64,000 bases of DNA from assembly GCF_007559275.1 (NCBI RefSeq), contig NZ_VMHK01000002.1:124001-188000 (forward strand), in the 5' to 3' direction. The stretch comes from Bifidobacterium apousia (GTDB lineage: Bacteria > Actinomycetota > Actinomycetes > Actinomycetales > Bifidobacteriaceae). Under the pieces are notes generated by a model, which saw only the letters and a program-made list of their open reading frames with translations, was not told where the DNA came from and searched no databases. The translations under genes and the position numbers were made by a program. The stretch's first letter is position 1, and each line of letters opens with the position of its first letter. Below, piece by piece: positions 1 to 64,000 of this stretch.

Positions 1-2
1 GC

Positions 3-773
3 AAGGAAATTCGTACCCAGTCCCAGGCATTGGTCGACGATGCACTCCTGCTCGATTTCCCTGGTGATACTTACTGTCATTATATTAATAATGAGAACTT
101 TGATCTGCCGGCAATCACCCAACTCTTCATCACTCACTGGCACTCTGATCATTTTTACGGTGAAGATCTGGCTTATCGCATGGATTCATATGCTGATGAC
201 AATCCCACCCATATGGATGTCTATGGCTCTGAAACCGTCAAAGGCTTCTACGAGCGAGCTTTCTTCCTGGAAGAGCATTACGATTACGGCAAGTTGACAT
301 ATCACGCTCTTCATCCTGGTGACAGTGTCACTGTGACGGCTGGGAATGGCAGGACATACACGGTATACGCTTTTGAAGCCAAGCATGGCCATCATTTCGG
401 CGATTGTCTCTTCTATGGGCTGACAGACGGTCAAGTGGGGCTGCTGTATGCGCATGATACGGCCTACTTCTACGAATCAACCTGGAAGGATCTGGCCAAA
501 GCTGGGCTAAAATATGACTACGTTTCCTTGGATTGCACTCATGGGTTGACTGATTTCAGTTCCGACGTCCACATGAACTTTTCTGACAATCTGCGAGTTA
601 GGGATCGCATGGTGAAGATGGGACTGGCCGATTCGCACACTATGTTCGTGTGCAACCATTTCTCTCATCACGGCAATGCCAGTTATGAACATATGCAGGA
701 GGCTGCTGTCAGAGAGGGGTTTGTCAGCTCTTATGACGGAATGGTGACGAACATCCAACCTCAAGCAGTGTAA
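3..773 (+). CDS. MBL-fold metallo-hydrolase, 5' end outside window
   Basis: This is the C-terminal part of a metallo-beta-lactamase-fold hydrolase. The zinc-binding HxHxDH motif reads THWHSDH, followed by a later metal-ligand Asp in AHDTAYF and a His in CNHFSHH. The reading frame is open to the left edge, and the residues there (KEIRTQSQALVDD) resemble the segment after the N-terminal strands of PhnP-like MBL proteins. The TTG at position 30 is therefore not the true start, and the gene begins upstream of the window. The substrate is unknown; PhnP-like cyclic phosphodiesterase activity is possible but unproven. A hairpin terminator follows the stop. Confidence 0.8.
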   Translation, partial: KEIRTQSQALVDDALLLDFPGDTYCHYINNENFDLPAITQLFITHWHSDHFYGEDLAYRMDSYADDNPTHMDVYGSETVKGFYERAFFLEEHYDYGKLTYHALHPGDSVTVTAGNGRTYTVYAFEAKHGHHFGDCLFYGLTDGQVGLLYAHDTAYFYESTWKDLAKAGLKYDYVSLDCTHGLTDFSSDVHMNFSDNLRVRDRMVKMGLADSHTMFVCNHFSHHGNASYEHMQEAAVREGFVSSYDGMVTNIQPQAV

Positions 774-787
774 GCGTTAGGTTTTGC

Positions 788-824
788 AGGCGGCGCTGGC
801 CATTTTGGACAGGGCCGCCTTTCT
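788..824 (+). terminator. Rho-independent terminator after the MBL gene
   Basis: The arms AGGCGGC (788-794) and GCCGCCT (814-820) pair across a 19-nt loop and are followed by TTTCT. It lies 15 bases after the stop of the MBL gene and ends that transcript. Confidence 0.55.
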
Positions 825-1016
825 ATGTCTGCACCCATGGAAGCTGGGGTGGAGACGATGGACGCCTTGTAGCGAGGCCTCGACAAAAGAAGTACATACC
901 GTGCGGAGTGTCGGGCGGCTGTGTCGTCTCTGTCAATGACCTCTACTGACCTTTCGGCCATTTGCCGCCCTTGTCCAGACCCTGCTATTTGTGATGCAGT
1001 TCACAAAACACGGAAA

Positions 1017-1063
1017 TTACTACATGTAGGCTACGAATCATCCTCAGGCACTACATATGGTGG
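1017..1063 (+). promoter_or_regulatory. Tandem NrdR-like boxes upstream of nrdDG
   Basis: Two imperfect palindromes, 1017-1032 (core CTACATGTAG) and 1048-1063 (core CACTACATATGGTG), have centres at 1024.5 and 1055.5, exactly 31 bp apart. NrdR, the ribonucleotide reductase repressor, binds pairs of 16-bp boxes (consensus ACACWATATATWGTGT) spaced about three helical turns. The boxes match at roughly 10 and 12 of 16 positions. Location ahead of a ribonucleotide reductase operon supports the call; binding itself is inference. Confidence 0.65.
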
Positions 1064-1193
1064 TCACGGCGTGATAGAGTGAGTCTTGTCAGCAAAGAAT
1101 GACATCCATGTGATTCGCCGTTCCCAGCATGGAATTTGGGAACGCCAAAGCAACTGCACATGAGTAACCGTATGAATCGTATGAGGAGTGACG

Positions 1194-3605
1194 ATGGATA
1201 CTGAGGTCATGACCGATAGCGTGAAGGAGCGTGGCATTTCGGATCGCGATGCTGTCGATGGCATTCTGGTCGAGAAGCGCGACGGCCGGATCGTCGATTT
1301 TGATCCCGTCAACATTATGAACGCCATCGAAGCCGCCTTCAAGGATGTCAAGCACGAGGTCAGCCCTGAGGATCGCCAGCAGATTCGGGACATGGCCCTG
1401 ACCGTCCAGTCTGAGATCACCGATCGCTACACCAATCCGGTCAAGATCGAGGACATCCAGACCTTGGTCGAGCACGCCCTGGTCAATGCTCATCTTTACG
1501 AGATCGCTCGCTCCTATACCTCCTACCGTCTCGACCGCGACATTCAGCGGGCTAAAGCCACCGATGTCAATGAGGCTGTCCACCGCCTGACCAGCAAGGA
1601 CGAGACTCTGGTGCGCGAGAACGCCAACAAGGACGCCAACGTCTACGCCACCCAGCGTGACCTGCTGGCCGGCGCGGTCTCCAAGGCTTCAGCCTTCGCC
1701 ATGCTGCCCAAGGATGTCTCCAACGCCCACATGAAGGGTGACATCCACTTCCATGACGCGGACTATTCGCCCTTTACGGCTGAGACCAACTGCTCCCTGC
1801 CTGACTTCGGCGACATGCTGGCCCACGGTTTCGAGCTGGGCAACGCCATGATGGACTCGCCTAAGTCCATCGGTACGGCCGCCACGCAGATCACCCAGAT
1901 CATCAAGGACATCGCCGGCTCCCAGTACGGCGGCCAGACCGTCAACCGTTGCGATGAGATGCTGGACAAGTACGCGCGTCTGGACTACAAGAAAAACTAT
2001 TCCATGGCTGAGGCTGTCCTGCCGGACGAGGAGCCCATCGACGTGGCCAAGGATGTCGTCCGCGGCCTCAAGGCTCGGGAGGCTGACTGGCTCCACCTGG
2101 ACGATCGTGCTCCCATCGGCGAGGATGCCCCCTTCGATCTGGACGCTCCCCAGATTGTTCGGCTGCGTCAGGTCTATGCCAAGATCCTGACCCGGAAGAA
2201 CATCTACGACGCCATGCAGACCATGGAGTACCAGATCAACTCCAACCGTGTCTCCAACGGGCAGACCCCCTTCGTCACTGTGGGCTTCGGCCTGGGCACC
2301 TCCTGGTTCGCCAGGGAGATCCAGCGGGCTATCTTCCTGATCCGCATCCGTGGACTGGGCAAGGATCGCCATACCGCCATCTTCCCCAAGCTGGTCTTCA
2401 CCATCAAGCACGGTCTGAACGCGGACGAGGGCGATCCCAACTACGACATGAAGCAGCTGGCTCTGGAATGCTCGACCAAGCGCATGTACCCTGACGTGGT
2501 CTTCTATGAGAACCTGGTCAAGATCACCGGCTCCTTCAAGGCCCCCATGGGTTGCCGCTCCTTCCTGCAGGCCTGGACCAACCCCGAGACGGGCGAGGAC
2601 GAGGAGGACGGCCGCATGAACCTGGGCGTCGTCACCGTCAACATCCCTCGGATCGCGCTTGAGTCCCGCGGCGACAAGGATCGCTTCTGGAAGATCTTCG
2701 ACCAGCGCATGGAGGTGGCCCATCACGCTCTGCAGTTCCGCATCATGCGCTGCAAGCAGGCCACGCCCATCAACGCCCCAACCCTCTACCAATACGGCGC
2801 CTTCGGCAGGCTGAAGCCGACTGACAGCGTGGACACCCTCTTCCGCAACAGCCGCTCCACTGTTTCCTTGGGCTACATCGGCCTTTATGAGGCCACCAGC
2901 GTCTTCTACGGCAAAGACTGGATGAAGGACCACTCCTGGGATCCAGAAGGCAAGGAATTCGCCCTGAGCATCGTGCGCCGGATGAATCAGCTCTGCAAGC
3001 AGTGGGAGAAGGCCGAGGGATACCACTACTCGGTCTACTCCACTCCGGCCGAGTCGCTGACCGACCGCTTCGCCAGGATGGACAAGGAGAAGTTCGGCGT
3101 AGTCGACGGCGTGACCGACCACGACTTCTACACCAACAGCTTCCACTACCCGGTCTGGCTGCGGCCCACGCCTATGGAAAAGCTCAGCTACGAGCGAGAC
3201 TTCCCCTACCTGGCCTCGGGCGGGTTCATCAACTACTGCGAGTTCCCCTCCATGCAGCAGAACCCCAAGGCCTTGGAGGCGGTCTGGGACTACGCCTACG
3301 ACATCGGCATCGGCTACCTGGGCACCAACACGCCCATCGACCATTGCTTCGTCTGCGGCTATGAGGGCGACTTCGAGCCTACCGAGGAGGGCTTCAAGTG
3401 CCCCGAGTGCGGCAACGACGACCCTGACAAGTGCAACGTGACCAAGCGCACCTGCGGCTACCTGGGCAACCCCGTCCAGCGGCCCATGGTTCACGGCAGG
3501 CACGAGGAGATCGCCCACCGCGTCAAGCACATGGAGGGCGAGACCGGTCACGTGGTCCTCAAGGACGGATCCACCAAGGAGTGGTTCGACGACAAGGCCG
3601 AATAG
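1194..3605 (+). CDS. nrdD: Anaerobic ribonucleoside-triphosphate reductase
   Basis: NrdD is the class III, oxygen-sensitive glycyl-radical enzyme that reduces NTPs to dNTPs. An N-terminal ATP-cone (from about residue 25, VEKRDGRIVDF) provides allosteric control. The C-terminus has the zinc site CFVCG...CPECG and the glycyl-radical motif RTCGYLG, with the radical Gly near residue 755 of 803. I place the start at ATG 1194, because GAGGAG at 1183-1188 is well spaced for it but would overlap the in-frame GTG at 1188. nrdG follows 69 bases downstream, separated by a hairpin. Paired NrdR-like boxes lie upstream. Confidence 0.97.
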   Translation: MDTEVMTDSVKERGISDRDAVDGILVEKRDGRIVDFDPVNIMNAIEAAFKDVKHEVSPEDRQQIRDMALTVQSEITDRYTNPVKIEDIQTLVEHALVNAHLYEIARSYTSYRLDRDIQRAKATDVNEAVHRLTSKDETLVRENANKDANVYATQRDLLAGAVSKASAFAMLPKDVSNAHMKGDIHFHDADYSPFTAETNCSLPDFGDMLAHGFELGNAMMDSPKSIGTAATQITQIIKDIAGSQYGGQTVNRCDEMLDKYARLDYKKNYSMAEAVLPDEEPIDVAKDVVRGLKAREADWLHLDDRAPIGEDAPFDLDAPQIVRLRQVYAKILTRKNIYDAMQTMEYQINSNRVSNGQTPFVTVGFGLGTSWFAREIQRAIFLIRIRGLGKDRHTAIFPKLVFTIKHGLNADEGDPNYDMKQLALECSTKRMYPDVVFYENLVKITGSFKAPMGCRSFLQAWTNPETGEDEEDGRMNLGVVTVNIPRIALESRGDKDRFWKIFDQRMEVAHHALQFRIMRCKQATPINAPTLYQYGAFGRLKPTDSVDTLFRNSRSTVSLGYIGLYEATSVFYGKDWMKDHSWDPEGKEFALSIVRRMNQLCKQWEKAEGYHYSVYSTPAESLTDRFARMDKEKFGVVDGVTDHDFYTNSFHYPVWLRPTPMEKLSYERDFPYLASGGFINYCEFPSMQQNPKALEAVWDYAYDIGIGYLGTNTPIDHCFVCGYEGDFEPTEEGFKCPECGNDDPDKCNVTKRTCGYLGNPVQRPMVHGRHEEIAHRVKHMEGETGHVVLKDGSTKEWFDDKAE

Positions 3606-3625
3606 GCTCTGACAAGACGCAGTTG

Positions 3626-3656
3626 ATGGCGGGCCAGGTAGTTTGCGGCCCGCCAT
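3626..3656 (+). terminator. Hairpin between nrdD and nrdG, possible attenuator
   Basis: ATGGCGGGCC (3626-3635) pairs perfectly with GGCCCGCCAT (3647-3656) around an 11-nt loop. The tail TTGTC is short of U residues, so partial termination or 3'-end protection of the nrdD message is more likely than full termination. That would lower NrdG relative to NrdD. Confidence 0.5.
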
Positions 3657-3674
3657 TGTCATGAGGAGGACCAG

Positions 3675-4397
3675 ATGACGGACAAACAGGGGGTCATGAG
3701 AAAGACGGGTGGCCACCGTGACTTCGCAGCTGATGAGCAGGGGCGCGGTCCGGGGGTTCCTTCCGCGCTGACCAACAATCCCAGGGCCGGTCAGTGGGAC
3801 GGTCGCAGGCTCAGTCGGGGAATCGTGGCGGACTACAAGCGTCTGGTCATGACCGACGGCGAGGGGATCCGCTGCTCCCTCTACGTCAGCGGCTGCCCCT
3901 TCCGCTGCCAGGGGTGCTACAACGCCTCCATATGGGACTTCGGCGCCGGGCACCCCTATACCCAGCAGCTTGAAGACCGCATCATCAAGGATCTATCGCT
4001 GTCCTATGTGCAGGGCATCACCTACCTGGGCGGGGAGCCCCTGCTCAACACCCCCATGCTGCTGGGCCTTTCGGAGCGGATCCGGCGCGAGTTCGGCCAC
4101 GAGAAGGATATCTGGTGCTGGACCGGCTACACCTGGGAGGAGCTGAACCGGCCGGGGGAGACCCCGGACAAGGCCCAGCTGATCTCCTACCTTGACGTGC
4201 TGGTGGACGGACGCTACTTGGAGAATCGGAAGAACAGCCTGCTCCAGTTCCGAGGCTCGGACAACCAGCGGATCATCGACGTGCCACGGTCCTTGGAGCA
4301 GGGCCAGGTGGTCATCTGGCCTAAGCTGCATGACCAGACCAGGTTCATCCCGGAGACCTACAGCAAGGACCGGCAGCAGGAGCAGCAGCGGGGCTGA
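3675..4397 (+). CDS. nrdG: Anaerobic RNR activating protein, radical SAM
   Basis: NrdG uses S-adenosylmethionine and a [4Fe-4S] cluster to generate the glycyl radical on NrdD. The cluster motif CxxxCxxC is visible as CPFRCQGC, and the SAM-binding glycine-rich segment YLGGEPLL follows. The 240-residue length exceeds the family's usual 150-200 because of a polar N-terminal extension of about 50 residues before the catalytic domain (from about [11 protein letters not shown]). ATG 3675 has a strong GAGGAGGA site at 3663-3670. It is cotranscribed with nrdD unless the intervening hairpin terminates. Confidence 0.96.
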
Positions 4398-4444
4398 TAC
4401 CGGCTTCCTCTCTGAATTGGTCTACGTCGCCTTGCCGGGGCACA

Positions 4445-5980
4445 ATGGGTGTCATGACTGATGAGCATGATCATGACGCCAAACCCGACCTCCCCAAGGA
4501 TCTGAGGGTCCGCTTCTGCCCTTCGCCGACCGGCACCCCGCATGTGGGCATGGTTCGAACCGCACTCTTCAACTGGGCCCAGGCCCGGCACTCGCACGGC
4601 ACCTTCGTCTTCCGCATCGAGGACACCGATGCCAAGCGCGACAGCGAGGAGAGCTACCAGCAGATCCTGGACGCCCTCAAGTGGCTGGGGCTGGACTGGG
4701 ACGAGGGTGTGGAAGTCGGCGGTCCGGATGGCCCCTACCGGCAGTCCCAGCGCGGCGACATCTACCGCGATGTGGCCCGACAGCTGCTGGATGCCGGCTA
4801 CGCCTATGAGTCCTACTCCACCGCTGAAGAAATCAAGGAGCGCAACCTGGCCGCTGGCCGTCCGGCCGCTTTCGGCTACGACGGCTACGACCGCGACCTG
4901 ACTGAGGAACAGCGCCAGACCTTCCGCGAGCAGGGCCGGCAACCCGCCCTGCGCATCCGTATGCCTGACGAGGACATCGCCTTCGACGACCTGATTCGCG
5001 GGCATATCGAGTTCAAGGCCGGGTCCGTGCCCGATTATGTGATTGTGCGTCCCAATGGCGACCCACTGTACACCCTGACCAATCCGGTCGATGATGCCCT
5101 CATGCGCATCAACGTGGTCCTGCGCGGCGAGGACCTGCTCAGCTCCACCCCCCGGCAGATCGTTCTCTACCGGTACCTGATGAAGCTGGGCATCGCTCGG
5201 GCCATGCCCCTGTTTGGGCACCTGCCCTACGTCATGGGTCAGGGCAAGAAGAAGCTGTCCAAGCGCGACCCTGAGTCCAACCTCTTCCTGCACCGTGAGC
5301 ATGGCTTCATTCCCGAAGGTCTGCTCAACTATCTGGCCCTGCTGGGCTGGTCCATCGGCCCCGACAGCGATGTCTTCTCCATGGATGAGATGATAGAGCA
5401 CTTCGATATCCGCGACGTCAAGGCCAATCCGGCCCACTTCGACATCGACAAGGCCGTGGCCATCAATGCCGAGCACATCCGTATGCTGGAGCCGCAGGAC
5501 TTCCTGAACCGGTCCCTGCCCTACCTCAAGCGCGACGGGCTGGTGAGTGCCGAGCGCTGGCAGGATCTGAGTGATCGGGAGCAGCGAATTCTGAGTGCTG
5601 CCGCCCCCTTGGTCCAGCCTCGCGTGCGTCTGCTGGGCGAGGTGTCCGGCATGGTAGGCAGTCTGCTCAGCCAGGAGGAGTACTTGGAGCCTGAGCCGGA
5701 TGCCCGCAAACAGCTCAAGGACTCCGCAGGACAGGTTCTGGACCTGGCTATTGCCGCCCTGCAGGATGTGCCTGAACAGGATTGGAAGACCGATCACCTG
5801 CACGACCTGCTCACTCAGGCGCTGGTGGATGAGGGCGGCTATAAGCCCCGCCTGGCCTTTGGCCCGGTCAGGGTGGCGGTCTCGGGGAGGCGGGTCTCCC
5901 CACCTCTGTTCGAGTCCCTGGAGATCCTGGGCAAGGGCACAACACTCCGAAGGTTGGCTAACTTGCGCCAAAACCTCTGA
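4445..5980 (+). CDS. gltX: Glutamate--tRNA ligase
   Basis: This class I aminoacyl-tRNA synthetase charges tRNA-Glu. The HIGH-type motif appears in [16 protein letters not shown] and the KMSKS-type motif in [12 protein letters not shown]. The length of 511 residues is typical of bacterial GluRS. A tRNA-Glu gene follows within 70 bases, so enzyme and cognate tRNA are neighbours. A second ATG lies three codons in (MTDEHDHD), and the exact start between them is unsettled. Confidence 0.97.
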
Positions 5981-6048
5981 GCGGGTATATTTCTTTTTTG
6001 TTGTGCTACTGACCTGCTGAACCGGGTTCGTACGCGGCGAAAAGTGAA

Positions 6049-6121
6049 GCCCCCGTCGTCTAGCGGTCTAGGACTACGCCCTCTCACGGCGCCAACACCG
6101 GTCCAAATCCGGTCGGGGGTA
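6049..6121 (+). tRNA. tRNA-Glu (anticodon CTC)
   Basis: A full cloverleaf can be drawn: acceptor GCCCCCG pairs with CGGGGGT (one G-U), the anticodon stem CGCC/GGCG encloses loop CTCTCAC with anticodon CTC, and the T arm contains GGTCCAAATCC. The length is 73 nt with discriminator A; CCA is not encoded. It lies just downstream of gltX. Confidence 0.93.
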
Positions 6122-6162
6122 CGACATGTGGCAACCGTCCAAGCGGTTGTCGCACAGCCAAT

Positions 6163-6234
6163 TGGGGTATGGTGTAATTGGCAACACAGGTGATTCTGGT
6201 TCATCCATTCTTGGTTCGAGTCCAGGTACCCCAG
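6163..6234 (+). tRNA. tRNA-Gln (anticodon CTG)
   Basis: Acceptor TGGGGTA pairs with TACCCCA. The anticodon stem GGTGA/TCATC encloses loop TTCTGGT, giving anticodon CTG. The T loop has the standard GGTTCGAGTCC core. The length is 72 nt with discriminator G; CCA is not fully encoded. It is 41 bases after tRNA-Glu and probably on the same transcript. Confidence 0.93.
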
Positions 6235-6257
6235 CAATAGAGACATAAGGTCTCAAG

Positions 6258-6294
6258 GAGCGGAACACCGACACAGTGTTCCGCTCTTCTTGTT
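6258..6294 (+). terminator. Rho-independent terminator after the tRNA pair
   Basis: GAGCGGAACAC (6258-6268) pairs perfectly with GTGTTCCGCTC (6276-6286) over a 7-nt loop, followed by a T-rich tail TTCTTGTTT. It ends the tRNA transcript. Confidence 0.85.
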
Positions 6295-6549
6295 TACGCA
6301 TTACCATGGATTCTAGGAATGCTTCTGGTCTGCAAAGCGGCGGACGGAGGCGTCCACGAGAGTTGCTCACGGTGTGAGCAAGCAAACAAAAAGAGGAGGC
6401 CCGACAGACTGCTATGTCAGAGTTTCCGATGATGGAATCTGATACTTTGAGCATAGAAGCTTGAGTGATGAACCCAATCATCGGCTGATCGGGCAACATC
6501 ACCCGGTATATGAATCATTGTACGATTTTTTCGGTAAAGGTGTGTGATT
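6295..6549. other. Gap upstream of ndh
   Basis: About 255 bases with no gene. It must contain the promoter of the ndh-cyd block, but I find no convincing -35/-10 pair and no Rex-type palindrome (TTGTGAAN4TTCACAA). AAAGG at 6536-6540 is the ribosome site for ndh. Confidence 0.4.
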
Positions 6550-7725
6550 ATGACGACAATCATGGTGTTGGGAGCTGGTTACGCGGGTCTTCGCGTGGTC
6601 AAGAAGCTGGCTCATGCAAAGACTGATGCCCATATAGTCCTGGTCAACAAGAACGAGTACCACTACGAGTCCACCCAGCTGCACCAGGTGGCGGCGGGAA
6701 CCAAGGAGCCGGCGGACGTGGTCTTCGACCTGCGCAAGTCCCTGCCTGATTCGGTGGAGCTGATCGTCGACAAGGTGGTCGGCATCGATCAGGACAACCG
6801 CCGGGTCAGCCTGGAGCATCACGATCCTCTCTCCTATGATTACCTGGTCAATGCCTTGGGGTTCGAGTCCGAGACCTTCGGCATCAAGGGTGCCGAAGAG
6901 TACGGATGGCCGCTCGTTGACGTGGATACCGCTCTGGCGGCCCGCAAGAAGCTGGAACAGACGCTGGCACGCTACCAGACCAGCCATGATCCGCTGGATC
7001 TGAGCATCGTGGTCTGCGGTGCCGGCTTCACCAGCATCGAGTACTTAGGCGAGCTGGTCTACCGGTTGCCTCAGCTCTCAAAGCGTCTGGGCTTCCCCAT
7101 GGATCAGGTCAAGGTGGACTGCATAGAGGCTTCGCCCAAGATCCTGCCCATGTTCAGCAAGGACCTGGTCGACTGGGCTGTGGATTACCTGCGCAAGCGG
7201 GGAGTCAACTTCCACACCTCGACCCCCATCACCGAGGTCAGGCAGGATGCCGTGGTCTCCAATGACCAGGAGTTCAAGGCCCATACAATCATTTGGACAA
7301 CGGGTGTGCGTGGTAGCCACGTTATTGCCGATTCCGGGTATAATCAGAAGCGTAACCGTGTAGTGGTCAGGGATGACCTGTCGGTGGAGCAGCATCCAGA
7401 GGAATTCCTGGTGGGTGATGTCAGTGCCGTTCCCGACCCCCAATCGGGTCGGCTCTATCCAACCACTGCGCAGATTTCGATGGCCCAGGCTGATACCGCG
7501 GCCGCGAATGTCCTCGCCAGAATGCGGGGACAGGAGCCCCAGCGGTTCACCTTCCGAAGCCTGGGGACCGTGTGCTCTCTCGGTCCCCACGACGGGGTTG
7601 CCGAAATCGACCGTATGGGCACGCTGAAGCTCAAGGGCAAGGTGGTCTCGGTTCTGAAGTGGATCGTGAACGAGCGGTCGGTCCTGGAATTGGCTGACGT
7701 GCGTACCATGTTGGAGAGCAACTGA
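6550..7725 (+). CDS. ndh: Type II NADH:quinone oxidoreductase
   Basis: NDH-2 is a membrane-attached flavoprotein that passes electrons from NADH to quinone without pumping protons. Two Rossmann motifs are visible: GAGYAG at residues 8-13 (FAD) and CGAGFTSIEYLGEL in the middle (NADH). A late segment, FLVGDVSAVPDP, is the second FAD contact. Length is 391 residues. I chose ATG 6550 over GTG 6544 because AAAGG at 6536-6540 is correctly spaced for it. It sits directly upstream of the cytochrome bd genes, so it is probably the NADH entry point of the same short electron chain. Confidence 0.9.
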   Translation: MTTIMVLGAGYAGLRVVKKLAHAKTDAHIVLVNKNEYHYESTQLHQVAAGTKEPADVVFDLRKSLPDSVELIVDKVVGIDQDNRRVSLEHHDPLSYDYLVNALGFESETFGIKGAEEYGWPLVDVDTALAARKKLEQTLARYQTSHDPLDLSIVVCGAGFTSIEYLGELVYRLPQLSKRLGFPMDQVKVDCIEASPKILPMFSKDLVDWAVDYLRKRGVNFHTSTPITEVRQDAVVSNDQEFKAHTIIWTTGVRGSHVIADSGYNQKRNRVVVRDDLSVEQHPEEFLVGDVSAVPDPQSGRLYPTTAQISMAQADTAAANVLARMRGQEPQRFTFRSLGTVCSLGPHDGVAEIDRMGTLKLKGKVVSVLKWIVNERSVLELADVRTMLESN

Positions 7726-7779
7726 ACCAGCGTCTCAAGGGACGCAAGGGGCTAGACGACGAGGGAGAGGAGGACGAAC

Positions 7780-8010
7780 ATGATTCAGGTCATGAGAATG
7801 CGGCGCATGTTCGTCCCGTTCCAGCCTCGGATTGGATCGTTCTGGGCGACGATGGCCATCGGCCCTGCGTCCATCGACATCATTGACTACCTCCTGCTCC
7901 TCCTCATTCCGGCGAAGACCGTGGCCGACTGTGGCCTCCGCCAGAATGTTGGAGGCCCCCGTGCCCGTGCGCGGATCGGCAGGAGCGAGAGGAGAGTGGC
8001 ATTAGCATGA
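7780..8010 (+). CDS. Small protein translationally coupled to cydB
   Basis: This 76-residue ORF is not recognised. AGGAGG (7768-7773) lies six bases before its ATG, an optimal spacing. Its stop TGA overlaps the cydB ATG in an ATGA junction, the signature of translational coupling. The protein has an Arg/Met-rich start, a hydrophobic middle (about residues 26-44, with IDIIDYLLLLLIP) that could be a single membrane segment, and a basic Arg-rich tail. It sits where cydA normally lies. It might be a bd-oxidase accessory subunit in the manner of CydX/CydS, a leader peptide for cydB, or a chance frame. No sequence similarity to CydX is evident. Confidence 0.5.
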   Translation: MIQVMRMRRMFVPFQPRIGSFWATMAIGPASIDIIDYLLLLLIPAKTVADCGLRQNVGGPRARARIGRSERRVALA

Positions 8011-9059
8011 GTTTTCTACAAGGTTTGTGGTTCTTTGTCATCGGCCTGCTTTTTGCGGGATTCCTTCTGCTTGAAGGATTCGACTTCGGCGTTGGCATGG
8101 CTACCAGGTTCGTGGCCCGCGATGGTGATGAGCGCGCCACCTTCATGAGGGCTATTGGCCCCCACTGGGATGGCAACGAGGTCTGGCTGATCACCGCCGG
8201 CGGCGCTATGTTTGCTGCTTTCCCACTCTGGTACGCCTCCCTCTTCTCCGGGTATTACCTCCTGCTCTTCCTGGTGCTGGTCTCCCTGATCCTGCGCGGC
8301 GTCTCTTTCGAGTTCGCCTCCCACGCGCTGACCAGCCGTGAGCGTGGTGTCTGGCAGTGGGCCAACTTCATCGGCTCGCTCTTTGCGCCATTCTTCCTGG
8401 GCATGATGCTGACCAGCCTGATCCAGGGCATTCCCATGGATAAGAACGGCGATGCGTGGCCCGGGTTCTTCGACGTGTTCAACTGGCTGTCTGTGGTCGG
8501 TGGCATCGCTGTCGTCTTCTTCAGCTTCGTTCATGGCCTGCACTTCCTGAGCCTGAAGATGGGGGTCATGGATTCCCGTCGGATGCTCAACGTCAGCGAG
8601 AAAGCTTACTGGATCGCCTATCCGGCTCTGGTCGTCTTCGTGCTCCTGGCCATCTTCAACACCGACTTCTACAAGGCTCGTCCGCTGTCCACCTGGCTGA
8701 TCACCGTCATCATCCTGGCATCGGTTATCGGAGGCCACGTTGCCGTCTTCAAGAAGCGTGGCGGCTACGCCTTCACCTGCTCGGGCATCACCCTGATGGC
8801 CATCATCGCTTTCATCTTCAACGGGCTCTTCCCGCGCGTGATGATTGCTGATGATCCGGCTCACAACCTGCTGATTCAGGATGCCTCGGCATCACCGCTG
8901 ACCATGAAGATCATGACTGTGGTGCTCTGCATCTTCCTGCCCATCATGCTGGCCTACTTCATCTGGAGCTATTTCATCCAGCGCAAGCGGCTGGACACCG
9001 ATGGTGCCCATCTGACCTCGCCTGTGGCCCCTTCGGCCACCGTGGCTGAGACCGTCTGA
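8007..9059 (+). CDS. cydB: Cytochrome bd oxidase subunit II
   Basis: CydB is the structural partner of the haem-bearing CydA in the quinol oxidase that reduces oxygen to water. The N-terminus has the family signature LLEGFDFGVG, then GPHWDGNEVWL, followed by about eight membrane helices, as expected for a 350-residue CydB. The start ATG 8007 overlaps the stop of the upstream small ORF, and an AGAGGAGAG site lies within that ORF. cydA is not adjacent as in most genomes but lies 4 kb downstream, after cydDC. Confidence 0.95.
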   Translation: MSFLQGLWFFVIGLLFAGFLLLEGFDFGVGMATRFVARDGDERATFMRAIGPHWDGNEVWLITAGGAMFAAFPLWYASLFSGYYLLLFLVLVSLILRGVSFEFASHALTSRERGVWQWANFIGSLFAPFFLGMMLTSLIQGIPMDKNGDAWPGFFDVFNWLSVVGGIAVVFFSFVHGLHFLSLKMGVMDSRRMLNVSEKAYWIAYPALVVFVLLAIFNTDFYKARPLSTWLITVIILASVIGGHVAVFKKRGGYAFTCSGITLMAIIAFIFNGLFPRVMIADDPAHNLLIQDASASPLTMKIMTVVLCIFLPIMLAYFIWSYFIQRKRLDTDGAHLTSPVAPSATVAETV

Positions 9060-9120
9060 GCGCCAAAGGAGGCAGGGGGGCAGTGCTGGCAGGACCGGAG
9101 CGCATCCTGAGGATAATGCA

Positions 9121-11091
9121 TTGATTGACAAAAATCTTTTCCGTTTCGACGGAGTCCGGTCTACCTTGGGCCTGCTGGCCGCACTGTCCCTGTTCCAGGG
9201 AATAGGTGTGGTGGTTCAGGCCTACGGGTTGACCTTGGCTCTGGTGCGTATTTGGCACCTTCAGAACCTCAAGGTGTTGGTGGTGCCAGTGCTGATCTTT
9301 CTGGCTGCCTACACCTGCCGACAGCTCTGCGATGTGGCCAAGGATCGTTGTGCCACTGACCGTGCCGATGCCATCGTAGCTGAGCTGCGGCCCAGCATTC
9401 AGGACAAGGTCTTCTCGCTGGGGCCATCGGCTCTGGCTCGGCGTGGCACAGGCTCGGCCGTCACCATGTTGGTGGATGGACTTGATCAGGTACGCACCTA
9501 CGTACTGACAGTCCTGCCAAAGATGATGGATCTCATTTTCATTCCATTAATCGTTCTGGTGGTGGTTTGGACCCAGGATGCAGGTTCAGGGCTGATTCTC
9601 CTGCTCATGCTGCCCCTGCTCATCTTCTTCATGGTCATCCTGGGTCTGGCAGCCAGGGATCGCTCCAGCCGGCAGTATGCCCAATTTCGCAAGCTCAACA
9701 CCAGGTTCATGGATACAGTCTTGGGCCTGCCGACTCTGAAGATGCTGGGTATTGACAAGGAATACGAGGACGAGATCTATTCGGTCTCGGATCGCTTCCG
9801 CAAGAGGACCATGAGCGTTATCCGGGTGGCCATGACTTCCACCTTTGCTTTGGACTTCTTTGCAACCTTGGCCATCGCCATCATGGCCGTCTTCTTGGGC
9901 AACAACTTGATCAATGCCAAGGTGGAGCTCTTTCCAGCCCTCTTGGCCCTGATTCTGGCTCCTGAGTACTTCATGCCCATCCGCCAGTTTGGCGATGATT
10001 TCCACGCCACGCTGAACGGCAAGAACGCCTTGGACGATATTGCGGATATGCTGGCCCAGCCAGAGCCGAAGCGCATGGAGGAACTGGACTGGTCCGGATG
10101 GAAGGAAGACAGCCACCTGCGTCTGGAAGGAATAGACTTCGCCTATCCTGGCCCCAAGCCGGTAGAGAGCAGTGCTTCAGCCGGGGCACAGATGGATGCC
10201 ATGGCCAAGTCCGAGAGCCAAAAGACCAGCAAGAAGAGCCGCAAGCGCAAGTCTTCCATAGTTCAAGGCGGTAACGGGGGGGCGGTCTCGGCTGAGTCCG
10301 GTTCTACAGCACCACAAGGAACTGCAGTCGAGGCGGTCGCGGATTCACGGATCAGTGAGTCCGAGGAGGGGTCGCAAGAGCAGCCTCTGGCTCTGAGCGG
10401 TCTGGACTTCAACCTGCATGGTTTTTCCAAGGTGGCCATTGTCGGTCGTTCTGGAGCTGGCAAGTCCACGCTGATGGATCTGCTGGCCGGCTTTGACCAG
10501 CCCAAAGCGGGCACCATCGACCTGGATGGTCATCAGCTGGAGCATTGCAACGTGGCTGCCTGGCAGCGGCACATCAGCTATATTCCCCAGAACCCCTTCA
10601 TCTTCCATGGCACCGTATCCGACAATATTCGCTTTTACAACCAGGAAGCAGACGATGCCCAAGTGGCCCGTGCAGCCGACCGGGCTGGACTGACCGACTG
10701 GCTGACAACATTGCCCGACGGTCTGGGCACTCAAATCGGCGAGGGCAACCGCGGCATCAGCGGCGGCCAGGCACAGCGAATCGCCCTGGCCAGGGGCATC
10801 CTGGACCCCTCACGCGAGATTCTGTTCTTTGACGAGCCCACCGCTCACCTGGACATCGAGACCGAATACGACCTGAAGCAGACCCTGCTGCCCATCATGG
10901 ACGGGCACCTGGTAGTCCTGGCCACCCATCGGCTGCACTGGCTGGCCAACATGGACTGGGTGATCATGCTGGAGCATGGACGAATTGTAGCCCAGGGCGA
11001 TCCGCGCGAGCTGATCGGTCAGGGCGGGCCCTTGGATGCGCTGATCGATGAGATGGGAGGGAACCAGATTGCCGACTACCAGCAGGACTGA
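9121..11091 (+). CDS. cydD: ABC exporter CydD for bd oxidase assembly, with NBD insertion
   Basis: CydD forms a heterodimer with CydC that exports thiols such as glutathione or cysteine and is needed for cytochrome bd maturation. It is a half-transporter: six helices in the first 310 residues, then an ATPase with Walker A GRSGAGKST, signature ISGGQAQR and Walker B ILFFDEPTAHLD. Residues about 345-422 are an unusual low-complexity insert (KKSRKRK, then Ser/Glu/Gly-rich) between the A-loop segment FAYPG and the next strand. The start is TTG 9121 with GAGGA at 9109-9113. The CydD/CydC naming follows order and homology. Confidence 0.9.
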   Translation: MIDKNLFRFDGVRSTLGLLAALSLFQGIGVVVQAYGLTLALVRIWHLQNLKVLVVPVLIFLAAYTCRQLCDVAKDRCATDRADAIVAELRPSIQDKVFSLGPSALARRGTGSAVTMLVDGLDQVRTYVLTVLPKMMDLIFIPLIVLVVVWTQDAGSGLILLLMLPLLIFFMVILGLAARDRSSRQYAQFRKLNTRFMDTVLGLPTLKMLGIDKEYEDEIYSVSDRFRKRTMSVIRVAMTSTFALDFFATLAIAIMAVFLGNNLINAKVELFPALLALILAPEYFMPIRQFGDDFHATLNGKNALDDIADMLAQPEPKRMEELDWSGWKEDSHLRLEGIDFAYPGPKPVESSASAGAQMDAMAKSESQKTSKKSRKRKSSIVQGGNGGAVSAESGSTAPQGTAVEAVADSRISESEEGSQEQPLALSGLDFNLHGFSKVAIVGRSGAGKSTLMDLLAGFDQPKAGTIDLDGHQLEHCNVAAWQRHISYIPQNPFIFHGTVSDNIRFYNQEADDAQVARAADRAGLTDWLTTLPDGLGTQIGEGNRGISGGQAQRIALARGILDPSREILFFDEPTAHLDIETEYDLKQTLLPIMDGHLVVLATHRLHWLANMDWVIMLEHGRIVAQGDPRELIGQGGPLDALIDEMGGNQIADYQQD

Positions 11092-12970
11092 AACCGCCGG
11101 AAGAGAAGGCGCGGGGACATCGAAGACCTCCCGCCGCGGCCGTGGGTTGTCGGGCTATATGCATATCTGGCACCGGGATCATTGGTTCTGGCCCTACCTG
11201 CGTGAGAACAAGGGGCTGCTTGCTCTGATCTTCTTCCTGGGGACCATCACCTTCGTGTGCGCGGCCGGACTGATGTTTACCTCGGGCTTTCTGATCAGCA
11301 GGTCGGCCCGTCATCCCTTCAATATCTTTGCCGTATACGTGCCGGTAGTGCTGACCAGGGCCTTCGGCATTGGGCGGCCCACATTCAAGTACCTGGAGCG
11401 CATCAAGAGCCATGACTGGGTGCTCCGGGTGGTTTCCAAGCTTCGGGTTCAGCTTTACCGCACCCTCTCGCAGGACGCGGCCTTCCTGAACGAGCATGAG
11501 CGCACGGGCACGGTCCTGGGCATGCTTTCGGACGACTTGGACCATCTGGAGAATTTCTACCTGCGCACCATCTTCCCCACGGTCGTGGCCTACATGATGT
11601 GGGTGGTGGTCACCATCGCCGTAGGCGTCTTTTCCTGGCTGACCTCGCTCCTGCTTTTCCTGCTTTTCGCCCTGATTCTGATCCTGGTACCGCTGGTCTC
11701 GCTGGCTTATTCGGACGGGCGGTACGACATGGAGAAGGCACGGCGGCAGGATCAGTACACGGCAGTGACCGAGAGCTACATGGGCCTGGGAGATTGGGTG
11801 ATCACTCGCCGTCGCCACCGCTTCGTGGACACGGCGTCCGGCGACTTCAACGACATCGCCGCCGGCCGCAGAGAGCAGAAGCGGTTCGAACGCTGGCGCA
11901 ACTGCGGCATCCAGATGATTTTCGCCCTCATGGTGGTGGCTCTGATTGTTGGAGCGGATCTACGCATGACCAGCTCCACCTCCATAGCTGACTTCGCGGC
12001 AGCCGTGGTCCTGGCGGTTTTCCCCCTGGTTGACTGCTTCATCGTGGTCTCCCAGGCTGTGGCTGAGGTTCCCCTGTATACTGACTCGCTGGACCACCTC
12101 AATGATCTGACCGAGCGCGTCGAGTCCCGGCGGATTGAGCCGAGTGCCCAGACCAAATTGGAGGGGCCGATCAAGTCAATTGTCTTCGACCATGTCAGCT
12201 TCTCCTACGGCCCTGATGACCCCCTGCTGCTGGACGACTTCAGCCTGCGAATCGAAGGTGGGCAGCGTGTGGCACTGCTCGGTCCCAGCGGCGAGGGCAA
12301 GACGACGGTCCTGCAGCTGCTTCTGGGCGATCTGCGCCCAACCAGTGGCCGCATCCTGATCAATGGAATACCGGTCGATGCCTTGCAGGATCAGCGTCCT
12401 GAGCTTTTTGGCTACCTGAACCAGCAGGCCTTCCTCTTCAACACCACCATCGCCTCCAATGTGCGTCTGGGCGCCCCCCAGGCTGATGATGATCAGGTTC
12501 GCCAGGCTCTGAAGGCTGTGCAGCTGGATCAGGTCGTAGATGACATGCCCCAGGGAATCGACACGCCGGTGGATGAAGCTGGTGGCCGTCTTTCGGGCGG
12601 CCAGCGCCAGCGTCTGGCCTTGGCCAGGATTGTGCTCAAGCACACGCCGATCATCCTTCTGGACGAGCCCACCATCGGTCTGGATCCCATAACCGAGCGG
12701 CGGCTCATGGCCATGATCTTCAAGGTCAGCCAGGATCGCACCCTTCTTTGGGTGACCCACCATCTTCAGGGGCTGGAGGAGGCCGACCAGGTGATCTTTA
12801 TGCAGGACGGGCACATCGCCATGCAGGGGCGCCCGGTCGATCTGTATCGGGAGAACGCCCGTTTCCGTGAACTTTATCGCATGGACGTCTCGGACGTGGA
12901 CAAGGGTGCCGGTCAAGGGATATACTTGGAGAAGCAGTCAGATTCAGATGGACGGAACCCTGTTGAATGA
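11069..12970 (+). CDS. cydC: ABC exporter CydC for bd oxidase assembly
   Basis: This is the partner half-transporter of CydD. It has an N-terminal membrane domain (FFLGTITFVCAAGLMFTSG and later helices), then an ATPase domain with Walker A GPSGEGKTT, signature LSGGQRQR and Walker B IILLDEPTIGLD. I prefer TTG 11069, preceded by GGGAGGG at 11055-11061, giving a short overlap with cydD. ATG 11048 and ATG 11159 (MHIWHRDHW) are alternatives. The overlap implies coupled translation with cydD. Confidence 0.9.
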   Translation: MPTTSRTETAGREGAGTSKTSRRGRGLSGYMHIWHRDHWFWPYLRENKGLLALIFFLGTITFVCAAGLMFTSGFLISRSARHPFNIFAVYVPVVLTRAFGIGRPTFKYLERIKSHDWVLRVVSKLRVQLYRTLSQDAAFLNEHERTGTVLGMLSDDLDHLENFYLRTIFPTVVAYMMWVVVTIAVGVFSWLTSLLLFLLFALILILVPLVSLAYSDGRYDMEKARRQDQYTAVTESYMGLGDWVITRRRHRFVDTASGDFNDIAAGRREQKRFERWRNCGIQMIFALMVVALIVGADLRMTSSTSIADFAAAVVLAVFPLVDCFIVVSQAVAEVPLYTDSLDHLNDLTERVESRRIEPSAQTKLEGPIKSIVFDHVSFSYGPDDPLLLDDFSLRIEGGQRVALLGPSGEGKTTVLQLLLGDLRPTSGRILINGIPVDALQDQRPELFGYLNQQAFLFNTTIASNVRLGAPQADDDQVRQALKAVQLDQVVDDMPQGIDTPVDEAGGRLSGGQRQRLALARIVLKHTPIILLDEPTIGLDPITERRLMAMIFKVSQDRTLLWVTHHLQGLEEADQVIFMQDGHIAMQGRPVDLYRENARFRELYRMDVSDVDKGAGQGIYLEKQSDSDGRNPVE

Positions 12971-13166
12971 CCATCAGGCTGTTTCCCGAGCAATGAATGT
13001 TGCACGGTTGTCGGGTCGCCGATCTTGGCGGATGGCTTCCCGGCCGGTTGCTGTGCGCCGTCGGTTCATGGACTGGGCGGCATGGAAACCGGAGCCCGTG
13101 GAAGCGACCAGGTGGCGAAGTCGGGGAGAGCTGAAGGTTCTCGTGGGCACAAGCTTGGTCATATCT

Positions 13167-13182
13167 GAATCCGTCCGGATTC
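13167..13182. promoter_or_regulatory. Palindrome upstream of cydA, candidate operator
   Basis: GAATCCG and CGGATTC form 7-bp arms with a 2-nt spacer, centred 56 bases before the cydA ATG in the 260-bp cydC-cydA gap. No known regulator motif is matched with certainty. The role is inferred only from symmetry and position. Confidence 0.3.
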
Positions 13183-13230
13183 GACCCGTGTACCCGCGCC
13201 CGACGAACCCTGCAGAGATTGGGAGGAACG

Positions 13231-14724
13231 ATGTTCACTGTATTGGGATTGTCTAGATTCCAGTTCGCCATGACGACGATATTCCACTTCTTCTATGTCC
13301 CTATGACCATCGGTCTGGCCCTGGCGGTCGCCATCATGGAGACCACCTATGTAGTGACCAAGAAGGATGTCTACAAGAAGATGACCATGTTCTGGTCCAA
13401 GATCTTCCTGCTTTCCTTTGCGGTCGGCGTGGTCACGGGCATCATCCAGGAGTTCCAGTTCGGCATGAACTGGTCCAACTACTCCAGGTTCATGGGTGAC
13501 ATCTTCGGCGCCCCCCTGGCCATCGAGGCCCTGCTGGCCTTCTTCCTGGAGTCCACTTTCATCGGCGTGTGGATGTTCACCTGGAATAGGTTCAAGCCGG
13601 CCGTGCATGTGATCTTCATCTGGCTGACCTTCCTGGGTTCCTCCATGTCGGCAATCTGGATTCTGGCTGCCAACAGCTTCATGCAGCACCCGGTTGGTTT
13701 CGAGATCAACCAGGCCACTGGTCATGTGCGGTTGCGCAGCTTCGGTGACGTCATGTCCAATCCCCAGCTGTGGATCGAGTTCCCCCACGTCTTCTTCGCC
13801 GCCGTCTGCACAGGGGCTTTCGTGGTCATGGGCTGCAGCGCCTTCAGCCTGCTGAGAATGCACATGGGGAACAAGGACCAGGCCGTGGCCGCTGTCGAGG
13901 CCGACTCCGAGAAGCAGGCCAAGGTCAACCTGTTCACCAAGTCCATCCGCCTGGCCGCTCTGCTTGGGCTTATCGGTTCCATCTGCGTGATCACCTACGG
14001 TGATTTGCAGGGCAAGTTCATTGTGACCGATCAGCCTATGAAACTGGCTGCCACCGAGGCCATCTACGAGGATACCGGCGATCCCGCCCCTTGGAATGCC
14101 GTGGCTCTGATCAATGAGAAGGACCATAAGATTGAGGGGTCCGTCGAGATTCCCGGAGCCATGTCGCAGCTGGCTTACGGCAAGAAAACAGGCGCCGTCA
14201 AGGGCATGAACACCGTGAACAAGGAGCTGCACGAGAAGTACGATGCCAAGTACGGCAAGGATATGAACTACTACGTGCCGGTCACCACCCTATTCTGGGT
14301 CTTCCGCCTGATGGTCGGAATCGGGTTTGCCTTTGCCCTGATATCGGCATTGGTGCTCTGGTTCACACGCAAGAAGAAGAATACGCTCTTTACCACACGT
14401 TGGAAGCTCTGGATCATGGGCATCTTCACCTTTGCCCCCTTCGCTGCGACGACCAGTGGCTGGCTGGTGACGGAGCTTGGACGCTATCCTTGGCTGGTCT
14501 ATGGTTTCCAGACCATTGCCGATGGCGTTTCGCCCACCAGTACGGTGCCGAACCTGCTCTTCACCTGCATTGTCTACTTCCTGCTCTTCCTGGTTCTGGG
14601 CGGCGTCATGGTCTTCTACACCAGGAGGACCCTGCACCAGGGACCCTTCTACAAGCCGGATGACGGCAATGGGCCGCAGCCTGCCAAGGTGCATGGCGCA
14701 CCGGCTCGGGTAGCCTTGGCATAA
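13231..14724 (+). CDS. cydA: Cytochrome bd oxidase subunit I
   Basis: CydA carries haems b558, b595 and d and oxidises quinol. His19 (IFHFFYVP), Glu99, Glu107 (FFLESTF) and His186 (FPHVFFA) fall at the same numbers as the E. coli haem ligands and proton-path residues. A Met in LWIMGIF is the likely sixth ligand of b558. The usual GRQPW motif reads GRYPW. At 497 residues it is the short Q-loop form. ATG 13231 follows GGGAGG; the in-frame TTG at 13219 precedes that site. It is last in the block, 260 bases after cydC, so it may have its own promoter. Confidence 0.96.
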   Translation: MFTVLGLSRFQFAMTTIFHFFYVPMTIGLALAVAIMETTYVVTKKDVYKKMTMFWSKIFLLSFAVGVVTGIIQEFQFGMNWSNYSRFMGDIFGAPLAIEALLAFFLESTFIGVWMFTWNRFKPAVHVIFIWLTFLGSSMSAIWILAANSFMQHPVGFEINQATGHVRLRSFGDVMSNPQLWIEFPHVFFAAVCTGAFVVMGCSAFSLLRMHMGNKDQAVAAVEADSEKQAKVNLFTKSIRLAALLGLIGSICVITYGDLQGKFIVTDQPMKLAATEAIYEDTGDPAPWNAVALINEKDHKIEGSVEIPGAMSQLAYGKKTGAVKGMNTVNKELHEKYDAKYGKDMNYYVPVTTLFWVFRLMVGIGFAFALISALVLWFTRKKKNTLFTTRWKLWIMGIFTFAPFAATTSGWLVTELGRYPWLVYGFQTIADGVSPTSTVPNLLFTCIVYFLLFLVLGGVMVFYTRRTLHQGPFYKPDDGNGPQPAKVHGAPARVALA

Positions 14725-14758
14725 TGGCCAGCTGACCTCAAACCCTTCCTTCCCTTCG

Positions 14759-14804
14759 GTAAATCCCCCGTTTCGGACCGTATGGTTCGGGACGGGGGAT
14801 TTAC
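14759..14804 (+). terminator. Hairpin terminator after cydA
   Basis: GTAAATCCCCCGT (14759-14771) pairs with ACGGGGGATTTAC (14792-14804), with further GGACC/GGTTC-like pairing inside the loop. It lies between convergent cydA and the prenyl synthase. The U-tract is weak, so it may serve as a bidirectional block. Confidence 0.6.
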
Positions 14805-14971
14805 TGTCATAGGGTGTTTGCCACCAGCGGCAGCCAGCGGTGGTGAGATGCACAAAAGAGAGCAACGCCTAGCATGGAACGGGGTTGTGATGCCTATTCG
14901 ACGTATAGCTGAAACCGTACTGACTGCACTCGTTCAGGATTGGCCGAGCTGGCTCAGTCGTGCGAATTCGG

Positions 14972-15931
14972 TCAGATCTGGGCGGTCAGCTTGACGGTAA
15001 TCCGCTGCAATAGGGAACGTACGTCTTTGTTCATGGGGGAGTCCTTTAGGCTGTCCGCAGCCCGTTGCAGATAGTCCTTGGCGGTTTGCCGGCTGCCCTC
15101 CATCAACTGGGGATGGGCTTTGAGGTAGTCGATCACCCGGTCGGGATCGTCTTGCTGCACCAGTGTTCTGAAGTCCTCATCCTCCTGGAATCCCAGCAGA
15201 ACCGGCAGAGTGTAGATTCCGTCGCGAATATCCTCCAGCTTGGGCTTGCCGGTGTCACGATCCAGATCAAAATCGTTGATGTCGTCGATGATCTGGAAGG
15301 CCATGCCTAGATTGCCGCCGAAGTCTCTGGCTGTCTGCTCCAAGGCCGGGTCAGTTGGCTGGCCATCAAGGCGGATCCCGGTCAGGCAGGCCAGGCGGAA
15401 GAGGGCTGCGGTCTTGCCTGAGATGGCTCGGTCGTAATCGTCAATCGTGATGTGGGTGTGGTGGCGGTCTGACTCTTGGTAGAGTTCGCCGCCTACGATC
15501 TCGCAGACCGTACCGGCCTGTTCGCGGATAAAGGCTGTGTCAGGAGCGATGGAGGCCATGATCTCCATGTAGCGCGAAAGGATCAGGTCTCCTAGATAGA
15601 TGGCAGCCTTGTTGCCTCGGATGGTGTGGACCGTGGGCTTGTTGCGGCGGATGGGGGCGTTGTCCAGAACGTCGTCGTGGACCAAGGTAGCCAGATGAAG
15701 CATTTCGATGGCGGCGGCGCCAGTGATGACGGTGTCGTCCAGGCGTCCTCCGTTCCGTGCTCCGGCCCGGGCAAAGAGCACCACCATGGCGGCTCGAATC
15801 ATCTTGCCGTGGTTATCCAGCAGTCGACGGTAATCCTCTTGATAGGGTGCTACATGGGTACGCTCCTGGTGCAGGCGGTCGACAACCCTCTCAAGATCCT
15901 TGCGCAACAGGAGCTCTTGTCCTTCTGCCAT
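14972..15931 (-). CDS. Polyprenyl diphosphate synthase
   Basis: This trans-isoprenyl diphosphate synthase condenses isopentenyl diphosphate units. The two aspartate-rich motifs are present as LVHDDVLDNAPIRR (first) and FQIIDDINDFD (second), and the 319-residue length fits a hepta/octaprenyl or geranylgeranyl synthase. Product chain length cannot be read reliably by eye. It faces the ndh-cyd block convergently, so it could supply the prenyl tail of the quinone that block needs; this is inference from location. The start ATG is preceded by GAGGGAG on the minus strand. Confidence 0.88.
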   Translation of the reverse strand: MAEGQELLLRKDLERVVDRLHQERTHVAPYQEDYRRLLDNHGKMIRAAMVVLFARAGARNGGRLDDTVITGAAAIEMLHLATLVHDDVLDNAPIRRNKPTVHTIRGNKAAIYLGDLILSRYMEIMASIAPDTAFIREQAGTVCEIVGGELYQESDRHHTHITIDDYDRAISGKTAALFRLACLTGIRLDGQPTDPALEQTARDFGGNLGMAFQIIDDINDFDLDRDTGKPKLEDIRDGIYTLPVLLGFQEDEDFRTLVQQDDPDRVIDYLKAHPQLMEGSRQTAKDYLQRAADSLKDSPMNKDVRSLLQRITVKLTAQI

Positions 15932-16159
15932 GGAGGTACGCTCCCTCTATCTCGTTAAGAATCGCAACGTATCCAATATACCAAGACCGGAGCCAGGTCT
16001 GAAGATTGTCCGCCCGGTCCTGGCTGTCGTCGTAACCACTGTGGTCAAGCTAACACCAGGGTGTCGCTGTGCTGGCATGACGCCTAGGTCTGCATCCGAT
16101 TCGTAAGGGGGCTGCACTGATGGTCCTAGGAGCGAAGCAGGGTGAAGTAGGCTAGACGT

Positions 16160-17629
16160 ATGAGTCAGCATTACCACGCGGATCAGGTCTCCCCACAAGG
16201 CGGCGAGGGAGAGCATGATCGACCGCTGTCCGTTTCGGCCCGGCTGGGGCGACTTCAGTTCCACTACTCGGGCAAGTTCAGACTCCTGCAGCTGGCTGAC
16301 GTCCAGGAGGGTCCCAAGGTCTCTGCGGACACAATCAGGCTGATAGCTGCGGCTTGCGATGCTGCAAAGCCCGATCTGGTGGTCTTCTCGGGCAATCAGG
16401 TAGCCGGTTACGACACGGCCTACGAGCGCACCTTCCGTAAGAGGCGCTGGAGCACCCCCTTGGACGGCATCTACTCGGCTGGTCTGAGCATGGGTGGCGC
16501 TCTGGGATTTGGGGGAGCCTCCCTGAAGCGCTCTTCCAAGCCTGAGGATGGTCAAGCAGCCGGCGACCGCCGGGAACCAGACCGCAGGGATGCCGAGCGT
16601 GTACGCCAGCAAAACATCAAGCACACCGAAGATCTGGTCCGCAGAACCGTTGGCCTGATCACCGGCCCACTGGTTGAACGCGGGATCCCCTTCGTCGTCA
16701 CCTATGGCAACCATGACTTCCAGTGTGGGCTGGACACCGATCAGATGGACGCCATCTATCGGGAGGTGCCCGGTTGCCTGAACCCGGAGGCTACGGTCGC
16801 CCATCCTGATCGGGTCCATGCGCTGATCGGGTCGGCCCTGCCCTCCCAAACAGCCTTCGTCTGCGCTCCGGGCACCTTCGCGCTGCCTGTAGCGGATTGC
16901 GACGGTCACGGGGTGGTCATGGGACTGGTCCTGCTGGACTCTGGCGACTATGCCCGGGCAGGCGGCTATGGCTCACCGTCGACGCAGGCCCTGGACTTTC
17001 TGGCGGCCGCTCCCGATCTCCTGGGCAACCGATCCATCGTCTTCCAGCACATGCCCATTCCCCAGTTCTACGATCTGCTCAAGCCGGTGCCAGCCACCAC
17101 AGCCTATGCGGTCCAGGGCTACCGAAGTTTCGACTCCCGTTGCTACATCCTGGACGAATCGCGCACCTGCCCCGGCTCCTACCTGGGCGAGGGAGTCTCC
17201 TGCCCGGATGAGGACAGCGGCGAGTATGACCTGCTGACCCGGAACCGGGGCTATTTCGCCCTCTTCGCCGGGCATGACCACCGCAATGGCTTTGTTGGTC
17301 GTAGTGGAGATCTGACACTGGGGGCCACGCCCACCTGCGGATTCGGCTCATACGGTCCGGTGCCCAGCAAGCGGGCGGCACGGCTCTTCGAGTTCGATAT
17401 CCGCCATCCCCATCATCCTCGCACGCAGCTCCTGGAGTTCGGGCAATTGGTGGGGCGGCCAGGATCCCACAAGGTCTACACCTTCGCCATGAGCCATATG
17501 CCCACTTCTACCGGGGACGCGGTCAACCTCTTGCGTCGGCCCGGATTCTTGGCGGGCGGCCTGACGGCTCTTGCCGGGTTGATCGCCTCCTGGGGATCAA
17601 CCAGACGGCGATCAGGGCCAAGGGGTTAA
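16160..17629 (+). CDS. Calcineurin-like metallophosphoesterase with altered metal motifs
   Basis: This is a metallophosphoesterase-fold protein of 489 residues. Motifs run in the usual order but two are changed: DxH reads ADVQ, GD reads FSGNQ, while GNHD (YGNHD), the middle His (FQHMP) and GHxH (AGHDH) are kept. A charged low-complexity insert (KRSSKPEDGQAAGDRRE) lies near residue 130, and a hydrophobic stretch near the C-terminus (FLAGGLTALAGLIASWG) could anchor it to the membrane. The substrate is unknown. It is convergent with the IclR gene, eight bases apart. Confidence 0.8.
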   Translation: MSQHYHADQVSPQGGEGEHDRPLSVSARLGRLQFHYSGKFRLLQLADVQEGPKVSADTIRLIAAACDAAKPDLVVFSGNQVAGYDTAYERTFRKRRWSTPLDGIYSAGLSMGGALGFGGASLKRSSKPEDGQAAGDRREPDRRDAERVRQQNIKHTEDLVRRTVGLITGPLVERGIPFVVTYGNHDFQCGLDTDQMDAIYREVPGCLNPEATVAHPDRVHALIGSALPSQTAFVCAPGTFALPVADCDGHGVVMGLVLLDSGDYARAGGYGSPSTQALDFLAAAPDLLGNRSIVFQHMPIPQFYDLLKPVPATTAYAVQGYRSFDSRCYILDESRTCPGSYLGEGVSCPDEDSGEYDLLTRNRGYFALFAGHDHRNGFVGRSGDLTLGATPTCGFGSYGPVPSKRAARLFEFDIRHPHHPRTQLLEFGQLVGRPGSHKVYTFAMSHMPTSTGDAVNLLRRPGFLAGGLTALAGLIASWGSTRRRSGPRG

Positions 17630-17637
17630 ATTCCCGC

Positions 17638-18441
17638 TCAGACCCTACGACGGGCGGGAGATGAGGCTCGCAGCAGGGCTTCGGTCAGATATTTGCCGGC
17701 GGCCATGACCAGGGGGGCGTAGCGCCTTCCCGGCGTGGTGGACATGCGGTTGACCGGGCCGGAGATGGATATGGCGGCCATGACCTGCCCGGATCCGTTG
17801 CGGATGGGGGCCGAAATGGAACAGACGCCTTCTTCCCGCTCGTTGATGGATTCGGCCCAGCCGCGCTTGCGGACCGTGGCCAGGGTCGCTGCGTTGAACT
17901 TGGCGTGTCGCAGACCCTGATGGAGGCGCTCAGGTTCCTCCCAGGCCAACAGAATCTGTGCTGCCGACCCGGCCTCCATGGACAGCAGGGCGCCTACAGG
18001 GATGGAGTCGCGCAGGCCGGAGGCGCGTTCCACCGCGGCGATGCAGACACGGACTTCGCCTTGGCGGCGGAAAATCTGGGCTGACTCACCCGAACGGTTG
18101 AGCAGTGTATGCAGGATGGGTCCCGAGGCGGTCAGCAGTCGATCCTCGCCAGCGGCAGCGGCCAGCTCGGCGAAGCGGGAGCCCAGGACGAAGCGGCCGT
18201 GTGCATCCCGCAGCACGAAGCGGTGGCGCTCCAAGGCGATGGCCAGTCGGTGGGCTGTGGGTCGAGCCAACCCGGTGGCGTTGACCAGCTGGCCCAGGGT
18301 CATGGGCCCGGTCTCCAGGGTATCCAGAATTCGCACCGTCTTGTCCAAAACGCCGACGCCCGAATGAATCTCCTCCTGATGCATGTTCGGATCATTTGCG
18401 GAGGGATATCTGTCGTCGTCGTTCATAGAAGGTGTGTCCAT
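17638..18441 (-). CDS. IclR-family regulator next to leuCD
   Basis: An N-terminal winged helix (about residues 30-85, with LVNATGLARPTAHRLAIAL as the recognition part) is followed by an IclR effector domain (ending GPVNRMSTTPGRRYAPLVMAAG). In actinobacteria the IclR protein divergent from leuCD (LtbR in Corynebacterium, NdgR in Streptomyces) represses leucine biosynthesis. The same arrangement here makes orthology likely. An inverted repeat overlaps its own predicted -10 and the leuC -35, which suggests autoregulation. The start ATG has no clear ribosome site; ATG 18426 is an alternative. Confidence 0.87.
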   Translation of the reverse strand: MDTPSMNDDDRYPSANDPNMHQEEIHSGVGVLDKTVRILDTLETGPMTLGQLVNATGLARPTAHRLAIALERHRFVLRDAHGRFVLGSRFAELAAAAGEDRLLTASGPILHTLLNRSGESAQIFRRQGEVRVCIAAVERASGLRDSIPVGALLSMEAGSAAQILLAWEEPERLHQGLRHAKFNAATLATVRKRGWAESINEREEGVCSISAPIRNGSGQVMAAISISGPVNRMSTTPGRRYAPLVMAAGKYLTEALLRASSPARRRV

Positions 18442-18464
18442 GGTTGAATTATGCCATCTCAGTA

Positions 18465-18485
18465 TATGAAATGCAAAAGTTCATA
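18465..18485. promoter_or_regulatory. Candidate IclR (LtbR/NdgR-like) operator in the leuC divergent promoter
   Basis: TATGAA (18465-18470) and TTCATA (18480-18485) form an inverted repeat with a 9-bp AT-rich spacer. On the minus strand TATACT (18466-18461) is a good -10 for the IclR gene. On the plus strand TTCATA can serve as the leuC -35 with CATACT downstream. One site could therefore control both genes. Confidence 0.5.
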
Positions 18486-18577
18486 ACAGTTGGGCAGTTC
18501 CATACTCGGTGGTAGGAGGCCGGCGGGGTGCCGATGAGATTGGTGCCCCGGCCGGTCCTAGGTTTTCAGGAGGCGAT

Positions 18578-19981
18578 ATGGGACGCACAATGGCGGAAAA
18601 GGTCTGGGCCGATCATTTGGTCAGAAAGGGCCAGGGAGGCGAGCCCGATCTGATCTACATCGATCTGCAGCTTATGCACGAGGTGACCAGCCCACAGGCC
18701 TTCGAGGGGCTGCGCCTGGCAGGCCGCAAGATCCGTCACCTGGACCAGGTCATCGCCACCGAGGATCACAACACCCCCACCATCGACATCGATCGGCCCA
18801 TCGCCGACAAGGTCTCGGCCCTGCAGATCTCCACCCTGGAGCGCAACTGCCGGGAGTTCGGGGTTCGTCTGCATCCCTTGGGGGATGCCGATCAGGGCAT
18901 TGTCCACGCTTTTGCACCCGTCCTGGGACTGACGCAGCCCGGCATGACCATCGTCTGCGGCGATTCGCATACCTCGACCCACGGGGCCTTCGGGGCCCTG
19001 GCTTTCGGCATCGGCACCTCCGAGGTGGAGCATGTTCTGGCCACCCAGACCCTGAGCCTGAAGCCTTTCAAGACCATGGCCATCACCGTCCGCGGGCAGC
19101 TCAAGCCGGGCGTGGGCGCCAAGGACGTCATCCTGGCCGTCATCGCCAAGATCGGCACTGGCGGCGGCCAAGGGCACGTTCTGGAGTACCGGGGCGAGGC
19201 CATTCGGCGCATGTCCATGGACGCGCGCATGACCATCTGCAACATGTCCATCGAGGCCGGGGCGAGGGCCGGGATGATCGCGCCGGACGATACCACCTTC
19301 GCTTACTTGGAGGGCCGGCCGCACGCCCCCAAGGGAGCCATGTGGGATCAGGCACTGGACTACTGGCGTACCCTGCCCACCGATCCGGACGCAGTCTTCG
19401 ACAAGGAGGTCATCCTGGATGCCGACCAGCTGACCCCCTACGTGACCTGGGGCACCAATCCCGGACAGGGTCTGCCCATTGCCGCTGATGTGCCTGTGCC
19501 CGAAAAGATCGCCGACCCGGCCAAGCGCCAGGCGGCCCAGGAGGCCATCGACTACATGGGGCTGAAGCCGGGGATGCCCATCCGGGACATCGCCGTGGAC
19601 ACCGTGTTCATTGGCTCCTGCACCAACGGGCGCATCGAGGATCTGCGCGCGGCTGCGGCCATCATGAAGGGGCATCACAAGGCCAAGAACCTGCATCGCG
19701 TCCTGGTGGTTCCGGCCTCTTCGCGAGTTCGCATTCAGGCCGAAAAGGAGGGGCTGGATCGCATCTTCGAGGACTTTGGAGCCGAATGGCGCAACGCTGG
19801 CTGCTCCATGTGCCTGGGCATGAACCCCGACCAGCTGGTGCCGGGGGAGCGCTCCATCTCCACATCCAACCGCAACTTCCAGGGTCGTCAGGGCAAGGGC
19901 GGCAGGACGCATCTGGCCTCGCCCGAGGTGGCTGCTGCGACGGCTATCAGGGGAACCATCTGCTCCCCGGCCGATCTGTAA
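18578..19981 (+). CDS. leuC: 3-isopropylmalate dehydratase large subunit
   Basis: LeuC, with LeuD, isomerises 2-isopropylmalate to 3-isopropylmalate in leucine synthesis. It is an aconitase-family [4Fe-4S] protein; cluster cysteines are visible in GSCTNGR and in [11 protein letters not shown], with the substrate motif [13 protein letters not shown] near residue 128. The length is 467 residues. ATG 18578 has CAGGAGG at 18567-18573; the in-frame codons upstream lack a ribosome site. leuD follows after 52 bases. Confidence 0.97.
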
Positions 19982-20033
19982 GCCCATCAATCATTCGTCA
20001 TCGTCATCGCCATCCAGCAGGCAGGAGGTCATC

Positions 20034-20720
20034 ATGGAGCCACTTTCCGTTGTCACCGGGGTCGGGGTGCCCTTGCGCCGCTCCAATGTCGACACTGATC
20101 AGATCATTCCCGCTGTATTCCTGAAGCGGGTGCAGAAGACCGGCTTTGAGGATGCGCTCTTCTACGCCTGGCGAAGGGATCCGAATTTCGTGCTCAACCG
20201 GCCCGAATATTCAGGTGCCCGAGTTCTGGTGGCCGGGCCGGACTTCGGCATCGGCTCCTCGCGCGAGCATGCGGTCTGGGCTCTGCGGGACTACGGCTTC
20301 CGCGTGGTCATCGCCCCCCGCTTCGCCGATATCTTCTATGGGAACACCGCCAAGAACGGTGTTCTGGCCGCCATCATGCCCCAGGAATCAGTGGAGTTGC
20401 TCTGGAAGCTCCTGGAGGAGGACCCCGGCACCGAGATGACCGTGGATCTGGGCGCTCGCACGGTCACCTGCGCGGATGTGACTCTGCCCTTCCAGGTAGA
20501 CGACTACGTGCGGTGGCGGCTCATGAACGGTTACGACGACATTGATCTGACCCTGCAGCACGAGGATGACATCCGTGCCTATGAGCGTATGCGGGCCGAG
20601 CGATTCCCCTTCAAGCCGCGTACTCTGCCGGCCCAGCACATGCCAGAAGAGCCGGTCACTTCAGCCAGGGAGGGTCAAATCGACTGGCCTGGACCCCTGG
20701 CTGACCGCGGCATCATTTGA
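20034..20720 (+). CDS. leuD: 3-isopropylmalate dehydratase small subunit
   Basis: This is the swivelling domain partner of LeuC. Signature segments are [17 protein letters not shown] near the N-terminus and [17 protein letters not shown] in the middle. At 228 residues it is slightly longer than the usual 200. AGGAGG sits just before ATG 20034. It is cotranscribed with leuC. Confidence 0.96.
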
Positions 20721-20834
20721 CCGACGGGCCGTGAGCCCTCATATGAAAGCCGTTTGCTCCCTCTTCGCTTACCATGGAATGAGACAGCCATTGATCGCCT
20801 GTGACTAGTTGGCGAGTGAAGAGGAGCGGTTATC

Positions 20835-21794
20835 ATGAGGCACAGCAGCGGCGATGTGCACGACTGGGGCGTTAGACGGGCAGTGAATACCCTAAGTGCT
20901 TTTGCCTTCATTTACGTGGCCATCGAGACCCTGGCAGGTCTTGTGGGGGGCAAGGTGGTTCTGCCTGCTCTCTTTCCGCACGCTTCCAAGGCGCAGATCA
21001 ACGGCCCTCTGGGGGACTGGTCAGTGGCCACCTCCGTAGTGCTGGCCCTGCTGTTTGCCTTGATCAGCCAGTGGCCGGTCATCGTAGGCCGTGAACGACA
21101 TGGCCAGGATCAGGTGCGGTGGGTCACTGCGCGCCGATTCAGCCTGTTGGCCTTGATCATTGCCTTAGCCTGCTTCTTCCTCAGTCAGCTGGTGGCAGGG
21201 GCGGCCAACTCCGGACTGAGCGCCGTTCTGTCCAGTACCGGGCTGCATCCGCCGTCCGCACCGGGTGATGGCGACATGGAAACGCCGATCATGCTCTTCT
21301 ATGGCATTCTTTTGGGGCCCTTTGCCGAGGAGCTGGTCTTTCGCGGGGTCATCATGAACGGTCTGCGCCGCTTTGGCCGAGTCTTCGCCATTATTACTTC
21401 TTCCCTGCTTTTCGGCTTCATGCATGGTTCCTTGGTTCAGGGTCTGTTCGGTTTCATTTCCGGCCTGGTTCTGGGCTATCTGGCCATGGAGTATGGGCTG
21501 GTCTGGTCCCTGCTGGTGCACATGCTCAACAATGCTTTCTCTTCAGGCCTGCTGGCCAAGTACATGCCTCTGGCACCCGAGGTGGTTCGCATCGGCTTGG
21601 GCTTTCTCATGATCCTGGTACTGCTGATTGGTGTTATCGGGCTGCTGTTCAAGATCAGGACTCTCCGTGATTACTGCCGCAGCAATCGCGCTCCCAAGGG
21701 AATCTACGCTTCCTGGCGGGCGCCCTGGTTCCTGCTCTTCTGCCTGGCATGTCTGCTGATGGCCCTGAGCGAATTCGTACCAGGGCTGGCCTGA
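20835..21794 (+). CDS. CPBP-family intramembrane metalloprotease, first of three
   Basis: CPBP (CAAX/Abi) proteases are integral membrane metalloproteases. All catalytic motifs are intact: EELVFR (Glu165, Glu166, Arg170), FGFMH (Phe193, His197) and HMLNN (His229, Asn233). About eight hydrophobic helices cover the 319 residues, and the end carries an APKG-ASW-PWFLL motif shared with the next gene. GAGGAGCGG precedes ATG 20835. Substrate and role are unknown; in Gram-positives such proteins occur in bacteriocin immunity and protein maturation. Confidence 0.85.
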   Translation: MRHSSGDVHDWGVRRAVNTLSAFAFIYVAIETLAGLVGGKVVLPALFPHASKAQINGPLGDWSVATSVVLALLFALISQWPVIVGRERHGQDQVRWVTARRFSLLALIIALACFFLSQLVAGAANSGLSAVLSSTGLHPPSAPGDGDMETPIMLFYGILLGPFAEELVFRGVIMNGLRRFGRVFAIITSSLLFGFMHGSLVQGLFGFISGLVLGYLAMEYGLVWSLLVHMLNNAFSSGLLAKYMPLAPEVVRIGLGFLMILVLLIGVIGLLFKIRTLRDYCRSNRAPKGIYASWRAPWFLLFCLACLLMALSEFVPGLA

Positions 21795-21938
21795 CCAGAC
21801 AGTCGGTGGTGCCGGGCCATTGTCGGGATTCTGTCGAAGAAGGGCGGGGTCGGGCTAGACTCGGACATGTAGTGTTGTGATATGAACGTGGGGAAAGGTT
21901 CGTGTCGCTGGACGCCCTTGACGGTCGTACGGTAGTGC

Positions 21939-24476
21939 ATGAAGGGGAAGGATCATCGACGGATGAGGGATGATGAGGATCGCGACAGCGGCAGCGAGTC
22001 CGCCGATGCCCATAGCGATCAGGGGCGCTGGAAGGTGTCGCGCTCCTCTCTCGCCCTCATGACTGCAAGCCACAGTGCCAGCAAGGACTACGCCCGTCAT
22101 TGGGATTATGAGGAAGGATCCATCGACCTGCCGCCCTTGAGCCTGCCGGGGGAGGCCGTGGATGATGGCTTGGCCTACCCGGGAAGGATAGCCCATAGAA
22201 AGACCGCGGTTCTGGGTGATGAAGGAGCTGGCGGCAAGGGTGCCAGGCCAGTCGGCGAACGACCTTCAGTGCTTCCAGGATCTTATGATTTTTTGGACTC
22301 GGTCACCATGGCCAGTCAACCGGGAGTTCCCGCATTTCCTCCTGAGGATCTGCCAGCTGACGGGCACGGCGGAAAGGAACCTGACAAGGAGTCGTCTCCG
22401 CGGCGTGTGGTGGTTCATCGAGAGCCGGAGGTTGCCAAAGCCGCGGAGACCTCGGGGCAGCCGGGGCAGCCTGCGGCCAAGGTCGTCTGGTCCTGGACCA
22501 AGCCCGAGACGAACAAGGGCCCGGTCTTCTCTTGGAATATGCACAAGCGCCGTAAGCCTTCCGCTGCCAAAACGCCATCCGTTCCCGCTTCTTCTGCAGT
22601 CGAACCAGCTGTGCCCAAGTCGGCTACCCCGGCCGGGGTGTCCACGGCCGGGACCCCCCCGGCCTCTGTTCATGCGTCAGCGGCCCCTGTGGTATTCGCC
22701 GACCGGCCAGTCGTAGTCCGTCGCTCGGATGCCGACTGGGATTCCCTGGTCACTGGTTCATCGGCTTCTGTGGAGAACGGTGCTGCTGTACAAGCCGCGT
22801 CCAGCGAAGCCGATCATCAGGGGCGTCGGGTCTGTTCGACTCCACGGGTAGTTGCCCAGCCTGCTGCAGTCGCCGGTGACGGTACCGGCGGTCGGGTCGT
22901 TTCGTCAAAGACTATTGACGGACAGGAGTCGGCTGTCGCACAGAGGGATCATGTCGGCCAGCCTATGCAGACTGGCCAGGCAGAAATTGCCGTTCAGCCT
23001 GCCCCATCCGAATCTTCAGAGGCTGTGAAGGCAGCTCCAGCGACGCAGTCGGTCGTCCAGTTCGCGTCTTCGTCGACATCTGTATCCGCTCCAGGCGCTT
23101 CTGTGGCTCTCGCCGCCAAGGCTGCCGAGGCTGCAGCAGCTGCTGTGGCCGCCAAGGCCAAGTCCTCAGAGACCGAGGAAGCTGCGACGAACGCAACCAA
23201 GCCGACCCGTTCTTCGCATGGTCTTCATTTCGGCCTTTCTGTCAGAGGCCGTGAAAGGAAGAGAGGAGTCCGTCGGTCGTCCAAGCGGCGGGCTGCTCGC
23301 AACCGTACCCGTCCTTCAGCCGAGTTGGCAGCCCCGCGGGTCGTTTCCAATGCTTCGGCAGGACCGGTCACAGGAACAAGCCGACCGGAGTCGGTCAACT
23401 CGCAGCCGATCGCTGTTCCAAGTGAACTTAATGCGGTCACGCCAGCTGCTGAAGTTGCGGCCCAGCCCCAGCTTCAGGCTCAGGCACGACCGCAGGCGGC
23501 CAAGCCCACCACCGGCAAGTCCAACACCTACACAGCCAGTTCCGGGGTCCTCCACGCCGTCAACGGACAGGCTGCCTTCGCCTTCGTCTATCTGGCCATA
23601 TCGGTTCTGGTGCTCATGGTCGGTTCGGGGATGATCCTGCCAGTCATCATGGAGCAGGTCAAGGACCCCAGATCCATCGCCTTCCTATCCGATGGGATTA
23701 CTCTCCTGTCAGTCCTGCTGGCGCTGACCTATGCCTGCATTTCAGAGTGGAGCGTCATTCGAGGTGTGGGTCAGCGAGGACAGGACGCCGTCCGCTGGCG
23801 AACAGATAGAAGAATGACTCTGGCGGCTCTGCTGGCCCTGGTCGCGGTGCTCCTGCTGGGCCAGGGGATGGTTCATGAACTGAATAAGTTCTTCAATCAC
23901 TTCGGTCTGCTCCTGCATATTCCCTCCCTGGCCTCGCACAGCCTGCTGGTCACCGGCGCTTCCTCGCCGATGATGGCCCTGTATGCCCTCCTGGCGGTTC
24001 CCCTGGCTGAGGAGCTGGTTTTCCGTGGCGTCATCCTCAACGGGCTGCGTCGGTATGGCCGGGTTTTTGCCATCCTGACCTCATCCCTGCTCTGCGCCCT
24101 GCTGCAGAGTGACCCGGTCTCTGGGCTTTGGATCTTCCTGCTGGGGCTGGCGCTGGGATACTGCTCCCTGGAATATGGTCTGATCTGGGCCGTCGGAGCC
24201 CGTGTGCTCGGTGATCTGCTCTTCAGCGGCCTGCCCAATCGATATCTGATGAGCGCTCCGAGAACTGCTCGTCTGTCGATTTTGGCAGTGGCGCTGGTCT
24301 TGGTTCTGGCTGGGTTGCTCATGTTCTTCCTGCACCGCGCCAGCCTCTTGGACTACCGGCGGCGCTATCGAGCCCCTAAGGGCACATACGTTTCCTGGAG
24401 GCAGCCTTGGTTCTTGCTCTATTTGCTGCTCTGCCTGCTGCTGACAGTCTTCAAATTCGTGCCTGGTCTGCTCTAG
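21939..24476 (+). CDS. CPBP-like pseudoprotease with long disordered N-terminus
   Basis: Residues about 1-530 are low-complexity, rich in Ala, Pro, Ser and Val, with a basic patch (RGRERKRGVRRSSKRR). A CPBP membrane domain follows. It aligns without gaps to both neighbours from EELVFR (Glu691, Glu692, Arg696) onward, but Phe is Cys719, His is Gln723, the second His is Arg755 and Asn is Asp759. Two of three catalytic motifs are therefore lost while the frame stays open. It is probably catalytically dead and perhaps a scaffold. The start is uncertain; ATG 21963, after GGGGAAGGA, is an alternative. Confidence 0.8.
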   Translation: MKGKDHRRMRDDEDRDSGSESADAHSDQGRWKVSRSSLALMTASHSASKDYARHWDYEEGSIDLPPLSLPGEAVDDGLAYPGRIAHRKTAVLGDEGAGGKGARPVGERPSVLPGSYDFLDSVTMASQPGVPAFPPEDLPADGHGGKEPDKESSPRRVVVHREPEVAKAAETSGQPGQPAAKVVWSWTKPETNKGPVFSWNMHKRRKPSAAKTPSVPASSAVEPAVPKSATPAGVSTAGTPPASVHASAAPVVFADRPVVVRRSDADWDSLVTGSSASVENGAAVQAASSEADHQGRRVCSTPRVVAQPAAVAGDGTGGRVVSSKTIDGQESAVAQRDHVGQPMQTGQAEIAVQPAPSESSEAVKAAPATQSVVQFASSSTSVSAPGASVALAAKAAEAAAAAVAAKAKSSETEEAATNATKPTRSSHGLHFGLSVRGRERKRGVRRSSKRRAARNRTRPSAELAAPRVVSNASAGPVTGTSRPESVNSQPIAVPSELNAVTPAAEVAAQPQLQAQARPQAAKPTTGKSNTYTASSGVLHAVNGQAAFAFVYLAISVLVLMVGSGMILPVIMEQVKDPRSIAFLSDGITLLSVLLALTYACISEWSVIRGVGQRGQDAVRWRTDRRMTLAALLALVAVLLLGQGMVHELNKFFNHFGLLLHIPSLASHSLLVTGASSPMMALYALLAVPLAEELVFRGVILNGLRRYGRVFAILTSSLLCALLQSDPVSGLWIFLLGLALGYCSLEYGLIWAVGARVLGDLLFSGLPNRYLMSAPRTARLSILAVALVLVLAGLLMFFLHRASLLDYRRRYRAPKGTYVSWRQPWFLLYLLLCLLLTVFKFVPGLL

Positions 24477-24579
24477 AGCATGACGCATTGATGCCACCGG
24501 TGGTGGCGTAAACTTGGACCATCTGGAGGTCAATGCCGGATGGCCAAACCTGCAGAGGATCATGAAAGGGCATGGTGAC

Positions 24580-25632
24580 ATGGGGCAGACAGCGACGACA
24601 GCCGACGCGTCAGGGACTGGGCAGACTCAAAAGCCCAGACGAGGCATGGCGGATCGCGCATGGATGAGTAAGGCCAGAGGTATGCTCAACCGCCAGGCCG
24701 CCCTGCTGCTGGTCTACCTGCTCATCATTAACAGTGTCGGCCTTCTGTTCGGTGTTCTGGCTCAGATGGAGTGGAATGCCGTGTTTGATCCAGTGCCTGC
24801 CCACTCGGGATTTATCTATGTGATGAGCCATGCCGACAAGGAGTATGGGGGCATCATCAATCTGATCGCCGCCTGCACCGGCCTCTGCTTCCTGGTTTTC
24901 ACACGACGTCGGCAGATCTGCGATTCCGGTCCCTTGGGCATCTTCCACACGGATCTGCACCCCATGACCTGGCAGGTGCTGCTGGGATGCTTTGCGCTGA
25001 CGCTGACCGGGCAGACCCTGGCCGACTGGTATCAGTCAGGCATGGACTGGACCACGGTGCGGCTGGGAGTGCAGCAGTCCTGGACCACGACTGAGCAGAT
25101 CCAGCAGGCCTCGGGTACCATTCCCATGTTCATCTACGTCAGCCTGCTGGCCCCCGTCATCGAGGAGCTGGTCTTCAGAGGTGCCATCCTGCATGCGCTG
25201 AAGCCCTACGGCCACGTCTTCGCCATCGTCACCTCCGCGGTCATGTTCGGTTTCTTCCATGGCGACCTTGGCCAGGGGTTCTTCGCTTTCATCATGGGTC
25301 TGCTCCTGGGCTATCTGGCCTGCGAATACTCCATCTTCTGGTCCATAGCCCTGCACGTGTTCAACAACCTGGTTGTCAGCGACGGGCTGGAACTCCTTCT
25401 CGGGTTTATGAGCGACAACATGGCCTCCTACGTCAACGTGCTCATGATGCTGGCAGGATTGCTGGCGGCCGTCCTGGTCCTCTACTTGGGCCGTCATCGG
25501 ATTGTCGCTTTTCTGTGTGAAAACCGCACCTATACGAACGTCTACGGTGCCTGGGCCTGCCCATTTTTCATCATGCTGCTGCTGATCATGGGCTTCACGA
25601 TGCTGACCCCCTTCGTTTCAGCTGGCGCCTGA
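24580..25632 (+). CDS. CPBP-family intramembrane metalloprotease, third of three
   Basis: Catalytic motifs are intact: EELVFR (Glu195, Glu196, Arg200), FGFFH (His227) and HVFNN (His259, Asn263), in about eight membrane helices. A short polar N-terminus precedes the first helix (QAALLLVYLLIINSVG). Spacing between motifs is identical to the two upstream paralogues, so the three arose by tandem duplication. I prefer ATG 24580, with AAAGGG nine bases upstream; ATG 24562 and TTG 24514 are in-frame alternatives. The substrate is unknown. Confidence 0.83.
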   Translation: MGQTATTADASGTGQTQKPRRGMADRAWMSKARGMLNRQAALLLVYLLIINSVGLLFGVLAQMEWNAVFDPVPAHSGFIYVMSHADKEYGGIINLIAACTGLCFLVFTRRRQICDSGPLGIFHTDLHPMTWQVLLGCFALTLTGQTLADWYQSGMDWTTVRLGVQQSWTTTEQIQQASGTIPMFIYVSLLAPVIEELVFRGAILHALKPYGHVFAIVTSAVMFGFFHGDLGQGFFAFIMGLLLGYLACEYSIFWSIALHVFNNLVVSDGLELLLGFMSDNMASYVNVLMMLAGLLAAVLVLYLGRHRIVAFLCENRTYTNVYGAWACPFFIMLLLIMGFTMLTPFVSAGA

Positions 25633-25771
25633 CCAGTATCTGACTGGGTGGACGCTCTATGCCCGAGGCGACAATTCACGGTGTCCCCACACCCCTTGTG
25701 GCAGACTTGCAGATAGGGCCGATGATGTGCCAAAGCCCGGCTCTGAGCAGATATGAGAAGGAAGCCGATAT

Positions 25772-27103
25772 ATGCCCAAGGTGAATACACAGAATGATGT
25801 GCTGCATGTGGTGGGCGGCAGACCCCTGCACGGTACCATCCAGGTCCGCGGGGCCAAGAACTTCGTCAGCAAGGCCATGGTGGCGGCCCTTCTGGCTCCT
25901 GGTGTTTCAGTGCTGAAGAACGTTCCCGAGATCCGCGATGTCCATGTGGTCTCGGACCTGCTGAGGCTGCACGGGGTCAAGGTGGATGTTCGTCCCCAGG
26001 AGGGTGTGGTCACCATCGATGCCAGTCATGTGGAGCTGGCCGACGTGGCTGATGTAGACACCCTGTCGGGCTCTTCCCGTATTCCCATCCTCTTCTCCGG
26101 ACCGCTTCTGCACCGGATGGGGGAGGCGTTCATCCCCGTTCTGGGTGGATGCCGCATCGGCAGCCGGCCCATCGATTTCCATCTGGAGACCCTGCGCAAG
26201 CTGGGGGCTAATGTCGACAAGGAGCATGAGGCCGGCATACACATCACAGCGCCCGATGGTCTGCATGGGGCCAAGATTCACCTGCCCTACCCCTCGGTGG
26301 GCGCCACGGAGCAGACCCTGCTGGCAGCCGTCATGGCCGAGGGACGCACTGAGCTGTCAGGGGCGGCTACCGAGCCCGAAATCATGGACCTGGTGGCGGT
26401 CCTGCAGAAGATGGGCGCGCAGATCTCCGTGGACGTGGACCGGACCATCCGCATCGAGGGTGTGCCCTCCCTCAAGGGATTCACCCATACCTCCCTGCCC
26501 GACCGGATCGAAGCCGCCTCCTGGGCCTCCGCCGCCCTGGCCACCCATGGCGACATCATGGTCAAGGGCGCCCACCAGCCCGACATGATGACCTACCTGA
26601 ACGTCTTCCGCAAGATCGGCGGCCAGTTCGACGTGCGCGACGACGGCATCCGCTTCTGGCATCCGGGCGGCGACCTGCGGCCCGTGGCCATTGAGACCGA
26701 TGTGCACCCCGGGTTCATGACCGACTGGCAGCAGCCCCTGGTGGTCGCTCTGACCCAGGCCAAGGGTCTTTCCATCGTTCACGAGACCGTCTACGAGAAC
26801 CGCTTCGGCTTTACCGAGCCGCTGATTCAGATGGGCGCCACCATCCAGCTCTACAAGGAGTGCCTGGGATCCCTGCCCTGCCGCTTCCAGCAGCGCAACT
26901 TCAACCACTCGGCGGTCATCTTCGGTCCCACCCCCTTGACTGGCCAGGACATCGACGTGCCCGACCTGCGTGGCGGCTTCAGCCACCTGATCGCCGCACT
27001 GACGGCATCCGGCCCCTCCACCGTCCACGGCATCTCCCTGATCGACCGCGGCTACGAGGACTTCCGCGACAAGCTGCTGGCCCTGGACGCGCAGATCGAC
27101 TGA
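25772..27103 (+). CDS. murA: UDP-N-acetylglucosamine 1-carboxyvinyltransferase
   Basis: MurA transfers enolpyruvate from PEP to UDP-GlcNAc, the first committed step of peptidoglycan synthesis, in the cytoplasm. The catalytic Cys is in LGGCRIGSRPIDFH (typical Cys, so fosfomycin sensitivity is expected at this site). The two-domain repeat length of 443 residues is normal. The stop is 14 bases from plsC, so the two genes are likely an operon. Confidence 0.96.
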   Translation: MPKVNTQNDVLHVVGGRPLHGTIQVRGAKNFVSKAMVAALLAPGVSVLKNVPEIRDVHVVSDLLRLHGVKVDVRPQEGVVTIDASHVELADVADVDTLSGSSRIPILFSGPLLHRMGEAFIPVLGGCRIGSRPIDFHLETLRKLGANVDKEHEAGIHITAPDGLHGAKIHLPYPSVGATEQTLLAAVMAEGRTELSGAATEPEIMDLVAVLQKMGAQISVDVDRTIRIEGVPSLKGFTHTSLPDRIEAASWASAALATHGDIMVKGAHQPDMMTYLNVFRKIGGQFDVRDDGIRFWHPGGDLRPVAIETDVHPGFMTDWQQPLVVALTQAKGLSIVHETVYENRFGFTEPLIQMGATIQLYKECLGSLPCRFQQRNFNHSAVIFGPTPLTGQDIDVPDLRGGFSHLIAALTASGPSTVHGISLIDRGYEDFRDKLLALDAQID

Positions 27104-27117
27104 TCCGGCAGGCATAG

Positions 27118-28011
27118 ATGGCTTCCAAAGGCAAACCCTCTCCACGGTCTGCGGTGCCCGCTCTGTCCGACCAGCAGGTGGCGTTGCTGGCGCAGCGGCA
27201 CAGGTTGATGGATCCAACCCGCTACTATCCCACCGGACACCGCATACCGGCCCTGGACGAGATAGACGGCCAGCACCCTGTGGGGACCACCCGTCTGTTG
27301 CGCGGGGTCTCCCAGGTGGTGCGTGACTCCTGCCGGGTCTATGCCTGGGGGTTGGAGCGGGTGCCGGAGACCGGGCCCTTTATCACCGCAGCCACCCATG
27401 TGACCCAGTTCGACGTGTTCATTCCCATGATGTCCCTCTTCCACCTGGGTCGTCGTCCCCGCTATATGGCCAAGGCCGAGATGGCCCATTGGCCCCTGAT
27501 CGGCAGCTGGTTCCGCATGGTGGGCATGCAGCCGGTGGAGCGCAAGTCCGGCAAGGCCAGGTCGATTGAGGAGGAGTCGATCAGCATCATCACCTCGGGC
27601 AGGCCCCTGACCATTTGGCCTGAGGGAACGGTGACCCGTGATCCTCTGAAGTGGCCCATGTCGCTCAAGCCTGGTGTCGGATTCATCGCCCTGGAGGCCT
27701 CGCGGCAGTTGGGTCGCATGGTTCCCCTGTATCCCAGCATCACCTGGGGGGCGGCTTCGATCAACCACAAGTGGCCCTGGCCTCGGAAGAACGTGGTCAT
27801 GTGCTATGACCGGCTCTTTGACTATGCCGACCTTCTGGAAGACATGGATCAGTGGGGCGCGGAACCCCCCAAGCAGTCCGTGCATGCCCTCTGTGTCCGC
27901 CTGCGCAACCGAATGGAGGAGGTCATGGCCGAGATTCGCGGCGAAGAGCCCCCAGCGGCTGGGTACTTCGACTACGTGACCATGACCCGTCGGCCTAGAA
28001 GCGAGCAATAA
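27118..28011 (+). CDS. plsC: 1-acyl-sn-glycerol-3-phosphate acyltransferase family
   Basis: The PlsC-type acyltransferase motifs are present: HxxxxD as HVTQFD near residue 93 and the substrate-binding EGT as WPEGTVTRDP near residue 165. The family acylates lysophosphatidic acid to phosphatidic acid at the membrane. The 297-residue length is longer than the 240 typical, with extra sequence at the N-terminus. It lies between murA and gpsA, which supplies glycerol-3-phosphate for the same pathway. Confidence 0.88.
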   Translation: MASKGKPSPRSAVPALSDQQVALLAQRHRLMDPTRYYPTGHRIPALDEIDGQHPVGTTRLLRGVSQVVRDSCRVYAWGLERVPETGPFITAATHVTQFDVFIPMMSLFHLGRRPRYMAKAEMAHWPLIGSWFRMVGMQPVERKSGKARSIEEESISIITSGRPLTIWPEGTVTRDPLKWPMSLKPGVGFIALEASRQLGRMVPLYPSITWGAASINHKWPWPRKNVVMCYDRLFDYADLLEDMDQWGAEPPKQSVHALCVRLRNRMEEVMAEIRGEEPPAAGYFDYVTMTRRPRSEQ

Positions 28012-28126
28012 GGCCGGAACCCACATCCAATTCCCCTGTCCGGCGGTCGTGTCATAGGATGGTAGAGACAAGAATGAGGCTGCTGGTCGGCGTTCCCGTG
28101 CGCACGGCATTATGCAAAGGAGAATG

Positions 28127-29125
28127 ATGACGAAGATCGCGGTATTGGGAGCAGGCGCATGGGGAACCGCTTTTGCCCAGGTATTGGCTGACGCAGGCAA
28201 TCAGGTGGTCATGTGGGACATCGACCCGGATGTCGTGGACGAAATCAACAGTAAGCATTCGAATGCCCGCCGCCTGCCGACCGTGGAGAAGCTGCCTGAT
28301 GCCATCAGCGCTGAGAGTGACCGGGCCAAGGCTGTCTCGGGGGCAGCAATCGTGATCGTGGCCATAGCCGCGCAGCACGCCTGTGAGGCCTTGACGGAAT
28401 TCAAAGGGTTGCTGGGTCATGATGCCATTGTGGTCTCCCTGATGAAGGGGATTGAACGGGGCACTGACCGGCGGATGGATCAGGTGGTCTGTCAGACGCT
28501 GGACCTGGACCCGGTCAGGTTTGCGGCCGTCTCCGGCCCCAACCTGAGCAAGGAGGTGGCCGCACGTGAGCCCAGCGCTACCGTGGTCGCCAGCGCTGAT
28601 GCCGATGCTGCCATGAGCGTGGCCCGTGCATGTACGACCGACTATTTCAAGGCCTTCGTCTCTGACGATGTGATCGGCCTGGAGATGTGCGGGTCGCAGA
28701 AGAACGTCACTGCACTGGCCGTGGGGATGTCACGGGGGGCTGGGTTCGGGGAGAACACGGCCGCCATGATTCAGGCCAGGGGTCTGGCTGAACTCACGGC
28801 CCTGGGGGAGGCCTGCGGGGCCAAGTCCAAGACCTTCGCCGGTCTTGCCGGAGTCGGCGACCTGGTGGCCACCTGTGGTTCGTCCTTGAGCAGGAACTAC
28901 ACCTTTGGCTTTAATCTGGGTCAGGGCAAAAGCATTGAAGAGGCTACCCGCGTCAGCAAGGGTGTCGCCGAGGGCGTGCCCACCACCGATGCTGTCGTCG
29001 CCCTGGGCAGGCGTTACCAGGTGGCGACACCGCTGGCTACGGCCATGAGCCATGTGCTGAGTCAGGGTCTGAGCTGCCGGGGCATGATCGACGAGCTCTT
29101 CGGCGGGCAGATCACCACAGAGTGA
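28127..29125 (+). CDS. gpsA: NAD(P)+ glycerol-3-phosphate dehydrogenase
   Basis: GpsA reduces dihydroxyacetone phosphate to sn-glycerol-3-phosphate for phospholipid synthesis. The Rossmann motif GAGAWGTA opens the protein, and the conserved catalytic Lys is in CGSQKNVTALAVG. The length is 332 residues. Three in-frame ATGs are clustered; I use 28127 because AAAGGAG (28116-28122) is spaced for it. plsC lies just upstream. Confidence 0.96.
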   Translation: MTKIAVLGAGAWGTAFAQVLADAGNQVVMWDIDPDVVDEINSKHSNARRLPTVEKLPDAISAESDRAKAVSGAAIVIVAIAAQHACEALTEFKGLLGHDAIVVSLMKGIERGTDRRMDQVVCQTLDLDPVRFAAVSGPNLSKEVAAREPSATVVASADADAAMSVARACTTDYFKAFVSDDVIGLEMCGSQKNVTALAVGMSRGAGFGENTAAMIQARGLAELTALGEACGAKSKTFAGLAGVGDLVATCGSSLSRNYTFGFNLGQGKSIEEATRVSKGVAEGVPTTDAVVALGRRYQVATPLATAMSHVLSQGLSCRGMIDELFGGQITTE

Positions 29126-29415
29126 GTCTGGTGGCCGTCAGAACATTCTGAAGGCTATCGAGGGTGCGAAGGCTTTGAAGCCGGTGCTCTCAACCTTCTG
29201 CTCGATGATAAACGGTTTTCCAAATCAATCGCGTGTCTGACTTATCTGGTCCTTGCTTCTGCCCCGTTACGTCCGTTCGTGCCAAGCTTGTGGATGAGCG
29301 ACCCTGACCAGGCCTTGCTGCCCGCCAAGGGGATATTCTGCTGTCTTGAGTGGTGTATCTGCCCGAGCAGATGCGTGAGGTTCGAATGCATGTCCAGGAT
29401 GAGGAAAGCCGAGGG

Positions 29416-30567
29416 ATGATGGTCAGGAAACGTGTTGTGGTGCTCTATGGCGGGCGTGCTGACGAACATTCCATATCCTGCGTGTCAGCGGCCGGCGTGC
29501 TCAATGCCATTGATACCGACCGATACGAGCCTATTCCTATCGGCATCACCAAGGACGGTCGATGGACCATCGGCGGCCAGGATCCCAGGCAGTGGGGTCT
29601 GGGCGATGCCAGTCTGCCAACCGTACAGATAACCGAAGGCAGCCGTCCGGTCATCCTCGACATGGCTCGCGGCAGGGATGGGTTTCTGATTGGTGACCAT
29701 GCCGATCTGGTTTCTGGAGCAGAGCCTTCCAGGACCGTCGGTTCCCTGGAGCCTTTAGGGTGTGTTGACGCGGTCTTTCCGGTGCTGCACGGCCCATACG
29801 GTGAGGACGGCACCCTGCAGGGCCTGCTTGAAATGATGGGCCTGCCCTACGTCGGATGCGGGGTCTTCTCCTCTGCTGCATGCATGGACAAGCACTACAC
29901 CAAGATTCTGCTCAGCCAGGCCGGCATACCTGTGGCTCCTGGCATCACTGTTGACTCCCGTGAACAGCGATCCGGAGCCGACCTGCTGGCCGCTGTGGAG
30001 AAGGCAGAGCTGCATTACCCGCTCTTCGTCAAGCCCTCCCGCGCAGGATCCAGCTTTGGTGTGGTCAAGGTAGAAGAGCCCAAAGGCAAAGCCCTGGCTG
30101 CTGCGGTCGCCGAGGCTGCAAGGCATGACTGGCGGGTCCTGATAGAGGAGGGCATTGAAGGGCGGGAGATCGAGTGCGCCGTGCTCGCCTCAAGCAAGGA
30201 CAGAAAGCCCCGTACAGCCTGGCCTGGCGAGGTGGTGCTGGACAAGGCTGATCGGGACGAGGCCTTCTACGACTTCGACAGCAAGTATGTGGACTCCTCC
30301 GCCTCTCACGTGGAGGTCCCCGCAGACCTGCCAGAGGAGACTCTTCAGAAGGTTCGCGACCTGGCTGCCAAGGCCTTCAGAACCGTGGATGGCGCCGGTC
30401 TGAGCCGTGTCGACTGCTTTGTGACGCCTGAGGGCAGAGTCATTGTCAACGAGATCAACACCATGCCTGGTTTCACGCCTATCTCCATGTATGCCAAGGC
30501 CTGGGAGGCCACTGGGATCACCTACACCGATCTGATTACCGATCTGATTGAGGGTGTATCTGCCTGA
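29416..30567 (+). CDS. ddl: D-alanine--D-alanine ligase
   Basis: Ddl makes the D-Ala-D-Ala dipeptide of peptidoglycan in an ATP-grasp fold. Visible signatures are LYGGRADEHSISCVSA at the N-terminus, FPVLHGPYGEDGTLQG, the ATP-binding FVKPSRAGSSFGV, and the metal-binding VNEINTMPGFT at the C-terminus. The chosen ATG 29416 follows AGGAAAG and gives VVVLYGG near the start. The 290 bases before it hold no gene. Confidence 0.95.
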   Translation: MMVRKRVVVLYGGRADEHSISCVSAAGVLNAIDTDRYEPIPIGITKDGRWTIGGQDPRQWGLGDASLPTVQITEGSRPVILDMARGRDGFLIGDHADLVSGAEPSRTVGSLEPLGCVDAVFPVLHGPYGEDGTLQGLLEMMGLPYVGCGVFSSAACMDKHYTKILLSQAGIPVAPGITVDSREQRSGADLLAAVEKAELHYPLFVKPSRAGSSFGVVKVEEPKGKALAAAVAEAARHDWRVLIEEGIEGREIECAVLASSKDRKPRTAWPGEVVLDKADRDEAFYDFDSKYVDSSASHVEVPADLPEETLQKVRDLAAKAFRTVDGAGLSRVDCFVTPEGRVIVNEINTMPGFTPISMYAKAWEATGITYTDLITDLIEGVSA

Positions 30568-30654
30568 CGCGGAGTCGCCTGCGGAGTTTGAGGCGTCTCG
30601 TGAGAGGAAAGATGCCGTTTTGCATTTCTTCCGCAGGATGAGAGGATCATCTGG

Positions 30655-31530
30655 TTAATACTCAACGTCTTTTGTTTGGAGCTCGGCCTCCTGGACCAGG
30701 TAGTCCTGGCCGGCCAAAGCGCGGGTGGCGGCATCCTGCATATCGGCGGCGATGACACCCTGCTTGGCGAACATGACCACCTGGCCCTTGATGCCGTAAG
30801 GGGTGAAGCCCTGGAGCTGAACGATGGGTGGGTTGGCTGGCATGGCCATGCCCTTGGTTGCCTGGGCCACCACCTGTGCAATGGAACGGGAGGACTTGGC
30901 TATATTGGCATCCCCCCGCAGGGTGAAGGGAACCGTGGTGGCGGCCTCGCCGGCCTCGGTGATCTTCTCAAGCGCCGTGGTGTTGAGGATGGAGTTGGGG
31001 ATCAGCAGCTGGTTGCCGGTCCTGTCGATGACGATGGTGTGGCGCCAGGTCACGTCGCGGACTGTTCCGGTGGTGCCTTGGATGGTGATGATGTCACCGG
31101 GCTGGACCACCTTGCTGACCATGAGCCCGAAGCCGCCGACGATGTTGGCGATTGTATCCTTCAATCCGAAAGAGAGCGCCAGGCCGCTGACGCCTAGGGC
31201 GGCGACCACCGTGGATGGGTTGATTCCGAAGACGGGTTGCAGGATTGTGGCAGCGGCGAAGATCCAGATCAGGGCGCGGACGATGTTGACGAAGATGGAG
31301 GCACTGGGCAGGTTGGTTCGTTCCAGGGCACGTCGCATGGCCGCCGCTACGATCTTGGAGATCAATGCGGCGCAGACAGCCACGACGATCAGAAAGATGA
31401 TCTTTCCGAAATTCTGGCGGAACCAGTAGATGACGGCATCGCTGAAGCTGGAAATGGCCTGTTCGGATCTTCCCATGGGATCCTTGTCCGGATTGACGCT
31501 TGTGCTGGCAAAGTTGACGGTCTGGTTCAT
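30655..31530 (-). CDS. mscS: Small-conductance mechanosensitive channel family
   Basis: MscS-family channels open under membrane tension to release solutes. An N-terminal membrane region (FGKIIFLIVVAVCAALISKIV and a second helix) is followed by the pore-lining helix with Gly/Ala repeats (VVAALGVSGLALSFGLKD), then the beta domain (QPGDIITIQGTTGTV). Length is 291 residues from ATG 31530. Its ATG overlaps the stop of the GNAT gene as ATGA, so the two are translationally coupled. Confidence 0.92.
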   Translation of the reverse strand: MNQTVNFASTSVNPDKDPMGRSEQAISSFSDAVIYWFRQNFGKIIFLIVVAVCAALISKIVAAAMRRALERTNLPSASIFVNIVRALIWIFAAATILQPVFGINPSTVVAALGVSGLALSFGLKDTIANIVGGFGLMVSKVVQPGDIITIQGTTGTVRDVTWRHTIVIDRTGNQLLIPNSILNTTALEKITEAGEAATTVPFTLRGDANIAKSSRSIAQVVAQATKGMAMPANPPIVQLQGFTPYGIKGQVVMFAKQGVIAADMQDAATRALAGQDYLVQEAELQTKDVEY

Positions 31531-31979
31531 GAGGCTCTGTCCTCTGACTCGCAGCCAGCATTGTTCGTTAGAGGCTTGTCCATCCACATATGCGGGCATC
31601 CCTCGTCCTGGTCGTGAATGCCCATGTCCCTATAGCCTAAAGACTTATAGAAGCCTGCTACCCGTTCCTGGGCATGAAGTGTGAGCTGGTCGGCCCCGTG
31701 GCTCCGAGCGGTTTCCTCAGCCTTGGCTACCAAATTGGCGCCTAGATGCTGACCGCGGTAGGATTTCAGCACCGCCAACCGGCCAAGGGTCCATGTCTGG
31801 CCCTGGTCGGGGAAGACTCGGCATACTCCGACGGGTTCATCCCCTTCATAGGCCACGATATGGAGGCTGGCATCGTCGGTTCGGTCGAATTCGTTGTGAA
31901 AGCCCTGCTCCTCTACGAATACGGCCTTACGGATGGCCTTGGCATCCTCGGGAATGGCCTCGCTCACCTCATACCACAT
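31527..31979 (-). CDS. GNAT-family N-acetyltransferase
   Basis: This 150-residue protein has the GNAT fold. The acetyl-CoA loop is in LAVLKSYRGQHLGANLV, and the C-terminal LTLHAQERVAGFYKSLGY is the ElaA-like signature. Acceptor substrate is unknown. The stop overlaps the mscS start in ATGA. Confidence 0.88.
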   Translation of the reverse strand: MWYEVSEAIPEDAKAIRKAVFVEEQGFHNEFDRTDDASLHIVAYEGDEPVGVCRVFPDQGQTWTLGRLAVLKSYRGQHLGANLVAKAEETARSHGADQLTLHAQERVAGFYKSLGYRDMGIHDQDEGCPHMWMDKPLTNNAGCESEDRAS

Positions 31980-32811
31980 GCTTCCTCCTCGCCATGGTCC
32001 TCCGCTGTCTCCAATCTACCAAGCTTGACCCTCGGCATGAACGGATGTCCGCAACCGGACGACGAACGATCCCTGCGACTGTCGGCTGTCTGACCTAGAC
32101 GATTACATGGATGAGGACTCTGCAAGCAGTGTGAGCTTGCAGCAATGACACTGAAGTGACGCGGGAACGATGGGATGGCCATGGACAAGGACTGGAAACT
32201 GACAGGTGCGACTGCCGGAGCCGCTAAAGGGAATCGGCGCTCGCAGCGGGAGCGGATGCTATCTGGCGAGCTCTATGATGCCTCGGATCCTGAATTGAGC
32301 CAGCTGCGGGTCAAGGCCCACGAACTTTGCCGTCTTTTCAACGCATCTTCTGAGCAGGAGCGGGACCTGCGCAGCCGGCTTCTGGATGATCTGGTGCCCG
32401 AACACGGTCAGGATGTCGACTGTATGGGGCCCATCTACTTCGACTACGGATGCTTCACCAAGCTGGGCTCGCGCATTTTCGCCAATTTCAACTTCACTGT
32501 TCTGGATACCTGCCCTGTACTGATCGGCGATGATGTGATGATCGGCCCCAATGTCACACTGGCCACCCCCTTGCATCCCCTGCGGTGGCAGGAGCGGAAT
32601 CTGAGGCGCCATGAGGATGGCTCCCTCTATGACTACGAGTTGGGCGCTCCAATAACCATCGGATCCAACTGCTGGCTGGCATCAAACGTGACTGTGGCCG
32701 GGGGAGTGACCATCGGCGATGGTGCGGTTATCGGGGCCGGATCCGTGGTCACCCATGACATTGCGCCCGGCTCCCTGGCCGTGGGTGTGCCCTGCCGGGT
32801 AATTCGTACCA

Positions 32812-33621
<810 letters not shown>

Positions 33622-33993
33622 CGTTGCCTTCCTTTCAGTCATCATCTGCCTGGTTCCTACCTCTATAAGACCATGGACAGAGCTCCTGTCAGGGTGTTTT
33701 CAGGGTCGAATCGGGGACGATTCAGGGTCGTGGTCTGCAGGATTCGCATTCCCTCCTGAAGGGTATGTATCGTGAACATAGAGGGGACGTATTGCTTGCC
33801 GGAGGGGGGCTGATAGGGATTCAGCGACCACCTGCTTCCTTGGAATTGCAAGGATGCAACCGTCGGTTGACAGAAAATATTGGTGTCTTTGTCGGGTGCA
33901 ACCCAAAGCTGGTGGCGGTCGGAGCCCTGCACGTTTCATCATGGTCTCGTTGCTGGTTGAATCGGCAATCTGCCGATCTGGAGAAAGAACATT
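33622..33993. other. 372-bp divergent promoter region
   Basis: No gene is supported. It contains the 11-bp repeat array at 33689-33732, a candidate minus-strand promoter for the ABC gene (CTGACA at 33692-33687; TTATAG at 33668-33663; 18-bp spacer), and the leader of the HTH-membrane regulator with GGAGAAAG before its ATG. Confidence 0.55.
33689..33732. repeat. Four 11-bp phased direct repeats, candidate operator
   Basis: TCAGGGT starts at 33689, 33700 and 33722, with a degenerate copy TCGGGGA at 33711. All four are in exact 11-bp steps, so they face the same side of the helix. The first copy overlaps the predicted -35 of the ABC ATPase promoter. Direct repeats of this spacing are typical of OmpR/PhoB-type response-regulator sites; the binding protein is not identified. 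Confidence 0.6.
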
Positions 33994-35019
33994 ATGAGTT
34001 TCAGAACCAATGTGCAATATCTGCGTTCGCAGCGCAACATGACTCAGGAGCAGCTGGCCATGCTGGTGGGGGTATCCCGTCAGGCGGTGTCCAAGTGGGA
34101 GTCGGACAAGGCCTATCCTGAGATGGACAAGCTCCTGGCCATCTGTGACCTCTTCGGCTGCACTCTTGATGACCTGGTTCTAGGCGATGTTCGGCATCCG
34201 GGTTCCGGGCAGCGTGCGTCCAAGCCTGACCATCAGGATGCCGCGCAGACGACTTCGACAACGCACACGACTATACCTGTTCAGTCTGCTGCGGAAGACG
34301 TGACCGGCTACGCCTCCTTCAGCAATGCCTACAGCCTGCGGATGGCTTTCGGCATCGCCCTTATCATGCTGGGACTGGCTTTCGGTGGTCTCTTCGCCGC
34401 AGTCAGCCAGCCGACCGACGCACAGAATGGTCTGGCCTTCCTTGCTCTGATGATCGGCATCGTCCTGGGCCTGGCCTGTCTGATACCGGCGGTTTCCGCT
34501 AGAAGGGATTTTCGCCGCCGGCATCCCTATGTAGCGGATTTCTACACCGATGAGGAGCGCTCGCGAGTTTACCGGCAGGCAACCTGGGAGCTGGTCTGCG
34601 GTCTGGCTGTCGTGCTCTTGGATGTGGGGATCAACTCTGCCGGATACCTGATCTGGGGCTGGTCCGATCAGGTCAGAGGGTTTGTCTTCTTCCTCCTTCT
34701 GGCTCTAGGGATCTTCCTGCTAGTCCATGCGGGAACGAGCCATAGAATGATGAACCTCCGGGCCTACAACAGGCAGATTGATTCCGTTGATGACGGTCGC
34801 TGGGACACCTATCGGTATGAGCACCGGATAAGCAATGCCATCAGCGGAACCATCATGGGTCTTTGCACGCTGGTGGCCCTGACCATGCTCTTCTCCGGCA
34901 ATTACGACAACCTCTTCGGGTGGCGCATCCCATTCTGGGCCATTTGGATTATCGGCGGGGTATTTTGCGGAGTGCTTCAGTCCCTGATTGGCATCTTCCG
35001 CAAGCCTCCTCGTGCCTGA
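33994..35019 (+). CDS. XRE-type HTH regulator with C-terminal membrane domain
   Basis: Residues about 5-60 are a helix-turn-helix ([22 protein letters not shown]), followed by a polar linker rich in Thr/Ser/His and then about six membrane helices to residue 341. A DNA-binding head on a membrane domain suggests a one-component sensor. It is divergent from the ABC ATPase across the repeat array, so it may regulate that gene, though XRE proteins usually bind palindromes. GGAGAAAG precedes ATG 33994. Confidence 0.85.
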
Positions 35020-35029
35020 GACAGCTGAT

Positions 35030-35058
35030 TTGCCTTCTTTGATGGGATGTAGTAGTCT
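35030..35058 (+). promoter_or_regulatory. Candidate sigma70-type promoter for rpmB
   Basis: TTGCCT (35030-35035) and TAGTCT (35053-35058) are separated by 17 bp, about 86 bases before the L28 start. Confidence 0.45.
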
Positions 35059-35143
35059 AACAAAGTTGTGTGTTCATCTGCAGCCTTGCGTTGCGGGCAA
35101 GAACACCTGGGACGACTTGGAAAACAACGTAAAGGAAGTCAAC

Positions 35144-35338
35144 ATGGCAGCTCGTTGCGCGGTGTGCGGCAAGGGCCCGCAGACCGGTTACAGTGTTTCT
35201 CATTCGCATATCCGGAACAAGCGCATCTTCCGCCCCAACCTGCAGTCGGTGCACACCACCGTTGATGGCCAGAACGTGCGTCTGCGCGTCTGCGTCAAGT
35301 GCCTCAAGGCAGGCAAGGTGCAGCGCATCGCCGCCTGA
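35144..35338 (+). CDS. rpmB: 50S ribosomal protein L28
   Basis: L28 is a small protein of the large ribosomal subunit. The 64-residue sequence keeps CxxC pairs (CAVCG near the N-terminus, CVKC near the C-terminus), the zinc-binding form. The start is ATG 35144 with AAAGGAAG at 35131-35138; longer upstream in-frame sequence is not part of the gene. A strong terminator follows. Confidence 0.96.
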
Positions 35339-35362
35339 GTGCGGTTTGTCGGTCGTATTGGG

Positions 35363-35395
35363 ACCCCCGGGGGCAAAGCTCCGGGGGTTCTTGTC
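35363..35395 (+). terminator. Rho-independent terminator after rpmB
   Basis: ACCCCCGG (35363-35370) pairs with CCGGGGGT (35381-35388), followed by TCTTGTC. Confidence 0.75.
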
Positions 35396-35438
35396 ATCCT
35401 GAGGGATGATGGTCGGCGCATGCGGGAGGTGATCGGGT

Positions 35439-37916
35439 ATGTCGGCAGTGGCTCGTGTTGGTCTGCACAGCACCGTGGCCTCGCTGGTGGCCAACAGGCG
35501 TAGGGTGAGTGCTCTCAAGGCTCTGGGCGTGGTCACAGTCGGGGATGCGCTGACCTACTATCCTTTCCGCATCACTGATCCTATGCAGGTCACCACTATT
35601 GCCGGCATTCGCCTTGGCGAGCCCTGCGCCTTCGCCGCCCGGGTGGATCAGGTGCGTCTGGTGCCACTGAGTGGCCACCGGGGTTTTCGGCTGGACGTGA
35701 TGGTGGACGATGCAGCCTTCGTCAGTAGCCAAGGCGGCACTCCGCTGGCGGTCAGACTGGTCTTCTTCTCCCATAAAAAGCCCTATATGGACTGGATGGT
35801 CCGTCGGCTGCAGGTAGGGGCGGATCTGGTCGTGGCCGGCGAGCCCGGTGTCTACATGGACCAGCTCCAGTTCACCCATCCGGAGACCCTGGTTGTTGCC
35901 GATGCCGATCGGGAAGTTTTGGCAGAGGCTTCCCGACCCGATGCAGCCAGCCTTGACGAGGCCTTGGAACGCGTCCGTCGACCGCGGCCGGTGTATCATG
36001 CCAGCTCCCGCATTTCCTCGGACCATATTCACGACGTCATTCTGGGGTTTCTGCGTCTGCTGGCACAGGCTGGTGATTCACCTGAATCCTTGCCTGTAGC
36101 GGGTGCCCTCGAAGAGGGGCAGCCCAATGCCGAGGTCCGCATTAATCCGGAAGCCCTGGGCCGAGCCATACCTGATGTGCTGCCCGAGCAGGTCCGTGTC
36201 GACCAGAAGCTGATGCATCGTGCCCGCGCCCTCTTGGGCATGCATGCGCCCGACAGCCCTGACGACTTCGCTGCGGCGCGCAAAACCCTGCGCTACGAGG
36301 AGGCTTTCGTCTCGCAGACGGCGCTTCTGCAGACCCGTCGCCAGACCCAGCAGCAGCCTACTTATCCATGCGCGGATTCGGGCGCCGACCATCCAGACAC
36401 CCTGCCTGCCCGTTTCATCGACTCCCTGCCGTTCCAGCTAACCGATGGCCAGCGTCAGGTCATCAATGATATCGGTGTCGACATGGCCAAGGATCAGCCC
36501 ATGCAGCGGCTTCTGCAGGGCGAGGTCGGCTCTGGCAAGACCGTGGTGGCCCTGGCGGCCATGCTCCAGGCGGTCCAGGCCGGTCATCAGGCTGTCTTGG
36601 TGGCTCCCACCCAGGTGTTGGCCGAGCAGCACTATGCCTCCATCGGCGGCATGCTTAAGACCATGGGCACTGATGTGACCGCCACTGCCGTAGAAGGCCG
36701 CCATAAGCCTGTGGACAACGTCACCATGATTCGTATGACGGATCAGCTGGTTCTTCCTCTGGTGCTGTTGACCGGCGGTATGAGACTGGCCCAGCGCCGT
36801 TCTGCCCTGGCTGTCTCGGCTTCGGGCCGTCCCTGCATTGTCATCGCCACCCATGCGGCCTTCTCCAAGACCTTCCAAGCCCCCAATCTGGCTCTTACCG
36901 TCATCGACGAGCAGCATCGTTTCGGGGTTGAGCAACGTGAGGAGCTGCGTCGCAAATCCGAACGCGTTCCCCACCTGTTGATCATGACCGCCACGCCCAT
37001 CCCGCGTACAGCCGCCATGACCTGGTTCGGCGACCTTGACATCTCTACCCTGACCGAGCTGCCCAGCAACCGCAAACCGGTCCGTACCCACGTCATCGCC
37101 GAGTCCGACGGAGCGACCATGGGTGCCATGTTCCTGCATCTGCGCCGACGGATCGAGGCTGGGGAGCGGGCCTATGTCATCTGCGCCCGCATCGACGAGG
37201 AGGACGACCTCTCGGCCGCCTCTGACCGACCTGGTCAATCTGGCGGATCCGATGCTCAGCCTGAGCTTCTTGTTGAGGAGGGCCAAGGTGATGGCCAGCG
37301 CCCGCCTCTGCACTCGGTGGTCGAAATGAGCCAGCGCCTGGCCGCCCTGCCGCAGTTCCAAGGCATTGCCATGGCCACGTTGACCGGACGAGATGACGAT
37401 GCCACCAAGAATGCCGTCATGGCGGACTTCGCCTCGGGTCGCACGCCCCTGCTGGTAGCCACCACTGTGGTGGAGGTGGGGGTGGATGTGCCACAAGCCT
37501 CCTGCATTGTCATCTTCGATGCCGATCGGTTCGGACTCTCCCAGCTTCATCAGCTGCGCGGCAGGGTGGGGCGCGGCGGCACCGATTCATGGGCCTTCCT
37601 GATCTCGCGCGCTCCTGCGGATTCCCCGGCTGCCGAGCGGCTCGAGGTCATTCGCGACACTACTGACGGGGCCAAAATCGCCGAGGAGGACATTCGCATC
37701 AGGGGTGCCGGCGACGTGCTGGGCGATGCCCAGTCCGGCGGTCATTCCTCCCTGAAGCTTCTGCGGGTGGTCACCGATGCGCCCATGATCGTCCGTGCAA
37801 GGACCCAGGCAGGCCAACTCCTGGAGTCCGACCCCACCCTGGCCGGACAGCCCGAGCTGGCTGGCGCCGTTCTGGATTTCATGAGGGGCAACGAAGGTTT
37901 CCTGGTCTCCAGCTGA
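35439..37916 (+). CDS. recG: ATP-dependent DNA helicase RecG
   Basis: RecG remodels stalled replication forks and Holliday junctions. The N-terminal wedge domain is followed by a superfamily 2 helicase core: Walker A GEVGSGKT, DEQH box (IDEQHRFG), motif III TATPIPRT, motif VI QLRGRVGRGG. At 825 residues it is about 100 longer than usual, partly through a low-complexity segment (SDRPGQSGGSDAQPE) between motifs IV and V. GGAGGTGA precedes ATG 35439. rsmD follows 16 bases later. Confidence 0.95.
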   Translation: MSAVARVGLHSTVASLVANRRRVSALKALGVVTVGDALTYYPFRITDPMQVTTIAGIRLGEPCAFAARVDQVRLVPLSGHRGFRLDVMVDDAAFVSSQGGTPLAVRLVFFSHKKPYMDWMVRRLQVGADLVVAGEPGVYMDQLQFTHPETLVVADADREVLAEASRPDAASLDEALERVRRPRPVYHASSRISSDHIHDVILGFLRLLAQAGDSPESLPVAGALEEGQPNAEVRINPEALGRAIPDVLPEQVRVDQKLMHRARALLGMHAPDSPDDFAAARKTLRYEEAFVSQTALLQTRRQTQQQPTYPCADSGADHPDTLPARFIDSLPFQLTDGQRQVINDIGVDMAKDQPMQRLLQGEVGSGKTVVALAAMLQAVQAGHQAVLVAPTQVLAEQHYASIGGMLKTMGTDVTATAVEGRHKPVDNVTMIRMTDQLVLPLVLLTGGMRLAQRRSALAVSASGRPCIVIATHAAFSKTFQAPNLALTVIDEQHRFGVEQREELRRKSERVPHLLIMTATPIPRTAAMTWFGDLDISTLTELPSNRKPVRTHVIAESDGATMGAMFLHLRRRIEAGERAYVICARIDEEDDLSAASDRPGQSGGSDAQPELLVEEGQGDGQRPPLHSVVEMSQRLAALPQFQGIAMATLTGRDDDATKNAVMADFASGRTPLLVATTVVEVGVDVPQASCIVIFDADRFGLSQLHQLRGRVGRGGTDSWAFLISRAPADSPAAERLEVIRDTTDGAKIAEEDIRIRGAGDVLGDAQSGGHSSLKLLRVVTDAPMIVRARTQAGQLLESDPTLAGQPELAGAVLDFMRGNEGFLVSS

Positions 37917-37932
37917 AAGGACAACAGACCAT

Positions 37933-38532
37933 ATGCACATCATCGCCGGCCGCTTCAAGGGATTCCCCATTCCCACAGCCCTCAAGGGCACCCGGCCCAC
38001 CACCGATCGCACCAAGGAGGCCATCTTTTCCCACTTGGAGTCCGAAGGCCTGCTGTCCGGTGCTCGGGTCCTGGACCTGTTCGCCGGCACCGGGGCTTTG
38101 GGATTCGAGGCCCTTTCCCGCGGTGCCCAGAGCCTGGTGGCTGTGGAGTCTTCTGGTCGTGTCGCTGGGCTGCTGTCACGTTCGGCCGCAGGGCTGCGTC
38201 ACCATCCGGCTTGGGACCCAGCCATGGATATTCGTGTCAGCAGAAATCGTGCCGAGCGCTTTGTTCGTCCCCTCTCTTCTGGCCATGAGGATGCCGGTCT
38301 GTCCGAGGCCTGTTTCGACCTGGTCTTTATGGACCCGCCTTATGACCTGTCGACTGAGGATTGCCAAAGTATTATGACCGGTCTGACTGGCCGAGGAATG
38401 GTGGACGATAGGGGCATGATCGTTCTGGAACGATCGACACGCACCCCGCCGCCCACAGCTCCTGAAGGATGGGCGATTGATCAGGCTCGCAGCTATGGGG
38501 AGACAGCAGTCTACTATCTGACGGCCCGCTGA
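37933..38532 (+). CDS. rsmD: 16S rRNA (guanine966-N2)-methyltransferase
   Basis: RsmD methylates G966 of 16S rRNA. The SAM site is LDLFAGTGALGFEALSRGA and the catalytic NPPY-type motif reads MDPPYDL. Its 199-residue length is typical. The recG-rsmD order is common in actinobacteria. Confidence 0.94.
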   Translation: MHIIAGRFKGFPIPTALKGTRPTTDRTKEAIFSHLESEGLLSGARVLDLFAGTGALGFEALSRGAQSLVAVESSGRVAGLLSRSAAGLRHHPAWDPAMDIRVSRNRAERFVRPLSSGHEDAGLSEACFDLVFMDPPYDLSTEDCQSIMTGLTGRGMVDDRGMIVLERSTRTPPPTAPEGWAIDQARSYGETAVYYLTAR

Positions 38533-38557
38533 TAAGCCCTGCAAATTTGACGGCTAA

Positions 38558-39508
38558 TCAATTTGAAGGCTGGTCCACAGGTCTCGGATGGGTTTCCCTT
38601 GTATCCCAGCCCAGGTCCTCCAAGAGACGGCGGTCATGCTTATCCAGGGTAGGGCAGTCCAATCGGGCGATCAGGTCGGGACGGATCCGACTGGTTCGCT
38701 TGATGGCTTCATCGCGTCGAAACCGGTCCACCTTCCCGTGGTCACCGCTGGTCAGTATCGCGGGCACGGTCATGCCACGCCAGGTGGTGGGGCGTGTGTA
38801 CTGGCGATATTCCAGCAGCGGCTCATCACCTGTGTAAGATTCCTGCACGATGGATTCGGGATTGCCCATGAATCCGGGCAGAAGACGGGTGATCGCCTCC
38901 AGCATCACCGAAACGGCCACCTCGCCCCCATTGAGCACATAGTCGCCGATGGAGTACTCCCGGACGTCGACCCCCTGATTCCGGTAGTAGTCGGGGATGC
39001 GTGCGTCATAGCCTTCGTAACGGCCGCAGCCGAATATCAGCCTCTTCGCCCGTGACAGCGCGGTCGCATCGGCCTGGGTGAACAGGGGTGCGGATGGGTT
39101 GGGGAAGATCAGGACTGGACCGGCCGCACCAGCCTTGTAGCTGTCTGCCGGTGAATCGGCCTCGGCTGCTGTGCCATCGCTTTTCTCGCCGGACCTCTTC
39201 ATCGCTTCTTTTTGTCCATTAACATCAGCGGTGTTGGCTGTCTGGCCCGAAGGCGGTTGTTGCTGAGTCGGTCCATCTGGCATGCCCAGCAGATCGTCCA
39301 GGCACTGACCCCAAACTTCGGGTTTCATGACCATACCTGCTCCGCCGCCAACCGGCGTATCGTCCACGGAATGGTGCACGTCATGGGTCCAGTCGCGCAG
39401 ATTGTGGGCGCGGATGGTTACCAGGCCTTTTTCCTGGGCCTTGCCAAGCAGGCTGAGTCCAGTCACGTCAAAATACTCGGGGAAGACGGAGACGATATCG
39501 ATTTGCAT
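38558..39508 (-). CDS. trmD: tRNA (guanine37-N1)-methyltransferase, with inserted linker
   Basis: TrmD methylates G37 of tRNAs with a G at position 36. The trefoil-knot SAM site is visible in LIFGCGRYEGYD and IGDYVLNGGEVAV. The protein is 316 residues against about 250, owing to a low-complexity insert at residues about 77-128 (TQQQPPSGQTANTAD then Lys/Glu/Ser-rich) in the loop before PVLIFPNPSAP. It is separated here from rpsP-khpA-rimM, with which it usually clusters. The start ATG 39508 fits the conserved MQIDIVSVFPE beginning. Confidence 0.95.
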   Translation of the reverse strand: MQIDIVSVFPEYFDVTGLSLLGKAQEKGLVTIRAHNLRDWTHDVHHSVDDTPVGGGAGMVMKPEVWGQCLDDLLGMPDGPTQQQPPSGQTANTADVNGQKEAMKRSGEKSDGTAAEADSPADSYKAGAAGPVLIFPNPSAPLFTQADATALSRAKRLIFGCGRYEGYDARIPDYYRNQGVDVREYSIGDYVLNGGEVAVSVMLEAITRLLPGFMGNPESIVQESYTGDEPLLEYRQYTRPTTWRGMTVPAILTSGDHGKVDRFRRDEAIKRTSRIRPDLIARLDCPTLDKHDRRLLEDLGWDTRETHPRPVDQPSN

Positions 39509-39789
39509 GTCATCAACTCTACCCAAGCCTGTTTAGGTCCGAAGTGGACACGGATTGGTGCCTTTGCGGGTGCTACACTAGCTGGGTCTTCAAAAGTCGT
39601 GGAGGTGAACCGGCTCGCCGCAGCATGCGGCTGTCAGTCCGGCGCCACTTTGGGAGACGTCATCAACGCAGCCAGAGAGCTATAACCGTTGCGTAAACAG
39701 CAATGAGAGCGGCATCTGATGATGCCATGCCGTACGGATCCGTGGTGATGGCTATGCGAACAGTCTGATGCGTGAGGAGCGGACGGTCC

Positions 39790-41193
39790 ATGGTCGACCA
39801 TGTTGATAAGCGAACACAACTGCTGATTACCGGCACTGCCGGGCTCGCCTTCTGCGGGGTCCTTTTGGAGACCTCGCTCAATGTCACCTTTCCGGAGATG
39901 ACCCGGTACTTCAACACCGGGCTGGGCACGGTCCAATGGCTGACTACCGGCTATCTGCTGGTGGTGGCCTTGACGGTTCTGGCCGCTGCCTGGCTGGAGC
40001 ATTCATTCACCACCCGCGCATTGATTCTTGCCAGCGTGGGAATATTCCTGGGCAGCGACCTGATGTGCATCCTTGCTCCATGTTTTCCCCTCCTTATGGC
40101 GGGGCGCCTCCTGCAGGGCATCAGCACTGGTATCGTTCTTCCTCTGGTCTTTTCCCTGATCATGAAAAAGATACCTCTTCACATCCAGGGTCGTTACGTG
40201 GGCAGCGCCGGCATGGCGGTAGCCCTGGCGCCCTCACTTGGGCCGACCTTTGGTGGAGCCGTTATCCAGGCCTTATCCTGGCGGGCCATCTTTCTGATCG
40301 TGCTGCCCATCGAGCTGGTCTTCGGGCTCATCGCCCTCATCTCTGTAGACAGGGAGAGCGCCCATGTCGGCCCCTTCGCCTGGCTTCAGTTCCTTCTTCT
40401 GGGTACGTTCCTGACCGGTCTGACCCTGTGTCTGAGCACCTTGGATGTGCACGGTCCTATCACCTGGCTGTCCATGTTCGTCGGCGTTTTGGCCCTGGTC
40501 GCAGGGGTTTGGATCCTTGGGCATCAGCGCACCAGGCTGATCAACATTGCGGTCTTCCGCAACCGCACTTTCACCCTTGCTCTGATCCTCTACTTCCTGG
40601 TCCAATTCGTTCAGATTGGCCTGACGTTCATCCTGCCCAATATGGCCCAGTCCGTCCTAGGGGAGACCTCCACCGTGGCCGGCCTCTTGCTGCTGCCGGG
40701 GAGCCTGCTCTCAGCCCTCTGCCAGCCCATCACAGGCGGTTATCTGGACGGTCATGGCCTGCGTGAACTGCTCGCTGTGGGAAGCACGGCCTTCATCCTC
40801 TCCGCCTTAGGCTTCATGATCCTCAGTCGGCGCTTGTCTGTCCCCCTGATGGTTCTTCTCTACGCCTGCTACATGGTCGGTCAGGCTTGCGTCTTCAACA
40901 ACCTGCTTACGGTCGGTCTGCAGCATATCCCTGCGAAACTGGTGCCTGACGGCAACGCCCTCTTCAACACCCTTCAGCAGTATTCAGGCGCGGCTTCGAC
41001 TGGGGTTTTGGCCGCCATCATCACTGGCGTGCCCAAGGCCAGAGGAATCCATGGCGGCCCTCAGGCCTTCCAGTTCGGAGCCGTCTGGGCTTTCGTTTTC
41101 GTCTTGCTCATCGTCCTGGGCATCCTTCTGGTGGCATGGTTCCTAGAGCGCAGCCTGGCCGGTCAGGATAGGGAAGAGGTTCAGGTTGTATGA
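39790..41193 (+). CDS. MFS drug exporter, DHA2 (EmrB/QacA) type
   Basis: This 467-residue membrane protein has about 12-14 helices. The DHA2 signature region is LLQGISTGIVLPLVFSLIM (motif C-like GPTFGGAVIQ follows). Family members export drugs or bile salts by proton antiport. ATG 39790 follows GAGGAG at 39774-39779. The substrate is unknown. Confidence 0.87.
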   Translation: MVDHVDKRTQLLITGTAGLAFCGVLLETSLNVTFPEMTRYFNTGLGTVQWLTTGYLLVVALTVLAAAWLEHSFTTRALILASVGIFLGSDLMCILAPCFPLLMAGRLLQGISTGIVLPLVFSLIMKKIPLHIQGRYVGSAGMAVALAPSLGPTFGGAVIQALSWRAIFLIVLPIELVFGLIALISVDRESAHVGPFAWLQFLLLGTFLTGLTLCLSTLDVHGPITWLSMFVGVLALVAGVWILGHQRTRLINIAVFRNRTFTLALILYFLVQFVQIGLTFILPNMAQSVLGETSTVAGLLLLPGSLLSALCQPITGGYLDGHGLRELLAVGSTAFILSALGFMILSRRLSVPLMVLLYACYMVGQACVFNNLLTVGLQHIPAKLVPDGNALFNTLQQYSGAASTGVLAAIITGVPKARGIHGGPQAFQFGAVWAFVFVLLIVLGILLVAWFLERSLAGQDREEVQVV

Positions 41194-41223
41194 CCGCTGA
41201 TTCCTTCTGGAAAGCCACCGGTG

Positions 41224-42240
41224 TCAATTCAGGAATGAGATGCCGACCCAGACGGCCCAGCCCAGTGCAAGGACCAGGTAGGGCCACCAGTGCATGCGGG
41301 TGATGGCCACGAACTCTCGGATGAAGGCAGTCGGCCAGTAGTAGCCCTTGGTGTGCGAACCGATGCCGTCGGCATTCAGCCCGACCTTGCTGGCGTATTC
41401 GCTGGCCCGGAAGACGTGGTAGTCGCTGGTGACCAGGGCCACCCGGTAATGCTCAGGCCCGGTGCCCGTCTCGTAGCGGTCATCGAGGATCTGCTTGGAG
41501 TAGCGCAGATTCTCCAGGGTTGTGGTCGATCTGTCCTCCATGATGATGGCCTCGGCTGGCACCCCGCAGGAGTTACGCAAATACTGAGCCATGGCCCTGG
41601 CCTCGCTGATGACCTCGTCCGGGCCTTGCCCGCCGGAGACCACGAAGCGCCCCAGGCGTCCCTGCCGCTTCCAGAGGTCTACAGCCTTGTCCAGCCGTCC
41701 GCGGAGCAGAGGGGTGGGTTCTTCGCCGCGCAGGCCGGCTCCGTGGATGATGATGTAGTCGTAGCGGCGCTTGCGGGGCAGCAGCCTGTACAAGCTGGAA
41801 TAGAGCAGCAGGGCCAGGAAGGAGAAGAAGAACCAGGTGGCTTCCAGGTCGATCAGCCCAGCCAGCTTCTGCAGCCATGAGGGGGCGCCAAACCCAGCCA
41901 GGAGGGGCGAAAGAATCATGTAGGCTACCACGGCCAGTGCCAGCAGTCCGGGCAGCAGGGTGGTCAGGGAAATCCCCTCATGCCGGATGACGATGACCGT
42001 GTTGGCCAGCAGGAAGGCGACCACCAGCAGGGGCGAGGCAATGAGCAGGATGACCAGGGGCAGAATCAGCCAGCGCATCCCAAACTGCAGAAGAAGCGCT
42101 CCGCCCAGGGTCAGCAGCAGGAGCAGGAACCAGATGGCATTGCGGAACTGCCGTGGCTCCTTGTGCAGGTCCCAGAGGAAGAGCAGGCCGAAGATGATGG
42201 CGGGTGCATAGAGCAGGAGGAGCTGCAGGTAGTTGGTCAT
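41224..42240 (-). CDS. YdcF/SanA-like DUF218 membrane protein
   Basis: The first 180 residues contain about five membrane helices. The DUF218 domain then has IIIHGAGLRGEEPTPLLRGRLDKAV, SGGQGPDEVISEA and VTSDYHVFRASEYA, as in YdcF and SanA, proteins linked to envelope integrity. A final membrane segment is predicted at the end. The start is ATG 42240 after GAAGGGGAA on the minus strand. Confidence 0.85.
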   Translation of the reverse strand: MTNYLQLLLLYAPAIIFGLLFLWDLHKEPRQFRNAIWFLLLLLTLGGALLLQFGMRWLILPLVILLIASPLLVVAFLLANTVIVIRHEGISLTTLLPGLLALAVVAYMILSPLLAGFGAPSWLQKLAGLIDLEATWFFFSFLALLLYSSLYRLLPRKRRYDYIIIHGAGLRGEEPTPLLRGRLDKAVDLWKRQGRLGRFVVSGGQGPDEVISEARAMAQYLRNSCGVPAEAIIMEDRSTTTLENLRYSKQILDDRYETGTGPEHYRVALVTSDYHVFRASEYASKVGLNADGIGSHTKGYYWPTAFIREFVAITRMHWWPYLVLALGWAVWVGISFLN

Positions 42241-42596
42241 GCCGTGATTCCCCTTCCCGAGGACGAACTGGCAGGGTTGTATTCCACTGTAGCGAATAGA
42301 TGAGCCGCCGCTCGTCCTTGACATGCCACCGCTTCCCAGCCTGCCGTGGTACCATATATGTGGTAAATCTCACACGTTCAAAAGCTGAGGGTGGGCGATT
42401 CCCGACGGTGCGAATTCCAAGTCGAGACCATGATAATGATGGGTCCTCTCAGGATTGCACATCGGTGCCTGCATGGGCGTGGTTGGTCGCAAGGCAGCGA
42501 TGCGTTGGGAGGATCAGGGGTTCAAGTGATGTTGGGTTCCTCCGCGCTCAGGAGATGGTTCGGACCTGGCGTACAAGGCTGTAGAGAGGTGTGGTA
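42241..42596. other. 356-bp gap upstream of lutABC
   Basis: No gene is supported. It must contain promoters for the YdcF-like gene and for lutABC. A paired TGGT/ACCA element lies at 42347-42365. I see no sure riboswitch. Confidence 0.45.
42347..42365. promoter_or_regulatory. Candidate GntR/FadR-like operator for lutABC
   Basis: TGGTACCA (42347-42354) overlaps TACCATATATGTGGTA (42350-42365), an imperfect palindrome with 2 mismatched pairs of 8. Lactate operons are often controlled by FadR-subfamily GntR repressors (LldR/LutR) that bind TGGT/ACCA half-sites. No regulator gene is adjacent, so the assignment is tentative. Confidence 0.35.
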
Positions 42597-43415
42597 ATGA
42601 AAGTAGTGATATTCTCCACCTGCGTGGTGGACCTCATGTTTCCGAACGTGGGGAAGGCCATGGTGGAAGTGTTGGAGCGGTTTGGCTGCGACACCTACCT
42701 TCCCAAGGAGCAGATCTGCTGCGCCCAGCCCACCTTCAACAGCGGGTATGTCAAGGAGAGCATGCAGGTCATGCGCAACGAGGTCGATGCCTTGCTGAGC
42801 GTGGATGCCGACTACATCGTGGGTCCAGCGGGCTCCTGCGTGAATATGCTCAAGGAGCTGCCCTTCCATCTCAAGAACGACCCGGTCTATGCCGCCAAGG
42901 CCCAGACCATGGCTGACAAGACCTATGAGTTCTCGCAGTTCCTCTATCGTGTGCTGGGTGTGCTGGATGCGGGCGCTGAGCTTGATACCGTGGCCACCTA
43001 CCACCGCTCCTGCCACATGACCCGGTTGCTGGGGGAGCGGACCAGTCCCTTCGTCCTGCTTGACCATGTCAAGGGCCTGACCATGATCCCCCTGCCCCAT
43101 ATCGAGAACTGCTGCGGATTCGGTGGCATGTTCTCCATGAAAGAGCCTGAGATCTCCAAGCAGATGGTGGATGAAAAGGTGAACGACGTGCTCAGCACCA
43201 ATGCCAGCGTCCTCATCTCCTGCGATCCGGGCTGCCTGATGAACATCGGCGGCCGATTCAACCGGCGTGGCGAGAAGATCACCATCATGCACCTGGCTGA
43301 GGTGCTCAATCACAACGTGGACATGAGCCGCGTCAAGTACGTGGAAGGCCGCTCTGCTGGCGATGGGGCTGTGGGTTCGGTCAGGGCTGCCAAGGAAGAG
43401 GGGGCTCTGGTATGA
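42597..43415 (+). CDS. lutA: Lactate utilization protein LutA, Fe-S
   Basis: LutA is the cysteine-rich-domain subunit of the LutABC complex that oxidises L-lactate to pyruvate. Two CCG-type domains are visible, with Cys in STCVVDL...CC and later SCHMTRL and ENCCGFGG. The 272-residue length is close to typical. ATG 42597 follows GAGAGGTG; GTG 42591 is less likely. It is the first gene of a three-gene operon with ATGA junctions. Confidence 0.92.
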   Translation: MKVVIFSTCVVDLMFPNVGKAMVEVLERFGCDTYLPKEQICCAQPTFNSGYVKESMQVMRNEVDALLSVDADYIVGPAGSCVNMLKELPFHLKNDPVYAAKAQTMADKTYEFSQFLYRVLGVLDAGAELDTVATYHRSCHMTRLLGERTSPFVLLDHVKGLTMIPLPHIENCCGFGGMFSMKEPEISKQMVDEKVNDVLSTNASVLISCDPGCLMNIGGRFNRRGEKITIMHLAEVLNHNVDMSRVKYVEGRSAGDGAVGSVRAAKEEGALV

Positions 43416-44917
43416 GCAGCATGGTCAATGGCAAGAAGGCCGCGCAGTATCTGCGGACCAGCAAGGCTCCCTTCCTGACCAGGGTCAAGGAGTCCGAGCA
43501 GGACAAATTCGCCCAGCAGGCCGTGGCCAAGGCCCAGGATGCGCAGTGGGTCAAGCGCGAGGCCGCCCGACAGGAATTGGGCAACTGGGAACAGTGGCGC
43601 GACCTGGGCGAGCAGATTCGCCAGCATGTCATCCGCTACCTGCCTGACTACCTGGAGGAGTTCTCCGACAACGTGGAGAAGCGCGGCGGCCATGTCTTCT
43701 TCGCCCAGACCGACGACGAGGCTGCCCAGTACATCAAGCAGATCGCCATCGAAAAGAAGGCCAAGCACGTCGTCAAGAGCAAGTCCATGGTGACCAGCGA
43801 GATCAACCTGGACCCCACGCTGATGACTGTGCCCGGCCTGGAGGTGCTGGAGACCGACCTGGCCGAGTTCATCCTGGAGGAGGACGACTGGGACCAGCCC
43901 ACACACCTGGTCTTCCCCGCCCTGCACAAGAACCGCGAGCAGGTTCGGCAGGTTTTCGAGAAGAAGCTGGGTTACAAGGGTGACAACGACCCCCAGCACA
44001 TGGCTCGCTTCTCGCGCAAGGTTCTGCGCAAACACTTCCTCGAGGCGGACATGGGCATCACCGGCTGCAACTTCGCCGTGGCTGACACGGGCATGATCAA
44101 CCTGGTGACCAACGAGGGCAACGCCGACCTGGCCATGTGCATCCCCAAGACCCAGGTGGTGGTCATGGGCATGGAGCGCCTGGTGCCGACCATGAAGGAG
44201 GCCGAGACCATGGACAACATGCTGGCCCGGTCCGCCGTCGGCCAGAAGCTGACCTCCTATTTGACCTACACTGCGCCGCGCACCGGCCAGGAGTCGGACG
44301 GACCGGACGATGTCTATGTGGTCATTCTGGACAACGGCCGCTCCAACGCCCTGGGGACGGTCTTCGAGCCCATCCTCCAGTGCATCCGCTGTGCCTCCTG
44401 CCTGAACGTCTGCCCCATCTACCGGCACATCGGCGGTCATGGCTACGGATCCATCTATCCGGGTCCTGTGGGCTCGGTGCTCTCGCCGGTATTGGATGGT
44501 GGCTACGACGACTTCGGGGACCTGCCCTACGCCTGCAGCCTGTGCGCAGCATGCACGGCCACCTGCCCGGTCAAGATCCCCCTGCATCAGCTCATGATCG
44601 AGCACCGGCGGATCATGATGGACGACCAGTCCCAGGCCAATCTGATCGACGACACGGTCATGAGGGTCATGGGTCTGGGCACCGGCCACTCCTCGCTCTT
44701 CCGCACTGCCCTAGGGGTGGATCACACCATGTTGACCCCCATATCCAAGAAGCAGCCGGAGACGGCCAAGAACCTTTTTGCCAGCGATCGGCACGTGGAA
44801 TGGATGCCCTTTGTCTTCGGCGGATGGACCAAGGTTCGTGATCTGCCGGATCCGCCTAAGCACGGGCAGAACTTCCGCAGTTGGTTCGCTCATCATAAGA
44901 AGGAGCAGCAGGCATGA
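43412..44917 (+). CDS. lutB: Lactate utilization protein LutB, Fe-S
   Basis: LutB is the LUD-domain ferredoxin-like subunit. Two 4Fe-4S motifs are visible, CIRCASCLNVCP and CSLCAACTATCP, which could carry electrons from lactate to quinone. The 501-residue length is normal. Its start overlaps the lutA stop (ATGA), and its stop overlaps lutC in the same way. Confidence 0.94.
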   Translation: MSSMVNGKKAAQYLRTSKAPFLTRVKESEQDKFAQQAVAKAQDAQWVKREAARQELGNWEQWRDLGEQIRQHVIRYLPDYLEEFSDNVEKRGGHVFFAQTDDEAAQYIKQIAIEKKAKHVVKSKSMVTSEINLDPTLMTVPGLEVLETDLAEFILEEDDWDQPTHLVFPALHKNREQVRQVFEKKLGYKGDNDPQHMARFSRKVLRKHFLEADMGITGCNFAVADTGMINLVTNEGNADLAMCIPKTQVVVMGMERLVPTMKEAETMDNMLARSAVGQKLTSYLTYTAPRTGQESDGPDDVYVVILDNGRSNALGTVFEPILQCIRCASCLNVCPIYRHIGGHGYGSIYPGPVGSVLSPVLDGGYDDFGDLPYACSLCAACTATCPVKIPLHQLMIEHRRIMMDDQSQANLIDDTVMRVMGLGTGHSSLFRTALGVDHTMLTPISKKQPETAKNLFASDRHVEWMPFVFGGWTKVRDLPDPPKHGQNFRSWFAHHKKEQQA

Positions 44918-45618
44918 CCGATCGTGAGGTATTCCTGGACTACCTGGCCAAGAAGAGCGGACGGCCCCGCCACCAGCTCAAGGACCACCCTCTGGTGCCG
45001 GTCAACGATCTGCCGGAGACCACCCTGTCAGGCCACACCCAGGACGAGCTGCTGGAGATCGCCCGGAAGAGCAGCGAGGCCGTCCATGTGGACTTCCGCA
45101 CCTGCACCAAGGCCGAGTTGCCCACCGCCCTGGACGAGTTCATCGATTCGCGCAAGGACGACAGCGATCATGTGATGCTGCCCACCTCCGACCTGTTTGC
45201 GGATTTCGGTCTGGAGGAGTGGAGGGACGGTCTGAACCCGCCCGCCACTTTCTGGAAGCCGGGAGCCAGCCGCGAGGAGAACATCAAGACCGCCGACGAG
45301 TCCGGCACAGCCATCGCCTTTGCAGATTTCCTGCTGGCCGAGTCCGGCACCATCACCGTGGCTACTACACCGGGTCAGGGTCGTGCCTTCCACTTCCTGC
45401 CAGTGCACTATCTGAGCATCATCCGCAAGTCCAAGATCCTGCCCCGAACCCGGCAGGCCATGGACTACTACGACCCGGCTCTGGTCTCGGGCGAGCTCAA
45501 GACCTCCAACATCAACTTCATCACGGGTCCCTCCAACACGGGCGACATCGAGATGGTGATCGTGGTGGGCGTACATGGCCCCCTGGATATGACATATCTG
45601 GTGGTTGAAGATATGTAG
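44914..45618 (+). CDS. lutC: Lactate utilization protein LutC
   Basis: LutC is the third subunit of the lactate oxidation complex, with a LUD domain of 234 residues. Conserved segments are IAFADFLLAESGTI, HYLSII and the C-terminal GPSNTGDIEMVIVVGVHGP. It starts in an ATGA overlap with lutB. A very strong hairpin follows. Confidence 0.93.
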   Translation: MTDREVFLDYLAKKSGRPRHQLKDHPLVPVNDLPETTLSGHTQDELLEIARKSSEAVHVDFRTCTKAELPTALDEFIDSRKDDSDHVMLPTSDLFADFGLEEWRDGLNPPATFWKPGASREENIKTADESGTAIAFADFLLAESGTITVATTPGQGRAFHFLPVHYLSIIRKSKILPRTRQAMDYYDPALVSGELKTSNINFITGPSNTGDIEMVIVVGVHGPLDMTYLVVEDM

Positions 45619-45654
45619 CTCTAATAACATTTCCTGCTTAGGCAGGCGCATTTC

Positions 45655-45710
45655 CCGTAAGTGGGGAGTCAGCGGCTCGAAGAAGGACGCTGACTCCCCA
45701 CTTACGGTTT
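45655..45710. terminator. 20-bp perfect stem between lutC and rimM
   Basis: Positions 45655-45674 pair without mismatch with 45688-45707 over a 13-nt loop, followed by TTT in the plus direction. It lies between convergent lutC and rimM and probably ends the lut transcript. Confidence 0.85.
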
Positions 45711-46315
45711 CAGCCCAGACCGGGCAGAAGCCCTCCAGGCGGATCGATGGCCACGTACCCGTTTTCAATGTCAACCTGGGGCACCAGGGCTTCGACGAAG
45801 GGTATCAGCCCTTCCGCATCGTCGTCGCCTTCTTCCGTGGTCATGCGGATCTGCAACTGCTGCTGGGCTATACCATCCAGCACGTCGCTGATGTGGCCGA
45901 CCGCTCGCCCGGACGGTTCACCCAGCGAGTTGCCCGGGGCCATGCGAACTTCGAGCCCGATCAGATCCTCGGGATACCAGGCATCCTCCTGCGCCAGCTC
46001 CTCGGCTGGATCAGCCTGGACATACAGTTCGAGGCCGTTCAGCGCTTCGGAGGCGTTCCTGTCTTCCACCCCTTTGAAGAGGACGATCCAACGCTGTTTG
46101 AAGCGGCGGGAGGAGACCACCGTAAAAACCTGTCCGTCCTCGGTCTGCAGCTGGGAGCCGGGGGCGAAGCGTCGCTCGGGCTCGTCGGTGTAGGCATATA
46201 CGTTGACCTCGCCCTTGAGTCCCTGGGCGCGGCCAATACGGCAGACCCTCAGCAACCTTCGCTGCTGAGGGTCCGGACCCTGCGGGTCGTGATTGGTGGA
46301 CCGGCTGGGGCTCAC
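45710..46315 (-). CDS. rimM: 16S rRNA maturation factor RimM
   Basis: RimM helps assemble the head of the 30S subunit and binds S19. The N-terminal RimM domain begins RVCRIGRAQGLKGEVNVYA, and the PRC-barrel follows after AWYPEDLIGLEV. Length is 201 residues from GTG 46315, with a polar N-terminal tail. The GTG overlaps the khpA stop as GTGA, implying coupling. Confidence 0.93.
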   Translation of the reverse strand: MSPSRSTNHDPQGPDPQQRRLLRVCRIGRAQGLKGEVNVYAYTDEPERRFAPGSQLQTEDGQVFTVVSSRRFKQRWIVLFKGVEDRNASEALNGLELYVQADPAEELAQEDAWYPEDLIGLEVRMAPGNSLGEPSGRAVGHISDVLDGIAQQQLQIRMTTEEGDDDAEGLIPFVEALVPQVDIENGYVAIDPPGGLLPGLG

Positions 46316-46545
46316 CGGCGCACGTCCATGATGTCGACGCGCACCTTATGGTCGGCCAGCGCCTGGATCACGGTGCGGATGGCATTGGCGGTCCTGCCGC
46401 CTCTGCCGATCACGCGGCCGATGTCCTCAGGGTTGACCCGCACCCGCAACAGCTCTCCGCGAGAGTTCTCGTGGGACTTGACCGACACGTCATCGGGAAA
46501 GTCCACGATGTTCCTGATCAGGTGCTCAACGGCCTGTGCAAGCAT
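46312..46545 (-). CDS. khpA: KH-domain RNA-binding protein
   Basis: This single KH domain of 77 residues carries the GxxG loop in VIGRGGRTANAIRTVI. KhpA-type proteins bind RNA and influence cell division in Gram-positives. It lies between rpsP and rimM, its usual place. The chosen ATG 46545 has GGAAGGA upstream. Confidence 0.92.
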   Translation of the reverse strand: MLAQAVEHLIRNIVDFPDDVSVKSHENSRGELLRVRVNPEDIGRVIGRGGRTANAIRTVIQALADHKVRVDIMDVRR

Positions 46546-46580
46546 GATAGCCGGTCCTTCCAATCCTCAGTAAATGTGCC

Positions 46581-47039
46581 TTACTCAGCTGCCTGCTCGG
46601 CCTGGGCGGCATCTGCCGACTCATCGGCCTTGGGGGCTTCCTTCTCCGCCTGGGCCTTGGCCTTGGCGTCAGCCTCGGACTTGGCAGCCTTGAGCTTCTG
46701 CGCTTCGTTCTGTGCCTGCTCGATGCGGGCCTGGGCGTCGATCTCGGCCTGCGGCACCTTAAGGGTGCCTTCCTTGCCGGGCAGATCCTTGAACTTCTGC
46801 CAGTCGCCGGTGATCTTCAGAAGGTTGAAGACAGGCTCGCTGGGCTGAGCGCCTACACCCAGCCAGTACTGGGCGCGCTCGGAGTCGATCTTGATTGAAG
46901 AGGGCTGGGTGTTGGGATCGTAGGTGCCGATCTCCTCGATGACCTTGCCATCGCGCTTCTTGCGGGAATCGACCACGACCACGCGGTAGAAGGGGTAGAA
47001 CTTCTTGCCCATTCTCTTCAGACGAATTCTGGTTGCCAA
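46581..47039 (-). CDS. rpsP: 30S ribosomal protein S16
   Basis: The ribosomal protein S16 core is [21 protein letters not shown]..., followed by a long Ala/Lys/Glu tail (total 152 residues against about 85-90 in E. coli), a feature of bifidobacterial S16. I place the start at TTG 47039, preceded by AAGGAG with a 7-nt spacer. khpA and rimM follow in the same operon. Confidence 0.95.
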
Positions 47040-47163
47040 AACGGCTCTCCTTGGTACTTGGTGTGCCCGGCGGCGTCTCCATGTGGGGCATGGTGGCGCT
47101 CCTGGCGTGTTCCTCACGGCCGTCGGAATGAGAGGGCTCCTCCGGACATGAATAACAGCAAAA

Positions 47164-47169
47164 GTATAC
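47164..47169 (-). promoter_or_regulatory. Candidate -10 element for rpsP
   Basis: TATACT on the minus strand lies about 125 bases upstream of the rpsP start and just after the preceding terminator. No good -35 is seen. Confidence 0.35.
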
Positions 47170-47181
47170 CTCAACCGTAGG

Positions 47182-47225
47182 ATTAAGGGTCTGCCGGGGC
47201 ATATGCCTCAACAGACCCTTAATCT
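47182..47225 (-). terminator. Terminator of the alpha-glucosidase gene
   Basis: GATTAAGGGTCTG (47182-47194) pairs perfectly with CAGACCCTTAATC (47213-47225). On the minus strand it lies 31 bases after the GH31 stop. Confidence 0.75.
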
Positions 47226-47256
47226 GGTTTTCCTCCAACCTGTGCTGACCTAAAGT

Positions 47257-49572
47257 CTAGGCCTCGGTCTCCCTGTAGACCGGGGCCTGGCTCTTGTCGT
47301 CTAGGCTCAGGGTCAAGGTTCGCTCAGGCAGGACCAGTCGGATCCTGCGATAGACAGGCTTGAATCCATGATGGGTCACGGTTACCGAGCACTGGCCCTG
47401 GTTCTCCATATGGATCTGATAGAGGTTGTAGGCCCCCTGCTCGTAGTCGAAGCTGTATCCGTCATCCTGATAGTGGGTATAGTCGCCATGTTGGCCGAAG
47501 AGTCTGAACGTCATGGACTCCTCGGGCTGGTCGTCCATGTGCTCCACCAGTCGACCCCAAGGCAGCACGGAGTCGGCCCTGACGAAGACGGGCAGTTGGT
47601 CCAGAGGGGCCTCAACCAAAATATCTCGGTGGCCGCCGTAAGTGACCATGGTGCGTAGGTCCACCCAATCGCCTTCGGGCAGATAGACCATTCGTGAGAC
47701 CTGCCCTTGCTCTACCACGGGTGCCACCAGAACCTGGTCGCCGACCATATATTCGTCGTTCAAGTTCCGCGTGCGTGCATCCTCCGGGTAATTCAGGACC
47801 AGGGGACGCATAACCGGCAGGCCATCGTTCATTTGCTTGGCGAAGCAATCGTAGAGGTAGGGAATGAAGTGATACCTCAGGTGCAGGAAATGCCGGTAGA
47901 TGTCCAGGACTTTCGGACCAAAGACCCAAGGCTCCTGGTCTCGTGCCTGGAGAGCGGAATGGTTGCGCAGAAGCGGGCTGAAGATGGCGGCCTCAATCCA
48001 TCGGGTCAGCAGCTCCGGGGTCGTATCGGCGCTGAATCCACCGATGTCGGCCCCGGCGAAGCTGAATCCGCTCATCCCCATATTGCAGAGCTGAGGGATC
48101 GACATCTGCAGATGTGGCCAGAGGCTTTGGTTGTCGCCGGTCCAGACCGTTGAGTACTTCTGCGTTCCCGCGTAGGCCGCGCGTGTGATGACGTAGGGCC
48201 GTCTGCCGGTGGCTTTTTTCAGTCCCTGATAGGTGGCCTTGGCCATGTTGTGACCGTAGACGTTGTTCATCCTGGCAAGGTCGGACTTCTGATCTTCATC
48301 GCTGAAAACGGTGTCCTCTGGTATCTCTCCGTCGAATACGGCGGGTTCGTTCATGTCTGTCCAGATGCCGGCTGCCCCGCTGTCAACCAGGAAACGGCAA
48401 TGCCCGGCCCACCAGTCGCGGACCTCGGGTCGACCGAAGTCAGGAAATACCGATTTGCCGGGCCAGACCCTGTTGACATAGACGCTGCCGTCCGGGTTGG
48501 TCGCAAAGTATCCCTTATCCAGACCTTCCTGATATATCCGGTAGTCGGGATCCTCTTTGACTCCTGGGTCCAGGATGGGAATGACCCTGACTCCCCGCTT
48601 TTTCACGTCTGCCAGGAACCCGGCGGGATCCTTGAAGATGTTCTTGTTCCAGGTGAAGACGCGGTAGCCGTCCATGTAGTCGATGTCGAAGTGGATAGCT
48701 TCCAGGGGGAGGTGATACTTGGCAAAGGTGTCGACGATCTGCTCCACCCGGTCCTGGCTCATGCTGTAGCCCCAACGAGACTGCTGATAACCCAGCATCC
48801 AACGCTGGGGGAGAGGGACCCGGCCGGTCAGATAGGTGTAGTTGGAGACCACCTCCTTCAAGGAGGACCCGCCCAGTATGTAATAGTCCAGGTTTCCATC
48901 CACGGCCGAGTAGAAGTAGTAGTCAGCGTTCTCCCTGCCCAGGTCAAGATGGCTCCGGTAGGTGTTGTCGAAGAAAATCCCCCAAGGGCGGCCTTTTTTC
49001 AGTCCGAAGAGGACGGGGATGGACTTATAGAGGTTGGTGAAGGTCTCGATGTGCGGGCGCGGCTCGTCATAATTCCAGTTGTCATAGTGATAGGACCGCT
49101 TGTTCAGATAGCCGGTCTTGTCGCCCAGACCATAGAATTGCTCGTCGGGATCCAGGGCCTTGACCACCTGGTAGTAACGGTCCTCGGTTTGGCTGACGCC
49201 AGAGACCTCGTGGCCTTCGGCCCGCATGATGCTTTGGTGGGCGGCATCAATCGTCTTGGCGATGGGGCGCCTCTTGCCACGGTAGTCCAGGATCAACGGG
49301 TTGCCCTGAGCGTCGAAGACGTCCAAGAGCAGATCAGGCCCGACTGTGACGGTCAGTTGCCCTGTGGACAGTTCCAGATGGTCGCCGACCTCTTTCAGAT
49401 CGAAGGGAGTCTCTACCTTCTTCTCGCCTTCGATGGCGTAGGAGTTGGTGTGACGGCCCCGGTCCTGGAAGACCCGGATGATCTGGTCCGTCAGTACGGT
49501 CAGGATCAATGCTCCCTGGTCGGAGGTCAGGGTGACGGTCTGACCTTTCACGGTGTAATGCAGGTTCATCAT
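47257..49572 (-). CDS. GH31 alpha-glucosidase
   Basis: This 771-residue GH31 glycosidase hydrolyses alpha-glucosides. The nucleophile Asp is in the segment GIWTDMNEPAVF and the acid/base Asp in VWTGDNQSLW. An N-terminal beta domain precedes the barrel and a C-terminal beta domain follows. No signal peptide is present, so it acts in the cytoplasm on imported sugar. The MFS gene 28 bases upstream is its likely transporter, and the LacI-type operator controls both. Confidence 0.94.
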   Translation of the reverse strand: MMNLHYTVKGQTVTLTSDQGALILTVLTDQIIRVFQDRGRHTNSYAIEGEKKVETPFDLKEVGDHLELSTGQLTVTVGPDLLLDVFDAQGNPLILDYRGKRRPIAKTIDAAHQSIMRAEGHEVSGVSQTEDRYYQVVKALDPDEQFYGLGDKTGYLNKRSYHYDNWNYDEPRPHIETFTNLYKSIPVLFGLKKGRPWGIFFDNTYRSHLDLGRENADYYFYSAVDGNLDYYILGGSSLKEVVSNYTYLTGRVPLPQRWMLGYQQSRWGYSMSQDRVEQIVDTFAKYHLPLEAIHFDIDYMDGYRVFTWNKNIFKDPAGFLADVKKRGVRVIPILDPGVKEDPDYRIYQEGLDKGYFATNPDGSVYVNRVWPGKSVFPDFGRPEVRDWWAGHCRFLVDSGAAGIWTDMNEPAVFDGEIPEDTVFSDEDQKSDLARMNNVYGHNMAKATYQGLKKATGRRPYVITRAAYAGTQKYSTVWTGDNQSLWPHLQMSIPQLCNMGMSGFSFAGADIGGFSADTTPELLTRWIEAAIFSPLLRNHSALQARDQEPWVFGPKVLDIYRHFLHLRYHFIPYLYDCFAKQMNDGLPVMRPLVLNYPEDARTRNLNDEYMVGDQVLVAPVVEQGQVSRMVYLPEGDWVDLRTMVTYGGHRDILVEAPLDQLPVFVRADSVLPWGRLVEHMDDQPEESMTFRLFGQHGDYTHYQDDGYSFDYEQGAYNLYQIHMENQGQCSVTVTHHGFKPVYRRIRLVLPERTLTLSLDDKSQAPVYRETEA

Positions 49573-49600
49573 GACAGACGTTTTCCTTTCGTAATATTCC

Positions 49601-50980
49601 TTAGGCCTCGTTGGGTTCGGGTTTCCGGCTCTTGATGATGTCCATCAGGGCTGCGCCGATCAGCCAGGAGATGCCCCCGATCAGGAGCATGGTCGGCATC
49701 GATCTGCCCACCAGCGGGAAGATCGCGAAGCTGCTGACTGAGGCGATTATCTGCGGGAGGCAGATGAAGATGTTGAAGAGTCCCATGTAGGCCCCGTCGT
49801 TGGCCCCGTCGGTTTCCGTGGTGAAAATAGCGAAAGGCTCGGCATGCATGGTCAGGAAGCAGATGCCGATCAATGTGAAGGAGCCGATCAGAGCGTACTG
49901 GTTGTGGGAGAAAGCGGTCCAGATCATTCCCAGACCCCCGCAGAGCAGGCCAATCCGGTACCAGAACTTGCGCTTGTACTGGCTGGTCCTGGATAGAACC
50001 AGGAATCCGTAGATGATGCCCACGATGGACTGTACGAAGGTGAGGATGCCATACCAGTTGCCGGCGGCCTGGAATCCGGCTGAGGATGAGTCGGCCGTGT
50101 GCCAGACGTTTTGGGCGATGGCTCCGGTGGTGTAGGTCCAGAGGTACTGGACACCGAAGTAGGCGAAGAACTGAATGACTGCAACCTGCCAGAAAGTGCT
50201 AGGAGCCTCCTTGAGAAGGGTCCAGTAGGACTTCTGCGGCTTCTTCTCCTCATATTCGAAGTTGTGGTATTGGGCGTAGGTCTTAGGATCGTATTCCTTG
50301 ACCGAGAGGATGGTGTAGATGGAGGTGGCCAGAAGGACAGCCGCCGCGATGTAGAAGGAGAGCCGGACAGACATGGGGACCACTCCCTTCTTGTCGATGT
50401 TGGCTATGCCCAGCCCGGTCAGGAGGAAGGGGCAGAGGTTGGCTAGGACGCCTCCCAGATTGCTGAAGGACTGTTGCCAGGACCAGGCCTGATCCTTCTG
50501 CTTCTCGTTGACCATGTCGCCGATGATCATGCGGAAGGGTTGCATGCAGGCGTTGTTGGACAAATCCATAAGGACGATGGCTGCCGCCCCGAAGCATAGA
50601 GCAGTCAGGGATCCGTAGCCGAAACCGAAGGAACCGGAATTTGGCAGCAGGACCATGACGATGGCAGCCAGAGGGGCGGCCCAAAGCAGGATGGGCATCC
50701 GGCGGCCGAAGCGTGGAGACCAGTGGCCGTCGGAAAATCGCCCCAGAATAGGTTGAATGATCATTCCGATCAGGGGCGGCAGTATGAAGAAGAATCCAAG
50801 CTTGCTGGGGTCGGCTCCAAGCGTCTGGAATATGCGGCTCATCTGCGAGGTCTGCAGGGAGAAGGCCATGTTGACGCCGCAGTAGCCGAAGGTAATGGCG
50901 AACATGGTCTTCATGGTGATATCGGGTAGCGAATGCCGTTTCTTGGTAGAGGCATCACTCGTCATTTGAGGTGCGCTCAA
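49601..50980 (-). CDS. MFS sugar transporter (glycoside/SUC-like)
   Basis: A 12-helix major facilitator with GRFSDGHWSPRFGRR between helices 2 and 3 resembles sucrose/alpha-glucoside symporters. Length is 459 residues from TTG 50980, which has AAAGGAG at a correct distance, while ATG 50965 does not. It is cotranscribed with the GH31 gene and probably imports its alpha-glucoside substrate. Confidence 0.88.
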   Translation of the reverse strand: MSAPQMTSDASTKKRHSLPDITMKTMFAITFGYCGVNMAFSLQTSQMSRIFQTLGADPSKLGFFFILPPLIGMIIQPILGRFSDGHWSPRFGRRMPILLWAAPLAAIVMVLLPNSGSFGFGYGSLTALCFGAAAIVLMDLSNNACMQPFRMIIGDMVNEKQKDQAWSWQQSFSNLGGVLANLCPFLLTGLGIANIDKKGVVPMSVRLSFYIAAAVLLATSIYTILSVKEYDPKTYAQYHNFEYEEKKPQKSYWTLLKEAPSTFWQVAVIQFFAYFGVQYLWTYTTGAIAQNVWHTADSSSAGFQAAGNWYGILTFVQSIVGIIYGFLVLSRTSQYKRKFWYRIGLLCGGLGMIWTAFSHNQYALIGSFTLIGICFLTMHAEPFAIFTTETDGANDGAYMGLFNIFICLPQIIASVSSFAIFPLVGRSMPTMLLIGGISWLIGAALMDIIKSRKPEPNEA

Positions 50981-51013
50981 GGTATCTCCTTTGATCTTTT
51001 GTAAACAATTACT

Positions 51014-51025
51014 GTAAACGTTTAC
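51014..51025. promoter_or_regulatory. LacI-family operator in the divergent promoter
   Basis: GTAAACGTTTAC is a perfect 12-bp palindrome with the central CG typical of LacI-family sites. It lies just downstream of a TATACT -10 for the MFS-GH31 operon (minus strand, 51037-51032), so binding would block transcription. A related imperfect copy, TTGTAAACAA, lies at about 50999-51008. Confidence 0.75.
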
Positions 51026-51130
51026 GGTATGAGTATACAGCCTCATTTATCCTTTATCATGCCCGGGCGTGTGGCTATGATGGCCGATGACATAGCAACT
51101 GGGTCCGGCATGGGTTCGGCAGAGGGAAAG

Positions 51131-52162
51131 ATGGAGGTCATGGCTGAAGCTTCCAGAGTGACCTTAAAAGACATAGCACAGCGGTTGGGGCTGTCGACGG
51201 CCACTGTCTCGCGTTCGCTTTCCGACACCGGTGAACACAGGGATCAGACCGTACGTCTGGTCAAGGAGACCGCCAAGGAGATGGGGTATATCCGCAACAC
51301 AGCGGCGGCCGACCTCGTACAGGGCAAGAGCCATGCTTTGGCTGTCATCCTCTCCAACACCAAGACCAATTTTGATTCTTCAATCATCGAGGGGATCGAG
51401 CAATCGGCTGCGGAGCGGAATTTGGATGTGCTGATCCTCCATGCGGGCAACGCTGATCTGCAAGCTCAGCGGCGGGCTATCACCACTGCGGTAGAGCGTG
51501 CCGTCAGGGGAATCATTCTGGTCTCCCTAGAGCTCCAAGAGTCATTGATCGCCACCATAGAGCAGGTGGGGATGGACTGCATATCGCTCTCATCCTTTGT
51601 GGGTGGTGGACGGCTGCCCTGCATTACTTCAGACGACTATCAGATGGGGTATGAAGCCACACAGTTTTTAATTGACCAGGGTCACCGACGGATTGGATTG
51701 GCTGGCATTCCTCAACATGGGTCAATAACCCTGCGCATCAGCGGGTACCGGCAGTGCCTGGAGGACAACAGCATTCCTTATAGGGAAAGTCTGGTTTTCC
51801 GTGGGGGATGTCTCTACCAGGATGGGATAGCCACCATGAAGCACTGCCTCAAGTCGAAGGAACCAATCACCGCCCTTATCGGTGCCAGCGATCTGGTGGC
51901 CATGGGTGCCATCAATCAGGCCAGGGACCAGGGGTTGGATGTGCCCAGTGACGTGAGCGTCATGAGCTTTGACGGCACGGACATTGTGGACATGGTCAGG
52001 CCGACCATAACCAGCGTCACTCAGGCCTTTCATCGTATGGGGGTGGAGGGGGTCAAGGCCCTTCTGTCCGCAGACAAGCCGAGTTCGCGTTTTCTGCCTT
52101 TCAGGATAATCAGCAGACAGTCCACCGGACCGGGCCCTTGCCTGCACGGTGATCATAAGTGA
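51131..52162 (+). CDS. LacI-family transcriptional repressor
   Basis: The N-terminal HTH (VTLKDIAQRLGLSTATVSRSLS) is followed by the LacI sugar-binding domain (AVILSNTKTNFDSSIIEGIEQ, then GDTDIVD-type effector segment and a conserved SVTQAFHRMGVEGVKALL end). It is divergent from the MFS-GH31 operon and is the likely repressor, induced by an alpha-glucoside. ATG 51131 has AGAGGGAAAG just upstream. In-frame ATGs further upstream lack sites. Confidence 0.92.
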   Translation: MEVMAEASRVTLKDIAQRLGLSTATVSRSLSDTGEHRDQTVRLVKETAKEMGYIRNTAAADLVQGKSHALAVILSNTKTNFDSSIIEGIEQSAAERNLDVLILHAGNADLQAQRRAITTAVERAVRGIILVSLELQESLIATIEQVGMDCISLSSFVGGGRLPCITSDDYQMGYEATQFLIDQGHRRIGLAGIPQHGSITLRISGYRQCLEDNSIPYRESLVFRGGCLYQDGIATMKHCLKSKEPITALIGASDLVAMGAINQARDQGLDVPSDVSVMSFDGTDIVDMVRPTITSVTQAFHRMGVEGVKALLSADKPSSRFLPFRIISRQSTGPGPCLHGDHK

Positions 52163-52179
52163 GCAGCCTCTGCTCAGGC

Positions 52180-53250
52180 TCACAGGCGCAGTTGAGCCAA
52201 AAGGCCACAGTGGTCGGTGTGCGGGATTTTCATGACCTTCATTGATGTGATCCTGATGCCTTGGCTGACCAGGATATGGTCGATTTCGATCAGCGGTGGC
52301 AACAATGCCTGGCAATGCGGAAAGGTCGGATGCATGCCGCGACTCAAGGACAGGGAGGCATCGCACAGCCTGCCGGACTCCAGCATGGCCCGAAAGGTGG
52401 GGTGGTGCAGGTTGGCGTTGCAGTCGCCCATGATGATGGTGAATGCAGGCGATTCCATGTCTGGGGCGGCCGCCAACTTTTCGCTGTTCAGTAATGCCAG
52501 GCGCTCGATGCCTAGGCCCCATTGTCTGGCGCCGCGCTGGGGCGACTTGGGATGGACTGAAGCCAGGCGGATGGTTCCAGCTTGGGTATGCAAGAGCATT
52601 ATGGGGACGGCGGAGGCTTCCAAATCAAGGCCTGCCGGCTGAGACCACATGGGCTCCCGACGAGAGAAGAGGGCGTTCCTGCCGCCATTGTCATTCTGGG
52701 TCTGCGGTCCCTCCACGAGGTATGGCATGGTCTGCCTCATCCCTGCCTTCCGCAGACGAGTTAGCAGCGTCGAATTCACCTCCTGCAGGGCTAAAATGTC
52801 GACATTCTGGCTTTGAACTTGTTCCAGGATGGACTGCGCATCCGCCTTGCCATAGCGGCAGTTGAGTGTCATGACTTTCAGGCTGAGCGCAGGATCAGTT
52901 ATATCCCGATTGGACTGATGCGATCCGGGAATGTCGGCATCAGCGTCTGCTTGGTTCTTTGTATCAAGCAGCCCATCTTTGTGCCCCGAGCCCATGGGAG
53001 AGGGCAGGTGAAACCTGTATTGCAGTCTCCACAAGGTGACCAGAGTCAGCTCGATCATGGCCAGGGCGGACTGTGGCCAGGCCTGGATCACCAGGGCGCA
53101 GACCAAGATGGCCAACAGGGGAACGGCCAACAGGTCGATCAGGGCGATCAGCTCCACCAGAGGGCGGTGCCGGTCAGCTCCGGCAGGCAGGAAGCGCAGG
53201 GCCATCCACAAGGCGATGAGCCCCAGGAGAATCCAGAGAAGGGTGTTCAC
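52180..53250 (-). CDS. Membrane-anchored endonuclease/exonuclease/phosphatase-family protein
   Basis: Two to three N-terminal helices (NTLLWILLGLIALWMALRFL and more) are followed by an EEP domain: VMTLNCRYG, LALQEVN, MGDCNANLHHPTF, and the terminal DHILV...HTDHCGLLA catalytic His pair. The domain is probably extracytoplasmic. The family includes nucleases, phosphodiesterases and sphingomyelinases; the substrate is unknown. It converges on the LacI gene. Confidence 0.88.
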   Translation of the reverse strand: MNTLLWILLGLIALWMALRFLPAGADRHRPLVELIALIDLLAVPLLAILVCALVIQAWPQSALAMIELTLVTLWRLQYRFHLPSPMGSGHKDGLLDTKNQADADADIPGSHQSNRDITDPALSLKVMTLNCRYGKADAQSILEQVQSQNVDILALQEVNSTLLTRLRKAGMRQTMPYLVEGPQTQNDNGGRNALFSRREPMWSQPAGLDLEASAVPIMLLHTQAGTIRLASVHPKSPQRGARQWGLGIERLALLNSEKLAAAPDMESPAFTIIMGDCNANLHHPTFRAMLESGRLCDASLSLSRGMHPTFPHCQALLPPLIEIDHILVSQGIRITSMKVMKIPHTDHCGLLAQLRL

Positions 53251-53280
53251 GTGCCATTGTCTCCTGCATGAGGGAGGGGG

Positions 53281-54897
53281 TTAGCGGCCGCCGAAGAGAC
53301 CGCCCAGTCCACCGCCAAGGTTGGGGGGCAGGTCAGGCAGGCCTTCAGGCATCTGCGGAGTCTCGGGCCGCTTGGCGAAGGCCGAGCCGCCGGAGGATTT
53401 GCCCTTGCCGGACAGGCGCTCGCGTAACGCCTTCTCTTCGGCCTCCCGCTTCATGGGATTGCCTGAACGGGAGCCCTTGCGGCCTTTCTTGCCCTTTTTG
53501 CCCTTCTTGCCGCCGCCAGCGCCCATGCCGCCCATGCCTGGGATTGAGCGGCTGCCATTGGTCATCCGCTTCATCATCTTGGCTGCTTGCTCGAACCGCT
53601 GCAGCAGGCCGTTGACGGCCGAGACCGTAGTGCCGGCGCCATAGGCGATCCGGGCCCGTCGTGATCCGTCGATGATGCTGGGGTCGCGTCGTTCCTGGGG
53701 AGTCATCGACTGGATGATGGCCTGGGTCCGGTCCACTTCCTTTTCATCGAACTGTTCGAGCTCCTTGCGGTGCTGGGCCATGCCTGGGATCATGCCCAGG
53801 ATGCTCTTGAAGGAGCCCAGCTTGCGAACCTGCTGGAGCTGCTCCAGAAAGTCGTCCAGGCCGAAGCTGCCCTCGGACATCTTCCCAGCGGCCTTGCGGG
53901 CCTCCTCCTCGTCGAACTGGCGTTGCGCCTGCTCGATCAGCGTCAGGATGTCGCCCATGTCCAGAATGCGGGAGGCCATGCGGTCGGGGTGGAAGACCTC
54001 GAAGTCCTTGAGGCCCTCGCCGTTGGAGTCGAAGAGGATGGGCTTGCCGGTCACCGATGCTACCGACAGGGCTGCGCCGCCGCGTGCATCGCCGTCCAGC
54101 TTGGACAGCACCACGCCGGTGAAGTCCACGCCCTGGTCGAAGGCCTTGGCCGTAGCGACCGCGTCCTGGCCGATCATGGCATCGATGACGAAGAGGATCT
54201 CGTCGGGGTGGACGGCATCGCGGATATTGCGCGCCTGCTCCATCAGCTCCTGATCCACGCCCAGTCGACCGGCCGTATCAATGATGACCACGTCGTAGAG
54301 CTTGTCCTTGGCCACCCTGATCGAGTCGGCTGCCACCTTGACCGGATCGCCAGTGACCTGTCCGGGGGTCGCCAGCTCGGATCCGCTGGTCTGCACGCCT
54401 GGCTCGGGTGCATATACCGGTACTTCGGCGCGTTCGCCGACCACCTGGAGCTGGGTGACCGCGTTGGGCCGCTGCAGGTCGGCCGCCACCAGCAGGGGGG
54501 TGTGGCCGGCATCCTTGAGCCAGTAGCCCAGCTTGCCGGCCAGCGTGGTCTTGCCTGCACCCTGCAAGCCGGCCAGCATGATGACTGTGGGCGGGTTCTT
54601 AGCGAAATTGAGTGGTCGATCCACTCCCGCGCCCAGGATGTCAGTCAGTTCGTCGTAGACGATGGAGACCACCTGCTGGGCCGGGTTCAGGGCCTTGGAG
54701 ACCTCCTCGCCCAGGGCGCGTTCCCTGATGCGCCCGGTAAAGGAGCGCACAACGTCCAGGGAGACATCGGCATCCAGGAGGGCGCGGCGGATCTCGCGGA
54801 TTGTGCCGTCGATGTCGGTTTCGGTCAGCTTCCCCTTGGAGCGCAGATGGGTGAAGGCCTGGGAGAGCCGATCGGTCAAAGATGAAAATGCTGCCAT
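53281..54897 (-). CDS. ffh: Signal recognition particle GTPase Ffh
   Basis: Ffh binds signal sequences and delivers ribosomes to FtsY. The N domain is followed by the G domain (GLQGAGKTT, DTAGR, SKLDGDARGG) and the Met-rich M domain from about residue 300 (IPGM, MTPQER). The C-terminal tail is basic (GKKGKKGKKGRKGSR) then Gly/Pro-rich, a common actinobacterial extension. Length is 538 residues. Confidence 0.96.
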   Translation of the reverse strand: MAAFSSLTDRLSQAFTHLRSKGKLTETDIDGTIREIRRALLDADVSLDVVRSFTGRIRERALGEEVSKALNPAQQVVSIVYDELTDILGAGVDRPLNFAKNPPTVIMLAGLQGAGKTTLAGKLGYWLKDAGHTPLLVAADLQRPNAVTQLQVVGERAEVPVYAPEPGVQTSGSELATPGQVTGDPVKVAADSIRVAKDKLYDVVIIDTAGRLGVDQELMEQARNIRDAVHPDEILFVIDAMIGQDAVATAKAFDQGVDFTGVVLSKLDGDARGGAALSVASVTGKPILFDSNGEGLKDFEVFHPDRMASRILDMGDILTLIEQAQRQFDEEEARKAAGKMSEGSFGLDDFLEQLQQVRKLGSFKSILGMIPGMAQHRKELEQFDEKEVDRTQAIIQSMTPQERRDPSIIDGSRRARIAYGAGTTVSAVNGLLQRFEQAAKMMKRMTNGSRSIPGMGGMGAGGGKKGKKGKKGRKGSRSGNPMKREAEEKALRERLSGKGKSSGGSAFAKRPETPQMPEGLPDLPPNLGGGLGGLFGGR

Positions 54898-55104
54898 AAT
54901 GCCCCAAGTCTACCTGTCAGCCGGGAGATTGGCCGGTAGCTGCTGGCAATAAGCCTTCCTACCCCAAGCATAAGGCGATAGTGACTGCTTTCTTGTGCTC
55001 CTGCTTGTTGCTGGCTGTTGGCTACCTATTGCTTTCGCGGCTGTCTTAAGCGCAGAAAATGAACGTTCTCGAGCTTACAAAACCGTTTGAGCACATCTTG
55101 TTTA

Positions 55105-55152
55105 TTGACATAGACCAGGTTCAGACGTTATACTGAATCGAAACGATTCGAT
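55105..55152 (+). promoter_or_regulatory. Near-consensus promoter with LacI-type operator
   Basis: TTGACA (55105-55110), an 18-bp spacer, and TATACT (55129-55134) form one of the best promoters in the window. Directly downstream, GAATCGAAACGATTC (55135-55149) is a palindrome with 6-bp arms; the wider 55138-55151 (TCGAAACGATTCGA) matches its complement at 12 of 14. Binding at this place would block initiation, as for LacI-family repressors. Confidence 0.65.
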
Positions 55153-55259
55153 ATTGTTGTTGCATATTCCGAGGATTGCCATCCTGTGATGTATTCCCCT
55201 CGAAAATTTGTTGACATCTTGAATCGTAGTCGATGCATGCGAGGGAGCAGGGAGCCGGC

Positions 55260-55703
55260 ATGAAAGCCAGAAAAAGGCCCGGAATGGCCTTGAGCTTGAC
55301 CGGATTGTTCCGGAAGGAGATCGGCTACGTTGCTTCTGGTACTTTTCGGGTTTTCCGCTACGGACTTCAGGGCCCGCCTGGAGTCGTTGCCATCATCGTA
55401 AGCCTGCAATACCAAGCCGAAAACGGCACGATTACTGGCAGCTTGGGCACAGTCGAACCGAGCAATCTCGTTCGGCACTGCTCATGGCCTGGGTTCCGTG
55501 TCATCATTTCTTTTACCATCTTTGTTGAACCACGGACAGTTCCTCTGGCCTCATCGAACGAGTCGGTAATGTCTTTCGTTTTGACCTGTATGTCGACAAA
55601 GAGCCGACCAACTGCTTTGGCTCGGTTTCCTCTAGCTGTTGCAGCGAATCGCTCTTTTGGGTACAGCGTGAGGCATGCAGTGCTGCTGGATCGACCCCCT
55701 TGA
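55260..55703 (+). CDS. Possible hypothetical protein downstream of the operator promoter
   Basis: The 147-residue frame begins with ATG 55260 after AGGGAG at a five-base spacing, and it is the first good start after the strong promoter. It has a short basic N-terminus (MKARKRPG) and no recognised domain. Competing open frames on the other strand and the low-GC setting make a relic or chance frame equally plausible. Confidence 0.2.
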   Translation: MKARKRPGMALSLTGLFRKEIGYVASGTFRVFRYGLQGPPGVVAIIVSLQYQAENGTITGSLGTVEPSNLVRHCSWPGFRVIISFTIFVEPRTVPLASSNESVMSFVLTCMSTKSRPTALARFPLAVAANRSFGYSVRHAVLLDRPP

Positions 55704-55966
55704 CTTTCTGTGTTGCTATGGTACCCAGCTGTTTTCTATGGTATACGGGTCCTTCCCTCCCAGATTGCCTTGAAATCGGCCATTGTTGTGGGTGCCTTGG
55801 TAGACTGTCGGCACCTTCTTTATCGTATTTCCGCAAAAGTGTTCACAAGGAATAGTGGAGGGCGCTGTCAAGCAACTCACAAGCTGTAAGTACACTGAAC
55901 ATGGCCGTCCGCTACAAAAGCAGGGGAGAAGAGCAGAGGGCCCGAACACGAAAGGCAACCATAATC

Positions 55967-57097
55967 ATGGGTATGACCATGCCGAACAATGCAAACGGTC
56001 TAGAGGCACTGACTCGCACAACCACGGACCGAACTCGCTGCGTCAATGCTGAGAACCCTCAGGGTGGCAAGGGCAGGGCAGCTATGACGGCCAGTCAATT
56101 GGGTCCCTCTAGGAAAGGGACTCCCTGTCTCAAAAATATTCCCTCGGGACAGGACGTCATCCTCGCTGACTTGTCCGGTGCGGGAGAGATCCGTCATATC
56201 TGGATGACTGTGACCGATGCCACCTCGCCCACCGGACCCAACGTATTGCGTAATCTGATCTTGGAATGCTACTGGGATGGTGAACAGACACCGTCCGTCA
56301 GCGTCCCCCTTGGCGACTTCTTCTGCTGTGGCCATGCCCAGGCCTGTCGGGTGGAATCCGTTCCCGTGGCAGTCTACCCGCGCCGCGGGTTCAACTGCTT
56401 CTGGCCCATGCCCTTCCATAACGGGGCACGGATCGTCCTGCGCAACCGACACAACGAGCCAATTGAGGCTTTCTTCTACCAAATCGACTATGTGGAAAAG
56501 GACGAGCTGCCCGAGGATGTCATGACCTTCCATGCCCAGTGGCGCCGTCAGCGGGTCACCGAACTAGGCCAGGATTACGTCATCCTGGATGGAGTGCATG
56601 GTCGGGGCTCCTACGTGGGCACCTACCTGGCTCTAACTGCTCTGGAGAGTCGTTGGTGGGGCGAGGGTGAGGTCAAGGTCTACCTGGACGGAGACAAGGA
56701 CTATCCTACCTGGTGCTCCACAGGCAGCGAAGACTACTTCGGCGGTGCCTGGAGCTTTGCCGGGCAGGACCCGGATGGCCGGATGCACGAGGCCACCTAC
56801 AGCGGGGCCTACATGGGCTTCCCCTTCCACTCCAGGCAGTTGGACAACCGCGAATCCCAGTACTGGGATGCCGACACCCCGGTGACTCGGGGGTTCTACC
56901 GTTGGCATATACCCGACCCCATCATTTTTGCCAGTGATATCAAGGTGACCTTGCAACAGATAGGTGTGGATGAGCAGGGATACTTCGAGCGTCAGGACGA
57001 CTTGGCCAGCGTGGCGTATTGGTACCAGCAGGAGCCCCACCAACCCTTCCCGCAAAAGGTGCTGGAGACAGGGGAACGGGATCGTCGGCCTCGTTGA
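55967..57097 (+). CDS. GH172 (DUF2961) glycoside hydrolase
   Basis: GH172 enzymes act on fructofuranose or arabinofuranose linkages; the founding member is the difructose dianhydride I synthase/hydrolase of Bifidobacterium dentium. DUF2961 signatures are visible: IRHIWMTVTDATSP, VPLGDFFCCG, FNCFWPMPFHNGARI, and STGSEDYFGGAW followed by HEATYSGAYMGFPFH. The Glu residues in the last two are candidate catalytic residues. At 376 residues it has no signal peptide, so it is cytoplasmic. ATG 55967 is chosen because the conserved region starts soon after; ATG 55973 and 55979 are possible. Confidence 0.88.
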   Translation: MGMTMPNNANGLEALTRTTTDRTRCVNAENPQGGKGRAAMTASQLGPSRKGTPCLKNIPSGQDVILADLSGAGEIRHIWMTVTDATSPTGPNVLRNLILECYWDGEQTPSVSVPLGDFFCCGHAQACRVESVPVAVYPRRGFNCFWPMPFHNGARIVLRNRHNEPIEAFFYQIDYVEKDELPEDVMTFHAQWRRQRVTELGQDYVILDGVHGRGSYVGTYLALTALESRWWGEGEVKVYLDGDKDYPTWCSTGSEDYFGGAWSFAGQDPDGRMHEATYSGAYMGFPFHSRQLDNRESQYWDADTPVTRGFYRWHIPDPIIFASDIKVTLQQIGVDEQGYFERQDDLASVAYWYQQEPHQPFPQKVLETGERDRRPR

Positions 57098-57469
57098 GGG
57101 ATTCTGATTAAGCCCGATTGTTGGCTTTTCGATTCTGGCATCTGATACAAGCGGGCCTGATGGCTGGGCGCTGCTCCAGGTTGTCTCGGATCGGTCAGGG
57201 TACCCTTGGCCAAGGTTCAGGTCAGCAGGCCCGAAGCTTTAGAGCACAGAGGACGGGGGGGGGGTACGTCCCGAAGATGTCCTGCAGTCAAGAGCGGGCT
57301 GGGGCCGACCTTGCCTCCTGAAACCGTGACCAAGCCCAGCTTATTGGTAGTCTGCATGATCCGCTGGTAGGTTTCCGGAGAGACGGGACGTTTGCCGGAG
57401 AAGGCATAAGATACTGTGCTGACCGAGACCCCGGCCCTTCTGGCGACGTCGCGTATGTCGGACATGGGT
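57098..57469. other. Gap between GH172 and cysS
   Basis: No intact gene is present. It contains the remains of a LacI regulator on the minus strand and a run of ten G residues at 57255-57264. Confidence 0.55.
57217..57465 (-). pseudogene. LacI-family regulator remnant, HTH only
   Basis: The first 44 residues are a clear LacI HTH and hinge start (IRDVARRAGVSVSTVSYAFSGKRPVS). After KLG the sequence no longer resembles the family, and the frame ends at 82 residues, with no sugar-binding domain in any frame nearby. A deletion is more likely than a simple frameshift. It probably once regulated the adjacent GH172 gene. Confidence 0.75.
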
Positions 57470-59047
57470 TCAGCGGCTCAGGTCCCAGGTGCTGCCAGCG
57501 GGTGTGTCCGCCACGGTCACGCCGGCCGCCGTCAGTTGATCTCTGATGGCATCGGCCCGGGCGAAGTCGTGATCCTTTCGCGCCTGATCGCGTTCTTGCA
57601 ACTGTTGGCTTACCAAGGCATTCAGGGTGTCCAAGGCCCTATTGTCGCGGTTGGCTGCGGCTCCATCCCAGTGGGGATCGAGGGGATCAAGGCCGAAGAC
57701 ATCCAGCATGGCTCTGACCTGGAGCAGGGCATTGGTCAGCCAGTTCCGGTCCAGAGTTTCAGAATGGGCATCCATGGCCGCGTTGGCTTGACGGATCAGC
57801 GCATAGAGGGCAGCCATACCGCCTGAGACGTTGATGTCGTCATTCATGGCCTGCACGAAGTCTTCTGGCAGATCATCCGCACTCAGCTCCGTCACGCAGG
57901 CGCGCTCGGGCTGCGCTCCAAGGATCCGACCGGCCCGGTCCACAAAGTTGCTGATGCGCTCGTAGGCGCCCTCGGCCTCCTGCAGGGACTGGTCGGACCA
58001 CTCCAGCATGGACCGGTACTGCACCGACACCAGGGCATAGCGCACCACCCAGGCCGGATGCTGCGACAATACCTGGTCCACGGACAATCCGTTGCCCAGG
58101 GACTTGCTCATCTTCTCGCCCTTCTGGGTCACCCAGGCCGTGTGCATCCATCGGTGGGCGAACCCCCAGCCGGCCGCGTGCGACTGGGCCATCTCGTTCT
58201 CGTGGTGGGGGAATCGCAGATCCAGTCCGCCTCCGTGGATGTCGAACTCCGCGCCCAGATAGCGGTGACTCATGGCTGAGCATTCCAGATGCCAGCCCGG
58301 CCGACCTGTGCCGAAGGGTGTTTGCCAACGAGCTGTGGGCGGATCGGTGGGCTTGGGTGCCTTCCATAGGGCGAAGTCGCGGGGGTCTCGCTTGCCGGGC
58401 TCCTCATCGGCGTCGGCAGCCTGCTCATCGGTGTCGATGCTGGGCCCTAGCCGGTCGTTGGCGGCGGCCTGCTCGTCAGCGGGCTGGGTGCCGGTCTGCT
58501 GGTGGGTCAGGGCACCATACTCAGGCCAGGAGGCCACGTCGAAGTAGACGTTGCCTGATGGACGGCCCTGTTCGTCAGGCACTACATAGGCATGGCCGCG
58601 GTCGATGATGCGCTGGATCAGGTCGATCATCTCGGGGATGTGCCCGGTGGCTCGAGGCTCGTAGGTGGGTGGCAGGACTCCCATGGTCTCATAGGCATGG
58701 GTGAATTCGCGCTCGTAAATGTAGGCCCGCTCCCACCAGCGCTGGCCGTTGGCCGCCGCCTTGGTCAGGATCTTGTCGTCGATGTCCGTCACATTGCGGA
58801 TCAGGGTCACCTGGTAGCCCAGCCTGAGCAGCCAGCGCCTGATCACGTCGAAGGCCAGCGTGGTTCTGATGTGGCCCAGGTGGGGCGAGCTCTGCACCGT
58901 AGCCCCGCACACGTAGATGCCAACCTTGCCCGGTTCGATGGGTCGGAAGGGGCTCACCTGGTGATCAGCCGTGTCGTACAGACGCAGACCAGCTGCGGCG
59001 AGGCTGACTGAAGCCTTGGAATCATGCGGTTGCGAACTCGTATCCAT
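57470..59047 (-). CDS. cysS: Cysteine--tRNA ligase
   Basis: This class I synthetase has the HIGH motif PHLGHIRTTL, zinc-ligand Cys in VCGATV and the KMSKS motif in GEKMSKSLGN. An acidic low-complexity stretch at residues about 185-217 (ADEQAAANDRLGPS) lies before KRDPRDFALWK and is longer than usual. The start ATG 59047 (MDTSSQPHD) follows AAGGAT closely. Further in-frame upstream sequence is not conserved and overlaps the divergent gene. Confidence 0.94.
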   Translation of the reverse strand: MDTSSQPHDSKASVSLAAAGLRLYDTADHQVSPFRPIEPGKVGIYVCGATVQSSPHLGHIRTTLAFDVIRRWLLRLGYQVTLIRNVTDIDDKILTKAAANGQRWWERAYIYEREFTHAYETMGVLPPTYEPRATGHIPEMIDLIQRIIDRGHAYVVPDEQGRPSGNVYFDVASWPEYGALTHQQTGTQPADEQAAANDRLGPSIDTDEQAADADEEPGKRDPRDFALWKAPKPTDPPTARWQTPFGTGRPGWHLECSAMSHRYLGAEFDIHGGGLDLRFPHHENEMAQSHAAGWGFAHRWMHTAWVTQKGEKMSKSLGNGLSVDQVLSQHPAWVVRYALVSVQYRSMLEWSDQSLQEAEGAYERISNFVDRAGRILGAQPERACVTELSADDLPEDFVQAMNDDINVSGGMAALYALIRQANAAMDAHSETLDRNWLTNALLQVRAMLDVFGLDPLDPHWDGAAANRDNRALDTLNALVSQQLQERDQARKDHDFARADAIRDQLTAAGVTVADTPAGSTWDLSR

Positions 59048-59138
59048 ATCCTTGAGCCTACCAAGGCTTGCTGACCGTCCAAGAGGAAATGCCGAGCCTG
59101 CAGACCCGGTCCGGCGGCATGTGTGCAAGAATGGAATC

Positions 59139-59864
59139 ATGGCGAAACCAAGGGTGCTGATAGTCCAGCATGTGGATTGGGAGAAGCCGGGTCGCATTCT
59201 CGACAACCTCCAGGAGTGCGGGCTGGACACCGAGATCACCAATATCGTGGACGAGAAGAAGCCCAAGCTGCCGCGCTCGCGTGAGTTGGCGGGACTGGTC
59301 ATCATGGGCGGGCCCATGTCGGCTGACGATTACGCGCATCACCCTGGACTCAAGGCTGAGACCAAGCTGGCCAAGGCGGCAATGGCTGCCAACAAGCCCA
59401 TTCTGGGGATTTGCCTGGGTCATCAGATTCTGGCGCGGGCCCTGGGCGGCACCCTGATGCGGGACCAGGAGCCCGAATACGGCATGGGGCCCATCCGGTG
59501 GGTGGGGCAGGACGACGACGTGGCCATGTGGAGCAAGAACACAGATGTGCTGCACTGGCACGCCGACCAGGTCACCCTCCCGCCGGGGGCCAAGCTCCTG
59601 GCCCGCTCCCAGGCAACCAAGGTTCAGGCTTTTCGGCTTGGATCAGCCTTGGGCCTGCAGTTCCACCTGGAGGTGACGGCGCCCATTTTCGAGGAGTGGA
59701 TGCAGGTGCCGAGCATGGTCGGCACGATGAAGAAGTCCAAGATCGCTAAAATGCGCGACGATTTTATGAAAGGGATGCCGCAGATGCAGCCCCTGGCCGA
59801 TGCCATCTTTTCTGCCTTTGCGGCCAGGTGCTCAACCCAGGCCGCCCAGCTGGCCGCTGCCTGA
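59139..59864 (+). CDS. Class I glutamine amidotransferase-like protein
   Basis: The nucleophile elbow GICLGHQILARALGG and the catalytic His-Glu in LQFHLEVT define a class I glutamine amidotransferase domain. It stands alone at 241 residues, like GMP-synthase-like amidotransferases that act on unknown partners or hydrolyse gamma-glutamyl bonds. It is divergent from cysS and ends two bases from the convergent ABC-F gene. Confidence 0.88.
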   Translation: MAKPRVLIVQHVDWEKPGRILDNLQECGLDTEITNIVDEKKPKLPRSRELAGLVIMGGPMSADDYAHHPGLKAETKLAKAAMAANKPILGICLGHQILARALGGTLMRDQEPEYGMGPIRWVGQDDDVAMWSKNTDVLHWHADQVTLPPGAKLLARSQATKVQAFRLGSALGLQFHLEVTAPIFEEWMQVPSMVGTMKKSKIAKMRDDFMKGMPQMQPLADAIFSAFAARCSTQAAQLAAA

Positions 59865-59866
59865 GG

Positions 59867-61813
59867 CTACTCCAGCTCCTCCCCGATGGTCAGCCACTCC
59901 TCCTCAAGCTGGTCCGACTGCTCGGTCAGATCCTTGAGTTTGCTGTTGAGCTCGTTGAGACCCTGATAGTCGCTGGGGTCATGCTCAGCCATCTGTCGTT
60001 CAAGATCCTTGCGTTGATCAGCCAGTTTGGCCAGCTTGCGCTCGATGGCAGAGGCCTGCTTGCTCAGATTTCGCTTGGCAACACGTTCGGCCTTGGCCTG
60101 GTTGTGATTCCCGGTCTCCTTGGCTGATGCCTGATCCGGTGCATCAGCAGCTTCCCGGTCGGCCGACTCGACCATGTCCAGGTAGTCCTGGACACCGCCG
60201 GGCAGGTGAACCACCTTGCCGTTGATCAGCGCGAACTGCTGGTCGGTCACCCGCTCCAGCAGGTAGCGGTCGTGGGAGACCACGATCAGAGTGCCCGGCC
60301 ATGAATCCAGCATGTCTTCCATGACGGCCAGCATGTCGGTATCCAGGTCGTTGCCTGGCTCGTCCATGACCAGCACGTTGGGCTCGTTCAGCAGGATGAG
60401 CAGGAGCTGCATGCGGCGCTTCTGTCCGCCAGAGAGGTCGCCGATCCTGGTCATCAGCTGGGAGCTTTCAAAGCCCAAGCGCTCCATCAGTTGGCTCGGG
60501 GACACCTCCTTGCCCTCCACCAGATAGGTGGGCTTGTAGCGGCTAAGGACCTCTTTGATCCGATAGCGGCCCAGCTTCTCCAGTTCATCCAGACGCTGGG
60601 TCAGCACCGCGAAGCGGACCGTCTTGCCCACCTTGACGTGTCCTGCTGTGGGAGCCACGCTGCCGTCAATCAGACCCAGCAGAGTGGACTTGCCAGCTCC
60701 GTTGGCGCCTACGATGCCAAACCGGTCGCCAGGGCCGATCAGCCAGGTCACATCGTCCAGGACTTTGTGTCCGCTGATGGTCAGGGTGTCGGCCGCTGCA
60801 GTGCCCGGACGGTCCTTGCCGGGATCGGCGGCCACGGTCACCGAGCCCATCAGAGGCCGTTCGGCATGGGGGGAGGGGACCCGGTCGTTCTGGTTTCCGT
60901 CGGCATCAGAGTCGGCCCCTGGATAGATCTTGGTCACGTCGACCAGGTCCACCACCTGCTTGCCCAGGCGGGAGGTGGCCATCCGCTTAAGCTCCAGGCT
61001 GTTGCGCATGGGTGGCACGTCGGCGATCAGCTCCTGCGCGGCCTTGACATGGAACTTCTGCTTGGTCGAGCGGGCCCGGGCGCCTCGGGTCAGCCAGGCC
61101 AGTTCCTTGCGGGCCAGGTTGCGGCGCTTGGTCTCGGCCAGATCAGCCTGGCGCTCGCGTTCCACCCGCTGGAGCATGTAGGCGCTGTAGCCGCCCTCGA
61201 AGGGGTCGATGGTTCCGTCATGCACCTCCCACATGGAGGTGCAGACTTCGTCCAGGAACCAGCGGTCGTGGGTGACCAGCAGGAGGGCTCCGGAATTCTT
61301 GGCCCAGCGGTTCTTCAGATGCTCGGCCAGCCAGTGTATGGTGAGCAGATCCAGATGATTGGTCGGCTCATCCAGGGCCAGGATGTCCCAATCCTGAAGC
61401 AGCAGCCGGGCCAGATCCACCCTGCGGCGCTGACCGCCTGACAGGGTGCCCACCTTGGCCTCCAGCTCCATGCCCCCCAGAAGGGACTCGACGATCTCGC
61501 GGGATCTGGGGTCGGCAGCCCATTCGTAGTCTTGTCGATTCTCCAGGGCCGCCTTGCGGACCGTGTCCTCGTCCTTCAGGGGATCACGTTGGTCCAACAT
61601 GCCAAAGGTGAGTCCATTGCGCATGGTCACCCGGCCCTGGTCAGGTTCCTGGCTGCCTTTCAGCAGGTGCAGCAGGGTGGACTTGCCGTCGCCGTTTCGG
61701 CCCACGATGCCGATCCGATCACCCTCGAAGATGCCCTGCGTCACATCCGTAAAGATGGTTTTGGTGGCGAAGGATAGAGCGACGTGTTCCAGACCGAGAT
61801 CATAGATGGGCAT
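59867..61813 (-). CDS. ABC-F ATPase (Uup-like)
   Basis: Two ATPase domains in one chain (Walker A GRNGDGKST and GANGAGKST; signatures LSGGQRRR and LSGGQKRR) and no membrane helices define ABC-F, ribosome-associated proteins that relieve stalled translation or DNA-related roles (Uup). The second half ends in a charged coiled coil (LSKQASAIERKLAKLADQRKDLE). A low-complexity insert lies between the domains (DSDADGNQNDRVPSP). The start is ATG 61813. Confidence 0.93.
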   Translation of the reverse strand: MPIYDLGLEHVALSFATKTIFTDVTQGIFEGDRIGIVGRNGDGKSTLLHLLKGSQEPDQGRVTMRNGLTFGMLDQRDPLKDEDTVRKAALENRQDYEWAADPRSREIVESLLGGMELEAKVGTLSGGQRRRVDLARLLLQDWDILALDEPTNHLDLLTIHWLAEHLKNRWAKNSGALLLVTHDRWFLDEVCTSMWEVHDGTIDPFEGGYSAYMLQRVERERQADLAETKRRNLARKELAWLTRGARARSTKQKFHVKAAQELIADVPPMRNSLELKRMATSRLGKQVVDLVDVTKIYPGADSDADGNQNDRVPSPHAERPLMGSVTVAADPGKDRPGTAAADTLTISGHKVLDDVTWLIGPGDRFGIVGANGAGKSTLLGLIDGSVAPTAGHVKVGKTVRFAVLTQRLDELEKLGRYRIKEVLSRYKPTYLVEGKEVSPSQLMERLGFESSQLMTRIGDLSGGQKRRMQLLLILLNEPNVLVMDEPGNDLDTDMLAVMEDMLDSWPGTLIVVSHDRYLLERVTDQQFALINGKVVHLPGGVQDYLDMVESADREAADAPDQASAKETGNHNQAKAERVAKRNLSKQASAIERKLAKLADQRKDLERQMAEHDPSDYQGLNELNSKLKDLTEQSDQLEEEWLTIGEELE

Positions 61814-61876
61814 GATTCCCCAATCTACCGCCAACCTTGGATGGAATGAGCTGTGGGCTTTCCAGAGGGAGGGGGT

Positions 61877-62536
61877 TTATTGGTCCTGGTCGTTCTCCTG
61901 GTCACGTTGACGAATTCTGTCCAGGTAACCGGTTCCGTCCGCATCGGTGATAGGTCGCAGGACGGTGCAGGGGTTGCCGACCGCAACTACCTGATCCGGT
62001 ATGTCATGGGTGACGACAGACCCCGCTCCGATGACGGCCCCACGGCCAATCCGCACTCCTCCCAGGACGACCACGTGGCCACCCAGCCAGGCACCCTGGC
62101 AGATTTCGATGGGTCGGGCCTGGCAGGCGCCAGCCTTCCGTTCCTCATAGTCCAGGGCATGGTTGGTGCAGAAGAGCCCTGCGCCGGGGCCTATCCACAC
62201 GTTCCTGCCTATGGTGATCGGAGCGTTGTCCAGCATGACGGCTCCATAATTGATCAGCGTCTGGCTGCCAATTCGTATGTTGCAACCGACTTCGCATCTG
62301 AAGTCGGGATTGATGACGACATCCTGCTCTACCCGGCCCAGCAGGTCTTCCAGAATCCGTCGGCGTTCCTGCTTCTGTCCGGGGCCGGTCCTGTTGTATT
62401 CAAGGAAGAGATTCTCGGCCCGTTCCCTTTGGCGATCGATGTCGGGATGGGTGTCCTGATAGACCTGGCCGGATACCATCCGCTCCCATTCGATTCGGCC
62501 GGTCCGGCTCATTCCCGCCGTCACATCGTCAGTCAT
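61877..62536 (-). CDS. Sugar O-acetyltransferase, hexapeptide type
   Basis: This 219-residue Maa/LacA-like acetyltransferase has the mac N-terminus (WERMVSGQVYQDTHPDI) and hexapeptide repeats to the end (IGRGAVIGAGSVVTHDIPDQVVAVGNP). The catalytic His is in CTNHALD. It is a paralogue in type of the protein at about 32.2-32.9 kb. ATG 62536 is better spaced from GGAAGG than GTG 62542. Confidence 0.9.
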   Translation of the reverse strand: MTDDVTAGMSRTGRIEWERMVSGQVYQDTHPDIDRQRERAENLFLEYNRTGPGQKQERRRILEDLLGRVEQDVVINPDFRCEVGCNIRIGSQTLINYGAVMLDNAPITIGRNVWIGPGAGLFCTNHALDYEERKAGACQARPIEICQGAWLGGHVVVLGGVRIGRGAVIGAGSVVTHDIPDQVVAVGNPCTVLRPITDADGTGYLDRIRQRDQENDQDQ

Positions 62537-62566
62537 GCGCACCGCCTTCCAGGATAACGGGTTGAG

Positions 62567-63121
62567 TCAGCGGTCGGTGATCTGGGAGCCCAGCACCTTC
62601 TCGCTCAGGGCCCGGGGTCCCCGAGTCACGGCCACGGCGCCCGACCTGACCAGCTCGATGATGCCGAAGGGCTGCAGCAACCGCAGCAGGGCTTCCAACT
62701 TGCCTTCGGCCCCGGTGGCTTCGATGGTCAGGGACTCGGGGTGGACGTCGACTACGCGTACGCGGAAGAGTTTGACGATCTCCAGCACGTCGGAGCGGTT
62801 GCGTTCGTTGGCTTTGACCTTGATCATGACCAGTTCGCGTTCCACGGCCTCGTCGCCCTTGAGTTCGACGATCTTGAGGACATGCAGGAGCTTGTTGAGC
62901 TGCTTGATGATCTGTTCCAGAGGGACGGCTTCCACATCTGCTGTGACCGTGATCCGGGAGATGTCGTCTCGCTCAGTGGACGAGACGGACAGGGAGTTGA
63001 TGTTGAAGGCGCGCCGGGCGAACAGGCCGGCCACCCTTGCCAGGACGCCGGGGCGGTTCTCGACCAGAACGGAAAGGGTGTGCCGTTCGGAACCGGGCTT
63101 GGATGCTGGATAATTGGCCAT
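62567..63121 (-). CDS. ilvN: Acetolactate synthase small (regulatory) subunit
   Basis: The ACT domain (HTLSVLVENRPGVLARVAGLFARRAFNI region) makes acetolactate synthase sensitive to valine. Length is 184 residues, the longer form with a C-terminal domain. It follows ilvB by 14 bases on the same strand, the standard ilvBN operon of branched-chain amino acid synthesis. Confidence 0.96.
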   Translation of the reverse strand: MANYPASKPGSERHTLSVLVENRPGVLARVAGLFARRAFNINSLSVSSTERDDISRITVTADVEAVPLEQIIKQLNKLLHVLKIVELKGDEAVERELVMIKVKANERNRSDVLEIVKLFRVRVVDVHPESLTIEATGAEGKLEALLRLLQPFGIIELVRSGAVAVTRGPRALSEKVLGSQITDR

Positions 63122-63135
63122 GTGGTGCCCCTTTC

Positions 63136-64000
63136 CTACTTGTTCATGCGACCGGCGGCGTCGCTGGCCATGGCTGCCCGATCGGCTCCGGTCTGCTCAT
63201 GCGGCTCGGGCTGCTCCTGCTCAGGACGGATGCCGGCCAGGGGCTGCACGCCCGGCTTGTAGATGATGGTGTCGTTGGAGGCGCCTGCCGGGACCATGGG
63301 CCATACCATGGCATCCTTCCAGACGCGGAAGTCGATCAGGACCGGTCGGTCGGTCACTGCGTTGGCCTTATCGATGGCCTCCAGGGCCTGTTCCTGGGTA
63401 AAAGCCCGCAGTCCCAGGCAGCCATAGGCCTCGGCCAGTTTGACGAAGTCGGGGATGCCGTTGCCGTCTGTGGGCTTGGCGCCGCCGTCCTCCAGGTTGG
63501 TCTGGGAGTAGTGGCTGCCGTAGAAGAGGGTCTGCCACTGACGGACCATGCCGTAGACCGAGTTGTTGAGTATGGCGATGCGGATGGGCAGTCCCGCCTG
63601 CCCGGCCGTGGCCAGCTCCTCGGAGGTCATCTGGAAGGAGCCGTCCCCGTCAATCAGCCAGACGGGCCGCGGATCCTCCTCTTCCCTGGTGCCGATGGCT
63701 GTTCCTATCGCGGCGGGCAGGCCGTAGCCCATGGTCCCCAGCCCGCAGGAGGAGACCCAGGAGCGGGTGCGTTCGAAGTCGATGAACTGGCTGGCCCACA
63801 TCTGGTGCTGGCCCACGCCGGATACCCAGATAGTATCCGGATCGGCCTTGTTGCTCAGGGTCTGGACCACCCACTGGGGGGCCAGGGTGCCGTCCGGGCT
63901 GGGCTCAAAGGTGGTGGGGTAGTCGTGCCGCCAGCCGTCGATCAGCCGCCACCAGGGCTTGAGGTCGGGCTTGCCCCAGGTGCGTTGGGCCGCCTTGAGC
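63136..64000 (-). CDS. ilvB: Acetolactate synthase large subunit, 5' end outside window
   Basis: Only the C-terminal portion is in the window; the frame is open to the right edge (KAAQRTWGKPDLKPWW and onward). The thiamine-diphosphate motif GDGSFQMTSEELATAG...NNSVYGMVRQWQ is clear. The enzyme condenses pyruvate to acetolactate. A polar tail with Glu/Pro repeats ends the protein. Confidence 0.96.
   Translation of the reverse strand, partial: LKAAQRTWGKPDLKPWWRLIDGWRHDYPTTFEPSPDGTLAPQWVVQTLSNKADPDTIWVSGVGQHQMWASQFIDFERTRSWVSSCGLGTMGYGLPAAIGTAIGTREEEDPRPVWLIDGDGSFQMTSEELATAGQAGLPIRIAILNNSVYGMVRQWQTLFYGSHYSQTNLEDGGAKPTDGNGIPDFVKLAEAYGCLGLRAFTQEQALEAIDKANAVTDRPVLIDFRVWKDAMVWPMVPAGASNDTIIYKPGVQPLAGIRPEQEQPEPHEQTGADRAAMASDAAGRMNK

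Follow-up and report, generated by a model that had tools for sequence, protein, structure and literature searches.

The window, the 64,000-nucleotide stretch analysed here from a Bifidobacterium of the asteroides group, contains a tandem trio of genes for Rce1-like CPBP proteins (PF02517), designated A, M and C, which lie on the + strand between leuD and murA (the names of the neighbouring genes were checked). The middle open reading frame, M, occupies positions 21939-24476 and comprises 845 codons. A profile search placed PF02517 at residues 677-754 of M with 48.6 bits against a cut-off of 22.4; A and C also scored above the cut-off, and the genome holds five PF02517 matches in total. M is 43% identical to A and, in the best segment, about 35% identical to C. 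Two further CPBP genes of the same genome (L003, G000 C6:427644-427886, and L004, G000 C6:88421-88690) have intact motifs as judged by eye, and a CPBP match outside the A-M-C cluster was present in 15 of 16 M-bearing genomes. A promoter and terminator scan of the cluster returned chance-level signals only. Among the papers searched, none combines 'Bifidobacterium asteroides' with 'CPBP', and none on the M gene was found among the matches listed (titles and abstract openings). The features of the trio are as follows.

20835 to 21794, + strand: gene A, CPBP protein with all motif residues, sister paralogue of M
21963 to 24476, + strand: gene M, putative CPBP pseudoprotease with a long N-terminal arm (the ORF opens at 21939, but translation probably begins at 21963)
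21963 to 22298, + strand: arm island 1, ORF residues 9-120, holding A[RK]HW[DE]; pooled dN/dS 0.24
22479 to 22550, + strand: arm island 2, residues 181-204, VVWSWTKPE..FSWN; pooled dN/dS 0.22
22671 to 22763, + strand: arm island 3, residues 245-275, ADRPVVVRRSDADWDSL; pooled dN/dS 0.21
23079 to 23168, + strand: arm island 4, residues 381-410, Ala-rich, the sole arm helix in a low-confidence model; pooled dN/dS 0.14
23544 to 24473, + strand: Rce1-like/CPBP membrane domain of M, ORF residues 536-845; median dN/dS 0.11
24009 to 24026, + strand: motif 1, EExxxR, kept (E691, E692, R696)
24093 to 24107, + strand: motif 2, FxxxH, degenerate as C719xxxQ723 (Phe to Cys719, His to Gln723)
24201 to 24215, + strand: motif 4, HxxxN, degenerate as R755xxxD759 (His to Arg755, Asn to Asp759)
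24562 to 25632, + strand: gene C, CPBP protein with all motif residues, adjoining murA; start codon provisional

The initial annotation had given M a head of 530 residues with the ORF start at 21939. An N-terminal arm of nearly this size, about 527 residues, is retained here, but translation likely starts at 21963, behind a GGGGAAGGA stretch. This position is favoured because the ATG at 21939 is ATA in the orthologue G008 and because the first Met of three distant orthologues aligns with codon 9 of M.

Orthologues were sought in 27 genomes of the genus, including the window's own, and the 20 others with a match were taken for the alignment of A, M and C. M was found in 16 of the 27, always open and always between A and C, and the order A-M-C-murA was seen in 15 of 15 fetched M loci as well as in the window. 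The named relatives that bear M, namely B. mizhiense, B. mellis, B. asteroides, B. polysaccharolyticum and Bifidobacterium sp. 7101, live in bee guts. Over the membrane domain, 13 orthologues are 82-100% identical, and three (G013, G014 and G017) only 44-45%. Among the 27 genomes neither A nor M was found without the other, so that the two co-occur in 16/16. Five other members of the genus have two intact CPBP genes between iclR and murA and neither A nor M, and in the remaining six the M and C queries matched nothing. In those five (L051-L055) iclR directly adjoins the CPBP pair, while in the window (17638-20720) leuC and leuD intervene; the spot near iclR therefore varies in gene content between them. 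In the G014 assembly, the A gene (L049:1041-2084), whose motifs are intact, carries a frameshift towards its C terminus, with query residues 9-277 matching in one frame and 275-323 in another, and M is open.

The initial annotation had read, from a gapless alignment with both paralogues, Gln, Arg and Asp at the catalytic His and Asn sites and Cys at the motif Phe, with EExxxR and the reading frame kept. All of these residue assignments were confirmed; the alignment is gapless from EExxxR to motif 4, but not over the whole membrane domain. Motif 1 is present in all 16 M orthologues and motif 2 is CxxxQ in every one of them, while motif 4 is altered throughout, as RxxxD (12), RxxxN (1) or HxxxS (3). 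Written as a seven-letter string for the motif residues E, E, R, F, H, H and N, the M sequence thus reads EERCQRD in 12 orthologues, EERCQRN in one and EERCQHS in three; A and C each read EERFHHN in all 16 M-bearing genomes. Furthermore, 60 loci yielded 98 family ORFs by profile, comprising 15 M orthologues (the window's M lies outside this set) and 83 others, of which 82 are intact: 81 by profile as EERFHHN, and that of G079 by eye, its profile reading having ended early in a local alignment. As the motif-2 losses are common to 16/16 orthologues while 82/83 other family ORFs are intact, they go beyond chance. Family-wide, 135 of 189 Bifidobacterium-family genomes gave a match; the 40 loci taken from other genomes of the family are high-scoring matches among these, and the counts of intact and degenerate ORFs describe this sample. 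The one degenerate CPBP protein among these 83 (EGYFQCY) is encoded about 1.6 kb from an intact one in G123, another genome of the family (L104, reverse strand, 2289-3398 and 5035-6636). Its motif-2 His is again replaced by Gln, but phylogenetically it does not belong to the M clade.

A phylogeny was inferred from 100 membrane domains, without that of G079, in quick mode and with SH-aLRT as the only measure of support. Single branches set A, M and C each apart from all other sequences (support 97, 99 and 99, respectively), and A and M joined at 100. The M group held both M sublineages, although these join between long branches and the join may be false. According to this topology M is the sister of A, and a single duplication within the asteroides group appears to be the best explanation for the pair. 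Motif 2 has Cys and Gln in both sublineages, and this change is most plausibly older than their split, and M would accordingly have lost its water-priming His to Gln while still a single lineage. Divergence of motif 4 is best placed after the split, with Arg and Asp or Asn on one side and His with Ser on the other, so that the oxyanion-hole residues would have been altered later and differently in each sublineage.

Could M simply be a decaying duplicate heading for loss? Its catalytic residues are gone, its branches in the tree are somewhat longer than those of A, its arm varies widely in length, and the invariant fraction of the 80 alignment columns from motif 1 to motif 4 is 0.80, compared with 0.97 in A and 0.86 in C, which suggests that M is slightly looser than its paralogues around the former active site. 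Nevertheless, no frameshift or internal stop was found in any of the 16 M reading frames (a stop reported in G017 is the gene end), and evolution of the membrane domain is as slow as that of A and C. Among 13 close species (78 pairs; 78 used for M and 77 for A and C; Nei-Gojobori), the median dN/dS of the M membrane domain was 0.111, next to 0.103 in A and 0.114 in C, and that of the M arm was 0.369. The pooled values were 0.123 (M membrane domain), 0.106 (A), 0.144 (C) and 0.406 (M arm). Moreover, the degenerate motif 2 is older than the split of sublineages that are now 44-45% identical. Decay was therefore rejected at the level of species, where the neutral evolution or frequent frameshifts expected of a decaying gene were not seen, and we regard it as a very improbable account of M. 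The initial view was thus borne out in part: M is a conserved CPBP protein that lacks the catalytic His residues and is under purifying selection. Judged from its sequence, M is a gene that has lost its catalytic residues and been kept by selection, as in a pseudoprotease of the SpdC kind.

The motif changes differ in what they say about activity. In CPBP enzymes the motif-1 Glu and motif-2 His are described as priming the water, and the HxxxN pair as the oxyanion hole (PMC11980579). For DidK, the equivalent of the motif-2 His lost in M is reported to be essential, whereas Ala replacements at the oxyanion pair take away more than half of the activity without abolishing it; in MmRce1, the equivalent motif-2 His is also reported to matter (PMC10811503). 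Since DidK keeps part of its activity without the oxyanion residues, only the loss of the motif-2 His is a strong argument for inactivity. M has probably lost its peptidase activity. Alternatively, it may be an enzyme with an altered site, in which E691, E692, R696 and Gln723 (with Asp759 in 12/16) hydrolyse a non-ancestral substrate. EExxxR and the Gln are invariant in 16/16, which would count against a pure scaffold, as a scaffold need not keep them, and DidK itself is described as working as an esterase and tolerating Asp for the first Glu (PMC10811503). On the other hand, the His that M lacks is the one on which DidK depends, and motif 4 has Arg for His in 13 orthologues and Ser for Asn in three, a variation between lineages that is expected if catalysis is not selected. 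An altered enzyme consequently seems improbable to us.

The arm sets M apart in length. Counted from the ORF start it ranges from 382 to 842 residues across the 16 orthologues, with 53-63% A/P/S/T/V/G. It is coding, as its dN/dS over 305 gap-free codons is 0.36 in frame, whereas the two alternative frames give 1.05 and 1.20. The claim that the head is disordered held in part: the composition (67% disorder-promoting residues in the window's arm), the variation in length, the absence of any Pfam family at E up to 10 and the coil predicted in a low-confidence model, except for one helix at island 4, all agree with it, but charge-hydropathy puts the window's arm slightly on the ordered side (H 0.437 versus a boundary of 0.419). 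No match to PHROGs was found for the arm either. Four islands within it have pooled dN/dS of 0.14-0.24 versus 0.48-0.56 for the linkers, a descriptive contrast, as the island borders were picked after viewing the conservation profile of the 13 close species. The A[RK]HW[DE] motif of island 1 occurs in 15 of 16 orthologues, including the three distant ones, and reads ARYWN in G008. In the distant orthologues only this short motif is recognisable, and the region aligns only weakly with theirs, the local alignment being equalled in 20 to 40 of 1000 shuffles. A search of the 27 genus genomes with the first 193 residues of the arm (E up to 0.01) recovered the 13 close orthologues and nothing else.

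Arms are also found on other CPBP proteins of the Bifidobacterium family, where they measure 23-411 residues from the first Met to the membrane domain in 43 ORFs (41 of 42 intact by profile, the 42nd degenerate, and one more intact by eye); for the intact homologues the range is 29-411 residues. The intact homologues share the homologous membrane domain and an N-terminal low-complexity arm with M and differ from it in their intact motifs; their arms are shorter and, by eye, mostly Pro/Gln/Tyr-rich, as against Ala/Ser/Pro/Val-rich in M. Because catalytically intact Bifidobacterium homologues are armed too, a long arm is no hallmark of a pseudoprotease, and the earlier suggestion that it marks M as an inactive, iRhom-like copy did not hold in that form, even though the arm of M is longer.

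The topology of M was approached by hydropathy, which is ambiguous, as three of four M sequences show an extra, tenth segment ahead of TM4. Without this doubtful segment, TM4 contains EExxxR and TM7 contains motif 4, and the loops alternate with a Lys/Arg bias inside; the same placement of both motifs is reported for MmRce1 and MrtX (PMC11980579). An automatic Lys/Arg count was clean in one of the four sequences only (G008, 15 versus 8). Homology numbering and the Lys/Arg bias together suggest that the arm is probably on the cytoplasmic side. Structure predictions, for which the window and loci L056-L060 supplied the input, were too low in confidence to be used, with a mean pLDDT of 43.9 for the membrane domain (18 sequences) and 32.6 for full-length M (12 sequences), and a sequence search of solved structures gave only three chance-level SHE2p-type matches (E about 0.65). 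The presumed retention of the CPBP fold by M rests on sequence.

The initial annotation had compared M with iRhoms, the rhomboid pseudoproteases of animals. They belong to an unrelated family and carry a luminal iRhom homology domain; a search of M at E up to 0.01 found no iRhom domain and only PF02517, so that the analogy is one of logic only. The positional part of that logic, an inactive paralogue tied to an intact one, was strengthened by the co-occurrence of A and M in 16/16 and by their sister relation. Closer precedents than iRhoms exist within the CPBP family, namely SpdC/LyrA, LnsB and Abx1. SpdC/LyrA of Staphylococcus aureus is, like M, a CPBP/Abi membrane protein that is described as lacking key catalytic residues and yet being functional (PMC5854430, PMC7387801, PMC10581084), and SpdC has been called 'almost certainly not a protease' because the key residues are absent (PMC7387801). 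LnsB, of S. aureus lipoprotein N-acylation, is likewise described as CPBP-like with diverged catalytic motifs and was suggested to be a co-opted non-catalytic subunit (PMC7387801); it differs from M in that its homology to CPBP is very remote and it works with LnsA, and the account consulted mentions no intact tandem paralogue. Abx1 of Group B Streptococcus is reported as a CPBP protein that acts by protein-protein interaction; unlike M it still has its catalytic residues, but it works with the catalytic Glu and His replaced, the phenotype tested being kept (PMC3578759). M differs from SpdC/LyrA in that it keeps EExxxR, stands in tandem with an intact sister and has an arm of about 530 residues. 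To our knowledge, SpdC has no such arm of about 530 residues. Bacterial CPBP pseudoproteases are thus already known, and what is new in M is that it is paired in tandem with an intact sister, that it retains EExxxR and that its long arm holds constrained islands.

These precedents also offer another role for M, as a non-catalytic scaffold for a cell-envelope enzyme or a sensor kinase, in the way that SpdC serves SagB and WalK, with the link to A reduced to shared descent and position. SpdC and Abx1 are reported to bind histidine kinases, and SpdC also SagB, and in each of the 20 genus loci fetched the CPBP cluster lies next to the peptidoglycan gene murA. However, this adjacency may be passive synteny (among the 40 loci from other genomes of the family, four show murA), no hydrolase or kinase gene was found between leuC and gpsA in the window, and in the genomes searched A never occurs without M, nor M without A. 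We consider such an envelope scaffold rather unlikely.

The reading towards which we lean, with some reserve, takes M for a non-catalytic membrane protein of the CPBP family that acts together with its sister A and recruits partners through its arm. After the loss of its catalytic residues, M would have been retained by selection as a CPBP membrane protein with its peptidase activity probably gone. Its membrane domain may still bind a membrane partner or a lipidated or transmembrane client without cutting it, the likeliest such partner being A itself or the substrate of A. The long, probably cytoplasmic arm would serve as a tether, on which the four constrained islands recruit soluble partners, and M would thereby scaffold or gate its intact neighbour or neighbours. 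A putative role of M as a scaffold or regulator together with A is likely. More tentatively, and by analogy, iRhom-type logic may operate in glutamic intramembrane proteases. Active A and its inactive twin M would then make up an obligatory pair, with M presenting or withholding substrates, and the half-thousand-residue cytoplasmic arm, with its several conserved docking islands, would couple the pair to cytosolic or envelope-building machinery; we hold this doubtful as it stands.

An intact CPBP protease and its degenerate twin lying side by side, with the substitutions placed on a tree, amount to a natural, ordered experiment. The islands of the arm provide concrete baits, and what CPBP domains do without cutting becomes testable in bee symbionts.
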